Shown here in pieces: positions 1 through 64,000 of a stretch of 64,000 nucleotides of DNA (positions within the stretch are counted from its first letter, which is position 1; the number at the start of each line of letters is the position of its first letter). The position numbers and the translations under genes were made by a program. A model generated the notes under the pieces. That model worked only from the letters and a program-made list of their open reading frames with translations. It did no database searches and was not told the origin of the DNA. The stretch comes from Tistrella mobilis KA081020-065. Lineage in GTDB: Bacteria > Pseudomonadota > Alphaproteobacteria > Tistrellales > Tistrellaceae. Location of the stretch: assembly GCF_000264455.2 (NCBI RefSeq), contig NC_017956.1, positions 3,826,001 through 3,890,000 of the forward strand, read 5' to 3'.

Positions 1-129
1 GTCGACCTCGGGCACGAAGGCATTGACGTAGTCCACGGCCGCCGTCAGCAGGCCGGCGGTATCGACCCGGCCATAGGCCGGCCGGCCGCCGGGCTTCAGA
101 TGGGTGTCGGTCAGCTGGGCGATCAGCAT
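1..129 (-). CDS. GpdQ/CpdA-like metallophosphoesterase, N-terminal 43 residues only
   Basis: The gene runs off the left edge, so only its first 43 codons are present. The product begins MLIAQLTDTHL; the D-x-H pair near residues 7-10 is the first metal-binding motif of calcineurin-like phosphoesterases. The start resembles the GpdQ (glycerophosphodiesterase) / CpdA (cyclic-AMP phosphodiesterase) branch, where the enzyme is cytoplasmic and uses two metals to cleave phosphodiesters. It starts 6 bases after the stop of the ABC ATPase gene, so it is the last visible gene of the importer operon. This suggests the imported compound may be a phosphodiester, which is inference. The remaining metal ligands cannot be checked here. 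Confidence 0.72.
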   Translation of the reverse strand, partial: MLIAQLTDTHLKPGGRPAYGRVDTAGLLTAAVDYVNAFVPEVD

Positions 130-135
130 GGGGGC

Positions 136-1137
136 TCAGGCTCCAAGGCGGATGCGGGCGGCGGCGGGCACGTCGATGCCGAGCAGGGTACCGGTCTCGG
201 GCAGATCGGCGCGGGCGGTGGTCTCGACCATCCAGCTTTCGCCTGCGGGGCCTGAGAGCTTCAGCCGGCAACGATCCCCCAGGAAATGGCAGACGGCGAC
301 CGTGCCGGTCAGCAGCCCGTCCCCGGGGGTGGTCAGCCGGGCGTCTTCCGGACGGAAGAGCAGGGTCTCGCCCCGGCCGTCCATCGCGCGGTTCATGGTG
401 CCGACGAAGCCTGCGACGAAATCGTCGGCGGGCGCGTGATAGATCTCGCGCGGGGTGCCGCGCTGGGCGATGCGGCCGGCATTCATCACCACGATCTCGT
501 CACCCAGCACCATCGCCTCGGCCTGGTCGTGGGTGACGTAGACGGCGGTGATGTGCAGGCTGCGCAGCAGAGCGTCGATCTCGGTGCGCAGATGCTCGCG
601 CAGGGCGGCGTCGAGCGCCGTCAGCGGCTCGTCGAGCAGCAGCAGGCGCGGCCGGACGGCGATGGCGCGGGCCAGCGCCGTGCGCTGGCGCTGGCCGCCC
701 GACAGCTGGTCGATCCGCCGGTCGGCCAGGGTGTCGATCCGCATCAGCGCCAGCATCTCGTCGACCCGGCTGTCGATCTCGCGCCGGGGCAGGCGCCGGA
801 CCTTCAGCCCATAGGCGACGTTGCCGCGCACGGTGAGATTGGGGAAAAGCGCATAGGACTGGAAGACCATGCCTACCTCGCGCGCCTCGATCGGCAGCCG
901 GGTGACGTCCTCGCCGTCGAACAGCACCCGCCCGCCCGCGTCGGGGCGGTCCAGCCCGGCGATGATCCGCAGCAGCGTGGTCTTGCCGCAGCCGGACGGG
1001 CCGAGCAGAACGGCGGTGCGGCCGGCGGGAATGTCGAGATCGATGGGCGTCAGCGCCCGGGTGCCGTCGGGCCAGGTGCGGGCGCAGCCGCGGAGTTCGA
1101 CCGCGGTGGCGCCCGAGGAAGCGGTATCAGTCGTCAT
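136..1137 (-). CDS. ABC importer ATP-binding protein (PotA/FbpC type)
   Basis: This is the nucleotide-binding subunit (333 aa) that powers import by the two permeases encoded just upstream. Walker [10 protein letters not shown] lies at residues 46-54, the Q-loop in VFQSYALFP near 91-99, the signature LSGGQRQR at 145-152 and Walker B LLLLDEP at 165-171. The last ~90 residues look like a TOBE domain (FRPEDARL onward). Length and layout fit the polyamine/iron/phosphonate class of ATPases; the sequence does not reveal the substrate. The start overlaps the stop of the preceding permease gene by 4 bases (ATGA), so translation is probably coupled. The phosphoesterase gene follows 6 bases later. Confidence 0.9.
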
Positions 1138-1943
1138 CGGTGGTCCTTCCGGCCACGGCGTCCGGCCAGCTGCATGGCGACCAGCAGCGGCACGATCATC
1201 ACAAAGAAGACGAGGGTGTAGGCGCTGGCGATTTCCAGCCGCATCGAGGCATAGCTGTCGGCCAGGCCCACCGGCAGGGTCTTGGTCAGCGGGGTGTGCA
1301 GCATCCAGGTGAGGTTGAATTCGCCGATCGACAGCGTGACCACCATCAGCCCGCCGGCCAGCACGCCCGGCCAGGCATTGGGCACGATCACGGTCAGGAA
1401 GCGGCGCAGGAAACCGGCGCCCAGGCTGGCGGCGCCTTCCTCCAGCGTCTTCATGTCGGTTGCCACCATCACCGCGATCACCGAGCGGAGCATGAAGGGC
1501 AGGGTGTAGATCACATGACCGGCGAGCACGAAGCCGCTCGACATACGGAAGCTGCCGGCACCACCCCAGGTCAGCAGCAGGCCGAGCGCCAGCGCCAGGC
1601 CCGGGATCGCGATCGGCAGGGCGACGGTCTCTTCGATCGCGCGGGCAAGCGGCCCCGGCCGGCGGGCCAGGGCATAGGCCGCCGGCACGCCGATCACCGC
1701 GGTGATGGCGAGCGTGGCGAAGGCCAGCCAGATCGACCTCCAGATCGTGTCGGCGTAAAGCCGCCAGACCTCTGCCACCCAGTCGAGGGTGAGGCCGCTT
1801 TCCAGGCCGCGGAAGAAGTTGACCGTGACGCCGGCAAGACCCGAGAGCACCACCGGCACGATCATGAAGGCGGCGACCACAAGGGTGAAGGCGAGGCCGC
1901 CCCAGAAGCCCGCCCCGCGCGGATGTCCGCGTCGCATGGCCAT
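1134..1943 (-). CDS. ABC importer permease, second subunit (PotC type)
   Basis: Integral inner-membrane protein of 269 aa with about six hydrophobic segments. The first is near residues 12-35, and the coupling loop contains [15 protein letters not shown] (the EAA motif) near residues 167-181, which docks onto the ATPase. Its start codon overlaps the stop of the upstream permease gene by one base, and its stop overlaps the ATPase start by four. It forms a heterodimeric channel with the other permease. An internal start two codons later (MRRGH) is equally possible. Confidence 0.88.
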
Positions 1944-2776
1944 CAGCCGCCCCCCGCAGCCGCGCCGCGGCCGCCGAGGGTGCGGGCGATGAACAGCGTC
2001 GCCCAGGTGATCAGCCCCAGCACCAGGGCCAGGGCCGAGGCGCCGGCGATGTTCGCCTGCAGGGTGAATTCCGTATAGATGGTCATCGGCAGCACCGCGA
2101 TGTCGGTGGCGAGCGCGAAGGCGGTTCCGAAGGCGCCCATGGCGGTGGCGAAGCAGATCGCGCCGCTGGCGATCAGCCCCGGCATCAGCGCCGGCAGGGT
2201 GACCGAGAGGAACACCCTGACCGCCCCGGCCCCCAGCGAGCGGGCGGCTTCCGGCAGCGACGGGTCCAGCGTTTCCGCCGCGGCCATGACGTTCAGGATC
2301 ACTCGCGGAATCGAGAAATAGAGATAGCCGACGAACAGGCCGGCGGCCGAATAGGCGAAGACCAGCCTGTCGCCGGTCAGGGCCTTCGAGACCAGATTGG
2401 CGAGGCCCTGCCGGCCGCCGAGCATGATCACCAGAAAGCCCACCACCACGCCCGGAAAGGCGAGAGGGAAGGTGAGCATGGCAATCAGCGCCGACCGGCC
2501 CGGGAAGACATGGCGGGCCAGAAACAGCCCGGCGATGGTCGAGATCACGAGTGCGGCCAGCGTGACGGTCACGGCGAGGACGAAGGTCATCACCGTGTCG
2601 TGGCCATGGCGGGGGTTGGTCAGGATCGAAAAATAGGCCGCGATGCCGTCCGGCCCCGAGGCGCCGGCAATGGCGAGACGGACCAGCGGCACCAGAAGGA
2701 AGGCGGCGAGCACGATCCCGGCCGGCAGCAGCATCAGGACCAGGCGCGGGGTGTCGCGGCCCGAGGCGGATGACAT
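1943..2776 (-). CDS. ABC importer permease, first subunit (PotB type)
   Basis: Membrane permease of 277 aa from the chosen start ([14 protein letters not shown]). The frame stays open to an ATG at 2836, but those 20 extra residues (MIHDPLAPAGG...) are hydrophilic and that ATG has no ribosome binding site, whereas a GGAAC-containing stretch precedes 2776. Six or so hydrophobic segments follow. The EAA-type coupling motif [15 protein letters not shown] lies in the C-terminal half. Partner of the permease encoded immediately downstream; the binding-protein gene lies upstream in the same orientation. A 16-bp parS-like sequence sits just before the chosen start. Confidence 0.86.
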
Positions 2777-2783
2777 CGGTCGG

Positions 2784-2799
2784 TGTTCCACGTGAAAAG
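2784..2799. other. parS-like 16-mer (possible ParB site)
   Basis: The sequence TGTTCCACGTGAAAAG matches the widely conserved chromosomal parS consensus TGTTNCACGTGAAACA at 13 of its 15 defined positions, with the two mismatches at the right end. It sits 8 bases upstream of the chosen start of the permease gene. No parA or parB gene is in the window, so the match may be chance. It is the only such match I noticed. Confidence 0.3.
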
Positions 2800-2870
2800 G
2801 TGACCCGCCGGCGGGTGCCAGCGGGTCGTGGATCATGGGCGGGGTGAAGCGGCGGCCGTCCCGGCGACCC

Positions 2871-3893
2871 TCACTTCACCTCGGCGAGATAGGTTTCGGC
2901 GAAAGCCTTCTGGCCGGCGGCCATCGCGGCATAATCGACCGGCTTTGCCCGGGCGTAATCGGCGGCGGGCAGGAAGCGGGCCTCAATCTCGGCCGGCAGC
3001 TTCACCTCGCGCACCGGGCGCAGATAGGCATTGGCCCAGAGCGACTGGCCCTTTTCCGAGAGCACGAAGTCCAGGATCCTGCGGCCGTTATCGGCATGCG
3101 GCGCGCCCTTGACCAGGCTCATCACGTAAGGAACGACCAGCGTGCCCTCTTTGGGGATTACGAATTCGACGTCGCCCTTGTCCTTGTAGCGGGCGCGATA
3201 GGCGTTGAAGTCATAATCGATCATGATCGGGATCTCACCCGACAGGACCCGGGCATACGAGGTCTGCTTGGGCACGATCGGGTCGTTGCCGGCCAGCTTC
3301 TTAAAGAAGTCGATGCCCGGCTGCCAGTTGGTGAAATCGCCGCCGAAGGCACGGTTGATCGCAACCGCGCCGGCATAGCCGACGAAGGCGCTGGTCGGAT
3401 CCAGATAGCCGACCATGCCCTCATATTGCGGGTTGAGCAGGTCTTCCCAGCTCTGCGGTACCGGCAGGTCGCCCAGCGCGGCCTTGTTCACGAACAGGCC
3501 GATCGTGCCCGAATGGATCGAGAACCAGCTGCCGTCCGCGGCCTTGAGACCGGGGTCGATCTCGTCGAAACCAGCCGGGCGGTAGGGCTCCACCAGCCCC
3601 TGTTCGGCGGCCTGGATGCCGAAGGAGACGCCGTAATAGGCGACATCGGCAACCGGATTGGCGCGCTCGGCCGCAAGCTGGGCCAGGGTCTGGCCCGAAT
3701 TCTTGTTGTCATGGGGCACGTCCAGCCCCAGCTCGGATTTGATCGCCGCCAGCTGCGACGCCCAGTCCGCCCATTCGGGCGGGCAGTTGTAGCAGATGGC
3801 GTCCGCGGCGGCGGCGCCTTGCGCGGGGATCGTGGCGGCGGCTAGGATCAGCCCGGCCGCAGCGGCCACGGATTTCAGAGCGGTACCGATCAT
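2871..3893 (-). CDS. ABC importer periplasmic substrate-binding protein
   Basis: Exported protein of 340 aa. An N-terminal signal peptide (hydrophobic stretch AAAAGLILAAATIPAQGAAA, no lipobox cysteine) is followed by ADAICYNCPPEWADW. The fold looks like the PotD/AfuA/ThiB class of extracellular solute-binding proteins, with segments such as SIHSGTIGLFVNKAAL and PTSAFVGYAGAVAINRAFGG. The two cysteines in CYNC near the mature N-terminus are unusual and may form a disulfide. It is the first transport gene after the LacI-type regulator (84-base gap) and ends upstream of the permeases. The substrate cannot be read from sequence. A GpdQ-like phosphodiesterase at the end of the operon suggests a phosphodiester or related phosphorylated compound (inference). 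Confidence 0.85.
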   Translation of the reverse strand: MIGTALKSVAAAAGLILAAATIPAQGAAAADAICYNCPPEWADWASQLAAIKSELGLDVPHDNKNSGQTLAQLAAERANPVADVAYYGVSFGIQAAEQGLVEPYRPAGFDEIDPGLKAADGSWFSIHSGTIGLFVNKAALGDLPVPQSWEDLLNPQYEGMVGYLDPTSAFVGYAGAVAINRAFGGDFTNWQPGIDFFKKLAGNDPIVPKQTSYARVLSGEIPIMIDYDFNAYRARYKDKGDVEFVIPKEGTLVVPYVMSLVKGAPHADNGRRILDFVLSEKGQSLWANAYLRPVREVKLPAEIEARFLPAADYARAKPVDYAAMAAGQKAFAETYLAEVK

Positions 3894-3977
3894 GGGTCGA
3901 CGTGTCCTCGTTGGCGTCGTGGTCGGTGGCGACCGGGGCGGCGGGAATGTGCCTGGCAGTGCGTCCCGCCGTTCCGG

Positions 3978-5063
3978 TCACATCGTGTCCGCGCGCTCTT
4001 CTCTGGGGCGCCCGGAATGGGGAGAGGCCGGTCCGGCCTGGGGGCCTGAGGGCCTGAAGGTGAAGGGCAGGATCAGATCGCCCGCCTGGCCCTCTGCCTC
4101 GCCGAGCATGGCGATCAGCCGAAGGGCCGCCTGCCGGCCCATCTCGGCCGAGGGCTGGACGATGGTGGCGAGCGGGGGCGTCAGATGGGCGCCGACCGCG
4201 ATGCCGTCGAAACCGGTCACCGCCACATCGCCGGGGACCGCGAGGCCGCGGCGGGCGAGGGCGCCGATCGTGGCGATGGCCAGCCAGTCGTTCGAACAGA
4301 ACAGCGCCGTCGGCAGGCCGCCCGGCTCATCGGCCATGGCGTCGAGGGCGGCATCCGGGTCCGGGGTCTCGAATTCCACCTCGCGTACGGCGGGCGCCGG
4401 CAGCCCCGCTTCGGCCGCACCGGCCAGAAAGCCGCGCAGCCGCGCGGCAGCGCGATCCGAGCCGCCGAGCGCCCCGGTGATCATGCCGAGCCGGCGATGA
4501 CCAAGCCCGCAGAAATGGCGGGCGACCGCCCGACCGGCGCCCTCGTTGTCGACCGTGACCGTCGGCGCGCGGCCGGGGGTCGGCTGGTTGTAGACCAGGA
4601 CATGCGGCACCCGGGCGGCTTCGAGGGCGTCGAGCGCCTGGCTGCCGGCGGGGTCGGTGACGGTCAGGATCATGCCGTCGACCCGGTAGGCCAGCAGCGC
4701 CTCGACCGCGCGGACCTCTTCTTCGGCGTGATAGCCCGAGACGCCGAAAAGCAGGGTGAAGCCCGCGGCGCGGGCGGCAGTTTCGATACCGGCCACCGCA
4801 TCGGCGAAGACCGGGTTGGCCAGCGACGGGATCATCACTCCGATCAGCCGGCTGCGCTGGGATTTGAGGCTGCGGCCCAGCCCGTTCGGCCGGAAGCCCA
4901 GATCTTCCACCGCCTGGCGGATGCGCGCCGCGGTCTCGGCACCGACACGACCGGTACCGTTCAGCAGGCGTGACACGCTGGCGACCGACACGCCCGCCTT
5001 GAGCGCGACGTCGCGGATGGTGGGGGACATGGGTCTCGAGACCTCCGGCGGGGGATCGGTCAT
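3978..5063 (-). CDS. LacI/GalR-family transcriptional regulator
   Basis: DNA-binding regulator of up to 361 aa. An N-terminal HTH (TIRDVALKAGVSVASVSRLL, residues 15-34) and hinge SLKSQRSRLIGVMIPSLANP precede a periplasmic-binding-protein-like sensor domain. Two starts are possible: 5063 (GGGGGACGAGAG before ATG) and 5030 (MSPTIRDV, with GGAGG 11 bases upstream). The second fits the usual short N-terminus of the family. It lies at the head of the importer operon, behind a perfect LacI-family palindrome at 5102-5113. Autoregulation and control of the importer are the natural reading. Confidence 0.93.
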   Translation of the reverse strand: MTDPPPEVSRPMSPTIRDVALKAGVSVASVSRLLNGTGRVGAETAARIRQAVEDLGFRPNGLGRSLKSQRSRLIGVMIPSLANPVFADAVAGIETAARAAGFTLLFGVSGYHAEEEVRAVEALLAYRVDGMILTVTDPAGSQALDALEAARVPHVLVYNQPTPGRAPTVTVDNEGAGRAVARHFCGLGHRRLGMITGALGGSDRAAARLRGFLAGAAEAGLPAPAVREVEFETPDPDAALDAMADEPGGLPTALFCSNDWLAIATIGALARRGLAVPGDVAVTGFDGIAVGAHLTPPLATIVQPSAEMGRQAALRLIAMLGEAEGQAGDLILPFTFRPSGPQAGPASPHSGRPREERADTM

Positions 5064-5101
5064 CTCTCGTCCCCCAGAGAATGCGGCAGATCGATCCGTG
5101 G

Positions 5102-5113
5102 GTAAACGTTTAC
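5102..5113. promoter_or_regulatory. LacI-family operator upstream of the regulator/importer operon
   Basis: GTAAACGTTTAC is a perfect 12-bp palindrome with the central CG typical of LacI/GalR-family operators. It lies 39 bases upstream of the first candidate start of the regulator gene and between that gene and the end of murJ. I saw no second copy near the binding-protein gene, which supports one promoter for the whole regulator-importer-phosphoesterase unit. Confidence 0.75.
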
Positions 5114-5156
5114 ATCATGAAGTTTGCACGGCAGGCATGTGACCGCCCGATGACGG

Positions 5157-6713
5157 TCAGCGCTTGCGGCGGCGCAGCATGCCCTTGAAATCCTGCAGGC
5201 GCGCGGCGCCGGTGATCAGGCTGAAGGCCACATAGACCGGGATGGTCGCGCCGATCAGCAGGGTGAGCCAGAGCACCCGGGCGGCATGGGGCATGGTGCC
5301 GAAGGGCGGCAGCGCTTCGAGCACGCCCAGGATGGCGGCCGCGAACAGCAGATTGGCGAGCAGGATCCTGGGCAGGGTGCGGCGCAGCCGGGCATCGCCC
5401 ACCAGAAGCCGGTCGCGGTTGAGCCGGCGGGCGAGCAGGAAGACGTTGATCCAGGCCGAGAGCGCCGTCGCAAGCGCGATGCCCATATGCGCCAGAGGCT
5501 GCATGAAGGCCAGGTTCAGCACCACATTGGCGACCAGCGCCACCACCGCATAACGGGTGGGGGTGGCGGTATCCTCGCGGGCATAGAAGCCCGGGCTCAA
5601 CACCTTGGCGAGCACGAAGGCCGGCAGGCCGAAAGCGAGCACGGTCATCACCTCGACGGTGCGGGTGGTGGCCTCGGGTGTAAAGGCGCCGCGCTCGAAC
5701 AGGGTGGCGACGATCGGCATGCCCAGGGTGGCAAGGCCGACCAGGGCCGGCAGCGCCACCAGCAGGGTCATCTCCATCGCCCGGTTCATGTGGTTGCGGG
5801 CGTCGTCGAGCGCGCCTTCCTTGATCCGGGTGGAGAGCAGCGGCAGCAGGGCTGTGCCGACCGCGATGCCGACCACACCCAGGGGCAGCTGCACCAGCCG
5901 GTCGGCATAATAGAGCGCCGACACCGTGCCTTCCGCAAGCAGCGAGGCGATCATGGTGTCGACCAGCACGTTCACCTGATAGACGCCGGCGCCCAGCGCC
6001 GCCGGTGCCGCGACCTTCAGCAGGCGCTTCACCTCGGGCGTCAGCCGTGGCAGGCGGAAGCGCAGTTCGGCACCGGCGCGGTTGGCGGCGACCAGCATCG
6101 CCCCCAGCTGCACCATGCCCGACAGCATCAGCGCCCAGGCCTGGACCACCGCCGGATCGGCATCGACCCAGTGCTGCAGCGAGACCACGCAACCGGCGAT
6201 CAGGCAGAGGTTGAACAGCACCGGTGCGCCGGCAAAGGCGCCGAACCGGCCGAGCGAGTTCAGCACGCCCCCGACCAGGGCCACGGCCGAGATGAACACG
6301 ATATAGGGGAAGACGATCCGGGCGAGATCAACGGCAAGGTTGAATTTCTCAGGGTCGTCCGAAAAGCCGGGGGCGAAAACCGTCACCACCCAGGGCATCG
6401 CCGCCTGGGCCGCAAGCAGGATCACCAGCAGGCTGCAGACCAGAACCGACAGGGCGGCTTCGGCGAAGGCATGAGCCGCGGCCGGACCGCTTTCTACCCG
6501 GATGCGGTTGTAGATCGGCACGAAGGCGGCGCTGAACGCGCCTTCGGCGAACATGCGCCGCAGCAGGTTCGGCAGCTTCTGGGCCACGAAAAAGGCGTCC
6601 GCCGCCGCACCCGCACCCAGCAGGCCGGCCACGAGGACATCGCGCGCGAATCCGAGGATCCGCGACATCATGGTGAGGCCACCCACCGTGGCCGCGGCGC
6701 GCATCAGGTTCAT
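5157..6713 (-). CDS. murJ: lipid II flippase MurJ (MviN)
   Basis: Polytopic inner-membrane protein (518 aa) that moves lipid II across the membrane for peptidoglycan synthesis. The N-terminus MNLMRAAATVGGLTMMSRIL followed by GFARDVLVA is diagnostic of the family, and many hydrophobic segments follow up to the basic tail MLRRRKR. The frame is open to an ATG at 6803, but the 30 extra residues are polar and arginine-rich, so the family-typical start at 6713 is chosen. It lies 86 bases downstream of glnD in the same direction, a pairing common in alphaproteobacteria. Confidence 0.96.
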   Translation of the reverse strand: MNLMRAAATVGGLTMMSRILGFARDVLVAGLLGAGAAADAFFVAQKLPNLLRRMFAEGAFSAAFVPIYNRIRVESGPAAAHAFAEAALSVLVCSLLVILLAAQAAMPWVVTVFAPGFSDDPEKFNLAVDLARIVFPYIVFISAVALVGGVLNSLGRFGAFAGAPVLFNLCLIAGCVVSLQHWVDADPAVVQAWALMLSGMVQLGAMLVAANRAGAELRFRLPRLTPEVKRLLKVAAPAALGAGVYQVNVLVDTMIASLLAEGTVSALYYADRLVQLPLGVVGIAVGTALLPLLSTRIKEGALDDARNHMNRAMEMTLLVALPALVGLATLGMPIVATLFERGAFTPEATTRTVEVMTVLAFGLPAFVLAKVLSPGFYAREDTATPTRYAVVALVANVVLNLAFMQPLAHMGIALATALSAWINVFLLARRLNRDRLLVGDARLRRTLPRILLANLLFAAAILGVLEALPPFGTMPHAARVLWLTLLIGATIPVYVAFSLITGAARLQDFKGMLRRRKR

Positions 6714-6799
6714 GAGGTGCGGGTGTATCCGAAACCGCGTCCGGCGGGAAGGGGCATCAATGGGACGACGGGGCAGCCCCAGGGCTGCCCCGTGGCCGA

Positions 6800-9601
6800 T
6801 CATTCGGCGGCGTCGCCGGCGGCGGTGGCGGTGCTGCGGATGGTGCCGTCATCGGCGATCACCGGCCCCGCCGCATCGAGTGCGGCCAGCAGTTCTTCCC
6901 GCACCCGGGTCAGCTTGCCCTGATGGGTGATCTTCAGGCCGAACACGTCCTTGACGTAGAAAGTGTCGACCGCCCGCTCGCCATAGGTCGCGACATGGGC
7001 CGACGAGATGGTGAGCGCCAGATCCGAGAGCACGCTGGTGATCGCGAACAGCAGGCCCGGCCGGTCGCGGGCGGTCACCTCGATGACCGTCTGGGTGTTG
7101 CTTGCGCGGTTGTCGATCAGCACCCGGGGGGTGACCTGGAACACGTCGGTGCGCTTGGGCCCGTCGCGCCGGGCAGCCAGCGCCTTGGCGGGCCTGAGTT
7201 CGCCCGACAGCGTCCGCCCGACCAGATCGCGCATCCTGGCGACCCGGACCTCGTCGTCATAGGCGGAGCGGTCGGAGTCCTGCACCCAGAAGGTGTCGAG
7301 CGCCATGCCGTCGGTGGTTGTGACGATGCGGGCATCGACGATGTTGCCGCCGGCCAGCGCCATGGCACCGGCGACGCCGGCGAACAGGCCGTGATGATCG
7401 GGGGCATAGACCGTGATCGCAGCCACGGACCGGAAGCGGTCGGGGGCGACGTCGATCACCAGCGGCGCCGGACCCTGGCGGTCGGCTTTGGCGACCAGGC
7501 GGGCATGGCGTTCCAGCACCTCGGCATCATGGGCCAGCCAATAGGATCCGGGCATGCGCTCGACATGGGCCTGGAAGGCGGCGCCGGTCCAGTCGGCCAG
7601 GCGTTCGCGCAGCTTGTCCTGCACCGCCTGGATCCGGCCGGCACGGTTCAGCCCCTCGACATGGCCGCCCGAGAGCTGTTCGGCCGCGCGATAATAGAGT
7701 TCACGCAGCAGCGTGCCCTTCCAGCCGTTCCAGACATTGGGGCCGACGGCACGGATATCGGCGACCGTCAGCACGGTCAGCAGGCGCAGCCGCTCCATCG
7801 ACTGGACCTGATCGGCGAAGTCGTGGACGGTCTTCGGATCTTCAATGTCGCGTTTGAAGGCGACCGCGCTCATCAGCAGGTGCCAGCGCACCAGCCAGGC
7901 GACGGTCTCGGTTTCCTCGGGCGTCAGGCCGACCCTGGGGCAGAGCTTGCGGGCGACCTCTTCTCCCAGCACGGAATGATCGCCGCCACGCCCCTTGGCG
8001 ATGTCGTGGAGCAGAACTGCCATATAAAGCACCCGGCGCGACAGCACCTCGTGCACGATCCGGGTCGCGAGCGGCAGTTCGTCGGGGAAGTTGCCCTTTT
8101 CGATCCCCGACAGGATGCCGATCGCCCGGATTGTGTGCTCGTCGACCGTATAGACATGGTACATGTCGTGCTGGGTCTGGGCGACGACGCGGCCGAAATC
8201 CGGAATGAAGCGACCGAAGACACCGGCCTCATTCATGTGGCGCAGCGTCGCTTCCGGGTCCTTGGGCGAGGTCAGGATGTCGAGAAAGACCTGGTTGGCC
8301 GACGGATCCTCGCGCACGCCGTCGTCGATGTATTTCAGGTTCTGGGTGATCCAGCGCAGGATCTGCGGATGGACGTCCATCTCGCGGCTCTGGGCCACCC
8401 GGAACAGCTTCAGCATCTTGATCGGCTGTTCGGCGAGTTCGTGGCGGTTCGCGAGTGTCAGCCGGCCGCCTTCGATCCGGAAGCCGTCGATCTCGCGCCG
8501 CATCAGGATGCTGGGCATGCGGATCTTGGGCTGGCGCTGATTGGCGCTTTCCAGTGCCGCGCACAGGATCCGGGTCAGGTCGCCCACATCCTTGGCGACC
8601 AGATAATAGTGCTTCATGAAGCGCTCGACCCCGCGCACGCCCGGCCGGTCGGCATAGCCCATCAACCGGCCGATCTCGGTCTGGACATCGAAGGTCAGGC
8701 GGTCCTCGGGGCGGCCGGCCAGGTAGTGCAGGTGGCAGCGTACCGTCCACAGGAAGTTCTGCGCCTTGGCGAAGCGCCGGTATTCGCCGGCGGTGAAGAC
8801 CTTCTGCTCGACAAGGTCCGACAGGTTGTGGACGCGGTAGGAGTATTTGGCGATCCAGAACAGGGTGTGGAGGTCGCGCAGCCCGCCCTTGCCTTCCTTG
8901 ACGTTGGGTTCCAGCACATAGCGGCTGTCGCCCATGCGACGGTGGCGCTCGTCGCGCTCGTTGAGCTTGGCCTCGATGAACTCGCCCGCCGTGCCGACCA
9001 TGATGTCGGTGGCGAAGCGGCGGCGCAGATCCTCGTACAGCACCATCTCGCCGCAGAGCTGGCGGCTTTCCAGCAGGCTGGTGCGGATGGTCATGTCGCC
9101 GCGCGCCCGCGAGATGCATTCATCGACCGAGCGCACCGCATGGCCGACCTTGAGCCCCAGATCCCAGAGCAGATAGAGGATGTATTCCGCCACCTGCTCG
9201 CCGCGCGGGGTCTGCTTGTAGGGCATCAGGAACAGCAGATCGACATCGGAATGCGGCGCCAGCTCGCCGCGGCCATAGCCGCCGATCGCCACCAGGCACA
9301 GCCGGTCGGCCGAGGTTGGGTTGGCGACCGGATAGACATGGGTGGTGGCCAGATCGAACAGGGTGCGCACGATCTGGTCGATCAGATAGCAGTTCTCGCG
9401 CACAACATGGGCGCCGTCGGCCCCGGCGTCGAAGCGTTTGCGGATCTCCTCCCGCCCCTTCGCCAGATGCTCTTTCAGCATGCTCAGGATCTCGCGCCGG
9501 AGCTTCTCGACCGGTTTGCCCGTCTCCTCCACCTGCTGCTCGATGTCGGCCATCAGGGCACGACGGTGGATGATCTGCCTCTTGTTGCGGATGGCGGTCA
9601 T
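6800..9601 (-). CDS. glnD: bifunctional PII uridylyltransferase / uridylyl-removing enzyme GlnD
   Basis: Nitrogen-status sensor (933 aa) that adds UMP to PII proteins and removes it in response to glutamine. Domains in order: nucleotidyltransferase with GGYGRGELAPHSDVDLL (residues 107-123); GlnD helical linker; HD phosphohydrolase domain with VLLHDIAKGRGGDHS near residue 530; and two C-terminal ACT domains, around 725-800 (APDHHGLFAGVAGAMAL) and 835-910 (TARDRPGLLFAITSVL). The length is normal. It is transcribed ahead of murJ. The metQ-like gene upstream is separated by 200 bases holding a long hairpin, so glnD probably has its own promoter there. Confidence 0.97.
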   Translation of the reverse strand: MTAIRNKRQIIHRRALMADIEQQVEETGKPVEKLRREILSMLKEHLAKGREEIRKRFDAGADGAHVVRENCYLIDQIVRTLFDLATTHVYPVANPTSADRLCLVAIGGYGRGELAPHSDVDLLFLMPYKQTPRGEQVAEYILYLLWDLGLKVGHAVRSVDECISRARGDMTIRTSLLESRQLCGEMVLYEDLRRRFATDIMVGTAGEFIEAKLNERDERHRRMGDSRYVLEPNVKEGKGGLRDLHTLFWIAKYSYRVHNLSDLVEQKVFTAGEYRRFAKAQNFLWTVRCHLHYLAGRPEDRLTFDVQTEIGRLMGYADRPGVRGVERFMKHYYLVAKDVGDLTRILCAALESANQRQPKIRMPSILMRREIDGFRIEGGRLTLANRHELAEQPIKMLKLFRVAQSREMDVHPQILRWITQNLKYIDDGVREDPSANQVFLDILTSPKDPEATLRHMNEAGVFGRFIPDFGRVVAQTQHDMYHVYTVDEHTIRAIGILSGIEKGNFPDELPLATRIVHEVLSRRVLYMAVLLHDIAKGRGGDHSVLGEEVARKLCPRVGLTPEETETVAWLVRWHLLMSAVAFKRDIEDPKTVHDFADQVQSMERLRLLTVLTVADIRAVGPNVWNGWKGTLLRELYYRAAEQLSGGHVEGLNRAGRIQAVQDKLRERLADWTGAAFQAHVERMPGSYWLAHDAEVLERHARLVAKADRQGPAPLVIDVAPDRFRSVAAITVYAPDHHGLFAGVAGAMALAGGNIVDARIVTTTDGMALDTFWVQDSDRSAYDDEVRVARMRDLVGRTLSGELRPAKALAARRDGPKRTDVFQVTPRVLIDNRASNTQTVIEVTARDRPGLLFAITSVLSDLALTISSAHVATYGERAVDTFYVKDVFGLKITHQGKLTRVREELLAALDAAGPVIADDGTIRSTATAAGDAAE

Positions 9602-9677
9602 GTGGATCGGGGCCTCGGATGTCGGCGATACGGCGGCGGTATGTGCGACGGGGGCGGGGGATCCTCGTGCAACGGCG

Positions 9678-9711
9678 AAGGCCGGTCGTCCCGTAACGGG
9701 CGGCCGGCCTT
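9678..9711. repeat. inverted repeat between metQ-like gene 1 and glnD
   Basis: AAGGCCGG (9678-9685) is repeated inverted as CCGGCCTT (9704-9711), with an inner CCCG-TAA-CGGG stem. The 34-base hairpin lies between two minus-strand genes. No clear U-run follows on that strand, so it may be a U-poor terminator of the upstream metQ-like gene or an mRNA-end stabiliser. Confidence 0.5.
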
Positions 9712-9801
9712 GTCAGACTACCTGAGAGATGGGGCGGAGGCGAGGCGCCGTCACCCCTTGGATCCTGCGTGGTGAAATCAGAGCCGTGCGTGCGGGCGGG
9801 C

Positions 9802-10668
9802 CTACCACGCCGGCAGGATCGCACCCTTGAATCGCTCGGCCAGGAAGGCCTTCACCTCGTCGGACTGGTAGGCGGCCACCAGCTTGCGGATCCTTGGCGC
9901 CTGGGCATCGGCCGCCCGTGCGGCGACGAAGTTGCCATAGGGATTGTCGGTCCGGCTTTCGATCGCGATCGCATCCTTCGTGGGGTCGAAACCGGCGTCA
10001 TGGGCGTAATTGCCGTTGATCGCCGCCGCATCCAGATCGGGCACCGCACGCGGCAGCTGGGCGGCATCCAGTTCGACGATCTCAAGCTTCTTCGGATTGG
10101 CGGTGATGTCGAGCAGGGTGGGGGTGAGCCCCTTGCCAGGGGCCAGCTCGATCAGGCCTTCCCGGGCCAGCAGGTTCAGCACACGGCCGCCATTCGACGG
10201 GTCGTTGGGGATGCCGAGCTTTGCCCCTTCGGCCAGATCGGCCAGGCGCTTTACTCGGGTGGAATAGATTCCGATCGGCTCGACGATGGTGTAGCCGACA
10301 TTGACGATGTCATAGCCATGGGCCGCGATCTGGGCATCCAGATAGGGCTGGTGCTGGAAGGCATTGGCATCCAGATCCCCGGCGGCCAGAGCCTCGTTCG
10401 GCAGCACGTAGTCCTGGAAGGTGACGATTTCGACCTCCAGCCCGTCGCGGGCGGCTACCTGCTTCACGACCTCGGCGATTTCCTCTTCCGCGCCGGCGAT
10501 GACGCCCAGCCGGACGGTTTCGGTCCCGGCCGCACGGGCGGCGAGACCGCCGGCGGCAAAGGCGGCGACCAGGGCGGCAAGCCCCAGAATGGCGGTGAAC
10601 AGGCGACGGCGACCATCTTCGAGGGCGGTTTTGCGCCGGGGCCGCGGCTGGGCGAAGGAGCGGAACAT
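9802..10668 (-). CDS. MetQ/NlpA-family substrate-binding protein (copy 1)
   Basis: Periplasmic binding protein of 288 aa for a D/L-methionine-type importer. Family hallmarks are VRLGVIAGAEEEIAEVVKQV, DLDANAFQHQPYLDA and the C-terminal FKGAILPAW. The N-terminus has a basic region, then a hydrophobic signal stretch (LFTAILGLAALVAAFAAGG). No cysteine lipobox is present, unlike classical NlpA lipoproteins, so it is probably released into the periplasm. No metN or metI lies nearby. It shares its layout with the gene at 10868-11713, and the two are in tandem. Which ATPase/permease they use, and whether the ligand is methionine, cannot be told from the window. Confidence 0.86.
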   Translation of the reverse strand: MFRSFAQPRPRRKTALEDGRRRLFTAILGLAALVAAFAAGGLAARAAGTETVRLGVIAGAEEEIAEVVKQVAARDGLEVEIVTFQDYVLPNEALAAGDLDANAFQHQPYLDAQIAAHGYDIVNVGYTIVEPIGIYSTRVKRLADLAEGAKLGIPNDPSNGGRVLNLLAREGLIELAPGKGLTPTLLDITANPKKLEIVELDAAQLPRAVPDLDAAAINGNYAHDAGFDPTKDAIAIESRTDNPYGNFVAARAADAQAPRIRKLVAAYQSDEVKAFLAERFKGAILPAW

Positions 10669-10867
10669 GATGGCGATCCTGTGCGGTGGTCCTGCGGGGA
10701 GAAGAACGACCGGCGAAGAGGCAATGCCGGGCCCATTCCGATGATATCGCGGAACAGCGTGTAGGAACGATGTATTCCACAGTTTATGTAGTCAATGTAA
10801 AAATATATACAATAATATAATGTTATTTTCAGGCGCACACCGGATGCTGACGCTGGTATGCGTCCGC
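10669..10867 (-). promoter_or_regulatory. AT-rich promoter region of metQ-like gene 1
   Basis: This 199-base gap contains a stretch at about 10770-10833 that is mostly A and T, in sharp contrast to the GC-rich surroundings. On the minus strand it reads through TATATTATTG and a TTGACT element. A promoter with an UP-like element driving the downstream metQ-like gene is the simplest reading. The exact -35/-10 pair is uncertain. Confidence 0.45.
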
Positions 10868-11713
10868 TCACCAGGCCGGGAGGAAGGCGCCCTCGAAGCG
10901 CGTGTTCAGGAAGGCTGCAACTTCGGGTGACTGAAAGGCTTCGAGCAGGGTATGGATCTCGAGCCGGTCCTGATCCGCCCGGCGGACGACCAGGATGTTG
11001 CCATACGGGTTGCTGCGCCGGTTTTCGACCGCGATGGTGTCACGGCGTGGATCAAGACCGGCGGCCCGGGCGTAGTTGCCGTTGATCGCCGCCGCATCCA
11101 CCAGATCGATGGCGCCGGCGACCTGATCGGCCGGCAGCTGGACGAACTGGAACCTGCGGGTGTTGATCATCACGTCCTTGGGCGTGGGCGTGAGCTTCGC
11201 CCCCGGTGCCAGGCCGATCATCGCCCGCTCGGCCAGAAGGCGCAGGGCGCGGCCGCCATTGCTCAGGTCTTCCGGGATTGCAATCCGGGCACCATCCGGC
11301 AGGTCGCGCAGCTGTTTGTAGGTCCGGGAATAAATGCCCATCGGCTGGACCATGGTGTAGCCGACCGAGACCAGGTCATAGCCCTTGGCGGCCATCTCCG
11401 CTTCCAGGAAGGGCCGGTGCTGGAAGGCGTTCGCGTCGATCTCGGCGCGCGCCAGCGCCGCATTGGGCTCGCTGTAATCGGTGTAGGTGACAAGCTCCAC
11501 CGTCAGGCCCTTGCCCGCGGCGACCGTCTTCACCACCTCGGCGACTTCGGTCTCCGGCCCCTTCATCACGCCCAGGCGGACCGGCGACAGCTGTTGCACC
11601 GGTGTGGCGGCGTCGGAATATGTGACAAAACCCGCAAGTGCAAACGCGATCAGCAGCAGGGGAAGGAGGCCGGATGCCAGGATGGCGCGCAAAAGGCGGG
11701 ACAGTCGGGGCAT
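10868..11713 (-). CDS. MetQ/NlpA-family substrate-binding protein (copy 2)
   Basis: Second tandem binding protein (281 aa). VRLGVMKGPETEVAEVVKTV, EIDANAFQHRPFLEAEM and the terminal FEGAFLPAW line up with copy 1, but many other positions differ, so the duplication is old or the two were acquired separately. The signal sequence (LLPLLLIAFALAGFVTYSDA) again lacks a lipobox cysteine. A soluble chemoreceptor gene lies upstream in the same orientation. A distinct ligand for each copy is likely but unproven. Confidence 0.86.
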   Translation of the reverse strand: MPRLSRLLRAILASGLLPLLLIAFALAGFVTYSDAATPVQQLSPVRLGVMKGPETEVAEVVKTVAAGKGLTVELVTYTDYSEPNAALARAEIDANAFQHRPFLEAEMAAKGYDLVSVGYTMVQPMGIYSRTYKQLRDLPDGARIAIPEDLSNGGRALRLLAERAMIGLAPGAKLTPTPKDVMINTRRFQFVQLPADQVAGAIDLVDAAAINGNYARAAGLDPRRDTIAVENRRSNPYGNILVVRRADQDRLEIHTLLEAFQSPEVAAFLNTRFEGAFLPAW

Positions 11714-11931
11714 GCCAGGTGCTCACGCATGTGGATGGCCGCGTATGCCGGGCAGACCCGGAACCCGCAGCACCCGCCTGCGCGGGCGGAACGGGAGGTG
11801 CGTCATGCAAAATGACAGACCCGCAGCTCGGGTATGCCGGCCGCGGCTCCTGCGCCGGCACAAACCCGTTTCCGCTCGCACACGATGTGGTCGGAGCCCT
11901 TGATAGTCAACAGTTTTCCGGGATGTGGCGG

Positions 11932-13287
11932 TCAGTTCCGCCCGGTCGGCCGACCCTCTGGCGCCATACGTTCCAGAAGCTGCAACACTTCGCCTGATGC
12001 GCTGGTCAGCCGGTCCAGGGCCGCCAGGGCATCGCGCGGCCGACCGGCCGCCATCGCCCTTGCCGCCTCGCGGCCGTGGTCGTGGACGGCCGCATGCGGC
12101 TTTTCCAGAGCACGGAAAGTTGCGTCTCCCCTCCAGGCGGCAGACTGGTCACCGTAATACCAGCGGCCCAGCCGGCAGGAATGGTGATCGGTCAGTTCCC
12201 TTTCCGACAGCTTCGCCCGGCCGGTCGCCATTGCGGCCAGACGCTTCTTCCACAGGGCGTGATCGGCCTTGGCCAGACGCACGACCTGATCCGGGAAATG
12301 CCGGCCGGCCAGTGCCTGCAGCGCCGGGGCGATGCGGCCTTCCAGATGGTCGAGGGCGTCGGCCACGGCTTCGATGCCGGCGCGGTTGTCGGCACCAAGG
12401 CCTGCCAGGGCCGCAATGTCGCCGGCCAGACGGTCGGATGCCACACCCTGGCTGTCGATCTCGCCGGCGATCTCGGCCATCTGGCGCGAAACATCGGCAA
12501 TGCCGCGGCCCAGGGCCTCGATCTCGCGGCCGAGCCCGTCGATCGCGGCCCGGCCTTCGGCGGCACCGCGGGCACCATCGCCCATCACCGCCACGATCGC
12601 GGCCATCTCGCTGCGCAGCCCATCGATGCGCGAGCGGATGTCGTCGGTGGCGGCAGCGGTCTGTTGTGCCAGGTTCTTCACTTCCGATGCCACGACCGCG
12701 AAGCCCTTGCCGGCCTCACCGGCCCGGGCGGCCTCGATGGTCGCATTCAACGCCAGCAGGCGGGTCTGACGGGCGATCGCCTCGATCGAACCGACGATGG
12801 CATCGATCTGTTCGGATGCCGCCGCCAGGGCGTCCACCCGGCCGGCCGCCGCGGTGACGCCGTCGGCGAGCGTCGCGACCGACCGGGCCGAGGCACGCAG
12901 CTGGCGCACGCCGGCCTCCGCCTGTTCATTGGCGACGGCCGCCGCTTCTGCGGCCCGGCGCCCGCCCTCGCGCACCCGGTTGCCGCTGGCGGCAAGTTCG
13001 GCCACGGCCGAGGCGGCGCCGGCGGTGCGCGCCTCCAGGTCGCGGGCGGCCGCGACGGCATGCACCACGCCCACACTGGCTTCGGCCGAGTCGATGCACG
13101 CACCGACGATGCGATCGGTGTCTTCACGGGCCTGCTCGGCAAGCCGGGCGCCGAGGCGGAGAATGGCCAGGCCCAGCGGGTCGTTCGCCGTGGGGGGCGT
13201 GGTGTCATAGCGGCCCTGGGTCAGGGCGTCGACATAGGCGATCAGCGCGTCGCCGGCAGAGGTGCCTGCGGCCAGGGGGGCGTTCAC
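11932..13287 (-). CDS. soluble methyl-accepting chemotaxis-type receptor with C-terminal CZB domain
   Basis: Cytoplasmic signalling protein of 451 aa with no transmembrane segment. A long alanine-rich coiled coil (about residues 60-320) contains the receptor hairpin sequence [20 protein letters not shown] and [18 protein letters not shown], the CheA/CheW contact region. The C-terminus (about 340-440) carries a chemoreceptor zinc-binding (CZB) domain: H in [11 protein letters not shown], then [13 protein letters not shown], and H in [13 protein letters not shown] domains bind zinc through three His and one Cys and often sense zinc or oxidants. No che genes are nearby. It follows the esterase gene by 21 bases, so it may be co-transcribed with it. 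Confidence 0.9.
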
Positions 13288-13308
13288 GATGGGGGTCTCC
13301 GGTCGGTG

Positions 13309-14277
13309 TCAGCCGCGCAAGGCGGTCTTGAGCGCATCGATGGAACGGGCGACGGCGTCGCGCGCCTGATCGAGCGCGCCCGCGGTGTTGATGAAACCGT
13401 GCAGCATGCCGGGATAGACCCGGTGTTCGACCGTGACACCCGCCCGGCTGAGCGCCTCGGCATAGGCCTGGCCTTCATCGGCAAGCGGGTCGCACCCGGC
13501 GGTGACGATCAGCGCCGGCGGCAGGCCACGGTGATCCGTGGCCCTGAGCGGCGAGGCCCGCCAGTCGACGGCCGCCGCCCGGTCGGGCAGGTACTGGTCC
13601 AGGAACCAGGTGATGGTGGCGTCGTCGAGCAGATACCCCTGGGCGAAATCGTCGCGCGACGGGTGACGATGGGCGAGGTCGGTGGCCGGATAGACCAGCC
13701 ATTGCAGCCGGGGCAGGTGCATGCCGTCGTCCCGGGCCGTGAGTGCTACCACCGCCGACAGGTTGCCGCCGGCGCTGTCGCCGCCGATCGCGAGGCGTTC
13801 GGGATCGATGCCGAAGCGGGCGGCTGCCCCGGGCAGGGCGGCCCAGGCGGCGATCGCGTCGTCGACCGCAGCCGGGAAGGGATGTTCGGGCGCCAGACGA
13901 TAATCCAGCGAGATGACCGCAATGCCGGCCGCCGCCGCGATATGGCGGCAGAGCCGGTCATAGGCGTTCAGGCTGCCGATGGTCCAGCCACCGCCGTGAA
14001 TGTAAAGCAGGGCCGGCAGGGGAGCCGCATCGGGATCGAGGGCCGCCGGCCGGTAGAGCCGGACCGGCAGATCGATGCCCTCAGGCCCGGGCAGGGTGTG
14101 ATCCTCGACCACCGGCAGTTCCGCCCGGGGCAGATCCAGCAGCACCACCACCTCGTCGAACATCCGGCGTGCCGCCTCTACCCCCATCTTCGGATAGGGA
14201 TCGCGGCCGGACGCCTTGACCAGATCCAGGATCCAGGCCGCCTGGGGATCGGGGGTGCGATTGCGGGTGCTGCTCAT
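13309..14277 (-). CDS. alpha/beta hydrolase, hormone-sensitive-lipase family esterase
   Basis: Predicted cytoplasmic carboxylesterase of 322 aa. Oxyanion-hole motif HGGGWTIGS, nucleophile motif GDSAGGNLS, an acidic residue in GCDPLADEG and a histidine in MLHGFIN make up the HSL-family catalytic set. The frame is open to an ATG at 14382 that would overlap acvB; the start at 14277 (MSSTRNRTPDPQA) matches the usual N-terminus and has a GGAG upstream. The natural substrate is unknown. It sits directly after acvB in the lipid-modification cluster, so a lipid or acyl ester is possible but not shown. Confidence 0.88.
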   Translation of the reverse strand: MSSTRNRTPDPQAAWILDLVKASGRDPYPKMGVEAARRMFDEVVVLLDLPRAELPVVEDHTLPGPEGIDLPVRLYRPAALDPDAAPLPALLYIHGGGWTIGSLNAYDRLCRHIAAAAGIAVISLDYRLAPEHPFPAAVDDAIAAWAALPGAAARFGIDPERLAIGGDSAGGNLSAVVALTARDDGMHLPRLQWLVYPATDLAHRHPSRDDFAQGYLLDDATITWFLDQYLPDRAAAVDWRASPLRATDHRGLPPALIVTAGCDPLADEGQAYAEALSRAGVTVEHRVYPGMLHGFINTAGALDQARDAVARSIDALKTALRG

Positions 14278-14378
14278 GCGGGCGGGGTCTCCATCGGTCA
14301 CCGGGTGCGGCGGGGCCGCGGCAACAGTTTTGCGCCGGAGACGGGTCGGGATCAACGGCAACCTTGGCGGACATGTGC

Positions 14379-15146
14379 TCACTTCGCCGCGGCGGCTTCG
14401 GCCTCGGCGACGGTTGGGGTGGCATCGACATGCGCAAGCACAAGATCGGCAAGACGATCGTAATCCCCGTCGAAATGATGGCCGCCCGGCAGGGGAATCA
14501 CCGTCGCATGGCCGGTGAGTTTGGGGCAGGCCGAGACATCGGTCTCGTCGGTTCCGTAAACGCAGACGATCGGCGGATGGGCGAGTGCCAGCGCGGGCGC
14601 CACCACATCGGTCGATTCCTTGTGCGGCTCGTCCAGAAGCCAGTCGCCCGGATGCACCTCCCAGTTCGCCCAGGTGTTTGAGGTGAGCATCACCGCCAGA
14701 ACCGAGCGGTCGATCAGATCCCCGGGCAGCCGGGCTGCGACATCGGGCAGGATGCCGGCGCCGAAAGAAAAGCCGATCAGGATCAACCGGTCGCGCTTCC
14801 AGCGGGCCATCCGATCGGTGATCGGCGGCGCCAGATCGCGGGCCACCTCGTCGGGGGTGCGGCGGGTCCAGAAATAATGCAGCGCATCGACGCCGAGCAC
14901 GGCGACGCCGCGGGCTTCCAGGCGGGCGGCGAGATCGCGATCGAGATCGGCCCAGCCGCCATCGCCCGAGATGATCACCGCCAGATCCCGGGCATGGGGA
15001 CCATGTGCGCCGTCGGCCGGTTCGTCGATCAGCCAGTCGGCACGGATCGTATCGTGTTCGGGTTCCTGCGCGGCGCCGCCATGGACGGCGCAGAGCAGGA
15101 CCAGCACTGCAAGATGCGCCACCCGGCGCAGCGACCGCCAGATCAT
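14379..15146 (-). CDS. acvB: AcvB/VirJ-family periplasmic lysyl-phosphatidylglycerol hydrolase
   Basis: Exported protein of 255 aa with a signal peptide (LAVLVLLCAVHGGAA) and the family motif ISGDGGWADLDRDLA near residues 58-72, followed by a nucleophile-type motif GFSFGAGILPD and a C-terminal GGHHFDGDY. In Rhizobium and Agrobacterium, AcvB is encoded with LpiA and hydrolyses lysyl-phosphatidylglycerol, balancing membrane charge and acid tolerance. Here its start overlaps the lpiA/mprF stop by 4 bases (ATGA), the same operon. At 255 aa it is VirJ-sized, roughly half the length of two-domain AcvB proteins, and represents the C-terminal domain alone. Confidence 0.86.
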   Translation of the reverse strand: MIWRSLRRVAHLAVLVLLCAVHGGAAQEPEHDTIRADWLIDEPADGAHGPHARDLAVIISGDGGWADLDRDLAARLEARGVAVLGVDALHYFWTRRTPDEVARDLAPPITDRMARWKRDRLILIGFSFGAGILPDVAARLPGDLIDRSVLAVMLTSNTWANWEVHPGDWLLDEPHKESTDVVAPALALAHPPIVCVYGTDETDVSACPKLTGHATVIPLPGGHHFDGDYDRLADLVLAHVDATPTVAEAEAAAAK

Positions 15147-17719
15147 CGTCCGATGACCCCTTTGATGCCGCCCGAGATGAGTGCGACGACGTCGAGCCCG
15201 ACCTGCGGCAGGGCGGTGCCGCCAGGCGAGGCGAGGTAGCGCGGCCGCCAGTCGGGCAGGAATTTCTGCTTGAAGCGGCGCAGTCCCTGGAAGTTGTAGA
15301 TGCCCTCGCCGTGTTCGTAGATGAAGGTGCCGACCCGGCTCCAGGCCGAGGCGAGCGGGTTGTCGGGCAGGCCGGCGAGGGGGGTCATGCCCAGCGAGAA
15401 GTACTTCCAGCCGGCATCACGGGCGTGGAGCATGATCTCCACCATCATGTAGTCCATGATTCCATAGCCCGCATCGGGCAGATGGCGCATCAGATCGAGC
15501 GCCATTTCCTCGTGCCCGGCCGACGGCCAGAGATTGGCGAAGGCGACGATCCGGCCGTTCTGGCGGACGACTGCGATCGGGCAGCGGTTCAGATAGGCGG
15601 GCTCGAACCGGCCGAGCGAGAAGCGCTTCTCGCGTGCCTGACGCTGCTCCATCCAGACATCCGAGACCTTGCGCAGTTCGGGCATCAGCAGCCGCGCCTC
15701 GCCCGGGGCCAGCATCTCGAAACTGGCGCCGTCCTTGATCGCGCGGCGATGGGCATAGCGCAGCTCCGCCCGCGGCTTGCCTTCGAGCGAGAACTGCGCG
15801 AGCGGCACCACCGCCTCCTCGCCGAGCTTCACGATCCTGAGGCCCAGATCGAGATAGAGCGGCAGGGCCTCGGCCGAGACCTGGTAGAAGACCGGGATCG
15901 CGCCATGGGCATCGCAGAGTTCGCGGAACATCCAGGCGACATTGGCCCAGGCATGGCGCGGCCCGACCGGGTCGCCCATGGCGACCAGCGAGCGGCCCGA
16001 GGCGGCATACATCACAAAAGCGTCGCCGCATTCCGAGAAGATGAAGCTCTTGTCGCCGGTGAAGGCGAGCTGGGCGGCGCTGGAGGTGGAGGTCGCGACG
16101 ATCCGTTCGGCCTGAACCAGGTCTTCCTCGGTCGGGGGGCCGGGGCGGGCACGGACGGGGGCGAAGAGGCGGGCGGCGAACAGCACCAGCCCGAGCGCCA
16201 GCACCGCGACCGTCGCCCGAAGACTGCGCGGTGCCTCGGCTTCGAGCGCAAAGGTGAACAGGCCCTGGGAGAACAGGGCTTCGTGACGGAACGAGAACCA
16301 GGCGAGCCAGGCGGCCGCCCCCACCATCATGGCGAGCGCGCCCACCCAGGCCGGGGTCATCGGCTGGCGCAGCAGCGAGCCGCGGCGATAGAAGGCCCGA
16401 CGCGCGAGGACCAGAAGGCCCGTCACCACGGCAAGCAGGATCGCCTCTTCCCAGTCCCACCCCTTGAGCAGCGACAGGACGGCGCCCAGGCCCGAAAGAA
16501 TGGTGGCGGCCATCCAGGCGGCGTCCACGCGGCGGGCGAGGCCGCGGGCGATCACCAGCAGCAGCAGGCCGACCACGCCGCTGGCCAGATGCGAGGCTTC
16601 CACCACGACCAGCGGCAGGCCGTCCAGCAGATCGAGCCGGCCGGTGGCGGCGGGGGTCGCGGCCGAGGCGAGCAGAACGGCGCCGGAAGCGATGGCGAGC
16701 AGGGCAAAGGCAATGGGCGCGATCTGGGCCGCACCGGCCCCGGCCCGACGGATCGCCGGCGCCATGCGCCCGGCCGCCCGGCCGGCCTCGGCGAGCGCGA
16801 TCAGGGTGGCGGCCAGGATCAGCGGCACCAGGTTGTAGACGAAACGATAGACGACCAGCGCGCCCAGCACTTCCGGTGCCGGCACGCCGGGCAGGAAGAG
16901 CAGGACGATGCCTTCGAACACGCCGAGCCCCGCCGGGACATGGGCCAGCACGCCCGCCACGATCGCGACCACATAGAGGCCCAGGAAGGCCGGGAAAGAC
17001 AGCGGCAGGTCTGCCGGCAGCAGCACCCAGAGCACCGCACCGGCAGCAATCAGATCGCCGATCGCGAGCAGGGTCTGGCCGATCGTGACCGGCAGGGCCG
17101 GCACGGCGATCCGCCAGCTGCGGACATGGATGCCGGCCCCCCGCGCGGATGCCGTGGCATAGATCAGAAAGACCGCCAGCGCCAGAATGCCGGTCAGATG
17201 GACCACGGTTTCAGGCAGGTTGAGCGCGGCTGCGACCCTGGTCCCTTCGAACAGCCCGGCAAGCCCGCCCAGGGTGACGGCGCCCAGCGTGAAGGCGGTG
17301 GCGCAGAACACCATCAACTTCGCCACGGCGGCGGGCGGCACGCCGGCATTGCCATAGACGCGCAGCCGGACGGAGGTACCGGTCAGGGCGGCAAAACCGG
17401 CCGTATGGCTGATCGCCTGGGCGCAGAAGGCGGCAAAGGCGATGCGCGGGAACGGCACCCGGATCCCCGAGGATCTGAGCGCCAGCGCATCGAAGCCGAT
17501 AAGCATCAGGAAGGACAGCGCCGTCAGCCCGCAGCCGGCGGCGACGTCGATCATGCCGACATTGCCGATTGCGGCGCGGATGTCCTCGAAGGACATGGTC
17601 CGGGTTTCGTAATGGATCACCCAGAGCGCCAGTCCGAACACGGCGAACATCGCGATCGCTGCGGCCGGCCGCAGGATCTGGGGTGCCAGCAACCGTGCCA
17701 AACGTCCTTGCCCGTTCAT
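15143..17719 (-). CDS. mprF: lysyl-phosphatidylglycerol synthase/flippase (LpiA/MprF)
   Basis: Large membrane protein (858 aa) that transfers lysine from lysyl-tRNA to phosphatidylglycerol and flips the product, lowering surface negative charge. The N-terminal ~550 residues are polytopic (flippase); the C-terminal ~320 residues form the soluble synthase domain (DUF2156), with FIFSECGDAFVMYAASGRSL, MGDPVG and the typical ending FQGLRRFKQKFLPDWRPRYL. The start at 17719 (MNGQGRLARLLAPQ) is chosen over an upstream ATG at 17893, whose 58 extra residues are polar and would span a perfect hairpin. It is the first gene of an lpiA-acvB operon, with an esterase gene downstream. Confidence 0.95.
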   Translation of the reverse strand: MNGQGRLARLLAPQILRPAAAIAMFAVFGLALWVIHYETRTMSFEDIRAAIGNVGMIDVAAGCGLTALSFLMLIGFDALALRSSGIRVPFPRIAFAAFCAQAISHTAGFAALTGTSVRLRVYGNAGVPPAAVAKLMVFCATAFTLGAVTLGGLAGLFEGTRVAAALNLPETVVHLTGILALAVFLIYATASARGAGIHVRSWRIAVPALPVTIGQTLLAIGDLIAAGAVLWVLLPADLPLSFPAFLGLYVVAIVAGVLAHVPAGLGVFEGIVLLFLPGVPAPEVLGALVVYRFVYNLVPLILAATLIALAEAGRAAGRMAPAIRRAGAGAAQIAPIAFALLAIASGAVLLASAATPAATGRLDLLDGLPLVVVEASHLASGVVGLLLLVIARGLARRVDAAWMAATILSGLGAVLSLLKGWDWEEAILLAVVTGLLVLARRAFYRRGSLLRQPMTPAWVGALAMMVGAAAWLAWFSFRHEALFSQGLFTFALEAEAPRSLRATVAVLALGLVLFAARLFAPVRARPGPPTEEDLVQAERIVATSTSSAAQLAFTGDKSFIFSECGDAFVMYAASGRSLVAMGDPVGPRHAWANVAWMFRELCDAHGAIPVFYQVSAEALPLYLDLGLRIVKLGEEAVVPLAQFSLEGKPRAELRYAHRRAIKDGASFEMLAPGEARLLMPELRKVSDVWMEQRQAREKRFSLGRFEPAYLNRCPIAVVRQNGRIVAFANLWPSAGHEEMALDLMRHLPDAGYGIMDYMMVEIMLHARDAGWKYFSLGMTPLAGLPDNPLASAWSRVGTFIYEHGEGIYNFQGLRRFKQKFLPDWRPRYLASPGGTALPQVGLDVVALISGGIKGVIGR

Positions 17720-17857
17720 CCCGTTCCTCGTCGCTGGACCAGCCAGATGCGAACATTCCTCTACCCGTCCGGGCCGGACGGGATGAAGGAACGACACTAT
17801 CCGGCCGTCTGCGCGGGGGGACAAGCGACAAGAAGACCGGCCCTTCGGGCAGGCCCG

Positions 17858-17884
17858 CCCGTCGGGATCATCGATCCCGACGGG
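17858..17884. repeat. perfect 12-3-12 inverted repeat upstream of mprF
   Basis: CCCGTCGGGATC (17858-17869), loop ATC, GATCCCGACGGG (17873-17884). It lies after the stop of the minus-strand binding-protein gene and before mprF. No U-run follows, so it may act as a U-poor terminator or as an operator for mprF. Confidence 0.6.
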
Positions 17885-17941
17885 ATACGCCATCCGTGGT
17901 TAAGAAATCTTCCGCGTGGGATCGGGTTCCGCAGATGAGCC

Positions 17942-19162
17942 TCAGGAGGCGCCGGCCACCAGCGGGCAGCCGCCTTCGGACATCGGCCGGACGACCTGTT
18001 CGGCCGGAATGCGGTTCAGCACAGTGTAATAGTCCCAGGGGGCCTTGGACTCGGCCGGCGATTTGACCTGCACCAGGAACAGGTCCTTCATCATCCGCCC
18101 GTCGGCGCGGACATGGGCGCCTTCGCCGAAGAAGTCGTCGACCGGCAGCTCCTTGAGTTTCTTCGACACCGCCATCGCCTCGTCGGTGCCGGCCGCCTGG
18201 ATGGCCTTGAGGTAGGAGAGGGTGGCGCTGTAGACGCCGGCATGGTTGTGCGTGGGGGCCTTGTCGGTCTTCATCGCCGCCCGCCAGCGACCGGTGTAGT
18301 CGCGCGAGGCATCATTCCGGTCCCAATAGAACGGGGTCACCACCTGCAGGCCCTGCGCGGCTTCCAGACCCAGCGCATGGACGTTCAGGATATAGAAGGT
18401 GGTGCCGGCCAGCTTCTGCCCGCCCGCGACCAGGCCGAATTCGGCGGCCTGTTTGATGGTGTTGGTGGTGTCGCCGCCGGCATTCAGCAGGGCGATGATC
18501 TTCGCCCCCGATGCCTGAGCCTGCAACACGAAGGAGCTGTAATCGGTGTTGCCGACCGGATGGCGTACCTGGCCCAGCACCTTGCCGCCGGCCGCGGTGA
18601 TCACCCGGGTGAGCTGCGCTTCCATGGCATGGCCGAAGGCATAATCGGCGGTGATGAAGAACCAGCTGTCATTGCCGGCTTCGACCGAGGCCTTGCCGAT
18701 GGCATTGGCGATGGCCGTGGTGTCGTAATTCCACAGAAAGCCGGTGGGCGAGCAGCGCGGGCCGAAAAGCGCATCCGAGGCCGAGCTGACATGCATGACC
18801 ACGCGCCGGCCCGCGGTCAGATCCTGCACCGCGAGCGAGACCGCCGAGTTGCCGAAGTCGATGATCATGTCGACGCCTTCGGTATCCACCCAGCGCCGGG
18901 CGAGAGAGACGCCGAGATCAGGCTTGTTCTGATGGTCGCCCGAGATCACCTCGATCGGCTTGCCGAGCACGGTGGGGCCGAAATCCTCGACCGCGAGCCG
19001 GGCGGCGGCGACCGAGCCTTCCCCGCCGAAATCGGCATAGGCACCGCTGCGGTCGTTCATGACCGCAATCCGGACCACATCGTCGGAAACCTGCGCCTGA
19101 CCGGCCGCAGGGAACAGCATCAGAGCGGCCGCAGCGATCGCGGTCCTCCAGCGAGACGTCAT
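17942..19162 (-). CDS. orphan ABC substrate-binding protein, Leu/Ile/Val-binding type
   Basis: Periplasmic binding protein of 406 aa with a signal peptide ending in PAAGQAQ. VRIAVMNDRSGAYADFGGEG at residues ~30-49 and the FITADYAFGHAMEAQL segment are typical of the COG0683 (branched-chain amino-acid/amide/aromatic) family. No permease or ATPase gene is adjacent. The divergent neighbour is an acyl-CoA ligase, a common pairing where the imported compound is an organic acid. The ligand is not predictable from sequence. Confidence 0.86.
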   Translation of the reverse strand: MTSRWRTAIAAAALMLFPAAGQAQVSDDVVRIAVMNDRSGAYADFGGEGSVAAARLAVEDFGPTVLGKPIEVISGDHQNKPDLGVSLARRWVDTEGVDMIIDFGNSAVSLAVQDLTAGRRVVMHVSSASDALFGPRCSPTGFLWNYDTTAIANAIGKASVEAGNDSWFFITADYAFGHAMEAQLTRVITAAGGKVLGQVRHPVGNTDYSSFVLQAQASGAKIIALLNAGGDTTNTIKQAAEFGLVAGGQKLAGTTFYILNVHALGLEAAQGLQVVTPFYWDRNDASRDYTGRWRAAMKTDKAPTHNHAGVYSATLSYLKAIQAAGTDEAMAVSKKLKELPVDDFFGEGAHVRADGRMMKDLFLVQVKSPAESKAPWDYYTVLNRIPAEQVVRPMSEGGCPLVAGAS

Positions 19163-19528
19163 GGATGTCCTCCCCAGGACGATGGGTTCCGGCGCGAAAC
19201 CAGGGGCCCGCGCGTGCCACCGGAGCCGCCGGTCCGAGTGGATGGCGGTTCTTTATTCTAACTGTTGTTAGATTATTTACTCACGGGTAAGGTATATGCT
19301 CATGGGTTCAGGCGTCAAGTATCCCTGCAACGAAAACCGCGGGACCGCATCTGCGGCCAAGAAAACAGCGCCCTGATCAGGCAGAATGCCGGAAGGAACC
19401 CGGTTGTCTTCCCTGCATCGCAGCAATCTATTGCGTTGCATCATGAAAAATGCACCGGAGCCCGGTGCGGCGACACGAAGAAAGACCAGGGTGGGCGTCA
19501 CGAATCCACCCGCTCCAGGGAGGTTCAC
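19163..19528. promoter_or_regulatory. divergent promoter region between binding protein and acyl-CoA ligase
   Basis: This 366-base gap holds no gene I can support. It contains an A/T-richer block at about 19250-19295 with the inverted repeat TCTAAC-TGTT-GTTAGA (19257-19272), a plausible repressor operator, and CAGGGAGG (19517-19524) as the ribosome binding site for the plus-strand ligase. Confidence 0.5.
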
Positions 19529-21160
19529 GTGAACGGACTTATGCAGGACATGCCGCTGCTGATCTCGTCGATCATCGAGCATGCGGCGCGGGCCCATGGC
19601 GCCACGGAAATCGTCACCCGCACCAATGAAGGCCCGATCCTCCGCACCAGCTATGGCGAGGTCGCAGCCCGGGCACGGCAGGTGGCCAATGCTCTGGCGG
19701 CACTTGGCATCGCCGAGGGCGACCGGGTTGCGACACTTGCCTGGAACACCCATCGCCACTACGAACTCTATTTCGGCGTTTCGGGTTCGGGCGCGGTCCT
19801 GCACACGGTCAATCCGCGGCTGTTCCGCGATCAGGTCGCCTTCATCATGAACCATGCCGACGACCGGGTGGTGTTCGTCGACCTGAACCTGGTGTCGGTT
19901 GCGGAAAGCGTCGCCGCCGATCTGCCCGGCGTGACCCATTGGGTGATCCTGACCGACGACGCCCATATGCCCGAGACCAGCTTGCCCGGTGCGCTCTGCT
20001 ACGAGACGCTGATCGCCGCCCAGCCCACGGAGTATGACTGGCCGCAGCTGGATGAGAACGCGGCCGCAGTGCTCTGCTATACCTCGGGCACGACCGGCAA
20101 TCCCAAGGGCGTGCTCTACAGCCACCGCTCCACCGTGCTGCACGGGTTGATCAGCTGTTCGGTCGACAGCACCATCGCAGCGTCTGCGGCAGAGACGATC
20201 CTGGTTCTGGTGCCGCTGTTCCACGCCAATGCCTGGGGCGTGCCCTATGCTGCGGCCATGGCCGGGTCGAAGCTGGTCTTCCCCGCCTCGAAACTCGACC
20301 CTGCGAGCATCGTGGAGCTGATCAACGGCGAGGGCGTCACGGTCAGTGGCGGCGTTCCCACGGTGTGGGTGACCTATCTTCAGCATCTGGACCAGCACCC
20401 CGAGGACCGGCCGACCCGGCTGAAGCGGGTCTTCGTGGGGGGCAGTGCCCTGCCGCGCGCGCTGATGGAACGCTTCGATCGCGAGCTCGGCGTGACCATG
20501 ATTCATGCCTGGGGCATGACCGAGACCAGCCCGATCGTGACCGTGGCCCTGCCGCTGGCCAAGCATGAGGGGCTGGACGAAGAGGCGCTGCGCAGCCTGC
20601 GCCTGACCCAGGGCCGGCCGGTCTATGGCACCGAGGTCCGGATCGTCGACGAGGCGGGCACACCGGTTGCCCATGACGGCCGGACGCCCGGCAACGTCCA
20701 GGTTCGTGGACCCTGGATCGTGAAGGGCTATTTCGGCCGCGACGAGCTGGCGGTCGACGATCGGAACTGGTTCCCGACCGGCGATGTCGGCACCATCGAT
20801 GCCGACGGCTATCTGCGCCTCACCGACCGGACCAAGGATGTCATCAAGTCGGGCGGCGAATGGATCAGCTCGATCGAGATCGAGAACGAGGCCGTGTCCC
20901 ATCCGGGCGTGCTGGAGGCGGCGGTGATCGGCGTGCCGCATCCGCGCTGGCAGGAACGGCCGCTGCTGATCGTCACCCCGCGGGCGGGCGCGGAGCTGAC
21001 GCGCGAGCAGGTGCTGGCCCATCTGGAGCCGCGCATCGCGCGCTGGTGGATGCCCGACGACGTGGTGGTGCTGGATGAACTGCCCCACACCGCCACCGGC
21101 AAGATCTGGAAGATCAAGCTGCGGGAGGCCTTCAAAGACTACAGGCTGCCGACGGCCTGA
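19529..21160 (+). CDS. acyl-CoA ligase (DmdB / medium-long chain fatty acid type)
   Basis: AMP-forming ligase (543 aa) that activates a carboxylic acid to its CoA thioester. The ATP-binding motif [11 protein letters not shown] is at ~190-200, the adenylate motif [11 protein letters not shown] near 330, and the C-terminal catalytic lysine motif TATGKIWK near residue 525. The N-terminus ([16 protein letters not shown]) and overall pattern match the 3-(methylthio)propionyl-CoA ligase/long-chain acyl-CoA ligase subfamily; the substrate is not determined by this. The GTG at 19529 is chosen because AGGGAGG lies 5 bases upstream; ATG 19541 is an alternative. The 3' end overlaps mutS convergently by 22 bases. 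Confidence 0.88.
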
Positions 21161-23952
21161 TCGCCTTCCGCCCCGTCGCCTTCCCCGGGGGCCTCTCCCC
21201 GCGCCTCGCGCCGGAGCCGGTAGACCAGCTCCAGCGCGGCGCGGGGGGTGAGATCGTCGGGGTCGAGGGCGGCAAGACGGGCCTGAAGCGCCAGCGCCGC
21301 CTCGGCTTCCGGATCGGGCTCCGGTGCCGCCGGCGCCGGCGGCGGTTCCGGCAGGCGGAGGCTCGCGAACAGCGGCAGATCGTCGGCGAGTTTTGCGGCC
21401 GGAGAGCCGGCCTCGCCACGCTCGATCTGGCCCAGCACGGCCTCGGCCCGGCGGATCACCCGCTTGGGCAGGCCGGCGAGCCGGGCGACATGGATGCCAT
21501 AGGACCGGTCGGCGGCACCGGCGGCCACCTCGTGCAGGAACACCACCTCGCCCTGCCATTCCTTGATCCGCATGGTATGGCAGGACAATCGGTCGAGCCG
21601 GGCCGAAAGGGCGGTGAGCTCATGATAATGGGTGGCGAACAGCCCGCGGCAGCGGTTGACGTCGTGCAGATGCTCCACCACCGCCCAGGCGATCGACAGA
21701 CCGTCCCAGGTGGAGGTGCCGCGGCCGATTTCGTCCAGGATCACCAGCGCCCGGGGACCGGCATGATTGAGGATCGTCGCGGTCTCGACCATCTCGACCA
21801 TGAAAGTGGACCGGCCGCGGGCAAGGTCGTCGGCCGCACCCACACGGCTGAACAGCCGGTCGACCACGCCGATCCGGGCGCGGGTCGCCGGCACGAAGCT
21901 GCCGGCCTGGGCCATGACCGCGATCAGGGCGTTCTGGCGCAGAAAGGTACTCTTGCCGGCCATGTTGGGGCCGGTCAGCAGCCAGAGCCCGGGCCCGCCG
22001 TCACCCACGGGCTGTCCGTCAGGCCCCCCCAGATCGCAATCATTGGCGACGAAGCGGCCGCCGCCGCTCGCCTCCACGAAGGCTTCGACCACCGGATGGC
22101 GGCCGCCTTCGATCGCGAAGGCCGTGCTGCGGTCGATGTCGGGGCGGACATAGTTGCGGGCGCGGGCAAGTTCGGCGAGCGCGGCCGAGACGTCGATCAC
22201 CGCCAGGGCCGCTGCGGCCGCGGCGATCCCATCGGCGGCCGCGACGACCTCGGCGGTCAGCTGTTCGAAGGCCTGAAGCTCGGCGGCGAGCGCCTGATCG
22301 GCGGCGCGGGTGAGGCGGGTTTCCAGCTCGCCGAGTTCGACGGTGGTGAAGCGCACCGCGTTGGCGAGCGTCTGGCGGTGGATGAAGCCGTCGCGCCCGG
22401 CCAGCTTGTCGGCATGGGCAGGGGTGACCTCGATGAAAAAGCCCAGCACGTTGTTGTGCTTGACCTTGAGCGAGGTGATGCCGGTGTCGCGGCGGCATTC
22501 GCCTTCAAGCGCCGCGATATGGCGCCGGCCTTCGGTGGCAAGCGAGCGCAGTTCGTCGAGCGCCGGATCGAACTGACGGGCGATGAAGCCGCCATCGCGG
22601 GCGAGCAGCGGCGGTTCGGCCTCGATGGCGGTGCGCAGCCGATGGGCCAGCGCGCCATGAGAGCCGAGGGCGGCAAGGCCCCGGCCCAGTTCCTCGGGCA
22701 GGTCGCCGAACCCCTTGCCGTCTTCAAGAAGCCGGTCGCGGATCTCGCCGGCCCGGAAAAGACCGTCGCCGATGGCGCGCAGGTCGCGGGGGCCGCCGCG
22801 GCCGAGCGACAGCCGCTGCAGGGCGCGCTCCAGATCGGGCATGCCGCCCAGCAGGTCGCGCAGCTCTTCCGAGAGCAGGTCGTCGTCGAGCAGATGGGCG
22901 ACCGCATCCAGCCGGGCGCCGATCGCCTCCGGGTCGGTCAGCGGCGCCGACAGCCGGCGGGCGAGCAGCCGGGCACCGCCGCCGGTGACCGTCAGATCCA
23001 TCAGCCCCAGCAGGCTGCCGCGACGCTCGCCGGCCATGGTCTGGACGATTTCGAGGCTGCGGCGCGTGGCCGGATCGATCGCCATCACCGTCTCCACCCC
23101 CTCGCGCCGGGGCGGCGACAGATGCGGCACGCGGCCCTTCTGGGTGAGGGTGACGTAATCGATGAGCGCGCCGCAGGCGGCGGCCTCGGCGCGGCTTTCG
23201 ATGCCGAAGGCGTCGAGGGCGCCGACCCCGTAATGCTCCATCACCCGCTTCGTCGCGGCGCCCGGGTCGAAAAGGGCGGTGGGTTGCGGGGTGAGGGCGG
23301 GGCCGAGTTCGGCCAGGGCGGCCGCGATCTCGGGTCGTTCCAGCAGCCGGTCGGCGACCACCAGTTCGCAGGGCTCCAGCCGCGCAAGCTCGGCCGCCAG
23401 CGCCGCCATCTCGATGCCGGTCACCGCAAACTCGCCGGTCGAGACATCGACCCAGGCCAGCGCCAGACGATTGTCGGCCCGGGCGAGGGCGACCAGATTG
23501 TTCGATCGCCGGGCATCGAGCAGCGTGTCTTCGACGATGGTGCCCGGGGTGACGACGCGCACCACCTCGCGCCGGACCAGGGCCTTGTACCCGCGCTGGC
23601 GCCGGGCCTCGGCCGGATCCTCGGTCTGCTCGCAGATCGCCACCCTGTGGCCGGCGCGGATCAGCCGCGACAGGTAGTGCTCGGCCGCATGCACCGGCAC
23701 GCCGGCCATGGGGATGTCCTCCCCCTTGTGCTGGCCGCGGCGGGTGAGGGTGATGTCCAGCGTGCGCGCCGCCTCGATCGCATCGTCGAAGAACAGCTCG
23801 TAGAAATCGCCCATGCGATAGAACAGCAGGCAGCCCGGATGCTCGCGTTTGACCGCCAGATACTGGGCCATCATCGGCGTGGCACCGGCGATCTCGTCGT
23901 CGGCCGCTGCGTCGGGGCGCTCGTCGGGGGTCCGCTGGCGGGATCTGGTCAT
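21139..23952 (-). CDS. mutS: DNA mismatch repair protein MutS
   Basis: Mismatch sensor ATPase of 937 aa. The N-terminal mismatch-recognition segment [15 protein letters not shown] (the Phe-x-Glu wedge) is near residues 45-60, Walker [15 protein letters not shown] near 657-670, and Walker [16 protein letters not shown] downstream. The start at 23952 ([11 protein letters not shown]) is chosen; the open frame extends to 24027 but the added 25 residues are not family-like. MutL is not in the window. It is divergent from malic enzyme, an arrangement familiar in alphaproteobacteria, and converges with the acyl-CoA ligase. Confidence 0.97.
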
Positions 23953-24400
23953 CGGGCAGCTCGGCAGAAGGGGGTTGGCCGCAAGGGCGCAGGCGGGCCG
24001 GCCGACCCTAGCGCGAGAGCCCGGCACCCGACAAGGGCCGCTACCGGCCCCCCGCGTCCGGGGCGGGTTTCACCCGTCGACACATGGACCGGCTTCGGCT
24101 ATAAAAAAACGGACAACCGCGACCTTTTGGAATAATGCGACCGGAAGCCGATGATTTATAAAACTGTATGACCCATCGGCGGTGCCCTCTCTGCCGATGG
24201 CGGCGGAGACGGAGAACGGTGCCCGCGGCCCCCTGCCTGCACGGCATGTGGCCCCAATCATGTCGCGCGACGATCTCTTGAAATTTCGTTACAGTGTCTG
24301 CCTTTCGTGACCCGCGCAAGGGTTGCGGCCGTTTTGCGGCCTGGGGGGCGGGCCGTCGTCTTGACCTCAGAGAAGATCAAAAACCCGAAGGGCTACCCGG
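23953..24400. promoter_or_regulatory. divergent promoter region of mutS and malic enzyme
   Basis: A 448-base gap without a supportable gene. The segment 24095-24170 is relatively A/T-rich (CTATAAAAAAAC, GATTTATAAAACTG), and a short stem GGCCG-TTTTG-CGGCC lies near 24326-24342. I cannot assign -35/-10 boxes with confidence. The malic enzyme start at 24401 has no strong Shine-Dalgarno sequence. Confidence 0.4.
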
Positions 24401-26698
24401 ATGGATGGCGAGAAGTATTACGTGACCGAGCAGGAGGCGCTGGAGTTCCACCAGGGCGACCGGCCGGGCAAGCTGTCGATCACGCCGACCAAGGCGCTGA
24501 TGACCCAGCGCGACCTGTCGCTCGCCTACAGCCCCGGCGTCGCCTGGCCGTGCCTGCACATCAACAAGGACGAGAACAAGGCCTACGACTACACGTCGAA
24601 GGGCAATATGGTCGCCGTCATCTCGAACGGCACCGCGGTTCTCGGCCTCGGCAATCTGGGGGCGCTCGCCTCCAAGCCGGTGATGGAGGGCAAGGCCGTC
24701 CTGTTCAAGAAGTTCGCGGATATCGATGCGGTCGACATCGAGGTCTCGACCGAGGACGTCGAGGAATTCGTGAACTGCGTGCGCTTCCTGGGCCCCACCT
24801 GGGGCGGCATCAATCTGGAAGACATCCGCGCCCCGGAATGCTTCATCATCGAACAGCGCCTGCGCGAGCTGCTGGACGTGCCCGTCTTCCATGACGACCA
24901 GCACGGCACCGCGATCATCGCGGCGGCGGGGCTGATCAACGCGCTCGACATCACCGGCAAGTCGCTGCGCGACATCCGCATGGTGGTGAACGGCGCCGGC
25001 GCGGCCGGTATCGCCTGCCTGGAACTGGTCAAGGCCATGGGCATGCCGCATGAGAACGCCATCCTCTGCGACACCAGGGGCGTGATCTACAAGGGCCGCG
25101 AGCAGGGCATGAACCAGTGGAAGTCGGCGCATGCGGTGGAAACCGATGCCCGCACCCTGGCCGATGCCCTGAAGGGCGCCGACGTCGCGTTCGGCCTGTC
25201 GGCCAAGGGCGCCTTCACCCCTGAAATGCTGGCCTCGATGGCGCCGAAGCCGATCATCTTCGCCATGGCCAATCCGGACCCCGAGATCACCCCGGAAGAG
25301 GTCGCCCAGGTCCGCGACGACGCCATCGTCGCCACCGGCCGGTCGGATTATCCGAACCAGGTCAACAACGTGCTGGGCTTCCCCTACATCTTCCGCGGCG
25401 CGCTGGATGTGCGGGCGACCGAGATCAACGAGCAGATGAAGATCGCGGCCGCCTATGCGATCGCGAGTCTGGCGCGCGAGGACGTGCCCGACGAAGTCGC
25501 CCGTGCCTATCGCAACCGCCGCATGCAGTACGGCCCCGACTACATCATCCCGGCGCCGTTCGATCCGCGGCTGATGTCGACCGTGCCGGTGGCGGTGGCC
25601 AAGGCCGCGACCTCGACCGGCGTCGCCCGCAAGCCGCTGGTCGATGCGCCCCGCTATGTCCGTGCTCTCCGCGCCCGGCTCGACCCCACCGCCGACAGCC
25701 TGGAGCGGCTGATCGAGCGGGTGCACGAGAACCCGAAGCGGGTCGTCTTTGCCGAGGGCGAGGAAGAGCAGACCATCCGCGCCGCCATCCAGTGGGCCAA
25801 GTCGGGCCTGGGCAAGCCGGTGCTGATCGGCCGCGAGGAGCGGATCAAGGCCAGCATGCTGCGCCTTGGCCTGGGCGATGGTACCGATCTCGATATCGAC
25901 ATCCACAACGCCCGGCTGTCGGAAAAGAACAAGGTCTATGCCGACTTCCTGTACAAGCGCCTGCAGCGCCGCGGCTATCTCTACCGCGACGTCCAACGCC
26001 TGGTGAACCAGGACCGCAACGTTTTCGGTGCCTGCATGGTGGCCTGTGGTGACGGCGACGCCCTGATCACCGGCCTGACCCGCAACTACTGGGTCGCGCT
26101 CGAGAACGTGCAGCTGGTGATCGATCCCGAGCCGGACGAGACCCTGATCGGCCTGTCGGTGATGGTCAGCCGCGGCCGCACCATCGTCATCGCCGACACC
26201 ACCGTGAACGAGCTGCCCGAGGCCGAGGCCCTGGCTGATATCGCCATGCAGGCGGCGGCATCGGCGAAGCGTTTCGGGCTGGAGCCGCGGGTGGCGCTGC
26301 TGTCCTACAGCAATTTCGGCAACCCCCACCGCGAGAAGGCCGACCGTATCCGTGCGGCCTGCCGGATCCTGGAGGAGCGCGGGGTCGGCTTCGAGTTCGA
26401 CGGCGAGATGTCGGCCGATGTGGCGCTGGATGAAGAGCTGATGCAGCGCTACTACCCGTTCTCGCGCCTGACCGGGCCGGCCAATGTGCTGGTCATGCCC
26501 GGCCTGCACAGCGCCAACATCTCGGCCATGCTGCTGCAGAAGCTGGGCGGCGGTGTGCAGATCGGCCCGATCCTGCGCGGCATGTCGAAGCCGGTGCAGA
26601 TCGTGCAGATGGGCGCGACCGTGGCCGAGATGGTGAACATCGCGGCCGTGGCCGCCCATGACGCCATCCTCGACCAGGAGGAGAAGACCGGTCGCTGA
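24401..26698 (+). CDS. maeB: NADP-type malic enzyme with C-terminal phosphotransacetylase-like domain (MaeB/Tme)
   Basis: Decarboxylates malate to pyruvate with reduction of NAD(P)+ (765 aa). The malic N-terminal domain carries LAYSPGVAWPC near residues 41-51 (catalytic Tyr) and GKAVLFKKFADIDA near 98-111 (catalytic Lys region). Next come DDQHGTAIIAAAGLINAL and the Rossmann motif VVNGAGAAGIACLEL. The last ~330 residues form a phosphotransacetylase-like domain, which in this family regulates oligomerisation and binds acetyl-CoA rather than acting as Pta. Length and architecture are normal for bacterial large malic enzymes. A GC-rich hairpin follows the stop. Confidence 0.95.
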   Translation: MDGEKYYVTEQEALEFHQGDRPGKLSITPTKALMTQRDLSLAYSPGVAWPCLHINKDENKAYDYTSKGNMVAVISNGTAVLGLGNLGALASKPVMEGKAVLFKKFADIDAVDIEVSTEDVEEFVNCVRFLGPTWGGINLEDIRAPECFIIEQRLRELLDVPVFHDDQHGTAIIAAAGLINALDITGKSLRDIRMVVNGAGAAGIACLELVKAMGMPHENAILCDTRGVIYKGREQGMNQWKSAHAVETDARTLADALKGADVAFGLSAKGAFTPEMLASMAPKPIIFAMANPDPEITPEEVAQVRDDAIVATGRSDYPNQVNNVLGFPYIFRGALDVRATEINEQMKIAAAYAIASLAREDVPDEVARAYRNRRMQYGPDYIIPAPFDPRLMSTVPVAVAKAATSTGVARKPLVDAPRYVRALRARLDPTADSLERLIERVHENPKRVVFAEGEEEQTIRAAIQWAKSGLGKPVLIGREERIKASMLRLGLGDGTDLDIDIHNARLSEKNKVYADFLYKRLQRRGYLYRDVQRLVNQDRNVFGACMVACGDGDALITGLTRNYWVALENVQLVIDPEPDETLIGLSVMVSRGRTIVIADTTVNELPEAEALADIAMQAAASAKRFGLEPRVALLSYSNFGNPHREKADRIRAACRILEERGVGFEFDGEMSADVALDEELMQRYYPFSRLTGPANVLVMPGLHSANISAMLLQKLGGGVQIGPILRGMSKPVQIVQMGATVAEMVNIAAVAAHDAILDQEEKTGR

Positions 26699-26742
26699 TC
26701 GCGGTCGCTCTCCCTCTTTCGCGGTTCGCCTCTGCCTCTTTG

Positions 26743-26774
26743 CGACGCGCGTGTCCCCGGGGATGCGCGCGTCG
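26743..26774 (+). terminator. hairpin terminator after maeB
   Basis: CGACGCGCG (26743-26751) pairs with CGCGCGTCG (26766-26774), with an inner TCCCC/GGGGA stem, followed by TAAAACTTT. The U-run is weak. Its position inside the most upstream open stretch of the phoR frame argues that phoR starts further downstream. Confidence 0.6.
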
Positions 26775-26919
26775 TAAAACTTTCATGTCCAGGTCGCTTG
26801 ACCGCCCGCCGGGCTCGGGCAGTCTGGCGGGCCGCGCCCGGTGCCGGACCCACGGCGGCAAGTGGATGCGGGGACAGATGCGGCGCGCAGAGACGCGGCA
26901 CGGCCGATGGCGGGTGGAC

Positions 26920-28356
26920 ATGGCGGTATTCGACCGGAACGAGATCAGGCGCTTCTTCGGCGCGACGGCGGCGATCGCGGCCCCTGCCGTGGGTACGCTC
27001 GGCGGCCTGTGTTTTGCGGGCGCGCTGGACTGGCACTGGGCGCTGGCCGGTGTGGTGGTCTCGGTCGCCGGCTCCATGGCCGTCGCCCGCCTGCTGCTCG
27101 GCGGCTTCCATGCCCTGCGGGATTTTGCCGAGGCGCTTGCCCATGGCGAGGAACGCCCGGCCCCGCCGCCCGGCGGGCGGATCGTCCAGGACATCGCCCG
27201 TGCGATGCTCCGGCTCTGGCTCAAGGAACGCCGCCGTGCCGAGCGGCTGGCGGTTCAGGCCGATGATTTCGGTCAGATTCTCGACCGGCTGCCTTTGCTG
27301 GTGCTGACGGTCGATGATCAGGTGCGGATCCGCTCGGCCAATCGTGCCGCCGAAGAGACGATGGGCGAGGGGCTGGTCGGGCGCGAGCTGGTTGCCGTGC
27401 TGCGCCATCCGGCCCTGCTGGATGCGGTCGATCAGGCGTTGATGCGGGGTGAATTCGCTGATGTGGTGTTCTCCACTGCCGCCCCCGACCGGCGGGAATA
27501 CAAGGCGCATATCGAGGCCTTGCGGGCCGGCGATGAGCATACCGAGGCGCGCCGGGCAGTGATCGCCCTCCACGACCTGACCCAGATCCGCAAGCTGGAG
27601 CAGATGCGCGCCGATTTTGTCGCCAATGCCAGCCATGAAATCCGCACGCCGCTCGCCACTCTGATCGGCTTCATCGAGACGCTGCGCGGGCCCGCCCGCG
27701 ACGATCCGGATGCGGCCGAGCATTTCCTGTCGATCATGGACGATCAGGCCCGGCGGATGTCGCGGCTGGTCAACGACCTGCTGTCGCTGTCGCGGATCGA
27801 GATGAACGAACATATGCCGCCGGCTGCGGCGGTCGACCTGACCGATGTGATCGACGACGTCATCTCGGGGCTGGAGTTCAAGGCCCATGCCCGGGGGATC
27901 GAGATCGAGATCATGACCGATCCCACCCTGGTGCCGGCGCTGGGCGATCCGGACGAACTGACCCAGGTCGCCCAGAACCTGATCGACAATGCGATCAAAT
28001 ACGGCCGCAACGACAGCCGGATCACCGTGCGGCTGTTCCGCACGACCGAGGCACCGCGGCCGGTTGGGCTGGCCGCAACCCTGGAGGCGGTGGGCTTCTC
28101 GGTGACCGACCAGAGTGACGGCATCCCGCGGGAGCATCTGCCGCGGCTGACCGAGCGCTTCTACCGGGTGGACAGCGCCCGGTCGCGGCAGGTCGGCTCC
28201 ACCGGTCTCGGGCTGGCCATCGTGAAGCACATCGTCAACCGCCATCGCGGCCATCTGGCGATCGACAGCCGGGTGGGCGAGGGGTCGTGCTTTACGGTCT
28301 ATCTGCCGCTGGCCGGCCGCGGCAACGGCCGGGCGCCGGTGGCGGCCGCTTCCTGA
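26920..28356 (+). CDS. phoR: phosphate regulon sensor histidine kinase PhoR
   Basis: Membrane-anchored sensor kinase (about 478 aa) that phosphorylates PhoB when phosphate is scarce. Two hydrophobic segments occupy roughly residues 12-55, followed by a PAS-like region (ILDRLPLLVLTVDDQVRIRS) and the phospho-acceptor H-box ANASHEIRTPLATL with His near residue 239. The ATPase N-box NLIDNAIKYG and G-box GSTGLGLAIVKHIV follow. The frame is open from 26740, but that part overlaps the maeB terminator; ATG 26920 puts the first membrane segment close to the N-terminus, though 26878 is possible. It is separated from pst-phoB by an acyl-CoA ligase gene. Confidence 0.9.
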   Translation: MAVFDRNEIRRFFGATAAIAAPAVGTLGGLCFAGALDWHWALAGVVVSVAGSMAVARLLLGGFHALRDFAEALAHGEERPAPPPGGRIVQDIARAMLRLWLKERRRAERLAVQADDFGQILDRLPLLVLTVDDQVRIRSANRAAEETMGEGLVGRELVAVLRHPALLDAVDQALMRGEFADVVFSTAAPDRREYKAHIEALRAGDEHTEARRAVIALHDLTQIRKLEQMRADFVANASHEIRTPLATLIGFIETLRGPARDDPDAAEHFLSIMDDQARRMSRLVNDLLSLSRIEMNEHMPPAAAVDLTDVIDDVISGLEFKAHARGIEIEIMTDPTLVPALGDPDELTQVAQNLIDNAIKYGRNDSRITVRLFRTTEAPRPVGLAATLEAVGFSVTDQSDGIPREHLPRLTERFYRVDSARSRQVGSTGLGLAIVKHIVNRHRGHLAIDSRVGEGSCFTVYLPLAGRGNGRAPVAAAS

Positions 28357-28481
28357 CATCCCTGCACGCCATCCTGTGCGCTGCTGCCATGGCCGCTTCC
28401 GCTGCCCCGTGAACCCGGATTCATGCTATGAGCTGAAGAACCGCCCTGCGGTGCAAGAAGATCGAAGCTTGAGGGAACGCC

Positions 28482-30020
28482 ATGTCGGATCTGATCCGCC
28501 GAAACACCATCAATGATGCCGTGCGCCGTGCGGCCGCCAAGTTCCGCGACCGTCTGGCGCTCCGCCATGGCGACCGGCGCTGGAGCTTCGCCGAGGTGAA
28601 CCGCGCCGCCGATGCCATCGGTCGCCGGCTGATCGAGGCCGGGCTCGGCCGCGGCGACCGGCTGGCGGTCTATGCCCGCAATTCCGACACCTATCTGCTG
28701 GTCTGGCTGGGCGCCCTCCGCGCAGGCCTCGTCCACGTGCCGATCAACTACGCACTGACCGAGACCGAGCTGCATTACATCGTGGAGCAGTCGGGCGCCC
28801 GCGGCCTGATCTATGACCCGGATCTGGCCGAAACCGCCCGGGCGGTGGCGGGGCGGGTGGATCTCGCCTTCGCCGTCCCGATGACGGGCGATGCGGATTT
28901 CGACCCGCTGGAGGTCGCGCTGGGCTCGGCCGGGGCAGAGCCGCTGGAGGTCGGGCTTGCCGACGAGGATCTGGCGCAGATCCTGTACACCTCGGGCACC
29001 ACGGCGGCGCCCAAGGGCGCGATGATGACCCATCGTGCGTTGCTGGCCGAATACACCAGCTGCATCGTTGAACTGAACCTGAAAGGCAGCGATCGGGCGC
29101 TCGCAGCCCTGCCGCTTTACCATTCGGCGCAGATGCACTGCTTCACCATGCCCCAGCTGCTGGTCGGCGCCACCACCATCCTGATCCAGACCCCGGTGCC
29201 GGAGCAGTGCCTGGCGCTGATCGAGGAAGAGGCCATCACCTCGTTCTTCGCGCCGCCCACCGTCTGGATCAGCCTGCTGCGCCATGCCGATTTCGACCGG
29301 CGCGACCTCTCCAGCCTGAAGAACGTCTATTACGGCGCCTCGATCATGCCGGTGCCGATCCTGCAGGAGCTGCGCCGGCGACTGGCCGGGGCCCAGCCCT
29401 ATAACTGCTATGGCCAGAGCGAGATCGGCCCGCTTGCCACCGTTCTCGGCCCCGACGAGCACGAGGCGCGCCCCGCTTCCGCCGGCCGGCCGGTGATGAA
29501 TGTCGAGACCCGGATCGTCGATGGCGAGATGAACGACGTGCCCCCGGGCGTGCAGGGCGAGATCGTTCACCGTTCGCCGCAACTGCTGACCGGTTACTGG
29601 AACAAGCCGGACGAGACCGCAGACGCCTTCTCTGGCGACTGGTTCCATTCGGGCGATGTGGGTTATCTCGACGACGAGGGCTATCTCTATGTCGTCGACC
29701 GGGTGAAGGACGTGATCAAGACCGGCGGCGTGATCGTGGCCAGCCGAGAGGTCGAAGATGCCATCTTCACCCATCCTGCGGTCTCGGAAGTGGCGGTGAT
29801 CGGCCTGCCCGATCCGAAATGGATCGAGGCGGTGACGGCCCTGGTCGTGCTCCGGCCCGGTCAGGAGGTCGGGATCGACGAGCTGGTGGCCCATGCCCGC
29901 GAGCGGCTGGCGCCCTACAAGGTGCCCAAGGCCGTGCATTTCGTCGACGCCCTGCCGCGCAACACCGCCGGCAAGATCCTGAAGCGCACGCTGCGCCAGG
30001 AGTTTGCCGAGCAGGGCTGA
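28482..30020 (+). CDS. AMP-dependent acyl-CoA synthetase
   Basis: Ligase of 512 aa that activates a carboxylic acid. ATP-binding motif LYTSGTTAAPKGAMMTHR lies near residues 167-184, the adenylate motif YNCYGQSEIGPLATV near 307-321, DWFHSGDVGYLDDEGY near 385-400, and the C-terminal lysine motif NTAGKILKR near 498. The acid substrate is unknown. A good ribosome binding site (GAGGGAA) precedes the ATG. It lies 125 bases after phoR and before a strong terminator and the Pho box, so it may be read with phoR rather than with the pst operon. An acyl-CoA ligase between phoR and pstS is not the usual gene order. Confidence 0.87.
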   Translation: MSDLIRRNTINDAVRRAAAKFRDRLALRHGDRRWSFAEVNRAADAIGRRLIEAGLGRGDRLAVYARNSDTYLLVWLGALRAGLVHVPINYALTETELHYIVEQSGARGLIYDPDLAETARAVAGRVDLAFAVPMTGDADFDPLEVALGSAGAEPLEVGLADEDLAQILYTSGTTAAPKGAMMTHRALLAEYTSCIVELNLKGSDRALAALPLYHSAQMHCFTMPQLLVGATTILIQTPVPEQCLALIEEEAITSFFAPPTVWISLLRHADFDRRDLSSLKNVYYGASIMPVPILQELRRRLAGAQPYNCYGQSEIGPLATVLGPDEHEARPASAGRPVMNVETRIVDGEMNDVPPGVQGEIVHRSPQLLTGYWNKPDETADAFSGDWFHSGDVGYLDDEGYLYVVDRVKDVIKTGGVIVASREVEDAIFTHPAVSEVAVIGLPDPKWIEAVTALVVLRPGQEVGIDELVAHARERLAPYKVPKAVHFVDALPRNTAGKILKRTLRQEFAEQG

Positions 30021-30059
30021 TGCCGGAATCCGTGACGGCAGCCATGCATCCGGATCAGG

Positions 30060-30090
30060 CCGCGGCAGGTCACACTGCCGCGGTTTTCCT
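30060..30090 (+). terminator. Rho-independent terminator after acyl-CoA synthetase
   Basis: CCGCGGCAG (30060-30068), loop GTCACA, CTGCCGCGG (30075-30083), followed by TTTTCCTTT. A perfect 9-bp GC-rich stem with a U-rich tail is the best classical terminator I found in the window. It insulates the pst operon from phoR and the ligase. Confidence 0.88.
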
Positions 30091-30243
30091 TTATATGACA
30101 GTCGCTTCCGGAAGGTTTCCCCGGAGGTATAGACAACTTTCCATAGATTGTCGATGGGGGCCTCCGGCGTGCTGGCCTCTGGATTAAACCAAGAAATTAC
30201 AAACGGTTGCTTCGAAAACGGTGCGGGTCGGCTGCGGCGAAGT

Positions 30244-30272
30244 GTGTCATGATTCCGTCATGAAACTGTGAT
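30244..30272 (+). promoter_or_regulatory. Pho box (PhoB-binding direct repeats) upstream of pstS
   Basis: Three 7-bp elements, GTGTCAT (30244-30250), CCGTCAT (30255-30261) and CTGTGAT (30266-30272), are spaced exactly 11 bp apart, matching the CTGTCAT direct-repeat pattern to which PhoB dimers bind. The site is about 150 bases upstream of the pstS start and downstream of the ligase terminator. It implies PhoB-activated transcription of pstSCAB-phoU-phoB. Confidence 0.88.
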
Positions 30273-30418
30273 ATTCCCGTCGTCGAGCAGGATTAGACCA
30301 TGTGTGACGCGAGGCCGGGTGGAAACACGACGCCGCCTGCCGCGTTTCGAGATCGGGACCGGTGGCGTGTCTGCCGCCGGCCAGCACACATGACGAACAT
30401 CCAACAGGAGTTGGAACG

Positions 30419-31441
30419 GTGTTCAAGAAAGCCGCGCTTCTGTCGGCGGTTGCGATCGTTGCGGTCGCCACTCCGGCCCTTGCCCGCGATCAGATCCGCA
30501 TCGTCGGCTCGTCGACCGTCTACCCCTTCGCGACTGCGGTCGCCGAAGAGTTCGGCAAGACCTCGGGCTTCGCGACCCCGGTCATCGAGAGCACGGGTTC
30601 GGGCGGCGGCCTGAAGCTGTTCTGCGCCGGCGTCGGCACGCAGCACCCTGACATCACCAACGCCTCGCGCCGGATCAAGAAGTCCGAGGTCGAGGAATGC
30701 GCCAAGAACGGCGTGACCGAGATCACCGAGGTGAAGATCGGCTTCGACGGCATCGTGCTGGCGAATGCGGTCAACGGCCCGGACATGAACATCACCCGCG
30801 CCCAGCTGTGGCAGGCGCTGGCGAAGCAGGTTCCGGTCGACGGCAAGCTGGTCGAGAACCCCTACAAGAGCTGGTCGGACATCGACGGCTCGCTGCCGAA
30901 CGAGCCGATCGAGGTTCTCGGCCCCCCGCCCACCTCGGGTACCCGTGACGCCTTCGTCGAGCTCGTCATGGAGCATGGCTGCGAGGAATTCGACGCCGTG
31001 AAGGCGATCGAAGACAAGAAGATGCGCGGCGCGGTCTGCAAGTCGATCCGCGAAGACGGCGCCTTCATCGAAGCCGGCGAGAACGACAACCTGATCGTTC
31101 AGAAGCTGGCCTCGAACCCGGCCGCCTTCGGCATCTTCGGCTACAGCTTCCTTGAGCAGAACGGCGACAAGGTGAAGGCCGCCACCATCGAGGGCAAGGC
31201 GCCGGAATACGACGCCATCTCGAGCGGTGAATACCCGGTCTCGCGCTCGCTGTACTTCTACGTGAAGAACGCGCATGTCGGCACCGTGCCCGGCATGAAG
31301 GAATACGTCACCGAGTTCACCTCGGAAGACGCCATGAGCCCGGTCGGCTATCTGGCCCAGCGCGGCCTGATCGCCCTGCCGGATGCGGAGCGTGCCGAAG
31401 TGGCGAAGAACGCCCAGGGCCTGGTTCCGCTGAAGATGTGA
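30419..31441 (+). CDS. pstS: periplasmic phosphate-binding protein PstS
   Basis: High-affinity phosphate-binding protein (340 aa) delivering phosphate to PstCA. The signal peptide (KKAALLSAVAIVAVATPALA) is followed by RDQIRIVGSSTVYPFATAVA. Phosphate contacts are expected in GSSTVYPF, ESTGSGGG and GPPPTSGTRDAF. The GTG at 30419 is chosen because AGGAG lies 8 bases upstream and the signal peptide follows at once. A hairpin immediately after the stop probably protects the pstS message and lowers expression of the downstream genes. Confidence 0.96.
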   Translation: MFKKAALLSAVAIVAVATPALARDQIRIVGSSTVYPFATAVAEEFGKTSGFATPVIESTGSGGGLKLFCAGVGTQHPDITNASRRIKKSEVEECAKNGVTEITEVKIGFDGIVLANAVNGPDMNITRAQLWQALAKQVPVDGKLVENPYKSWSDIDGSLPNEPIEVLGPPPTSGTRDAFVELVMEHGCEEFDAVKAIEDKKMRGAVCKSIREDGAFIEAGENDNLIVQKLASNPAAFGIFGYSFLEQNGDKVKAATIEGKAPEYDAISSGEYPVSRSLYFYVKNAHVGTVPGMKEYVTEFTSEDAMSPVGYLAQRGLIALPDAERAEVAKNAQGLVPLKM

Positions 31442-31449
31442 TCGGATGA

Positions 31450-31485
31450 GGGCTGGCTGTACTGGCATACCGGCGCAGCCAGCCC
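31450..31485 (+). repeat. hairpin at the pstS-pstC junction
   Basis: GGGCTGGCTG (31450-31459) pairs perfectly with CAGCCAGCCC (31476-31485), with a 16-base loop. It begins 9 bases after the pstS stop and has no U-run. It lies in a 255-base gap that holds no other feature I can support. An RNA-stabilising or partial-termination role, keeping PstS in excess, fits the location. Confidence 0.6.
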
Positions 31486-31696
31486 CAGCCATCGCAAGAC
31501 GACCCGGCGGCTTTCGTCCGGTGCAGGCTGGCACCGCCGGAGCCGCCGTTCGCCTGCCGGGGCCTACCCTCCCGGCCGGCCCCCATCCGAAGCAGCCGCG
31601 ACAGAACGGCCGCATCGAACGTTTCGTCCGCGACCTTGCGGAACCCGCGAACCTGAAGGGCCCAACCGGCCCGATGCCTGAAGGCAGAGGCGGCGC

Positions 31697-33079
<1,383 letters not shown>

Positions 33080-33098
33080 GCGACGGGAGCAACAGGTC

Positions 33099-34424
33099 AT
33101 GACCGACAGCACCCTGAACCCCGCCGAGGCACCGATGGCCCGGCGGGAGAGCCCCCATGCCGGCCAGGCGGCTGCTGCCCGCCTGAGGGCACGGCGCCGC
33201 TCGGAACGCCGCTTCAAGGCCTATGGCTTTGGGGCCGTCCTGCTCGCCATCGTCATGCTGGTCGTGCTGATCGGCACGCTGGCGGGCCAGGGCCTCGGCG
33301 CCTTCACCCAGACCCAGATCGCGGTCGAGGTCAATCTGGACCCGGCGCGGCTGGATCCGCAAGGCACGCGCGACCCGAAAACGCTGGCCGATGCCAACTA
33401 CACCGGCCTGCTGACCGACATCGTCCGCGACAATTTCGGCGCCACCCAGCGCCGCGACGTGCTCAAGGCCCTGGGCCTGTTCAGCCGCGATGCCCGCTTC
33501 GAACTGCGCGACTTCGTGCTGGCCAATCCGGATCTGATCGGTACCACTCAGACGGTGTGGCTGACGGCCTCGGGCAATCTGGACATGCTCGACAAGGGCT
33601 GGATCGACCGCGACCTGCCCCAAGCCCAGCGGCCGGTCGACGATCAGGTGCTCGGCTGGTATGACGCGCTTGCCGCCAAGGACGCCGTCAGCCGCGACTT
33701 CAACACCCGCTTCTTCACCGGTGCCGACAGCCGCTCGCCCGAGCTGGCCGGCATCTGGGGAGCGACCGTCGGCTCTGCCCTCACCCTCTTCGTCTGCTTC
33801 ATCCTCTCCTTTCCGATCGGCGTCACCACGGCGATCTATCTGGAAGAGTTCGCGCCCAAGAATCGCTGGACCGACCTGATCGAGGTCAACATCAACAACC
33901 TCGCGGCAGTGCCCTCGATCGTGTTCGGTCTGCTGGGTCTTGCGGTGTTCATCGGCTTCTTCGGCATGCCGCGATCGGCGCCGGTGGTCGGCGGCTTCAC
34001 GCTGGCACTCATGACCCTGCCCACCATCATCATCGCGACCCGCGCCGCGCTGAAGGCAGTGCCGCCCTCGATCCGTCAGGCGGCCCAGGGTCTGGGCGCC
34101 AGCCCGGTGCAGGTGGTGTTCCATCACGTGCTGCCGCTGGCCATGCCGGGCATCCTGACCGGCACGATCATCGGCATGGCCCAGGCGCTGGGTGAGACCG
34201 CGCCGCTGCTGATGATCGGCATGGTCGCCTTCATCGCCGACGTGCCGGGTGGCTTCACCACGCCGTCGACGGTGCTGCCGGTGCAGATCTTCCTCTGGGC
34301 CGACAGCCCGGAACGTGCCTTCGTCGAAAAGACCGCCGCCGCCATCCTGGTGCTGCTCGGCTTCCTGATCATCATGAATGCGATCGCCGTCCTGCTGCGC
34401 AGGCGCTTCGAGCGCCGCTGGTAA
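33099..34424 (+). CDS. pstA: phosphate ABC transporter permease PstA
   Basis: Inner-membrane permease of 441 aa. A basic N-terminus and one membrane segment ([19 protein letters not shown]) are followed by a long periplasmic region of about 190 residues. The permease core then has [39 protein letters not shown] and the coupling motif [16 protein letters not shown]. The large periplasmic loop is typical of alphaproteobacterial PstA. ATG 33099 (GGGAG about 12 bases upstream) is preferred; an in-frame ATG at 33072 would overlap pstC by 8 bases. Confidence 0.93.
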
Positions 34425-34451
34425 GCCGGTACGGGAGACCTTACCTCCTCC

Positions 34452-34487
34452 CCCGGCCGGGGCGCCCTTCCCGGGGCTTCGGCCGGG
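34452..34487 (+). repeat. hairpin at the pstA-pstB junction
   Basis: CCCGGCCG (34452-34459) pairs with CGGCCGGG (34480-34487), with a GGGCGCCC palindrome in the loop. It fills most of the 95-base gap between pstA and pstB and has no U-run. Confidence 0.5.
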
Positions 34488-34519
34488 CGGATCAGAGACC
34501 TTCAGCGGAGAGCCCGCCC

Positions 34520-35290
34520 ATGACTTCCGGCCTCGTGCCCAAGATGACCGCGCGCAAGCTGAACCTGTTCTATGGTGAGAAGCAGGCACTGTTCGACGTC
34601 GATCTCGACATCCATGCCAACAGCGTGACCGCGCTGATCGGCCCATCGGGTTGCGGCAAGTCGACCTTCCTGCGCTGCCTGAACCGGATGAACGACACCA
34701 TCCCCAATGTCCGGATCCAGGGCGAGGTGAAGCTGGAGACCGCCGACATCTATGACCGCTCGGTCGACGTAGTACAGCTGCGCGCCCGGGTCGGGATGGT
34801 CTTTCAGAAGCCGAACCCCTTCCCCAAGACGATCTACGACAATGTCGCCTACGGCCCGCGCATCCACGGCCTGGCCGACAGCCGCGAAGAGCTGGACCAG
34901 ATCGTCGAGCGGTCGCTGAAGCGCGCCGGCCTCTATGAAGAGGTGAAGAGCCGGCTGCAGGAAAGCGGCACCGGGCTTTCGGGTGGTCAGCAGCAGCGCC
35001 TGTGCATCGCCCGCGCGATCGCGGTCGACCCCGAGGTCATCCTGATGGACGAGCCCTGCTCGGCGCTGGACCCGATCGCGACCGCGCGCATCGAGGAGCT
35101 GATCGACGAGCTGCGCGAGAACTACACCATCGCCATCGTCACCCACTCCATGCAGCAGGCGGCCCGCGTGTCGCAGCGCACCGCCTTCTTCCATCTGGGC
35201 CAGCTGGTCGAGTTCGGCGACACCGAGCAGGTGTTCACCAACCCGCGTGAGGTCCGGACCCAGGACTACATCACCGGCCGCTTCGGCTGA
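34520..35290 (+). CDS. pstB: phosphate ABC transporter ATP-binding protein PstB
   Basis: ATPase of 256 aa driving PstCA. Walker [20 protein letters not shown], signature [17 protein letters not shown] and Walker [14 protein letters not shown] are intact, and the [16 protein letters not shown] segment is specific to PstB. It also takes part in repression of the Pho regulon together with PhoU and PhoR. A GGAGA ribosome binding site precedes the ATG. phoU follows after 27 bases. Confidence 0.97.
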
Positions 35291-35317
35291 CCGGATCTGC
35301 CCAGGGAGACCAGTCTC

Positions 35318-36043
35318 ATGCCCATTTCCGGTCAGCACATCGTGAAATCCTTCGACGAAGAGATTGCGCGCCTCGGCAACGACATCGTCCGCATGGGCGG
35401 TCAGGTGGAAGCGCAGATCGATCTCGCCATGCGCGCCATCGCCAGCCGTGACAGCGAGCTGGCGAGCGACGTGGTCGCGGGTGACACCAAGGTCGACGGC
35501 CTGGAAGACATGATCGAGGAGCAGGTGGTGCGGCTGTTTGCGCTGCGTGCCCCCGTCGCCAACGATCTGCGCCTGGCCTTTGCCTCTCTGCGCATCGCGG
35601 CCGAGCTGGAGCGCATGGGCGATCTGGCCAAGAACGCCGCCAAGCGCGCGATCATCCTGAACCAGTCGGCGCCGGTTCGGCCGGTGCATGTGCTGCCGCG
35701 CATGGCCGCGGTGGTGCAGCGCATGCTGAAGGACGTGCTCGACGCCTTCGTCGAACGTGATGCCGGCCGCGCCCGCGCGGTCTGGCAGAACGATGCCGAG
35801 GTCGACGAGCTGCACAACAGCCTGTTCCGCGAACTCCTGACCTACATGATGGAGGATCCGCGGCACATCACGGCGTGCACGCACATGCTGTTCATCGCCA
35901 AGAACATCGAGCGGATGGGCGATCACACCACCAATATCGCCGAGCAGGTGATCTTCGTGGTCGAGGGCACCAAGCCCGACACCGCCCGCCCCAAGGCCGA
36001 GACCGTTCTCGACCGGTCGGGCGACGCCGTTCTCGACGACTGA
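35318..36043 (+). CDS. phoU: phosphate signalling protein PhoU
   Basis: Cytoplasmic helical protein of 241 aa with two three-helix PhoU repeats. Metal-binding E/DxxxD-type motifs are visible in DTKVDGLEDMIEEQVVRLF and ELERMGDLAKNAAKRAI, and again in the second repeat (IERMGDHTTNIAEQVIF). It links PstB activity to PhoR and keeps the Pho regulon off when phosphate is plentiful. Transcribed with pstB; a hairpin separates it from phoB. Confidence 0.96.
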   Translation: MPISGQHIVKSFDEEIARLGNDIVRMGGQVEAQIDLAMRAIASRDSELASDVVAGDTKVDGLEDMIEEQVVRLFALRAPVANDLRLAFASLRIAAELERMGDLAKNAAKRAIILNQSAPVRPVHVLPRMAAVVQRMLKDVLDAFVERDAGRARAVWQNDAEVDELHNSLFRELLTYMMEDPRHITACTHMLFIAKNIERMGDHTTNIAEQVIFVVEGTKPDTARPKAETVLDRSGDAVLDD

Positions 36044-36104
36044 CGGCCCGGTGGTCCGTCCGGCGGACCGCCTCTTCCCCTGCGCGCACCCCGCCCCTCT
36101 GACC

Positions 36105-36139
36105 GGCCGGCACCCCCTTCGGGGCCTCTGGTGCCGGCC
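36105..36139 (+). repeat. hairpin at the phoU-phoB junction
   Basis: GGCCGGCACC (36105-36114) pairs with GGTGCCGGCC (36130-36139), and an inner CCC/GGG stem tightens the loop. It lies 29 bases before the phoB start, with no U-run. A partial terminator or transcript stabiliser would make phoB levels differ from those of pst. Confidence 0.55.
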
Positions 36140-36168
36140 AACTAGACTTCCTGGAGGACATCCGAGCG

Positions 36169-36867
36169 ATGCGTCCGAAGATCATGGTCGTCGAAGACGA
36201 AACCGCGATCGTTACCATCCTGCGCTACAACCTCGAACGGGCCGGTTTCGCCGTCGAGGAGGCGAATGACGGCGAGGAAGCGCTCTGGCGCATTCGCGAG
36301 GTGAAGCCCGACGTCCTGTTGCTGGACTGGATGCTGCCCAAGCTTTCCGGGCTGGAGCTGTGTCGCCAGCTGCGCCGCGACCCCGAGACCCGCAATCTGC
36401 CGATCATCATGCTCACCGCCCGGGGCGAGGAGACCGATCGGGTGCGCGGGCTGGACAGCGGTGCCGACGATTACGTGCCCAAGCCCTTCTCGCCCCAGGA
36501 AGTGGTGGCCCGGATCCGCGCCGTGCTGCGCCGCATCCGCCCCGCCTTCTCGGAAGAGGTGCTGTCCTATGCCGATCTGCAGATGGATCTGGCGGCCCAC
36601 AAGGTGACCCGTTCGGCCGAACCCGTGCATCTGGGCCCGACCGAATTCCGCCTGCTGCGCTTCCTGATGGAGCATCCGGGCCGGGTCTTTTCGCGCGAGC
36701 AACTGCTCGACGGCGTCTGGGGTCAGGACATCTATGTCGAGCCCCGCACGGTGGATGTGCATATCCGCCGGCTGCGCAAGGCGCTGAACGGCGAGAACCT
36801 GCCCGATCTGATCCGCACCGTGCGCTCCGCCGGCTATGCGCTCGATGCCCAGGGCACGGCTGCCTGA
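36169..36867 (+). CDS. phoB: phosphate regulon response regulator PhoB
   Basis: OmpR/PhoB-type response regulator (232 aa). The receiver domain has the acidic pair in VVEDET, the phospho-acceptor Asp in VLLLDWMLPKLSG near residue 52 and the conserved Lys in VPKPFSP near 104. The C-terminal winged helix contains LGPTEFRLLRFLMEHPGRVF and DVHIRRLRKAL. It is phosphorylated by PhoR and binds Pho boxes such as the one at 30244-30272. GGAGG lies upstream of the ATG. Confidence 0.97.
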   Translation: MRPKIMVVEDETAIVTILRYNLERAGFAVEEANDGEEALWRIREVKPDVLLLDWMLPKLSGLELCRQLRRDPETRNLPIIMLTARGEETDRVRGLDSGADDYVPKPFSPQEVVARIRAVLRRIRPAFSEEVLSYADLQMDLAAHKVTRSAEPVHLGPTEFRLLRFLMEHPGRVFSREQLLDGVWGQDIYVEPRTVDVHIRRLRKALNGENLPDLIRTVRSAGYALDAQGTAA

Positions 36868-36962
36868 CGGTCCCCGCAGCCCGACTTGATGTGGACGGGC
36901 GCCCGCAGCCGGGCGTAGCATGGGGTGACTGCCCGACCGGCAGTTTATGGCGCGGGGGCCCC

Positions 36963-37589
36963 ATGACGCTCGACATCTGGTTGATCTATCTGGCGGCGGC
37001 GGCCGGGCTGTCGCTGACGCCCGGACCGAACGGGCTCCTGTCGCTCAATCATGGCGTGCGCTTCGGCGTGCGCCGCACCGCCTTCACTGCGGCGGGTGGG
37101 GTGACCGGCTTCATGGTTCTGGTCGCGGCCTCGCTTGCCGGGCTCGGGGCGCTGCTGGCGGCCTCGGAACAGGCTTTCACCATCGCCAAATGGATCGGGG
37201 CGGCCTATCTGGTCTGGCTGGGCATCCGCACCTTCCGCGCGCCGCCGCCCTCGGTGACGCTGGCCGATGCCGGGGGCCGCATTGCCGGGGCGGGGCCCTG
37301 GCGGCTGTTCACCCAGGGCTTTCTGGTGGCGGTCTCGAACCCCAAGGCGCTGATCTTCTTCGCCGCCTTCCTGCCCCAGTTCATGGTGCCGGGCGTGTCG
37401 TTCCTGACCCATCTTCTGGTTCTGGGAGGCACCTTCGCCGTGGTCGAATTCGTCTACGAGCTGATCCTGGCCGGGGCCGCGCGGCGCATCGCCCCCTGGC
37501 TGGGGCGCCATGGCCGCTGGTTCAACCGGGCGACCGGTGCGGCCTTTGTCGGCATCGGCGGCATCCTGACCACCGCCAACCGGATCTGA
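36963..37589 (+). CDS. LysE/RhtB-family amino-acid exporter
   Basis: Small polytopic membrane protein of 208 aa. The N-terminus MTLDIWLIYLAAAAGLSLTP followed by GPNGLL, and the downstream NPKALIFFAAFLPQF, are the LysE/RhtB hallmarks. Members export amino acids or similar small metabolites by proton exchange; the substrate here is unknown. It stands alone between phoB and trpS, with a short gap on each side. Confidence 0.9.
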   Translation: MTLDIWLIYLAAAAGLSLTPGPNGLLSLNHGVRFGVRRTAFTAAGGVTGFMVLVAASLAGLGALLAASEQAFTIAKWIGAAYLVWLGIRTFRAPPPSVTLADAGGRIAGAGPWRLFTQGFLVAVSNPKALIFFAAFLPQFMVPGVSFLTHLLVLGGTFAVVEFVYELILAGAARRIAPWLGRHGRWFNRATGAAFVGIGGILTTANRI

Positions 37590-37637
37590 GCCGGCCGCAA
37601 CGCCGCTTTCCGTGAAAATTCATCGTGTCAGCGGCGC

Positions 37638-37666
37638 TTGACCGCGCCCCGGCCCGCGCGTGATAT
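37638..37666 (+). promoter_or_regulatory. candidate promoter of trpS
   Basis: TTGACC (37638-37643), a 17-base spacer and TGATAT (37661-37666) lie about 96 bases upstream of the trpS ATG. The -35 is good; the -10 matches only three of six consensus positions. No T-box or other leader structure is evident. Confidence 0.4.
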
Positions 37667-37761
37667 AGGCGCGTTTCCATTGAACCGCGCATCGCGGACC
37701 CAAGCTCCGGCCGGCATCCACACCCGGCGGGCGGTCTGCGGATGCCGAAGGCGAGGACCAG

Positions 37762-38754
37762 ATGGCGAGGATCTTCTCCGGCGCACAGCCGACCGGCAAC
37801 CTGCATCTCGGCAACTATCTGGGCGCCATCCGCAACTGGGTGACGCTGCAGGATAGTTACGAGTCGGTGTTCTGCATCGTCGATCTGCACGCCATCACCG
37901 TCTGGCAGGATCCCAAGGCGCTGATCCGGCAGACCCGCGAACTGACCGCCGCCTATATCGCCGCCGGCATCGACCCGGAGCGCTGCGTGATCTTCAACCA
38001 GTCGGCCGTGACCGCGCATTCGGAACTGGCCTGGCTGTTGAACTGCATGACGCCGATCGGCTGGCTGAACCGGATGACCCAGTTCAAGGAGAAGGCCGGC
38101 AAGGACCGCGAGAAGGCGAGCCTTGGCCTCTATGCCTATCCTGTGCTGATGGCGGCCGACATCCTGGCCTACAAGGCGACCCATGTGCCGGTGGGGGAGG
38201 ACCAGAAGCAGCATCTGGAACTGACCCGCGACATCGCCCAGCGCTTCAACCAGCTTTACGAAAAGGACGTGCTGCCGCTGCCCGAGCCGATGATCCTGGG
38301 GGCGGCAACCCGGGTGATGTCGCTGCGCGACGGCACCAAGAAGATGAGCAAATCCGACCCGTCGGATTATGCACGCATCAACCTGACCGACGACCGCGAC
38401 ACCATCGCCCAGAAGCTGAAGAAGGCCCGGACCGACAGCGAGCCCGGCGTGACCTACGAGCCGGAGCGCCGGCCCGAGGTCGCCAACCTGATCCGGATCT
38501 ATGCCGCGCTGGACGGCCGCACCACCGACCAGGTGGTGGCCGACTATGCCGACGCGCCCTTCACTACGGTGAAGACGCGGCTGACCGACCTTGCGGTCGA
38601 GAAGCTGGGCCCGATCGCCGAGGAGATGAAGCGCCTGATGGCCGATCCGGCCGAGATCGACCGGATCCTGGCCAAGGGGGCCGATCGTGCCCGCGCCATC
38701 GCCGACCCGGTGGTGGCCGAGGTGCGCGAGACGATTGGTCTGTTGCGGCCGTGA
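37762..38754 (+). CDS. trpS: tryptophanyl-tRNA synthetase
   Basis: Class I aminoacyl-tRNA synthetase of 330 aa that charges tRNA-Trp. The HIGH-type motif [11 protein letters not shown] is at residues 12-22 and KMSKS in [10 protein letters not shown] near 194-203. The length matches the bacterial enzyme. In many alphaproteobacteria it follows murJ directly; here murJ lies about 31 kb away on the other strand, so the block has been rearranged. Confidence 0.97.
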
Positions 38755-38837
38755 TCCGCCCGTAGCCTTCGGGCTGCGGATCTTCACGACATGCCCGGAT
38801 CGCGGAAAACCGCGGTCTTCGGGTTGCAAGCGCCGAC

Positions 38838-38862
38838 GGGCCGGACCAGAATGGTCCGGCCC
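38838..38862 (+). terminator. perfect 11-3-11 hairpin after trpS
   Basis: GGGCCGGACCA (38838-38848), loop GAA, TGGTCCGGCCC (38852-38862). It sits between trpS and the TauE/SafE gene. No U-run follows, so termination, if any, would be of the U-poor kind seen in GC-rich genomes. Confidence 0.5.
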
Positions 38863-38902
38863 GGTCGCCTTCAGGACCGGTCCCCGCGCCAGACGGACCG
38901 TC

Positions 38903-39814
38903 ATGCAGATCTATCTCCCCATCGCCGAGCTGTCGATCGATGCGATCGCGATCCTGCTGATGGGGCTGGGTGTGGGCTTTCTCTCGGGTCTGGTCGGTGT
39001 CGGTGGCGGCTTTCTGATGACGCCGCTGCTGATGTTCGTGGGTGTGCCGCCACCGGTGGCGGTGGCGACCGGGGCCAATCAGGTGGTTGCGGCCTCGGTG
39101 TCGGGCCTGCTGGCCCATTGGCGTCGCGGCACGGTCGATGTCCGGATGGGCGGCGTGCTGCTGATCGGCGGTCTGGCAGGATCCGGCGTCGGGATCCTGA
39201 TCTTCCGCTGGCTACAGGCGATCGGCCAGATCGACCTGGTGATCGGCGTCTCCTATGTGCTGTTCCTGGGCGTGATCGGCGTGCTGATGGGCATCGAGTC
39301 CGTCCGCAGCCTGCTGGTCCGCAATCAGCCGGCGAAGAAGCGCCATCAGCACAACTGGATGCACGGGCTGCCCTTCAAGCTGCGCTTCCGGAAGTCCAAA
39401 CTCTACATCTCGGCGCTGCTGCCGCTGGCGCTGGGGGCGGGGGTCGGCGTGCTGACCGCCATTCTGGGCGTCGGCGGCGGCTTCATCATGATCCCGGCGA
39501 TGATCTATATCCTGGGCATGCCGACGCTGGTCGTGGTCGGCACCTCGCTGTTCCAGATTCTGTTCGTGTCGATGAACGTCACGATCATGCACGCGGTCAC
39601 GACCGAGGCGGTGGATCTGGTGCTGGCGGCCATCCTGGTGATCGGCAGCGTGATCGGCGCCCAGGTGGGCTCCAGGCTGACCACGAAGCTGCGCGGCGAG
39701 CATCTGCGCGGCCTGCTTGCGGCCGTGGTGGTGCTGACTGCAATCAAGATCGGTGCCGATCTGGTGATCCGGCCCGACGAGCTGTTCTCGGCCGTGGTCG
39801 TGGGGCCGGGCTGA
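38903..39814 (+). CDS. TauE/SafE-family membrane permease
   Basis: Polytopic membrane protein of 303 aa. It has two related halves, each starting with a glycine-rich motif: GVGFLSGLVGVGGGFLMTPL near residues 24-43 and GVLTAILGVGGGFIMIPAMI near 175-194. This is the TauE/SafE (COG0730) signature; characterised members move sulfite, sulfoacetate or other organosulfur anions. A basic cytoplasmic loop (QPAKKRHQHN) separates the halves. The stop overlaps the start of the next gene (TGATG), so the two are translationally coupled. It probably works with that membrane protein. Confidence 0.92.
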   Translation: MQIYLPIAELSIDAIAILLMGLGVGFLSGLVGVGGGFLMTPLLMFVGVPPPVAVATGANQVVAASVSGLLAHWRRGTVDVRMGGVLLIGGLAGSGVGILIFRWLQAIGQIDLVIGVSYVLFLGVIGVLMGIESVRSLLVRNQPAKKRHQHNWMHGLPFKLRFRKSKLYISALLPLALGAGVGVLTAILGVGGGFIMIPAMIYILGMPTLVVVGTSLFQILFVSMNVTIMHAVTTEAVDLVLAAILVIGSVIGAQVGSRLTTKLRGEHLRGLLAAVVVLTAIKIGADLVIRPDELFSAVVVGPG

Positions 39815-40596
39815 TGGCCGACATGCTGCGCATCGCCAGGCTGCCGGCCCTGTTCGTCTTTCTGCTGACCCTGGCGGCCGCGCTGGTGACGGCGGTGTCG
39901 GGTACCCTGCGCGCCCGGGCGCAGCCGCTGGTGGCCGACCTTTCCAGCCATCTGATCTCCATCACCTCCAGCTTCACCGGCACCGAACTGCTGCTGTTCG
40001 GCGCGACCGAAGGCCCGGGCGAGGTGATCGTGGTGATCCGCGGCCCGGCCGAGACGGTCGACATCCGCCGCAAGGACCGTATCCTCGGCATGTGGATCAA
40101 TGCCCGCACGATCCGCTTCAATCAGGTGCCGGCCTTCTATTGGGTGGGGGCAAGCGCGCCGCTTGAGACCTTCACCAACGACCAGATGCTGGCCCGGCAT
40201 CGCATCGGCCTCACCCGGCTGGACTTCCCCGGCGGCGAGGATGCGGCCCCTGAGGAACGCGCCGTCTTCCGCGACGCCCTGATCCGGAACCGCCAGCAGG
40301 CCGGCCTGTTCGTGCCCGCGGTGCAGCCGATCTCGCGACTGGGGGACCGTTTGTTCCGGGTGACGGTCGCCTTTCCGTCCAATGTCACCACCGGCGGATA
40401 CCGGGCCGAGATTTTTCTGGTGAACGAGGGCCGGGTGGTGGCCGCGCAGACCACGCCCCTGTTCGTGCGCAAGGACGGGCTGGGCGACAACATCGCCCGT
40501 CTGGCCCATGAACAGCCGCTCGGCTACGGCATCGCCGCGGTGCTGATTGCGCTGACCGCCGGCTGGACCGCAGGCTTCGTGTTCCGCCGCTTCTGA
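39814..40596 (+). CDS. Alph_Pro_TM / TIGR02186 family membrane protein
   Basis: Protein of 260 aa with one N-terminal hydrophobic segment (about residues 9-30), a large region of about 200 residues likely outside the cytoplasm, and a C-terminal membrane segment (YGIAAVLIALTAGWTAGFVF) ending in RRF. Recognisable segments are SITSSFTGTELLLFGATEG, VVIRGPAETVDIRRKDRI and MWINARTIRFNQVPAFYW. The family is confined to alphaproteobacteria and has no known biochemical function. Coupling to the TauE/SafE gene (TGATG) suggests an accessory or receptor subunit of that permease, which is inference. The universal stress protein gene follows after 15 bases. Confidence 0.85.
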   Translation: MADMLRIARLPALFVFLLTLAAALVTAVSGTLRARAQPLVADLSSHLISITSSFTGTELLLFGATEGPGEVIVVIRGPAETVDIRRKDRILGMWINARTIRFNQVPAFYWVGASAPLETFTNDQMLARHRIGLTRLDFPGGEDAAPEERAVFRDALIRNRQQAGLFVPAVQPISRLGDRLFRVTVAFPSNVTTGGYRAEIFLVNEGRVVAAQTTPLFVRKDGLGDNIARLAHEQPLGYGIAAVLIALTAGWTAGFVFRRF

Positions 40597-40611
40597 GGAG
40601 GTTGTCATCCG

Positions 40612-41124
40612 ATGGCCGACGAGACTTCGACCCCCGAACCCGCGGCCGTGCCCAAGCCCCGGCCCGCCGTCAAATTCCTGGTCTGCGTCGATGGCAGCGC
40701 CCATAGCCGGGTGGCGGTGCGCTATGCCTGCCGGCGTGCCCGCGCCCGTGGTGGCCGGGTGACCCTGCTGACCGTGATCGAGCCGGCCGAGAACCAGCAC
40801 TGGATGTCGGTCGGCAATCTGATGGCCGAGGAACTGCGCGAGCAGGCCGAGCAGGTGCTGCAGGAGATTGCGGCCGAGGTGAACGCTTTCGCCGGATTGA
40901 TGCCCGAACTGCTGGTCCGCGTCGGCCCGATCGGCGACGAGATCCTGCGCCAGATGCGCGAGGACAAGGATATCGGCATGATCGTGCTGGCCGCCCGCCC
41001 GCCATCGGAAGGGCCGGGCAAGCTGGTGCGCTGGCTGGCAAGCCAGCTGGCGGGGGAGCTGCTGGTGCCGATGACGATCGTCCCCGGCAACCTGTCCGAG
41101 GACGATCTGCTGCGCCTTACCTGA
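40612..41124 (+). CDS. universal stress protein (UspA family)
   Basis: Cytoplasmic single-domain UspA-type protein of 170 aa. The first strand VKFLVCVDGSAHSRVAVRYA (residues ~20-39) gives the adenine-binding Asp, and the C-terminal part has IVLAARPPSEGPGKLVRWLA and VPMTIVPGNL. The usual G-2x-G-9x-G-S/T motif is modified, with acidic and proline residues, so ATP binding is uncertain. AGGAGG precedes the start. It is likely co-transcribed with the two preceding genes. The 3' end overlaps the convergent cyclase gene by 8 bases. Confidence 0.87.
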   Translation: MADETSTPEPAAVPKPRPAVKFLVCVDGSAHSRVAVRYACRRARARGGRVTLLTVIEPAENQHWMSVGNLMAEELREQAEQVLQEIAAEVNAFAGLMPELLVRVGPIGDEILRQMREDKDIGMIVLAARPPSEGPGKLVRWLASQLAGELLVPMTIVPGNLSEDDLLRLT

Positions 41125-42421
41125 CGGCGGCGGCCTCTGCCGGCACATCCACGCCACAATCCTCGCAATCCTCGGGCAGGGTATAGACCTCTTCCTCGGT
41201 GGCGAGCCCGCGCAGATGGAAGGTGCCGAGCGGTTCGAGCCTGCGGCCCATATGCTCGACGATCCGGGCGATGGTCGACGAGATCGCGACCGTGCGGCCC
41301 AGATCCCGGGCCAGAACCTCCAGCCGGCTTGCTTCGTTGACGGCCTGGCCGATGACGGTGAAGTCCAGCCGTTCGGGGGCACCGATATTGCCGTAGAGCA
41401 CTTCGCCCGCATGCAGGCCCAGGCCAAAGGCCAGCGGTTCCTGACCCAGCGCCCGACGGCGGGCGTTCAGCTCCGCCATGCCGCGGACGGCATCGCGGGC
41501 GGCATCCAGCGCCGCGCAGCCGGCGAAGGGGCAGGCCCCTTCGCGCACCGGGGTCGGGAAGACGGCGAGCACGCCGTCGCCGATCAGCTTCATCACCTGG
41601 CCGCCATGGGCGGTGATCGCGCGGTTCATCACCTCGAAATGGTCATTCAGCGTGGCGATCAGCACCTCGGGCGCCACCCGTTCCGACATGGCGGTGAAGC
41701 CGCGCAGGTCCGAGAACCAGATCGCGGCATTCATCCGTTCCACATCGCCGCGCTTGATGGTGCCGGCCAGCACCCGTTCGCCGGCATCATCGCCCAGATA
41801 AGTCTTGAGCAGGGTGCGAACCTGGCCACGCTGGCTGATCACCTCCACCGCCAGCGTCACCATCGGAAGCAGGGACGACACCCGGCGCAGATCGCCCTCG
41901 CTGAAGCCGCCCGGATTGCGGGTGGCGAGCGACAGGGCGTTGGGCGTGCCGTCATGGAAAGCGAGCGGCATCATTGCGTAGTCGGTGAAGCCCTCTTCGT
42001 GCAGATCGGCCAGGATCGGAAAATCGCCGATCTGGGCATTGGGGCCGGTCAGCCGCCGGCGCACGCCGACGCCGTGTTCGGCGACGAGCATGAAGGGGCT
42101 GCGCAGATATGCCTCGGTCAACTCCACCCCGTGGGCGCGACGGATCTCCTCGACCGGCTGGTCGGGTCGCCATTCGATCGACACGCCGCGGAATTGCGGG
42201 TCCAGAAGGCGCAGATGCAGGGTAGCCCGATCGATCGGCACACCTGCTGCCAGCAACCGCTCGGACAGGCCGGCGATCAGCTCTCCCACCGGCAGGCCGG
42301 GACCTTCCTGGGCAAGCCACTCACCGATCGGATCCGGGCCCAGCACCGACGGGACCGCGGCGGCACGGCGCACGGGTGTACGCGGCACTAAGACGTCGTC
42401 CAGGCGTTCGGCTTCCATCAT
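41117..42421 (-). CDS. class III adenylate/guanylate cyclase with N-terminal sensor region
   Basis: Predicted soluble nucleotide cyclase of 434 aa. Residues ~30-210 resemble a GAF-like sensor region (including FTDYAMMPLAFHDG). The catalytic domain begins near 240 with metal-binding Asp in AAIWFSDLRGFTAMSE and GDGVLAVFP, followed by FGLGLHAGEVLYGNIG and DFTVIGQAVNEASRLE. A Cys-rich C-terminal tail (PEDCEDCGVDVP) is odd and could bind metal or respond to redox state. The start at 42421 is chosen for AGGA 9 bases upstream. It lies downstream of soxR on the same strand. ATP versus GTP preference is not determined. Confidence 0.87.
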   Translation of the reverse strand: MMEAERLDDVLVPRTPVRRAAAVPSVLGPDPIGEWLAQEGPGLPVGELIAGLSERLLAAGVPIDRATLHLRLLDPQFRGVSIEWRPDQPVEEIRRAHGVELTEAYLRSPFMLVAEHGVGVRRRLTGPNAQIGDFPILADLHEEGFTDYAMMPLAFHDGTPNALSLATRNPGGFSEGDLRRVSSLLPMVTLAVEVISQRGQVRTLLKTYLGDDAGERVLAGTIKRGDVERMNAAIWFSDLRGFTAMSERVAPEVLIATLNDHFEVMNRAITAHGGQVMKLIGDGVLAVFPTPVREGACPFAGCAALDAARDAVRGMAELNARRRALGQEPLAFGLGLHAGEVLYGNIGAPERLDFTVIGQAVNEASRLEVLARDLGRTVAISSTIARIVEHMGRRLEPLGTFHLRGLATEEEVYTLPEDCEDCGVDVPAEAAAVR

Positions 42422-42548
42422 CGGATCGTCCTGCAGGCGGTGGGGCGGGGCGTGTCGGCACAACGCGCCCACGTTCATATCGTGGCTCGATGTGCCCGCG
42501 TCGAGTGGTAAAGCTCACGCCTGCCCGATAATTGCGGAGGTGTGACTT

Positions 42549-43031
42549 TCACGGGCGCTCCAGAAGCCTGGGGCCTGCCCCCTCACGGCCCAGCGCATCG
42601 CCGGGATTGCGCAGCGGGCAGTCCGCCAGCGACAGGCAGCCGCAGCCGATGCAGCCGTCCAGCTCGTCGCGCAGCCTGGTCAGACGGATGATGCGTGCCT
42701 CCAGCATGGCGCGCCAGCGCGACGACATGTCCTGCCATTCAGCGGCGCTCAGCTTTGCATCGGGCGGAAAGGGGGCGAGCGCCGCACCGATGTCTTCAAG
42801 CGGGATGCCCGCCCGCTGGGCCACTTTGATGATCGCGATCCGGCGCAGCACCGCCGCCGGGAAGCGGCGCTGGTTGCCCGCGCTGCGCATGCTGCGGATC
42901 AGGCCGCGGCTTTCGTAAAAATGCAGGGTCGAGACCGCGACCCCGGCGCGTTTTGCGACCTCCCCCACGGTCAGGATCCGATGGGCATCGATGCGGTCTT
43001 CCGGCTTTGTCGGCATCCTCCGGTTCCCCAT
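42549..43031 (-). CDS. soxR: redox-sensitive MerR-family regulator SoxR
   Basis: Transcription factor of about 160 aa that activates target promoters when its iron-sulfur cluster is oxidised by redox-cycling compounds. The MerR-type [23 protein letters not shown] lies near the N-terminus, then a dimerisation helix. The [2Fe-2S] ligand pattern C-x2-C-x-C-x5-C is seen in [14 protein letters not shown]. The start is 43031, or 43016 (MPTKPED), where GGAGG abuts the ATG. It is divergent from a mexGHI-like operon, with a SoxR box in the shared promoter; no soxS is expected in this group. Confidence 0.94.
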
Positions 43032-43061
43032 TGACCTGAACTTTACTTGAGGTTCTATAGT
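43031..43061 (+). promoter_or_regulatory. SoxR-controlled promoter of the mexGHI-like operon
   Basis: TTGACC (43031-43036), a 19-base spacer and TATAGT (43056-43061). Inside the spacer lies CCTGAACTTTACTTGAGG (43035-43052), which agrees with the SoxR box CCTCAAGTTAACTTGAGG at 15 of 18 positions. A 19-bp spacer with the regulator site between -35 and -10 is the standard design for MerR-family activation by DNA distortion. The -35 touches the soxR start codon, so soxR is probably autoregulated. Confidence 0.85.
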
Positions 43062-43118
43062 CCGGCCGATCCGGTCCGGCAAGCCTGCCGGCCTTCATTC
43101 AGCAACGGGATCGGTTCC

Positions 43119-43538
43119 GTGACAGGGTTTATCGAACGGGCGCTCGACAGCGCCTGGCTCTGGCTGACCGCCAGGGTCTGCCTCGCCGTGGTCTTCGTCG
43201 CCTCGGGCCTTGCCAAACTGGTGGATTTCGAGGGCGGGCTCGCCGAGATGCGGGCGGCCGGGCTGGAACCGGCCATCCTGTTCAATCTGCTGACCGCGGC
43301 CACCCTGCTCGGCGGATCGGCGGCGATTCTGGCTGACAGGCTGGTCTGGCTGGGGGCCGGCGTGCTGGCCGTGTTCCTGGTGGCGACCATCCTGGTGGTC
43401 CACACCTTCTGGTCCAAGACCGGTGCCGAGGCGCAGCTCGCCCTGTTCTTCGCGCTTGAACATGTCTCGGTGGCGGGCGGGCTGATCGCGGCGGCGATCG
43501 CCAGCGATCAACGCCGCCGATTGCGCTGGAGGGGGTGA
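43119..43538 (+). CDS. DoxX-family membrane protein, MexG-like
   Basis: Membrane protein of 139 aa with four hydrophobic segments and the DoxX-type start ARVCLAVVFVASGLAKLVDF. In Pseudomonas, MexG is a DoxX-family protein encoded with the MexHI efflux pump, induced through SoxR and reported to bind phenazine-type molecules; the same order here supports a comparable role. The GTG at 43119 is chosen for the preceding GGGATC and the family-typical N-terminus. The next gene follows after 4 bases. Confidence 0.85.
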   Translation: MTGFIERALDSAWLWLTARVCLAVVFVASGLAKLVDFEGGLAEMRAAGLEPAILFNLLTAATLLGGSAAILADRLVWLGAGVLAVFLVATILVVHTFWSKTGAEAQLALFFALEHVSVAGGLIAAAIASDQRRRLRWRG

Positions 43539-43542
43539 GCCC

Positions 43543-44643
43543 ATGTCCCGCAGTCTGCTTGCAGGGCTTGCAGGGCTTGCAGGGCTTGCAGTGGTGGCTG
43601 CCGCCGGCCTCGCCGGGGCCTGGTTTCTTCTGGCGGAGCCCCGGCCGGCCCCGGCGGCGCCCGCCTGGCCGGCGACGAAGGTGGCATTGGCCACGGCCGA
43701 ACGGGTGACGGTGCCGCGGCGCTTTCAGGGCGTGGGCGAGGTGGAGGCCATCCGACAGGTGCTGGTGGCGGCCGAAACCAGCGGCCGGATCACCGGCATC
43801 GACGTCACCTCGGGCGAAGCGGTCAAGGCCGGTACACTGCTGGTGCAGCTGAACGATGCGGTGGAACGTGCCGAGCTGCAGCAGCAACTGGCCCAGCTGC
43901 GCAATGCCGAGGCCCGTCTTGCCCGCCTGAAGAGGCTGGTCGAGCGTAATGCCGCCTCTCGCGAGCAGCTGGACGATGCCCAGGCGGAGCGTGACGTGAC
44001 GGCGGCGGCCGTCGCACGGACCCGGGCGCTGATCGATCAGAAGGCGATCCGGGCGCCGTTCGACGGGGTTGCCGGCATCCGCCGGGTGCATCCAGGGCAG
44101 TATCTGGAAACCGGCGCGCCGGTGGTGAGCCTGGTCGATACCAGCCTGCTTCGGATCAATTTCGCACTCGACGAGCAGGCCATGCCGGAGTTGAGCCTGG
44201 GGCAGCGGGTAGAGGTTTCGGCCGACGCCTGGCCCGATCAGGTGTTCGTGGCGGAGATCACCGCCATCGACCCGTTGATCGGTGACGCCCGGATGGTCCG
44301 GATCCAGGCGACGCTGCCCGAGCCTGACGGGCGGCTCAAAGCCGGGATGTTCGCCGGCGTGCGGGTGGTCAGACCCTCCGGCCCCCCGGCGCTGGTGGTG
44401 CCCGAGACCGCCATCACCTATACCGCCTATGGCGACAGCCTGTTCGTGACGCGCGCCGATCCGGCACGCGGGCTGGTCGCGACCCGGGTGGCGGTCGAGG
44501 TGGGCGCGCGTTGGGACGGGCGTGCCGAGATCGTCTCCGGGCTCGCCGATGGCGACCGGGTGGTGACCTCGGGCCAGGTGCGGCTGGTGGACGGTATGGC
44601 GGTGGAGCCGGTTGCGCATGACACGCTCGAGGTGCGGCCATGA
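43543..44643 (+). CDS. RND efflux periplasmic adaptor, MexH-like
   Basis: Membrane-fusion protein of 366 aa joining an RND pump to an outer-membrane channel. It has an uncleaved or signal-type N-terminal hydrophobic segment with AGL repeats, a biotinyl-lipoyl half near 60-90 (VLVAAETSGRITGIDVTSGE), a coiled coil (QQQLAQLRNAEARLARLKRL), the second lipoyl half (KAIRAPFDGVAGIRRVHPGQ) and a beta-barrel/MP domain. No lipobox cysteine. The last codons overlap the pump gene by 4 bases (ATGA). No outer-membrane factor gene follows, so a TolC-like partner must be encoded elsewhere. Confidence 0.92.
   Translation: MSRSLLAGLAGLAGLAVVAAAGLAGAWFLLAEPRPAPAAPAWPATKVALATAERVTVPRRFQGVGEVEAIRQVLVAAETSGRITGIDVTSGEAVKAGTLLVQLNDAVERAELQQQLAQLRNAEARLARLKRLVERNAASREQLDDAQAERDVTAAAVARTRALIDQKAIRAPFDGVAGIRRVHPGQYLETGAPVVSLVDTSLLRINFALDEQAMPELSLGQRVEVSADAWPDQVFVAEITAIDPLIGDARMVRIQATLPEPDGRLKAGMFAGVRVVRPSGPPALVVPETAITYTAYGDSLFVTRADPARGLVATRVAVEVGARWDGRAEIVSGLADGDRVVTSGQVRLVDGMAVEPVAHDTLEVRP
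43561..43587 (+). repeat. 9-bp tandem repeat inside the adaptor signal sequence
   Basis: The unit GCAGGGCTT occurs three times in a row, with partial copies on both sides. It encodes repeated Ala-Gly-Leu in the hydrophobic N-terminus of the adaptor. Slippage would change the length of the membrane segment by three residues without breaking the frame. Confidence 0.85.
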
Positions 44644-47600
44644 GCTTCACCGACATCTTCGTCCGCCGCCCGGTGCTGGCGCTGGTGGTCAGCATGTTGA
44701 TCCTGCTGGGCGGCGCGGTCTCGCTCGGTCAGTTGCCGATCCGGCAGTATCCGGCGCTGGAGAGCGCCACGATCACCGTCACCACCGACTATCCCGGAGC
44801 CTCGGCCGAGCTGATGCAGGGCTTCGTCACCCAGCCGATCACTCAGGCGGTCTCGTCGGTGGAGGGCATCGACTATCTCTCCTCGTCCTCCGTGCAAGGG
44901 CGGAGCACGGTGACGATCCGCATGGAGCTGAACCGCGACTCGACCCGGGCGATGACCGAGGTGATGGCCAAGGTCTCGTCGGTCCGCTACCGCCTGCCCG
45001 AAGCGGCCTATGATCCGGTGATCGAACGCTCGGCGGGCGATTCGACCGCCGTTGCCTATGTCGGCTTTGCCAGCGACACCCTGCCGATGCCGGCCCTGAC
45101 CGACTATCTGTCACGGGTGGTGGAGCCGATGTTTTCGGGCATCGATGGTGTCGCCAAGGTCCAGGTCTTCGGTGGGCAGAAGCTGGCCATGCGGCTCTGG
45201 CTCGATCCGGACTGGCTGGCGGCCCGTGGGCTGACGGGGGGCGATGTGGCGGCCGCCCTCAGGTCCAACAATGTCCAGGCTGCCCCCGGCCGGCTGGACG
45301 GGCTCTATGTGCTCTCGGACCTCTCGGTCAATACCGACGTCACCGACGTCGCCGGCTTCCGCGAGATGGTGATCCGCGACGATGCCCGCGGGCTGGTCCG
45401 GTTGGGCGATGTGGCCACGATCGAGCTGGGCGCCGCCTCCACCCAGACCAGTGCGGTGATGGATGGTGAGGCCGCGGTCTTCCTCGGTCTGTTTCCGACG
45501 CCGGCCGGCAACCCGCTGGTGATCGTCGACGGCATCCGCGATCTTCTGCCCGCGATCGGCAAGACCCTGCCACCCGATGTCCGCGTCGATCTCGCCTATG
45601 AAAGTGCGGGCTTCATCCAGGCCTCGATCGACGAGGTGCTGCACACCCTGGTCGAGGCGCTGGTGATCGTGGTGGTGGTGATCTTCCTCTGCCTCGGCTC
45701 GCTGCGCAGCGTGCTGATCCCGGTTGTGACCATCCCGCTGTCGATGCTGGGGGCGGCGGGCCTGATGCTCGCTTTCGGATTCAGTCTGAACCTGCTCACC
45801 CTGCTCGCCATGGTGCTGGCGATCGGGCTTGTGGTCGATGATGCGATCGTGGTGGTCGAGAACGTCCATCGCCATGTCGAGGAAGGGCGCACGCCCTTCG
45901 AGGCAGCGCTGATCGGCGCCCGCGAGGTGGCGGGGCCGGTGGTCGCCATGACGCTGACGCTGGCTGCGGTCTACGCGCCGATCGGCTTGATGGGCGGGCT
46001 GACCGGGGCGTTGTTCCGGGAATTCGCCCTGACGCTGGCCGGATCTGTGGTGGTCTCGGGCGTGGTGGCGCTGACCCTCTCGCCGGTGATGAGTTCGCTG
46101 CTGCTGACGGCGAAGCTTCATGAAAGCCGGATGGCGCGGGTGACGGAGCGGGTTTTCGGCGGGCTGACCCGCAGCTACGGGCATCTGCTCGGCCTGTCGT
46201 TGCGCCATCGCTGGGCAACCGGGCTGGTGGCGCTGGGCGTCTGCATCAGCCTGCCGCTGCTCTACCAGATGCCGGCGCGGGAGCTGGCGCCGGTCGAGGA
46301 TCAGGCCTCGGTCCTGGCGGCGATCAAGTCGCCCCAGCATGCCAATCTCGCTTATGCCGAGCGGTTTGCGGCCCGGTTGGACGAGGTGTTCGCGGCGATG
46401 CCCGAGACGGTCGGCACCTGGATCATCAACGGCACCGACGGGCCGTCTGCAAGCTTCGGCGGCGCCAATCTCTCCCGCTGGGAGGCCCGCAGCCGCACGG
46501 CGTCGGACGTCCAGGCGGGGTTGCAGCAGGCGGTGGCCGAGGTGGAGGGCAGCGCGATCTTCGTGTTCCAGCCGGCGCCGCTGCCCGGCTCCACCGGCGG
46601 TCTGCCGGTGCAGATGGTGCTGCGCACGCCCGAGCCTCATGACGTGCTCTACCGAACCATGGAAGAGATCAAGCAACGGGCGCGGGAGAGCGGGCTGTTC
46701 GTGGTGGTCGACGGCGATCTGGACTATGACCGGCCGGTGGTGCAGGTGGCGGTCGACCGGAACAAGGCGGCGAGCCTGGGCATCGCCATGGCCGATATCG
46801 GCGAGACGCTGGCGGTCCTGGTGGGCGAGAACTACGTCAACCGCTTCGCCATGGCCGGCCGGTCCTATGACGTGATCCCGCAGAGCGAGAGAGCCGGGCG
46901 TCTGACGCCGGACGCCCTCGGCCGCCAGTTCCTGCGCAGCCGCGACGGCACGCTGGTACCGCTTCGGGCGGTCGCGGAGATCTCGATGCGGGTGGAGCCC
47001 AACCGGCTCAGCCAGTTCGACCAGCAGAATGCCGCGACCATCCAGACCATTCCGGCGCCGGGCGTCTCCATGGGGCAGGCGGTCGCGTTTCTCGACGCCG
47101 AGGCCCGGGCCTTGCCGGCCGGATTCAGCCATGACTGGCAGTCGGATTCGCGCCAATACGTTCAGGAAGGGGCGAGCCTCGTCATCGCCTTCCTGGCGGC
47201 GCTGGTGGTGATCTATCTGGTGCTGGCCGCGCAGTATGAGAGCCTGGTCGATCCGCTGATCATCCTGATCACCGTGCCGCTGTCGATCTGCGGGGCATTG
47301 GTGCCGCTGGCGATGGGGGCGGCCACGCTCAACATCTATACCCAGATCGGGCTGGTCACCCTGATCGGGTTGATCGCCAAACACGGCATCCTGATGGTCG
47401 AGTTTGCCAACGAATTGCAGCTGCATGAAGGGCTGGCCCGGCGCGAGGCGATCCGGCGGGCGGCGGAGATCCGGCTCCGGCCGGTGTTGATGACCACGGC
47501 GGCCATGGTCTTCGGCCTGGTGCCGCTGCTCTTTGCCGCAGGGGCCGGGGCTGCAAGCCGCTTCGGCCTTGGGGTGGTGATCGTCTCGGGCATGATGGTC

Positions 47601-47729
47601 GGCACGCTGTTCACCCTGTTCGTGCTGCCGACCGTCTATACCGTGCTCGCCCGCGATCACCGCCCGGGGCATGCAGGAGTGCCACAGGAGGGGATCGTGC
47701 AGAACGGGGCTGCGTCGAAGACGTCTTGA
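44640..47729 (+). CDS. RND multidrug efflux permease, MexI-like
   Basis: Twelve-helix proton-driven pump of 1029 aa. It starts MSFTDIFVRRPVLALVVSML (the first RND helix), and the proton-relay pair DD lies in GLVVDDAIVVVENVHRHVEE near residues 397-416. Two large periplasmic loops are present, as is the fourth-quarter motif GLIAKHGILMVEFANE. The length is standard for HAE-1 pumps. It is translationally coupled to the adaptor gene and controlled by the SoxR promoter upstream of the DoxX gene. Substrates are likely redox-active or aromatic compounds, by analogy with MexGHI. Confidence 0.95.
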   Translation: MSFTDIFVRRPVLALVVSMLILLGGAVSLGQLPIRQYPALESATITVTTDYPGASAELMQGFVTQPITQAVSSVEGIDYLSSSSVQGRSTVTIRMELNRDSTRAMTEVMAKVSSVRYRLPEAAYDPVIERSAGDSTAVAYVGFASDTLPMPALTDYLSRVVEPMFSGIDGVAKVQVFGGQKLAMRLWLDPDWLAARGLTGGDVAAALRSNNVQAAPGRLDGLYVLSDLSVNTDVTDVAGFREMVIRDDARGLVRLGDVATIELGAASTQTSAVMDGEAAVFLGLFPTPAGNPLVIVDGIRDLLPAIGKTLPPDVRVDLAYESAGFIQASIDEVLHTLVEALVIVVVVIFLCLGSLRSVLIPVVTIPLSMLGAAGLMLAFGFSLNLLTLLAMVLAIGLVVDDAIVVVENVHRHVEEGRTPFEAALIGAREVAGPVVAMTLTLAAVYAPIGLMGGLTGALFREFALTLAGSVVVSGVVALTLSPVMSSLLLTAKLHESRMARVTERVFGGLTRSYGHLLGLSLRHRWATGLVALGVCISLPLLYQMPARELAPVEDQASVLAAIKSPQHANLAYAERFAARLDEVFAAMPETVGTWIINGTDGPSASFGGANLSRWEARSRTASDVQAGLQQAVAEVEGSAIFVFQPAPLPGSTGGLPVQMVLRTPEPHDVLYRTMEEIKQRARESGLFVVVDGDLDYDRPVVQVAVDRNKAASLGIAMADIGETLAVLVGENYVNRFAMAGRSYDVIPQSERAGRLTPDALGRQFLRSRDGTLVPLRAVAEISMRVEPNRLSQFDQQNAATIQTIPAPGVSMGQAVAFLDAEARALPAGFSHDWQSDSRQYVQEGASLVIAFLAALVVIYLVLAAQYESLVDPLIILITVPLSICGALVPLAMGAATLNIYTQIGLVTLIGLIAKHGILMVEFANELQLHEGLARREAIRRAAEIRLRPVLMTTAAMVFGLVPLLFAAGAGAASRFGLGVVIVSGMMVGTLFTLFVLPTVYTVLARDHRPGHAGVPQEGIVQNGAASKTS

Positions 47730-47813
47730 TCCCGCCGGATCGAGGTGCCAAATCAGGGCACGACAGACGGCATGGGTTCCGTCACCCGAAAGCCGCAGAG
47801 AGGATCAGGTCCG

Positions 47814-48359
47814 ATGTTCATCCAGACCGAGCGGACGCCCAATCCGCTGACGCTGAAGTTCCTGCCCGGCCGGGATGTGGCCGAGGGCGGCGCCCAGTTC
47901 GCGCGCGGCGACGACACCGCCCGCTCGCCGCTGGCCGGCACCCTGCTTGCCATCGACGGCGTCGAAGGCATCTATCTGGGGGCCGATTTCGTCTCGGTCA
48001 CCAAGTCCGAACAGGCCGACTGGATGCTGCTGAAGCCGCTGATCCTGTCGGACATCATGGAGCACTTCACCTCGGGCCGGCCTGTGCTGACCGGTGAAGG
48101 CGATGCGGCAGCCGCTCCGGCCGTCGACGAGGACGAGGTGACGGCGACCATCCGCGAGCTGATCGATACCCGGGTCCGCCCGGCCGTGGCCCAGGATGGC
48201 GGCGACATCGTGTTCGAGGGTTTCGATCACGGCATCGTCTATCTGCAGATGCATGGTGCCTGCTCGGGCTGCCCCAGCTCGACCATGACGCTCAAGAACG
48301 GCATCGAGACCATGCTCAAGCACTATGTGCCCGAGGTGGTCGAGGTCCGTCAGGTCTGA
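47814..48359 (+). CDS. NifU-family iron-sulfur scaffold (Nfu type)
   Basis: Iron-sulfur cluster carrier of 181 aa. An N-terminal Nfu_N domain (MFIQTERTPNPLTLKFLPGR) precedes a C-terminal NifU-like domain with VRPAVAQDGGDIVFEGF and the cluster-binding CSGCPSS near residue 150. This two-domain form is the alphaproteobacterial/mitochondrial NFU1 type. The ATG at 47814 is chosen (AGAGAGGA upstream, family-typical start) over the open frame to 47745. In related genomes it follows the usp gene; here the cyclase and soxR-mex genes lie between them. Confidence 0.92.
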   Translation: MFIQTERTPNPLTLKFLPGRDVAEGGAQFARGDDTARSPLAGTLLAIDGVEGIYLGADFVSVTKSEQADWMLLKPLILSDIMEHFTSGRPVLTGEGDAAAAPAVDEDEVTATIRELIDTRVRPAVAQDGGDIVFEGFDHGIVYLQMHGACSGCPSSTMTLKNGIETMLKHYVPEVVEVRQV

Positions 48360-48375
48360 GCCGACCTTCCGCGTG

Positions 48376-49257
48376 ATGACACGCCGCTACCGTCTCGCCT
48401 GCCTGGCCGTCGCCGTTGCGGCCGGGCTGGTCGCGTTCGGGTCCGCTCTGGGCGTGCTGCCGCGGCCGGCCGGCGGTTTCGGCCTGTCGCCGGCGACGCT
48501 CGCGGCCCTGGATCTCCGCCGTGCCGAGGCGGCGGCGCCCGGTGCGCTGCCGGCCGAGCTGGCCGGTGCGCTCGATACCGACACCCGCAAGGCCCTGTTT
48601 CGCGACACGCTCGACCCCGCCATCCGGGCGGTGAATGCCCGGGTGCGGCTGGAACGGGCGCTGGTGACGCTGGCGGCCGATGCCCGGGCGGAAGGACGCC
48701 GGCCGCCGCGCGGGCTCAAGGCGCGGGTCGCAGCCATCGCCGCCCGCTACGGCGTTCCCGCCGACGATCCGGTGCGTCTGCTGGTGCGGGTGGACACCGT
48801 GCCGCCGGCCCTGATCACTGCCCAGGCGGCCCTGGAAAGCGGCTGGGGCCGCTCCCGCCTGGCGCACGACGCCCATGCGCTGTTCGGCGAGCGGGCCTGG
48901 CGGCTGGCCGACGGGGTGATGCCGCTGGCGCGCAAGCGCGGGGCGGCCCATGTCGCGCGCGCCTTCCCCGACATCACCGCCTCGGTCGCGGCCTATGTCC
49001 ACAATCTGAACACCCACCGCGCCTATGCCGCCTTCCGGCGCCACCGTGCCGAGGCGCGGCTGGACGGCACCTTGCCCGATCCGCTGCAGCTGGCGGGCGG
49101 CCTCAGCGCCTATTCGGAGCTGGGGCCGCGCTATGTCGCCAAGCTCAGGGCGATGATTCGCGGCGTCTCCCGCGACGACGAGGTGGCTCAGTCCGAGGCG
49201 CCGCCGCCATCGGGATCGGGCAGCGATGCCACGATCAGCGACCAGGCCTCGTCATAG
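48376..49257 (+). CDS. Bax-like glucosaminidase-domain protein
   Basis: Exported protein of 293 aa with an N-terminal hydrophobic segment (LACLAVAVAAGLVAFGSALG). The glucosaminidase domain contains ALITAQAALESGWGRSRLA near residues 150-168 (the catalytic Glu is expected in ALESGWG), then FPDITASVAAYVHNLNTHRA and GGLSAYSELGPRYVAKL. It resembles E. coli Bax and FlgJ-type peptidoglycan hydrolases. The ATG at 48376 is chosen for the signal segment. The last 70 bases overlap the convergent lipid-kinase gene. Confidence 0.85.
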   Translation: MTRRYRLACLAVAVAAGLVAFGSALGVLPRPAGGFGLSPATLAALDLRRAEAAAPGALPAELAGALDTDTRKALFRDTLDPAIRAVNARVRLERALVTLAADARAEGRRPPRGLKARVAAIAARYGVPADDPVRLLVRVDTVPPALITAQAALESGWGRSRLAHDAHALFGERAWRLADGVMPLARKRGAAHVARAFPDITASVAAYVHNLNTHRAYAAFRRHRAEARLDGTLPDPLQLAGGLSAYSELGPRYVAKLRAMIRGVSRDDEVAQSEAPPPSGSGSDATISDQASS

Positions 49258-50693
49258 GCGGCGGTAACGACTTCGGCCACGCGGGCCTGGCCGACCTGAC
49301 GGACCTCTTCGATCGCGATCTCGATCCGGGTCGCCGCCTGATGCAGGCGCTGGCTGACCCGCTGATCCAGCGGCATGCCGACCAGACCTTCCAGCCAGTT
49401 CACCACATCCTCGATCAGCGCCCGGTCGTCATCGGCGTCGCGGGTGGGCAGGTCCATCGCATCCAGCGCCTCGTCGGCGGTGATGGCGATCCGGCCCCAG
49501 GCGCCGCCGATCCGGCCCAGCGCCGCCACCACCTCTTCGCCCAGATGCGGGCCGGCATGAAGGGCGAGCCGTTCGGTCAGCGCCACGCCCTCGCGGGCGG
49601 CACGGGCCAGATCCTGCAGGGCGATCTCGGCCTCGGTGGCAAGGCCTTCCTCTTCGGGATGCATCTGCTCCTCCTGATCTTCAGGCGGCGCCGGGTGCGG
49701 AGCGCGTGGGGGGGGTGACGGAGGCCGGTTGTCCGGCCGGTTCCGGGTGCCCGGCAGCTCGGCCGCTGGCCGGTCGGGGGTCATGACCCGGATCGCCCGG
49801 CGTTTCAGGCCGAAGCTCGCCGGGGTTTTGGTCAGGATTTCGCCGTCGACATTGATCCGCTTCGGCTTGGACGGGGTTTCGACCCGGACCTCACGGCCCG
49901 ACATACGGTGAACACCCATCCAGGCATCGGCGGTTCCAAGACGCAGCGCCGGCAGCAGCAAGGCCATGCGCCAGTGGGAGACGGGCTCGATCACATAGAC
50001 GTCCAGCCGGCCGTCGTCGATCGCGGCATCGGGGGCAACGGTCAGCCCGCCGCCGTGATAGCGGCCGTTGGCAACCGCGACCATGATCGCCCGCATCTCC
50101 ACCCGCCGGTTGTCGACCGTCAGAACGGTGTGGAAGCGACGGTGCCGGGTCACCACCCTGAACAGTGCGAACAGATAGGCGAGCGGGCCGAAACGACGCT
50201 TTTCCTCGCCATCCAGCGCCTCGGCGACGTCGACCGACAGGCCGATGCTGGCGACGTTGAAAAAGCCGCGGCCATCGACGGTGCCGATATCGATCTGCCG
50301 CACGCGCCCCTTCAGCGCCACGTCCACCGCCTGGGCGGGATCGGCCGGAATGGCGAGCGTGCGGGCGAGATCATTTGCGGTGCCGAGCGGCAGGATGGCA
50401 AGCGTCAACCCGGTCTCGGCCATGGCGTCGGCCACTGCCGAGAGGGTGCCGTCGCCACCGCCGACCATGACGAGGGCCGGCGGCTCCGCCGAGGCGCCTG
50501 CCGTGCGGATGGCCTCGGGAAAGGCGTCGGGCCCGTCCAGATCCGGGATGTCGGGGCGGAAGCCGGCGCGGATCAGGCGGCGCTCCAGCTCGTCGCGATC
50601 GAATCCCTTGGCCAGCCGGTCGCGCTTGCGCGGCGGGATCAGGACCAGGGCGCGGCGGCCGGGTGCCGCAGACGGTCGGTCAGGCGCGGCCAT
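49188..50693 (-). CDS. YegS/diacylglycerol-kinase-type lipid kinase with C-terminal helical extension
   Basis: Protein of 501 aa in two parts. Residues 1-~310 are a DAGK catalytic-type lipid kinase: nucleotide motif VMVGGGDGTLSAVADAM near 74-90, LPLGTANDLARTL near 101-113, and the C-terminal lobe NGRYHGGGLTVAPDAAIDDG. A proline-rich linker (PPSPPPRAPHPAPPEDQEEQ) then leads to ~160 residues of predicted helix that I do not recognise, starting MHPEEEGLATEAEIALQDLA. Typical YegS proteins are about 300 aa, so this is an unusual fusion. An internal ATG at the linker end could also start a separate product. The start overlaps the SDR gene by 14 bases. Confidence 0.85.
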   Translation of the reverse strand: MAAPDRPSAAPGRRALVLIPPRKRDRLAKGFDRDELERRLIRAGFRPDIPDLDGPDAFPEAIRTAGASAEPPALVMVGGGDGTLSAVADAMAETGLTLAILPLGTANDLARTLAIPADPAQAVDVALKGRVRQIDIGTVDGRGFFNVASIGLSVDVAEALDGEEKRRFGPLAYLFALFRVVTRHRRFHTVLTVDNRRVEMRAIMVAVANGRYHGGGLTVAPDAAIDDGRLDVYVIEPVSHWRMALLLPALRLGTADAWMGVHRMSGREVRVETPSKPKRINVDGEILTKTPASFGLKRRAIRVMTPDRPAAELPGTRNRPDNRPPSPPPRAPHPAPPEDQEEQMHPEEEGLATEAEIALQDLARAAREGVALTERLALHAGPHLGEEVVAALGRIGGAWGRIAITADEALDAMDLPTRDADDDRALIEDVVNWLEGLVGMPLDQRVSQRLHQAATRIEIAIEEVRQVGQARVAEVVTAAYDEAWSLIVASLPDPDGGGASD

Positions 50694-51381
50694 AGGCGGG
50701 CACCAGGGCGCCGCTGACCGGGGCGGCCTCCGACGAGGTCAGGAACAGGATGATCTTCGCCAGTGCCTCGGGCGTGACCCAGGCAGCATGGTCGGCATCG
50801 GGCATGGCCGCGCGGTTGGCCGGGGTGTCGATGATCGAGGGCAGCACGGCATTGACGCGGATATGGCTCGCCAGCAGTTCCTGCGACAGGCTCTGGACCA
50901 GCGACATCACCGCCGCCTTCGAGGCGGCATAGGCCGCCATCTGTGCAGCCCCTGCGACCGCGGGCCTGGCGCCGATGGCGGTGATCGATCCGCCGCCGGC
51001 CGCCTTCAGATGCGGTACGCCGGCCCGGAGCGTGTGATAGAGACTGCGGGCATTCATCGACATCATCGTGTCGAAGCGGCTGCCGTCCACCTCGGCAAGC
51101 GGCCCCATGTCGAAGCCGCCGGCGATGGCGACGATGCCGTCGAGGCCGCCCAGGGCCGCCGCCGCGGCGTCCACGGCGGTCGCCGTCTGGTCTTCGCTGC
51201 CCAGATCGGCCTGGACCAGCACCGCCCGGCCGCCGAATGCCTTTTCGGCGGCGGCGCATTCCTCTGCCACCAGATAGGTCGCGGCGACCTCGGCCCCCCG
51301 GTCCAGCGCGGCCAGCACCACCGCGCGGCCCAGTGCGCCGGTTCCCCCGGTGACCAGCAGCTTGCGTCCCTCGATCGACAT
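50680..51381 (-). CDS. short-chain dehydrogenase/reductase-family protein lacking the catalytic serine
   Basis: Rossmann-fold protein of 233 aa. The cofactor motif TGGTGALGR is at residues 11-19, an Asn in MMSMNARSLYHTL, and the YxxxK motif in AAYAASKAAV. Thirteen residues before the tyrosine, where SDRs carry the catalytic Ser, there is Ala (AIGARPAV). The cofactor-binding and fold features look intact, so it may be a reductase with altered chemistry or a binding protein. It is translated just ahead of the lipid kinase, with a 14-base overlap, suggesting a joint pathway. Confidence 0.85.
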   Translation of the reverse strand: MSIEGRKLLVTGGTGALGRAVVLAALDRGAEVAATYLVAEECAAAEKAFGGRAVLVQADLGSEDQTATAVDAAAAALGGLDGIVAIAGGFDMGPLAEVDGSRFDTMMSMNARSLYHTLRAGVPHLKAAGGGSITAIGARPAVAGAAQMAAYAASKAAVMSLVQSLSQELLASHIRVNAVLPSIIDTPANRAAMPDADHAAWVTPEALAKIILFLTSSEAAPVSGALVPAYGRA

Positions 51382-51422
51382 CTCGGCGGATCTCCCCTCG
51401 TGATCGCGTCAGGTTCCGGCAG

Positions 51423-51980
51423 TCAGCCGGCCGGCATCAGCCGCGTGCCTGCGGCCGTGTCGCTCAACACCGGCAGGCGTCGGGCGTCGAAGAGCTGATA
51501 ATGCCACCATTCATTGCGGTAGAAATCCCATCCCGCGGTGGTCATGATCCCCATCAGCAACAGCCGGTTGCGTTCCGCCTCGGGCGTGATGCCGGCGGCA
51601 CCGTGATGCGACAGCGGGGTGAAGTCGTCGAACCCCGTGCCCATGTCGAGCGCCTGTCCCGCCCCGTCGATCAGGGTCAGGTCGACCGCAGCCCCGCGGG
51701 AATGGGGCGAGCCCCGACGCGGATCGGCGACGAAATTCGGATCCGGCGTGTGTTCCCACAGCTTCCACTGGGCCTCGGACGGCCGGAAGGCGTCGTAGAT
51801 GCGGAAGCGCAGCCCCTGGCGTGCGGCGATGGCGATCGCCCGGCGCATCGCCGCTGCGGCCTCGGGATGCAGGAAGCAGGCGGCGCGGGCATAGATCGGC
51901 CGGCCGGTGAAGTTGCGGGTGGTGGCGTAGGCGATGTCGATATCGACCCCGTCCCGCGCGCTCAGGATTTCTTCTAACAT
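51423..51980 (-). CDS. ddpX: D-alanyl-D-alanine dipeptidase (VanX/DdpX family)
   Basis: Zinc dipeptidase of 185 aa that splits D-Ala-D-Ala. Zinc ligands lie in SPHSRGAAVDLTL (S-x-H-x3-G-x-A-x-D) and NEWWHYQLF (E-x-W-H); the arginine in IYDAFRPSEAQWKLW is also conserved. There is no signal peptide, so it acts in the cytoplasm, probably in recycling of cell-wall peptides rather than in glycopeptide resistance. ATG 51980, preceded by GGGACAG, gives the family-typical N-terminus MLEEILSARDG. It is divergent from tsaB and 41 bases upstream of the SDR gene. Confidence 0.9.
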   Translation of the reverse strand: MLEEILSARDGVDIDIAYATTRNFTGRPIYARAACFLHPEAAAAMRRAIAIAARQGLRFRIYDAFRPSEAQWKLWEHTPDPNFVADPRRGSPHSRGAAVDLTLIDGAGQALDMGTGFDDFTPLSHHGAAGITPEAERNRLLLMGIMTTAGWDFYRNEWWHYQLFDARRLPVLSDTAAGTRLMPAG

Positions 51981-52053
51981 CAGCTGTCCCGTCCGTGCTA
52001 TGCGGCGGGGGAACCCTAGCACAAGGCACGGCTCCGGGGGCACGGACATACAT

Positions 52054-52785
52054 ATGACCTTCGGCGGACGGACGGCAGTTCTGGCACTCGACACCTGCGC
52101 CGGGGCGACCTCGGCGGCGATCGGCCGCCACGGGGAGGTCGTGGCCCGGGTCTTTCTGCCGGATGCCCGGGCGGCAGCGGAACGGCTGGCGCCCCTGGTC
52201 AAGGGGCTGATGGCCGAGGCGGGTGTCGCACCGGCGGAGCTTGCCGCCGTGGCGGTCACCCGCGGCCCCGGCACCTTCACCGGCGTGCGTATCGGGCTGG
52301 GATTTGCCCGCGGTCTGGCGCTGGCGGCCGGCTGCCCGGTTCTTGGCATGACCACGCTGGAGCTGCTGGCCGCCGGTGCCGCTAAAGATGTCGCCGCTGC
52401 GGATGCCCGCGGGCGCGGGGCGCTGGCAGTGATCGATGCACGGCGCGGCGAGGTCTATGTTCAGCGCATCGCTGCCGATGGCAGCCCCGGCGAGCCGGCG
52501 GCCGTGACGCCCGAGACGGCGGTGGCCGATCTGGTCGCCCGGCCGGCGCTGGCGGTGGGGGCAGGGGCGCGGCTGCTGCGCCCGCTGCTGGATGCCCACG
52601 GGCTGGCCGATCTGGTCCGTGACGATCTGCCGCACGGGCATGGGCAACCGGATGCCGCCGATCTGATCGGCCTGGCAGAGCGCCATCTGGCGGCGGGGCA
52701 GGCCGGCGGCACACCGCCCGTGCCGCTCTATCTGCGGGCACCCGATGCCCTGCCGCCGGCTCCGAGCGGGATCGAGACGCCGTGA
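52054..52785 (+). CDS. tsaB: tRNA t6A synthesis subunit TsaB
   Basis: Partner of TsaD in making N6-threonylcarbamoyl-adenosine in ANN-decoding tRNAs (243 aa). The N-terminus VLALDTCAGATSAAIGR and GPGTFTGVRIGLGFARGLAL near residues 70-90 are diagnostic. It is a degenerate ASKHA-fold protein with no own activity. The gene ends 4 bases inside rimI. The tsaB-rimI pair is standard. Confidence 0.95.
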   Translation: MTFGGRTAVLALDTCAGATSAAIGRHGEVVARVFLPDARAAAERLAPLVKGLMAEAGVAPAELAAVAVTRGPGTFTGVRIGLGFARGLALAAGCPVLGMTTLELLAAGAAKDVAAADARGRGALAVIDARRGEVYVQRIAADGSPGEPAAVTPETAVADLVARPALAVGAGARLLRPLLDAHGLADLVRDDLPHGHGQPDAADLIGLAERHLAAGQAGGTPPVPLYLRAPDALPPAPSGIETP

Positions 52786-53258
52786 CCGGCACCCATGATC
52801 TGGCGCCGGCAACGGCGGATACGGCGCCGGCCATGGCCGCACTCTATGCGCGGGCCTTCGATGCCCCGTGGGAGACGCAGTGGAGTGCCGGCGCCATCCG
52901 CGATCTGCTGGCCCTGCCGACGGTGGCCGCGATGATCCTGGGCTCTGAGCCTGCACTTTCCGGCATGGTGATGGCGCAGGCCGCCGCCGGTGAGGCCGAG
53001 ATCCTGACCATCGCCGTCGATCCGGCCTGCCGGGGGCGCGGATTGGGGCGGCGCCTGCTCGACGGGGCGGCGATCTGGGCAGCGGCCCGCGGGGCAGACC
53101 GGCTGCTGCTGGAAGTGGCGGTCGACAACATGCCTGCCCGGGCCCTTTATCTGTCGGCAGGCTTCCGGATCGCAGGTCGTCGGCGCGGTTACTATGCCCG
53201 GGGCAAGGCCCCGGCTGTGGATGCCGAAGTCATGGAACTGCCTTTGGTTCCCGCCTGA
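52782..53258 (+). CDS. rimI: ribosomal protein S18-alanine N-acetyltransferase RimI
   Basis: GNAT acetyltransferase of 158 aa. The acetyl-CoA pyrophosphate loop CRGRGLGRRLLDGAA lies near residues 85-100, followed by LEVAVDNMPARALYLSAGF. It starts with GTG, overlapping the tsaB stop by four bases, so translation is coupled. The neighbouring minus-strand gene ends only 18 bases downstream. Confidence 0.93.
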   Translation: MTGTHDLAPATADTAPAMAALYARAFDAPWETQWSAGAIRDLLALPTVAAMILGSEPALSGMVMAQAAAGEAEILTIAVDPACRGRGLGRRLLDGAAIWAAARGADRLLLEVAVDNMPARALYLSAGFRIAGRRRGYYARGKAPAVDAEVMELPLVPA

Positions 53259-53276
53259 AATCCGTCCGAGATTTCG

Positions 53277-53525
53277 TTATCCGCCGGCGATTCGGAAGGT
53301 CAGCCGCCACACGTCCGGCGTGTCCGTTTCAGCCGACAGGTCCACGATCTGGTGCCCCAGTTCCACAACCGACCGCGGTACGTTCTCCAGAGGCTCACCC
53401 GCCTTCAGTCGGACTTCACCGATCTGACCCCCGGACATCTTCCCGATCATTAATTTTGTTTTGACAAACGTCATCGGGCAGACATCATGCGTGACGTCGA
53501 GAAAGCGATCTGCACTTGGTTTCAT
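53277..53525 (-). CDS. TusA/SirA-like sulfur-carrier-family protein
   Basis: Small protein of 82 aa with the TusA-type fold: strand FLDVTHDVCPMTFVKTKLM followed by VRLKAGEPLENVPRSVVELG. The family's catalytic Cys is present in CPM, but the second Pro of the usual CPxP motif is replaced (CPMT). Start at 53525; the open frame upstream is not family-like. It converges on rimI and diverges from mucR. A role in sulfur transfer is plausible, but the altered motif means the partner may differ from TusA's. Confidence 0.82.
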   Translation of the reverse strand: MKPSADRFLDVTHDVCPMTFVKTKLMIGKMSGGQIGEVRLKAGEPLENVPRSVVELGHQIVDLSAETDTPDVWRLTFRIAGG

Positions 53526-53810
53526 TGCGAACCATCCGGTCGTCGTCTCGGAGTGCGAGGGACGGGCAGGTCCCGGTGACGGCCATCCTGGGCGGAGGCC
53601 GGTACCGGTGCCGGGCCCGGACATCAGTGCCGATGTCCATCCTCGTCATCGTCATCCCGGTCGGACAGACCAGCCGCCAGGCTCTCAGACCTCGACGTTG
53701 CCCCCCGGGCCGTCGAAGTCAAGGGCATTCCCGCGCGGAAGGCCCGGCCTGTCCCGACACCTGCTCCCGACCCTGATTTCCGCCCGAGACACCGAGGTCC
53801 AGACCATATC

Positions 53811-54233
53811 ATGGCCGAAAATCCGAGCCCGCTCGATCTTCTCTCGCTGACCGCACAGATCGTGTCGTCCCATGTCGCGAACAACACCGTGTCGGCCGGC
53901 GAACTGCCGCAGCTGATCGGCGAGGTCTATCAGAGCCTTGCCGGCCTCGGCCGCGAGCCTGAACCGCGTGAGGAAGAGCAGCGCCCGACCCCGGCGGTGC
54001 CGATCCGCAAGTCGGTGCACGACGACTACATCATCTGCCTCGAGGACGGCAAGAAGCTGAAGATGCTGAAGCGCCACCTCAAGACGGCCTACGACATGAC
54101 CCCGGAAGAATATCGCCGCCGCTGGGGCCTGGCCGACGACTATCCGATGGTCGCGCCGGGCTATGCCCGCCAGCGCAGCGATCTTGCCAAGCGCATCGGT
54201 CTTGGCCGTCGGGGCCGCGGCGACGCGGATTGA
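53811..54233 (+). CDS. mucR: MucR/Ros-family transcriptional regulator
   Basis: Global regulator of 140 aa that binds AT-rich DNA and shapes chromatin in alphaproteobacteria. An N-terminal oligomerisation region (LLSLTAQIVSSHVANNTVSA) precedes the Ros-type finger YIICLEDGKKLKMLKRHLKT and the conserved MTPEEYRRRWGLADDYPMVA. In the finger the second Cys is Asp and the last His is Tyr, so zinc binding may be weak or absent. A GC-rich hairpin follows the stop. Confidence 0.93.
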   Translation: MAENPSPLDLLSLTAQIVSSHVANNTVSAGELPQLIGEVYQSLAGLGREPEPREEEQRPTPAVPIRKSVHDDYIICLEDGKKLKMLKRHLKTAYDMTPEEYRRRWGLADDYPMVAPGYARQRSDLAKRIGLGRRGRGDAD

Positions 54234-54550
54234 TCCGGCCCGCAGCTGCCTCGGCTGACGATTTTGCGGGCGCCGGTCGGAAGACTGTGGCGCCCGCCGC
54301 TTGTCGTTGCGCGGCTGCTGTCCGATAATGGCCTGACGGGCGGGATGGTCTTCCAGACCATCCCGCCACGACCGATTGCGGGGACCGTGCCTCTGGTGGG
54401 CTGGTCCTTATCCGTTCGTGACGGTCGTCCGAAGGCGCGACGATGGCGCGGCCTCCGTTCCGGACGGAACAGGGGGTGGCGGCATGCAGAAGCGCGCAGA
54501 CCGGCCATCCGCGTGTTCCGCCCCCTTTCTGCCCAAGGAGCCAGGCCATC
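54234..54550. promoter_or_regulatory. mucR-fur intergenic region with stacked inverted repeats
   Basis: A 317-base gap without a supportable gene. It holds three dyads: GCGGGCGCC...GGCGCCCGC (54266-54297), a perfect 13-3-13 hairpin (54339-54367, arm GGCGGGATGGTCT) and GTTCCG-GA-CGGAAC (54457-54470). The first may end the mucR transcript; the last lies within the fur upstream region and could be an operator. AAGGAG at 54536-54541 is the fur ribosome binding site. Confidence 0.5.
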
Positions 54551-54556
54551 TTGGAG

Positions 54557-54997
54557 ATGTCGCGACTGGAGCGTCTGTGTCTCGAAAAGGGTCTGAAGAT
54601 GACCGACCAGCGCCGGGTGATCGCCCGCGTGCTGTCGGAAGCCGACGACCACCCGGATGCCGAAGAGCTGCATCGCCGGGCCAGTGCCGTTGATCCGCGG
54701 ATCAGCATCGCTACCGTCTATCGGACGGTGCGGCTGTTCGAGGAAGCGAGCATTCTGGAGCGGCATGATTTCGGCGACGGCCGTGCCCGCTACGAGACCA
54801 TTCCCGAAGAGCATCACGATCATCTGATCGACATGCGCAACGGAACCGTGATCGAATTCCAGAACACCGAGATCGAGCGTCTCCAGCAGGAGATCGCCCG
54901 CAAGCTCGGTTACCGACTGGTCGATCATCGTCTGGAACTGTACGGCATTCCGCTGGATCAGCCCCAGGACGACGACACGGACGCCGGCAAGGCCTGA
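54557..54997 (+). CDS. fur: Fur-family metalloregulator
   Basis: Metal-responsive repressor of about 146 aa. The winged helix includes QRRVIARVLSEADDHPDAEE and ISIATVYRTVRLFEE; the metal site region is ARYETIPEEHHDHLIDMRNG. The CxxC structural-zinc pair found in E. coli Fur is missing (DMRN at that place), as is usual for alphaproteobacterial Fur/Mur. Whether it senses iron or manganese cannot be read. The ATG at 54557 is the simple choice, but a TTG at 54551 stands at a better distance from AAGGAG. Confidence 0.9.
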   Translation: MSRLERLCLEKGLKMTDQRRVIARVLSEADDHPDAEELHRRASAVDPRISIATVYRTVRLFEEASILERHDFGDGRARYETIPEEHHDHLIDMRNGTVIEFQNTEIERLQQEIARKLGYRLVDHRLELYGIPLDQPQDDDTDAGKA

Positions 54998-55091
54998 TCG
55001 GCCGCCCCGCCGCCGACCGGCGCGGGCCCCCACCGGGATCGTCCGGGATCCCGGGACAGAGGGCCACGCTCCGGTCCGCCCCTTCACCCAC

Positions 55092-55120
55092 GACCGGCCA
55101 CCCCGGTGGCCGGTCCTCTT
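55092..55120 (+). terminator. hairpin terminator between fur and olsB
   Basis: GACCGGCCACC (55092-55102) pairs perfectly with GGTGGCCGGTC (55105-55115), followed by CTCTT. A compact GC-rich stem with a short pyrimidine tail, 95 bases after the fur stop and 28 bases before the olsB ATG. Confidence 0.6.
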
Positions 55121-55147
55121 CGCCGCGAGACTTCAGGGCATGTTCGG

Positions 55148-55978
55148 ATGACCGAAACACTCCAACCCGACCTCGGCCTGCGTTCCGGAAATCTGCGGGT
55201 GTGCCTCGCGGACGGAGCCGACGACATCGAGGCGGCCCAGCGCCTGCGCTACCACGTGTTCTACGAGGAACGCCACGCTCAGCCGAGTCCCGAGATGGCG
55301 GCTGTGAAGCGCGATCTGGACGGTTTCGATGCGATCTGCGACCACCTTCTGGTGATCGACGATGCCCATCCGAGCGGGGCGCCGACCGTGGTCGGCACCT
55401 ACCGGCTGCTGCGCCGGTCGGTGGCCCTGGCCCATGGCCGCTTCTATACCGCCGACGAGTTCGACATCGGCCCGCTGATGACGGTCGAGGGCGAGCTGCT
55501 GGAGCTTGGCCGGTCCTGCGTTGCGGCAGAATACCGCAACCGCTCGACCATGCAGTTGCTCTGGCGCGGCATCGCCATCTATCTCGAGCATTACGACATT
55601 CAGCTGATGTTCGGCTGCGCCAGTCTGGACGGCACCGATATCGACATGCTGAAAACCCAGCTCGCCTATCTGCATCATTATCATCTGGCGCCCGAGGCCC
55701 TGCGGCCGGTGGCGGTGCCCGAGCGCTACGTCGCGATGGATCTGGTGGCAAAGGACGATCTGCATGCCACCCGCGCCCTGGCCGAGCTGCCGCCGCTGGT
55801 GAAGGGCTATCTGCGGCTTGGCGGCTTCGTCGGTGACGGCGCGGTGGTGGACAAGCAGTTCAACACGACCGATGTCTGCATGATCGTGAAAAGCGACCTG
55901 ATCACCGGGCGCTACCGGGATCGCTATGAAGGCGGCTCGGGGCGCGGCCGGGGCAAGGCCGGCGACGAGGGCGCATGA
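55148..55978 (+). CDS. olsB: L-ornithine N(alpha)-acyltransferase OlsB
   Basis: Transfers a 3-hydroxyacyl group from ACP to ornithine, the first step of ornithine-lipid synthesis (276 aa). The GNAT-type fold is visible in QRLRYHVFYEERHAQPSPEM, VVGTYRLLRRSVA, LELGRSCVAAEYRNRSTMQL and MFGCASLDGTD. It overlaps the following olsA gene by 4 bases (ATGA). The ATG at 55148 is chosen. I saw no Pho box upstream, although ornithine lipids are often made under phosphate limitation. Confidence 0.9.
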   Translation: MTETLQPDLGLRSGNLRVCLADGADDIEAAQRLRYHVFYEERHAQPSPEMAAVKRDLDGFDAICDHLLVIDDAHPSGAPTVVGTYRLLRRSVALAHGRFYTADEFDIGPLMTVEGELLELGRSCVAAEYRNRSTMQLLWRGIAIYLEHYDIQLMFGCASLDGTDIDMLKTQLAYLHHYHLAPEALRPVAVPERYVAMDLVAKDDLHATRALAELPPLVKGYLRLGGFVGDGAVVDKQFNTTDVCMIVKSDLITGRYRDRYEGGSGRGRGKAGDEGA

Positions 55979-56907
55979 CCGGATGGCTGCGGGCCGCCGT
56001 GCTTCTGCCGGTCTATCTGGCGGTGACGGCGGCACTGATCCCGGTGCAGGCGGCACTGGTGGCTTTGAAGCTGCCCGGCGCCGTACTGTTCCCGCGCTTC
56101 TATCACCGGCTGACCTGCCGGCTGATCGGCTTCGACGTCGATGTGGTCGGCACGCCGGTCCGGGACCGGCCGGCCCTGTTCGTTTCCAACCACAGCTCCT
56201 ATCTCGACATCTCTGTGCTGGGATCGGTGATCGCCGGCTCGTTCATCGCCAAGAGCGAAGTGGCGGACTGGCCGCTCTACGGCCTGCTCGCCAAGCTGCA
56301 GCGCACCGTGTTCGTGAAGCGCGAGCGCAGCCGCACGGCCGAACAGGCCGACGAAGTGGCCAGGCGGCTGGAAGCGGGCGACCGGCTGATCCTGTTCCCC
56401 GAGGGCACCAGCAATGACGGCCAGCGGGTGCTGCCCTTCCGCACCGCCTTTTTCTCGGTGGCGGATCGCCGGCCGGGCGGGCGGCCGCTGGTGGTGCAGC
56501 CGGTCTCTCTGGCCTATACCCATGTCCGCGGCATGCCCATGGGGCGCAAGCTGCGTCCGTCCTATGCCTGGTATGGCGACATGGATCTGGCGGGCCATCT
56601 GTGGACCGCCCTGACCCTTGGCCCCGCCCGGGTGGAACTGGTTTTCCATCCACCGGTTACCATCGATGACTTCAAGGACCGCAAGGCGCTTGCCCGCCAT
56701 TGCGAGCAGGCCGTCTCGGCGGGGGTTGCCCAGGCATTGCAGGGCCGTTCGACGGCGGCGCTCGCCCTCATCGGCCAGGCGCTGGCGCAGCGCGGTCCGG
56801 CAGTGGAGGGCGGCGCCCTTCAGGTGGCCGAAGAGGACGAGCCGCTCGACCCCCAGGAGATCGATGCAGCCGAGGGTGATGGGACCTCCGAGGACGTCCC
56901 GGCCTGA
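55975..56907 (+). CDS. olsA: lyso-ornithine lipid O-acyltransferase OlsA (PlsC family)
   Basis: Membrane-bound acyltransferase of 310 aa completing ornithine-lipid synthesis. The catalytic HX4D motif is in FVSNHSSYLDISVLG near residues 64-78, and the substrate motif FPEGTSNDGQRVLPF near 140-154. The N-terminus carries hydrophobic segments. Some PlsC paralogs make phosphatidic acid instead, but pairing with olsB favours OlsA. A C-terminal acidic tail (EEDEPLDPQEIDAAEGD) is extra relative to short PlsC proteins. Confidence 0.87.
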   Translation: MTGWLRAAVLLPVYLAVTAALIPVQAALVALKLPGAVLFPRFYHRLTCRLIGFDVDVVGTPVRDRPALFVSNHSSYLDISVLGSVIAGSFIAKSEVADWPLYGLLAKLQRTVFVKRERSRTAEQADEVARRLEAGDRLILFPEGTSNDGQRVLPFRTAFFSVADRRPGGRPLVVQPVSLAYTHVRGMPMGRKLRPSYAWYGDMDLAGHLWTALTLGPARVELVFHPPVTIDDFKDRKALARHCEQAVSAGVAQALQGRSTAALALIGQALAQRGPAVEGGALQVAEEDEPLDPQEIDAAEGDGTSEDVPA

Positions 56908-57011
56908 CGAAGACCGGGTGTGCGTCTTGAAGCGGCCGCGGTGCGGCTGATATCTTGCGGGTGAGGCGGTCAGCGGACCGCGGCCCGATCAGAACGAGGC
57001 CCGAGGCGAGG

Positions 57012-58411
<1,400 letters not shown>

Positions 58412-58415
<4 letters not shown>

Positions 58416-59599
58416 CGGCCCGGCGCACCGATCGCGCGGCGCGCGGTCGCACCCCCATGGCTGCCGAGCGGGTTGCCGCAGCCGACATCGATGCGGTGAT
58501 CCTGGATTTCGACGACAACCACCTGCTCGCGCTGCTGGTCGGCGAACATGATGAGCATCTGGTGCGGATCGAAAGCCAGCTTGGCGTGCACATCGTCAGT
58601 CGCGGCAACCGCCTGGCGATTCAGGGCAGTGAAAGCGCCCAGGATGCCGCCGCCGATGTGCTGGATGGACTTTACCAGCGACTGAAGCGCAACCTGATCG
58701 TGACCATGGCCGAGGTCGACGCCGCAATCCGCATGGTCACCCAGGCAGCGACGGCGGCACTCGGTACCGAGGCGGTGGAAATTCCGCCGGCAGAGGCGAC
58801 CACCACGGTCACGCATCCGGCGGCGGGACGGAACGGCGATCACGGTGCGCAGGCCGGCGCCTACATCACCGGCGAAGTGGTCATCAAGACCAAGAAGAAG
58901 CGCATCACGCCCCGGTCCATGCGCCAGGGGGCCTATCTGTCTGCGATCCGCGATCACGATCTGGTCTTTGGCATCGGTCCGGCGGGTACGGGCAAGACCT
59001 ATCTGGCGGTGGCCATGGCGGTGGCGCTGTTCCTGGAAAAGAAGGTCGACCGCATCATCCTGTCGCGTCCGGCGGTGGAGGCGGGGGAGCGGCTGGGCTT
59101 TCTGCCCGGCACGCTGGAGGAGAAGGTGAACCCCTATCTCCGCCCGCTCTACGATGCGCTTCAGGATACCCTGCCCGACGACATCGTCTCCAAGCTGATC
59201 GAAAGCGGCAAGATCGAGGTGGCGCCGCTCGCTTTCATGCGCGGCCGCACGCTGTCCAACGCCTTCGTGATCCTGGACGAGGCGCAGAATACCACCGCGG
59301 TGCAGATGAAGATGTTCCTCACCCGCCTGGGTGAGAACAGCCGCATGGTGATCACCGGCGACCTGTCGCAGATCGACCTGCCGGCCGGCACCGTTTCGGG
59401 CCTGTCGGATGCGCTGTCGGTGCTGGGGCGGCTCAAGGAGGTGCCGGTCGTCACCTTCGACGATACCGATGTCGTCCGCCACCCGCTGGTGGCCCGCATC
59501 GTGCGCGCCTATGACGCCCGTGACGAAGCCCGGCGCCGACCACGCCGGCAGGCGGAACGTGGCGCCGTCCCCGCAAAGGCCGGGGAGGGCACGGCATGA
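58412..59599 (+). CDS. phoH: PhoH-family P-loop ATPase (YbeZ)
   Basis: RNA-associated ATPase of 395 aa. A KH-like N-terminal region precedes Walker [21 protein letters not shown] and a Walker B-type [16 protein letters not shown]. It acts with YbeY in RNA maturation in bacteria. Start: TTG at 58412, which overlaps the miaB stop and follows GGGGTGG; the first ATG in frame is at 58457 but lacks a ribosome binding site. The 3' end overlaps ybeY by 4 bases. Confidence 0.94.
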
Positions 59600-60255
59600 C
59601 CGGCCTGCCGCCGCGGGAGGATGGCGACGAGGGTGTGGCAGAGGATGTCGAAACGCTCGCTCTCATGGGGGGCCGGGTGGAGATCGCCCTGCAGCGCGTC
59701 GGGGACATCTGGGCCGATCCGTGCTGGGACGAGCCGGCGGCCCGGCTGGACGGGCCGCTGTCCGAGGCGATCGGTCGTCTGGCTGGCGCCTTGCTGACCA
59801 TGGCGGCCTCGGACCTGCTCGCGCGGGTGGAGGACCGGCTGATCGAGATCTCGGTCACGCTGACAGACGATGCCGCCGTGCGCGAACTGAACCGCGACTG
59901 GCGGGAGAAGGATAAGCCGACCAACGTCTTGTCCTTTCCTGCAGAGTCCATCGATCCGGACGATCCGGAGACGATGGACGAGGTCCTCGACATGCTGCCG
60001 GCAGAGGCACCGCTGATGCTGGGCGACGTGATCGTCGCAGCCGAGACGGTGAGGGCCGAGGCCGCCGCGCAGGGCAAGGTACCGCGGGCCCATCTGATGC
60101 ATCTGATCGCCCACGGCCTGCTGCATCTGCTTGGCCACGACCATGTCGATGACGATCAGGCCGAGCAGATGGAATCCATCGAGATCCGCTGTCTGGCGGG
60201 CTTCGGCATCGCAGACCCCTATGCCGAGATCGAGGGCGCGCCCGACGCGGACTGA
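59596..60255 (+). CDS. ybeY: endoribonuclease YbeY
   Basis: Zinc-dependent RNase of 219 aa for 16S rRNA 3' maturation and ribosome quality control. The zinc motif is HLIAHGLLHLLGHDHVDD near residues 175-192, with RELNRDWREKDKPTNVLSFP upstream. The N-terminal ~60 residues, including MGGRVEIALQRVGDIWADP, are longer than in E. coli. Its ATG overlaps the phoH stop (ATGA). A 239-base gap with no supportable gene separates it from corC. Confidence 0.95.
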   Translation: MTGLPPREDGDEGVAEDVETLALMGGRVEIALQRVGDIWADPCWDEPAARLDGPLSEAIGRLAGALLTMAASDLLARVEDRLIEISVTLTDDAAVRELNRDWREKDKPTNVLSFPAESIDPDDPETMDEVLDMLPAEAPLMLGDVIVAAETVRAEAAAQGKVPRAHLMHLIAHGLLHLLGHDHVDDDQAEQMESIEIRCLAGFGIADPYAEIEGAPDAD

Positions 60256-60494
60256 GTGCGCGCGAAGGTTGCCCGGCACCATGCTGCCGCCGCGCTGCTG
60301 CCGCGTTCAGATGGATGATTGACGACACCCCCGCCTTCGTTGGAGAGTCTGAGAAGTCGGAGGATCGGGAGGCCGTTCCGGGCAGGGCGGCAATACGATC
60401 GACCGGACCGCAGGGCTGACCTGGGTCCGAGGGCAGGGGCCCCGGGCCCGGATCATGAGGATCCGTCGGCCGGCGGCCCATCGGGCAGGAAGCG

Positions 60495-61403
60495 ATGAGC
60501 GACCAATCTTCGTCTAGACGGCCCCGCTCGGGCGGGGCCGGCAATACTTCCCTGGGGCATCTGCTGATGTCCTGGCTCGGCGGCGGGCGTTCCCGCGACC
60601 GGGACGAACTGCGCGAGAGCCTGGTCGAACTGGCCGAGCGCATCGAAGGCGAGGAGGATGAGCGCGAGGCGCTCGATCCCGCCGAGCGCCAGCTGGTGAC
60701 CAACGTCCTGAAACTCGGCGACCTGACCGTCGAGGATGTGATGGTGCCGCGTGCGGACATCATTGCCATCGAAATCTCCACTCCCATCGATGCAGCTCTC
60801 CGGGCGATGGCCGAGGCGGGGCATTCCCGGCTGCCGGTTTATCGCGGCACGCTCGACGAGCTGGTCGGCATGGTTCACCTCAAGGATGTGGTCGGGCGTC
60901 TGGGCGAGGCCGGCACGCTGGAAAGCCCCGGGCTGGTGCGGGAAGTGCTGTTCGAGGCGCCGTCCAGGCGGGTGCTCGACCTGCTGAACCGCATGCGGAC
61001 CACTCGCATTCATCTTGCCATCGTGGTCGACGAATACGGCGGCACCGACGGGCTGGTGACGATCGAAGATCTGGTCGAACAGATCGTCGGCGAGATCGAG
61101 GACGAGCACGACGATCAGCAGCAGCCGCGGCTGGAGGAAGTGGAAGACGGCGTCTTCGAGGCCGATGCCCGGCTGGATGTCGAAGAGCTGGAAGCGCGGC
61201 TCGACAGGGTTCTGGTCGATGACGACGAGGATGTCGACACGCTGGGCGGTCTGGTTTTCGCCCTGACCGGTCGTGTGCCGGCGGCGGGAGAGACCGTCGA
61301 GCATCCGGCGGGTCTGGTCTTCGAGGTTCTGGATGCCGATCCCCGGCGGATCAAGCGGTTGCGCATCCGCGTAACCGCCCCTGAAGCCACGACGGCCGCG
61401 TGA
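60495..61403 (+). CDS. CorC/HlyC-type CBS-domain protein
   Basis: Cytosolic protein of 302 aa without membrane segments. Two CBS domains ([20 protein letters not shown] near residues 75-95 and a second around 140-190) precede a C-terminal CorC_HlyC domain ([20 protein letters not shown] onward). Related proteins are linked to magnesium/cobalt efflux, or to a cell-envelope role next to lnt. It has its own upstream gap, and its stop overlaps the lnt start by 4 bases. Confidence 0.92.
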
Positions 61404-63046
61404 CCCTGGCCGATAGGGACCGCCCGGCTGCGGAAGGCCGATTGCACCGCCTCGCCGACCGGATCGGCGGGCTTGGCGTGCGTGCACGTCTGGGACTGGC
61501 GGCCCTGGCCGGCGGCCTTTCGACGGCGGCACTGCCGCCGGCCGACGCCTGGCCCCTGGGCTTCATTGCCTTTACCCTGCTTCTGCTGCTGCTCGACGGC
61601 GTCCGCGGCCGGCTCTGGCCAGGATTCTGGACCGGCTGGGCCTTCGGGCTCGGCCAGTTCGCGGCAGGGCTGTACTGGATCGGTGTGGCCTTCTTCGTGG
61701 ATGCGGCGGCCTTCGGGGCGCTGGCCGTGCCGTCGGTCCTGGGGCTTTCGGCCGGACTTGCAATCTTCACGGGCCTGGCCGGCCTGGCGCAGGCCCGGGC
61801 GGCGCCAAAGGGCGCCGGGCGCGTATTGTTTCTGGCGGTTGCGTGGGTGGCGGCCGAGTGGTTGCGCGGCCATCTGCTGACGGGATTTCCCTGGAATCTG
61901 GCCGGTGCCTCCGCCCTGGCTGTGCCGGCCCTGGCGCAGGGGGCTGCGATCGTCGGTACCTATGGCATGGGCCTGCTTGCCGTCGCCGTCTTTGCAGCCC
62001 CGTCGCTGGTGCTGGTGCGTGAGCCGGAGGACCGGCGGCCGGCGGCGATCACCGGTGGTCTGATCCTCGTGGTGCTGGCAGGCGTCGGTGTGTGGGGCGC
62101 CTTGCGTCTCGAGGCCCATCCGACGGCCATGGTGCCGGGGGTGAAACTCCGCCTTGTTCAGGCCGCGATCGACCAGAAGGAAAAATGGCGCGGCGGGATG
62201 AAGGCGCAGCACCTGCGCACGCATCTTGACCTGACCCGGGGCCCGGGCTTCGATACGATCACCGACGTGATCTGGCCCGAGACCGCGGTTGGCTACTATC
62301 CGCAGCAGGAAGCCGACATTCGCGAGGTGCTGGCCCAGGCCGTGCCACCGGGCGGTCTGCTGATCACGGGGGCTCCCCGTGTGGAATGGACGCAGCCGCC
62401 GCCTGGTGCGCCTGCTGGAACCGAACCGCAGCCGCGGGTGTTCAATTCCGTGATGGCGATCGACGATCAGGCGCGGATCGTGGGTGTCTACGACAAGGCG
62501 CATCTGGTGCCCTTCGGCGAATACGTGCCGCTGCGCGAGTTCAATCCCTTCCCGAAGCTGACGGCCGGCAGCATCGATTTCACGCCCGGCCCCGGCCCGG
62601 CGACGCTGGCCCTGCCCGGCCTGCCGCCGGCCAGCCCGCTGATCTGCTACGAGGCAATCTTTCCGGGGGAGGTTACCGCGGGCTCCGCCCCTATTGTTCG
62701 GCCAGGTTTTCTGCTGAATGTCACGAATGATGGCTGGTTCGGCCTGACCGCCGGGCCGCATCAGCATTTCGCGTCTGCACGGCTGCGGAGCATCGAGGAA
62801 GGGCTGCCGCTGGTCCGCGCCGCCAACAATGGCATTTCGGCGATTGTCGATCCGCTCGGGCGGATCGTTGCCCTGCTGGAGCTGGATCGTCGGGGCGTGC
62901 TGGATGGACCGCTTCCGGCGGCTCTGCCGCCGACCCTCTATGCCCGCCTGGGTGATGCGTCGGCGGCGATGGCAGGACTGATTGTACTGGCCCTCGCCTT
63001 TCTGCCGGGGGGCTGGGGACGGCGCAAGCGGCAGAGGGAGGAGTGA
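61400..63046 (+). CDS. lnt: apolipoprotein N-acyltransferase
   Basis: Inner-membrane enzyme of 548 aa that adds the third acyl chain to lipoproteins. The N-terminal ~220 residues are polytopic. The C-terminal nitrilase-like domain contains the catalytic triad: Glu in VIWPETAVGYYP, Lys in YDKAHLVPFGEYVPL and Cys in LICYEAIFPGEV. It starts at a GTG overlapping the corC stop, so the two are coupled. A final membrane segment and basic tail (GWGRRKRQREE) close the protein. Confidence 0.95.
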   Translation: MTLADRDRPAAEGRLHRLADRIGGLGVRARLGLAALAGGLSTAALPPADAWPLGFIAFTLLLLLLDGVRGRLWPGFWTGWAFGLGQFAAGLYWIGVAFFVDAAAFGALAVPSVLGLSAGLAIFTGLAGLAQARAAPKGAGRVLFLAVAWVAAEWLRGHLLTGFPWNLAGASALAVPALAQGAAIVGTYGMGLLAVAVFAAPSLVLVREPEDRRPAAITGGLILVVLAGVGVWGALRLEAHPTAMVPGVKLRLVQAAIDQKEKWRGGMKAQHLRTHLDLTRGPGFDTITDVIWPETAVGYYPQQEADIREVLAQAVPPGGLLITGAPRVEWTQPPPGAPAGTEPQPRVFNSVMAIDDQARIVGVYDKAHLVPFGEYVPLREFNPFPKLTAGSIDFTPGPGPATLALPGLPPASPLICYEAIFPGEVTAGSAPIVRPGFLLNVTNDGWFGLTAGPHQHFASARLRSIEEGLPLVRAANNGISAIVDPLGRIVALLELDRRGVLDGPLPAALPPTLYARLGDASAAMAGLIVLALAFLPGGWGRRKRQREE

Positions 63047-63351
63047 TGGGGGCTTCTCACATTCCGGGTTGAGAGATGACGGCTTTCGCGTAAGGGGAGC
63101 CTGACCTGAGGCGTCAGATCGCAGACCGGTTGTTCGCCTACCTGCCGACACCGTGGCATCGAAGCTGGCAATCGGAACGTTGGCCACATGTCATCAAAGG
63201 CGAGTAGGCCTGACAATGCAACCCGGAATGCGCGTTTCGGCCACTGCGATGCCCGCGCCGGGGTTGACCCATGCCATGGCGTGATGTCATCTATCCGCCT
63301 GACAAACGGGCCGGAATTGAAGGCAACCGTGAGCGAGGAGGGATGTGACGG
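63047..63351. promoter_or_regulatory. intergenic region upstream of the XRE regulator
   Basis: A 305-base gap with no gene I can support. A TTGACC element at about 63263 might be a -35 box, but the matching -10 is poor. GAGGAGG near 63338 serves as the ribosome binding site for the regulator. Confidence 0.4.
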
Positions 63352-63789
63352 ATGGCGACGCGACTGAACCCAATTGATGCCCATGTCGGTGGTCGGGTGC
63401 GGCTCCGCCGCCAGCTCATGGGCCTTAGTCAGGAAAAGCTGGGACAGCGGGTCGGCTTGACGTTCCAGCAGATTCAGAAATATGAGCGTGGGGCCAATCG
63501 CATCGGTGCAGGCCGCCTGTTTCTCATCGCCCATGCGCTCAATGTTCCGGTCTCATTTTTCTATGAAGATGTTGGAGCGGTGACACCGGACCGGGGAGCC
63601 GACGGTCTGGATGACGGTTTCGACTGGATGGTGATGGATGGCCCGGAAGCACAGACACTCGCTTTCGACTTTGCGCGCATCTCCGATCCGCGTGCGCGTG
63701 CACGGGTGGTGGAGCTTGCCCGGACCATCAGTGACGGCTTGGCGGGGCTCTCTCAAAAAATCCCTCTTGATTCCGACGTCACGCCGTGA
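63352..63789 (+). CDS. XRE/Cro-CI-family transcriptional regulator
   Basis: DNA-binding protein of 145 aa. The HTH occupies residues ~12-65 (VRLRRQLMGLSQEKLGQRVG and QIQKYERGANRIGAG), followed by SFFYEDV and a C-terminal region of unknown function. This type of regulator lies between lnt and metK in many alphaproteobacteria. Its target is not known; the 11-bp dyad that begins in its own stop-codon region is a candidate operator. Confidence 0.92.
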   Translation: MATRLNPIDAHVGGRVRLRRQLMGLSQEKLGQRVGLTFQQIQKYERGANRIGAGRLFLIAHALNVPVSFFYEDVGAVTPDRGADGLDDGFDWMVMDGPEAQTLAFDFARISDPRARARVVELARTISDGLAGLSQKIPLDSDVTP

Positions 63790-63825
63790 AAGTTTCCTCT
63801 GACGACGTTTTCTAAAACTTTCACG
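63785..63825. repeat. 11-bp dyad spanning the XRE stop codon
   Basis: CGTGAAAGTTT (63785-63795) and AAACTTTCACG (63815-63825) form a perfect inverted repeat with a 19-base spacer. The stop codon of the regulator lies inside the left arm. It could be a terminator for the lnt-xre transcript or an operator ahead of the SAM-II-controlled gene. Confidence 0.65.
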
Positions 63826-63885
63826 CGAGTACGCGCAGTGCCGGCCGCGCCGGCCGCGGGGACGCGGGAAAGGTAAGAAGGTCGT

Positions 63886-63936
63886 CCGTGGTCGGATTTG
63901 TGCCGCTTGCCGCCACGTTAAACAGTGCGCTAAGTG
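63886..63936 (+). ncRNA. SAM-II riboswitch (metA element)
   Basis: The segment matches the SAM-II pattern in order: 5' P1 arm CGTGG (63887-63891), the GGATTTG loop, GCTTGC, 3' P1 arm CCACG (63913-63917), TTAAAC (63918-63923) and GCTAAG (63929-63934). SAM-II forms an H-type pseudoknot that binds S-adenosylmethionine and hides the downstream ribosome binding site. The P2 pseudoknot pairing is weaker by eye than P1. The controlled gene lies beyond 64000; by synteny with related genomes it is expected to be metK. Confidence 0.85.
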
Positions 63937-64000
63937 GGCTTGGTGGTGCGCTGTCGCGTTATCTGCCGAGAACCCAGACGCACGGAGTCCATCAGTGGTG

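Follow-up and report, generated by a model that had tools for sequence, protein, structure and literature searches.

A conserved TauE–Alph_Pro_TM gene pair of alphaproteobacteria as a candidate two-component sulfite exporter

In the window, the 64,000-nucleotide stretch of Tistrella mobilis DNA analysed here, a TauE/SafE (TSUP, PF01925) permease and an Alph_Pro_TM (APT, PF09608) protein are encoded by genes that form one unit, as evident from their shared presence and absence across genomes, the retention of both where they are unlinked, and the natural fusion of an APT helix to TauE. The same three lines of evidence favour a complex of the two proteins, as the earlier note on this DNA had proposed. 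We consider it probable (approximately 0.62) that the pair constitutes a two-component sulfite exporter, with TauE as the channel and APT as a dedicated single-pass subunit that stabilises or tunes it.

The TauE gene (38903..39814) encodes a protein of 303 amino acids, scoring 171.4 bits against the PF01925 cut-off of 32.6, with the alignment covering positions 1–236 of 237 and the Pfam gathering score exceeded. The APT gene (39814..40596) encodes 260 amino acids and scores 262.7 bits against a PF09608 cut-off of 24.5, with the protein falling below the cut-off of the NCBIfam equivalog TIGR02186 (163.6 vs 255.25 bits). The TauE stop was said to overlap the APT start, and this reads exactly so in the sequence, with a TGATG at 39812..39816 in which the TGA (39812–39814) and the ATG (39814–39816) share one base. 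The pair is preceded by the housekeeping gene trpS (37762..38754; TIGR00233, 336.9 bits) and followed by a universal stress protein gene, typically third in the operon (Usp; 40612..41124; PF00582, 61.8 bits), with all four genes on the + strand. A search of the available literature found no mention of PF09608, TIGR02186, or Alph_Pro_TM, in agreement with the description of APT as a family without known function. The adenylate/guanylate cyclase (−), MerR regulator (−), and HlyD and RND efflux genes (+) that lie 3′ of the unit, at 41117–47729, are outside it.

Conservation of this arrangement was assessed in 80 class-wide loci, each a fetched neighbourhood of ~16.7 kb, and in a second set of 80 further named loci, mainly from Azospirillum relatives (L and G numbers denote loci and genomes respectively). 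TauE lies directly upstream of APT on the same strand in 76/80 class-wide and 77/80 named loci, far from the rarity that would have spoken against a pair, and the overlaps of four bases (39 and 44 loci respectively) or one base (22 and 24) are the commonest arrangements. Chance adjacency, considered as an explanation, is ruled out by these same-strand and mostly overlapping neighbours. A Usp homologue directly follows the pair in 47/80 class-wide and 78/80 named loci, and trpS falls within the fetched stretch in 28/80 class-wide loci, frequently next to murJ and nfuA-like genes, its proximity to the pair probably being synteny only. APT is unlinked from TauE in four class-wide loci (L056, L062, L075, and L100), with the partner TauE found elsewhere in all four genomes.

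Several variants of the locus were observed. In two Magnetospirillum-like genomes a DUF2333 gene stands between trpS and APT, in the place of TauE, which is located elsewhere (L056, 6961–7923; L184, 4859–5851), and in five loci two tandem TauE genes precede a single APT (L163, L167, L171, L178, and L043). At L248 (4160–6605; family f184) a CcdA/DsbD-like membrane protein replaces Usp after the pair, with a one-base overlap. Two records (L180 and L196), named as Mycobacterium sp. KBS0706 and Candidatus Marinimicrobia and probably mislabelled or contaminated, also carry alphaproteobacterial versions of the operon.

The pairing of TauE and APT across genomes is far above chance. With the partner TauE clade defined by an E value of at most 1e-60, 96 of 142 alphaproteobacterial genomes carry both families, 45 carry neither, and one carries APT only, giving totals of 97/142 for PF09608 and 96/142 for the TauE clade; in the sole APT-only genome (G061) a divergent TauE adjoins APT. 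Within a sample of the phylum Pseudomonadota, the identical 38 genomes carry both, and neither was detected in any of the 149 non-alphaproteobacterial genomes sampled, so the claim that APT is restricted to the alphaproteobacteria holds in this sample, with sampling beyond Pseudomonadota consisting of 14 control genomes. Neither a genome scan with a single protein nor a scan of viruses returned a match. Even among 80 Sphingomonadaceae genomes, 38 carry both genes and 38 neither, with four carrying TauE and no separate APT hit, one of these lying at a contig edge and two having a fused APT helix. The two genes are thus inherited and lost together. As these genomes are related and not independent, and inheritance of the operon inflates co-occurrence, no probability was placed on it.

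The physical relationship between the proteins is illuminated by the Pelagibacterales. In one genome (G098), the match to the APT profile is limited to its last 37 positions and lies inside the TauE gene, and a follow-up covered 58 genomes of the same order. All 28 genomes of family f98 encode a TauE of ~350–375 amino acids with a tail matching PF09608 positions 191–227, and none of the 28 yields a separate APT with the PF09608 profile. The 28 genomes of the sister family f184 carry an ordinary TauE and a separate full-length APT (one APT being a partial hit). We take three f98 genomes (G410, G425, and G412) to be P. ubique HTCC1062, HIMB5, and HTCC7211, and f98 therefore to be Pelagibacteraceae (SAR11). 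The 25 f98 tails examined score 16.1–26.9 bits with the APT profile, compared with at most 9.1 bits for 710 shuffled tails and at most 4.4 bits for 435 unrelated C-terminal membrane helices. The strict motif YGx10Gx6F is found in 69/81 APT proteins, 1/11,123 control ORFs, and 0/78 ordinary TauE proteins. It also occurs in the extended TauE encoded by G098 and by two genomes from a single sphingomonad genus. This domain fusion points to the APT helix packing on TauE and being the one portion that was worth retaining as the remainder of APT disappeared. The fused SAR11 TauE (L216–L240 and L247) lacks the Ig-like domain of APT, so this domain is not needed in every version of the system, and its loss argues against an obligatory role in gating or loading the permease.

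The AlphaFold model of TauE (pLDDT 79.1) comprises 5 + 5 helices (14–31, 35–45, 50–74, 80–107, and 110–138; 172–188, 191–202, 208–234, 239–260, and 265–288), with GVGGG motifs at residues 32–36 and 189–193 marking an internal five-helix duplication. Alignment of the clade reveals a conserved N-terminus, MxIYLPIAE. The loop formed by residues 139–171 averages 10 K/R and both ends of the protein are uncharged or acidic, placing the N- and C-termini outside; no positive charge is found at the TauE ends, compared with about 2 K/R in APT tails. A sequence search found no relative of TauE among solved structures. The closest fold to the model is that of the undecaprenyl-pyrophosphate phosphatase BacA/UppP (5oon, Z 10.8, RMSD 4.7 over 235 residues, 10% identity), whose two matches (Z 10.8 and 10.3, with the next at 6.5) lie below the level that the search tool considers safe for helical proteins. 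Based on this model, it is possible that TSUP and UppP share a common fold, with TauE giving no evidence of phosphatase function.

APT is divided into a putative signal peptide (~1–36), a periplasmic Ig-like beta sandwich with a helical insert (~42–222), and a C-terminal membrane helix (~235–259), an arrangement seen in its model (pLDDT 80.6). Two membrane anchors had been proposed for this protein, however its hydrophobic N-terminus resembles a cleavable signal peptide; the start of the mature protein is preceded by AxA in 52/75 relatives and by [AVSG]xA in 67/75. The two-anchor topology was therefore rejected, and APT probably has a single anchor. The codons for the C-terminal helix, counted as residues ~236–260 and including the YGx10Gx6F motif, lie at 40519..40593 (+). 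This helix ends FRRF in the window protein and FRR or FRK in the family, which suggests that it runs from outside to inside, a direction that fits the fusion because the C-terminus of TauE is predicted to be outside. No sequence match to APT was found in the PDB at E values up to 10, with a profile search giving one weak unrelated match, and a structure search returned generic Ig-like matches only.

Taken as a mechanism, TauE would form the transport channel, its ten helices arranged as an inverted repeat with both ends periplasmic, and APT, after cleavage of its signal peptide, would be a single-pass accessory subunit bearing an Ig-like periplasmic domain. The C-terminal helix of APT (A-x6-YG-x10-G-x6-F-[RK]), running out to in, may pack against TauE and so stabilise or tune it, as basigin and embigin do for monocarboxylate transporters. 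These proteins are likewise single-pass, with an Ig-like extracytoplasmic domain and a multi-helix transporter partner (MCT2–embigin, 9l0b/9l0c), but have no sequence relation to APT, and the structural match of embigin (Z 6.5, RMSD 7.2) is no better than that of many unrelated Ig domains, making the likeness one of analogy only. Such an exporter would rid the cytoplasm of the toxic sulfite that organosulfur or thiosulfate/persulfide metabolism leaves behind.

The assignment of sulfite as the probable substrate stems from neighbouring genes. The P. ubique order is aprM-aprB-aprA, a gene of 116 amino acids, the fused TauE, a YeiH/SuyZ-like exporter, suyAB-like genes, and xsc, where suyAB and SuyZ designate, in our interpretation, a gene pair of the altronate-dehydratase family and a PF03601 protein that adjoin xsc. 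The fusion loci mostly lie beside aprMBA and suyAB-like/xsc genes, with aprA and suyB-like genes flanking the fused TauE in 19/25 SAR11 loci. Amongst loci with separate genes, L068 has aprMBA after TauE-APT in the same orientation, sat-aprMBA is divergent from the pair in L050, and L060 has the order rhodanese-TauE-APT-Usp-YeiH with a divergent tusA. The unlinked TauE of G043 (L212) similarly has a rhodanese gene upstream and a divergent tusA. Rhodanese lies directly upstream in L048, L049, L060, and L212, and close upstream in L183, and tusA is present in 11/80 class-wide neighbourhoods of ~16.7 kb. At most loci, among them that of the window, trpS and usp are the typical neighbours and the pair adjoins no sulfur gene. 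The apr, suyAB-like, xsc, rhodanese, and tusA neighbours have sulfite in common, and this gene context narrows the substrate, earlier described as unknown, to probably sulfite.

The available part of a 2025 study (PMC12636525) holds that SAR11 aprAB likely removes the sulfite made by suyAB and xsc, and that part makes no mention of an exporter. In C2-sulfonate metabolism, TauE of Cupriavidus has been described as exporting sulfite. C. necator TauE and other TSUP/DUF81 proteins belong to the same Pfam family (PF01925) as the TauE of the pair, and the SAR11 member adjoins xsc, as would be expected of a C2-sulfonate sulfite exporter, however the clade of the pair, unlike C. necator TauE, is alphaproteobacterial and nearly always accompanied by APT or its helix. 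A TauE mutant of Zymomonas has been reported (PMC8631904), the gene concerned (ZCP4_1170) not being placed in the APT-paired clade, and TauE-type genes are controlled by the orphan riboswitch class ykkC 2d (PMC7266159), which is not tied to this clade. A TauE-family homologue has been found to import sulfate (PMC11535334), with both substrate and direction therefore varying within the family, and for this reason sulfite export by TauE–APT is something that we infer.

That importer gives some weight to the suggestion that the same two-part complex carries another small anion, such as sulfate, thiosulfate, a sulfonate, or a non-sulfur acid, possibly inwards. YeiH-type putative sulfate exporters and YeeE/YedE sulfur transporters near some members of the pair are consistent with this, and neither the broad, housekeeping-like distribution of the pair nor its usp partner requires sulfite. 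We nevertheless judge another anion unlikely, as the neighbouring aprBA, suyAB-like, xsc, rhodanese, and tusA genes all point to sulfite. Two-part transport of inorganic sulfur has a precedent in the YeeE–YeeD (TsuA–TsuB) thiosulfate uptake system, with YeeE-family genes adjoining some members, but the YeeE–YeeD permease belongs to a different family from TauE. The partner of YeeE is TusA-like and resides in the cytoplasm, in contrast to a single-pass protein of the periplasm.

The part played by APT may also be read differently. As a chaperone that assists the assembly or stability of TauE but takes no part in the transport cycle, APT would fit a minimal version of the sulfite exporter that overlaps with the reading preferred here. 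Its single-pass Ig-like anatomy, its strong co-dependence with TauE, and the sufficiency of the membrane helix alone in SAR11 make this a real, if less than even, prospect, whilst the beta strands are about as conserved as the helix region (mean entropy 1.84–1.97 bits), which hints at an additional role. Alternatively, APT may work mainly alone in the periplasm, for example with Usp in envelope-stress or redox functions, and have TauE as its neighbour through old gene order. APT and Usp do remain joined where TauE has moved (L056, L075, and L100), the DUF2333 gene replaces TauE in L056 and L184, and the order TrpS-TauE-APT-Usp-Nfu is an ancient synteny. This is highly improbable, however, given that TauE and APT are kept or missing jointly even within the Sphingomonadaceae, that unlinked genomes retain both genes, and that SAR11 retains the APT helix fused to TauE.

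A two-component sulfite exporter would give PF09608, which occurs in some two thirds of the alphaproteobacterial genomes sampled and, as a fused helix, in SAR11, a concrete and testable role. TauE/TSUP/DUF81 systems are described as single proteins; if our reading is true, this large and loosely annotated transporter family can need a dedicated subunit, and a TauE expressed alone could fail. Sulfite export would likewise join the sulfonate chemistry of SAR11, and the most abundant heterotrophs of the ocean would have a previously unrecognised sulfite outlet. That the alphaproteobacterial pair is the first TSUP transporter, here a sulfite exporter, with an obligate accessory subunit, its SAR11 counterpart being a fused eleventh helix encoded between the apr genes, which consume sulfite, and the suy/xsc genes, which release it, is in our estimation an even bet.

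Extended TauE genes are followed by a DUF3429 gene (L208, 2785–3846; L209, 3029–4090; L215, 3605–4663), with a 4-base overlap in L208 and L215, and those of L208 and L209 have DUF6691 and YeeE/YedE-like genes upstream. In L210, DUF3429 follows a TauE without APT and without the YLPIAE N-terminus.
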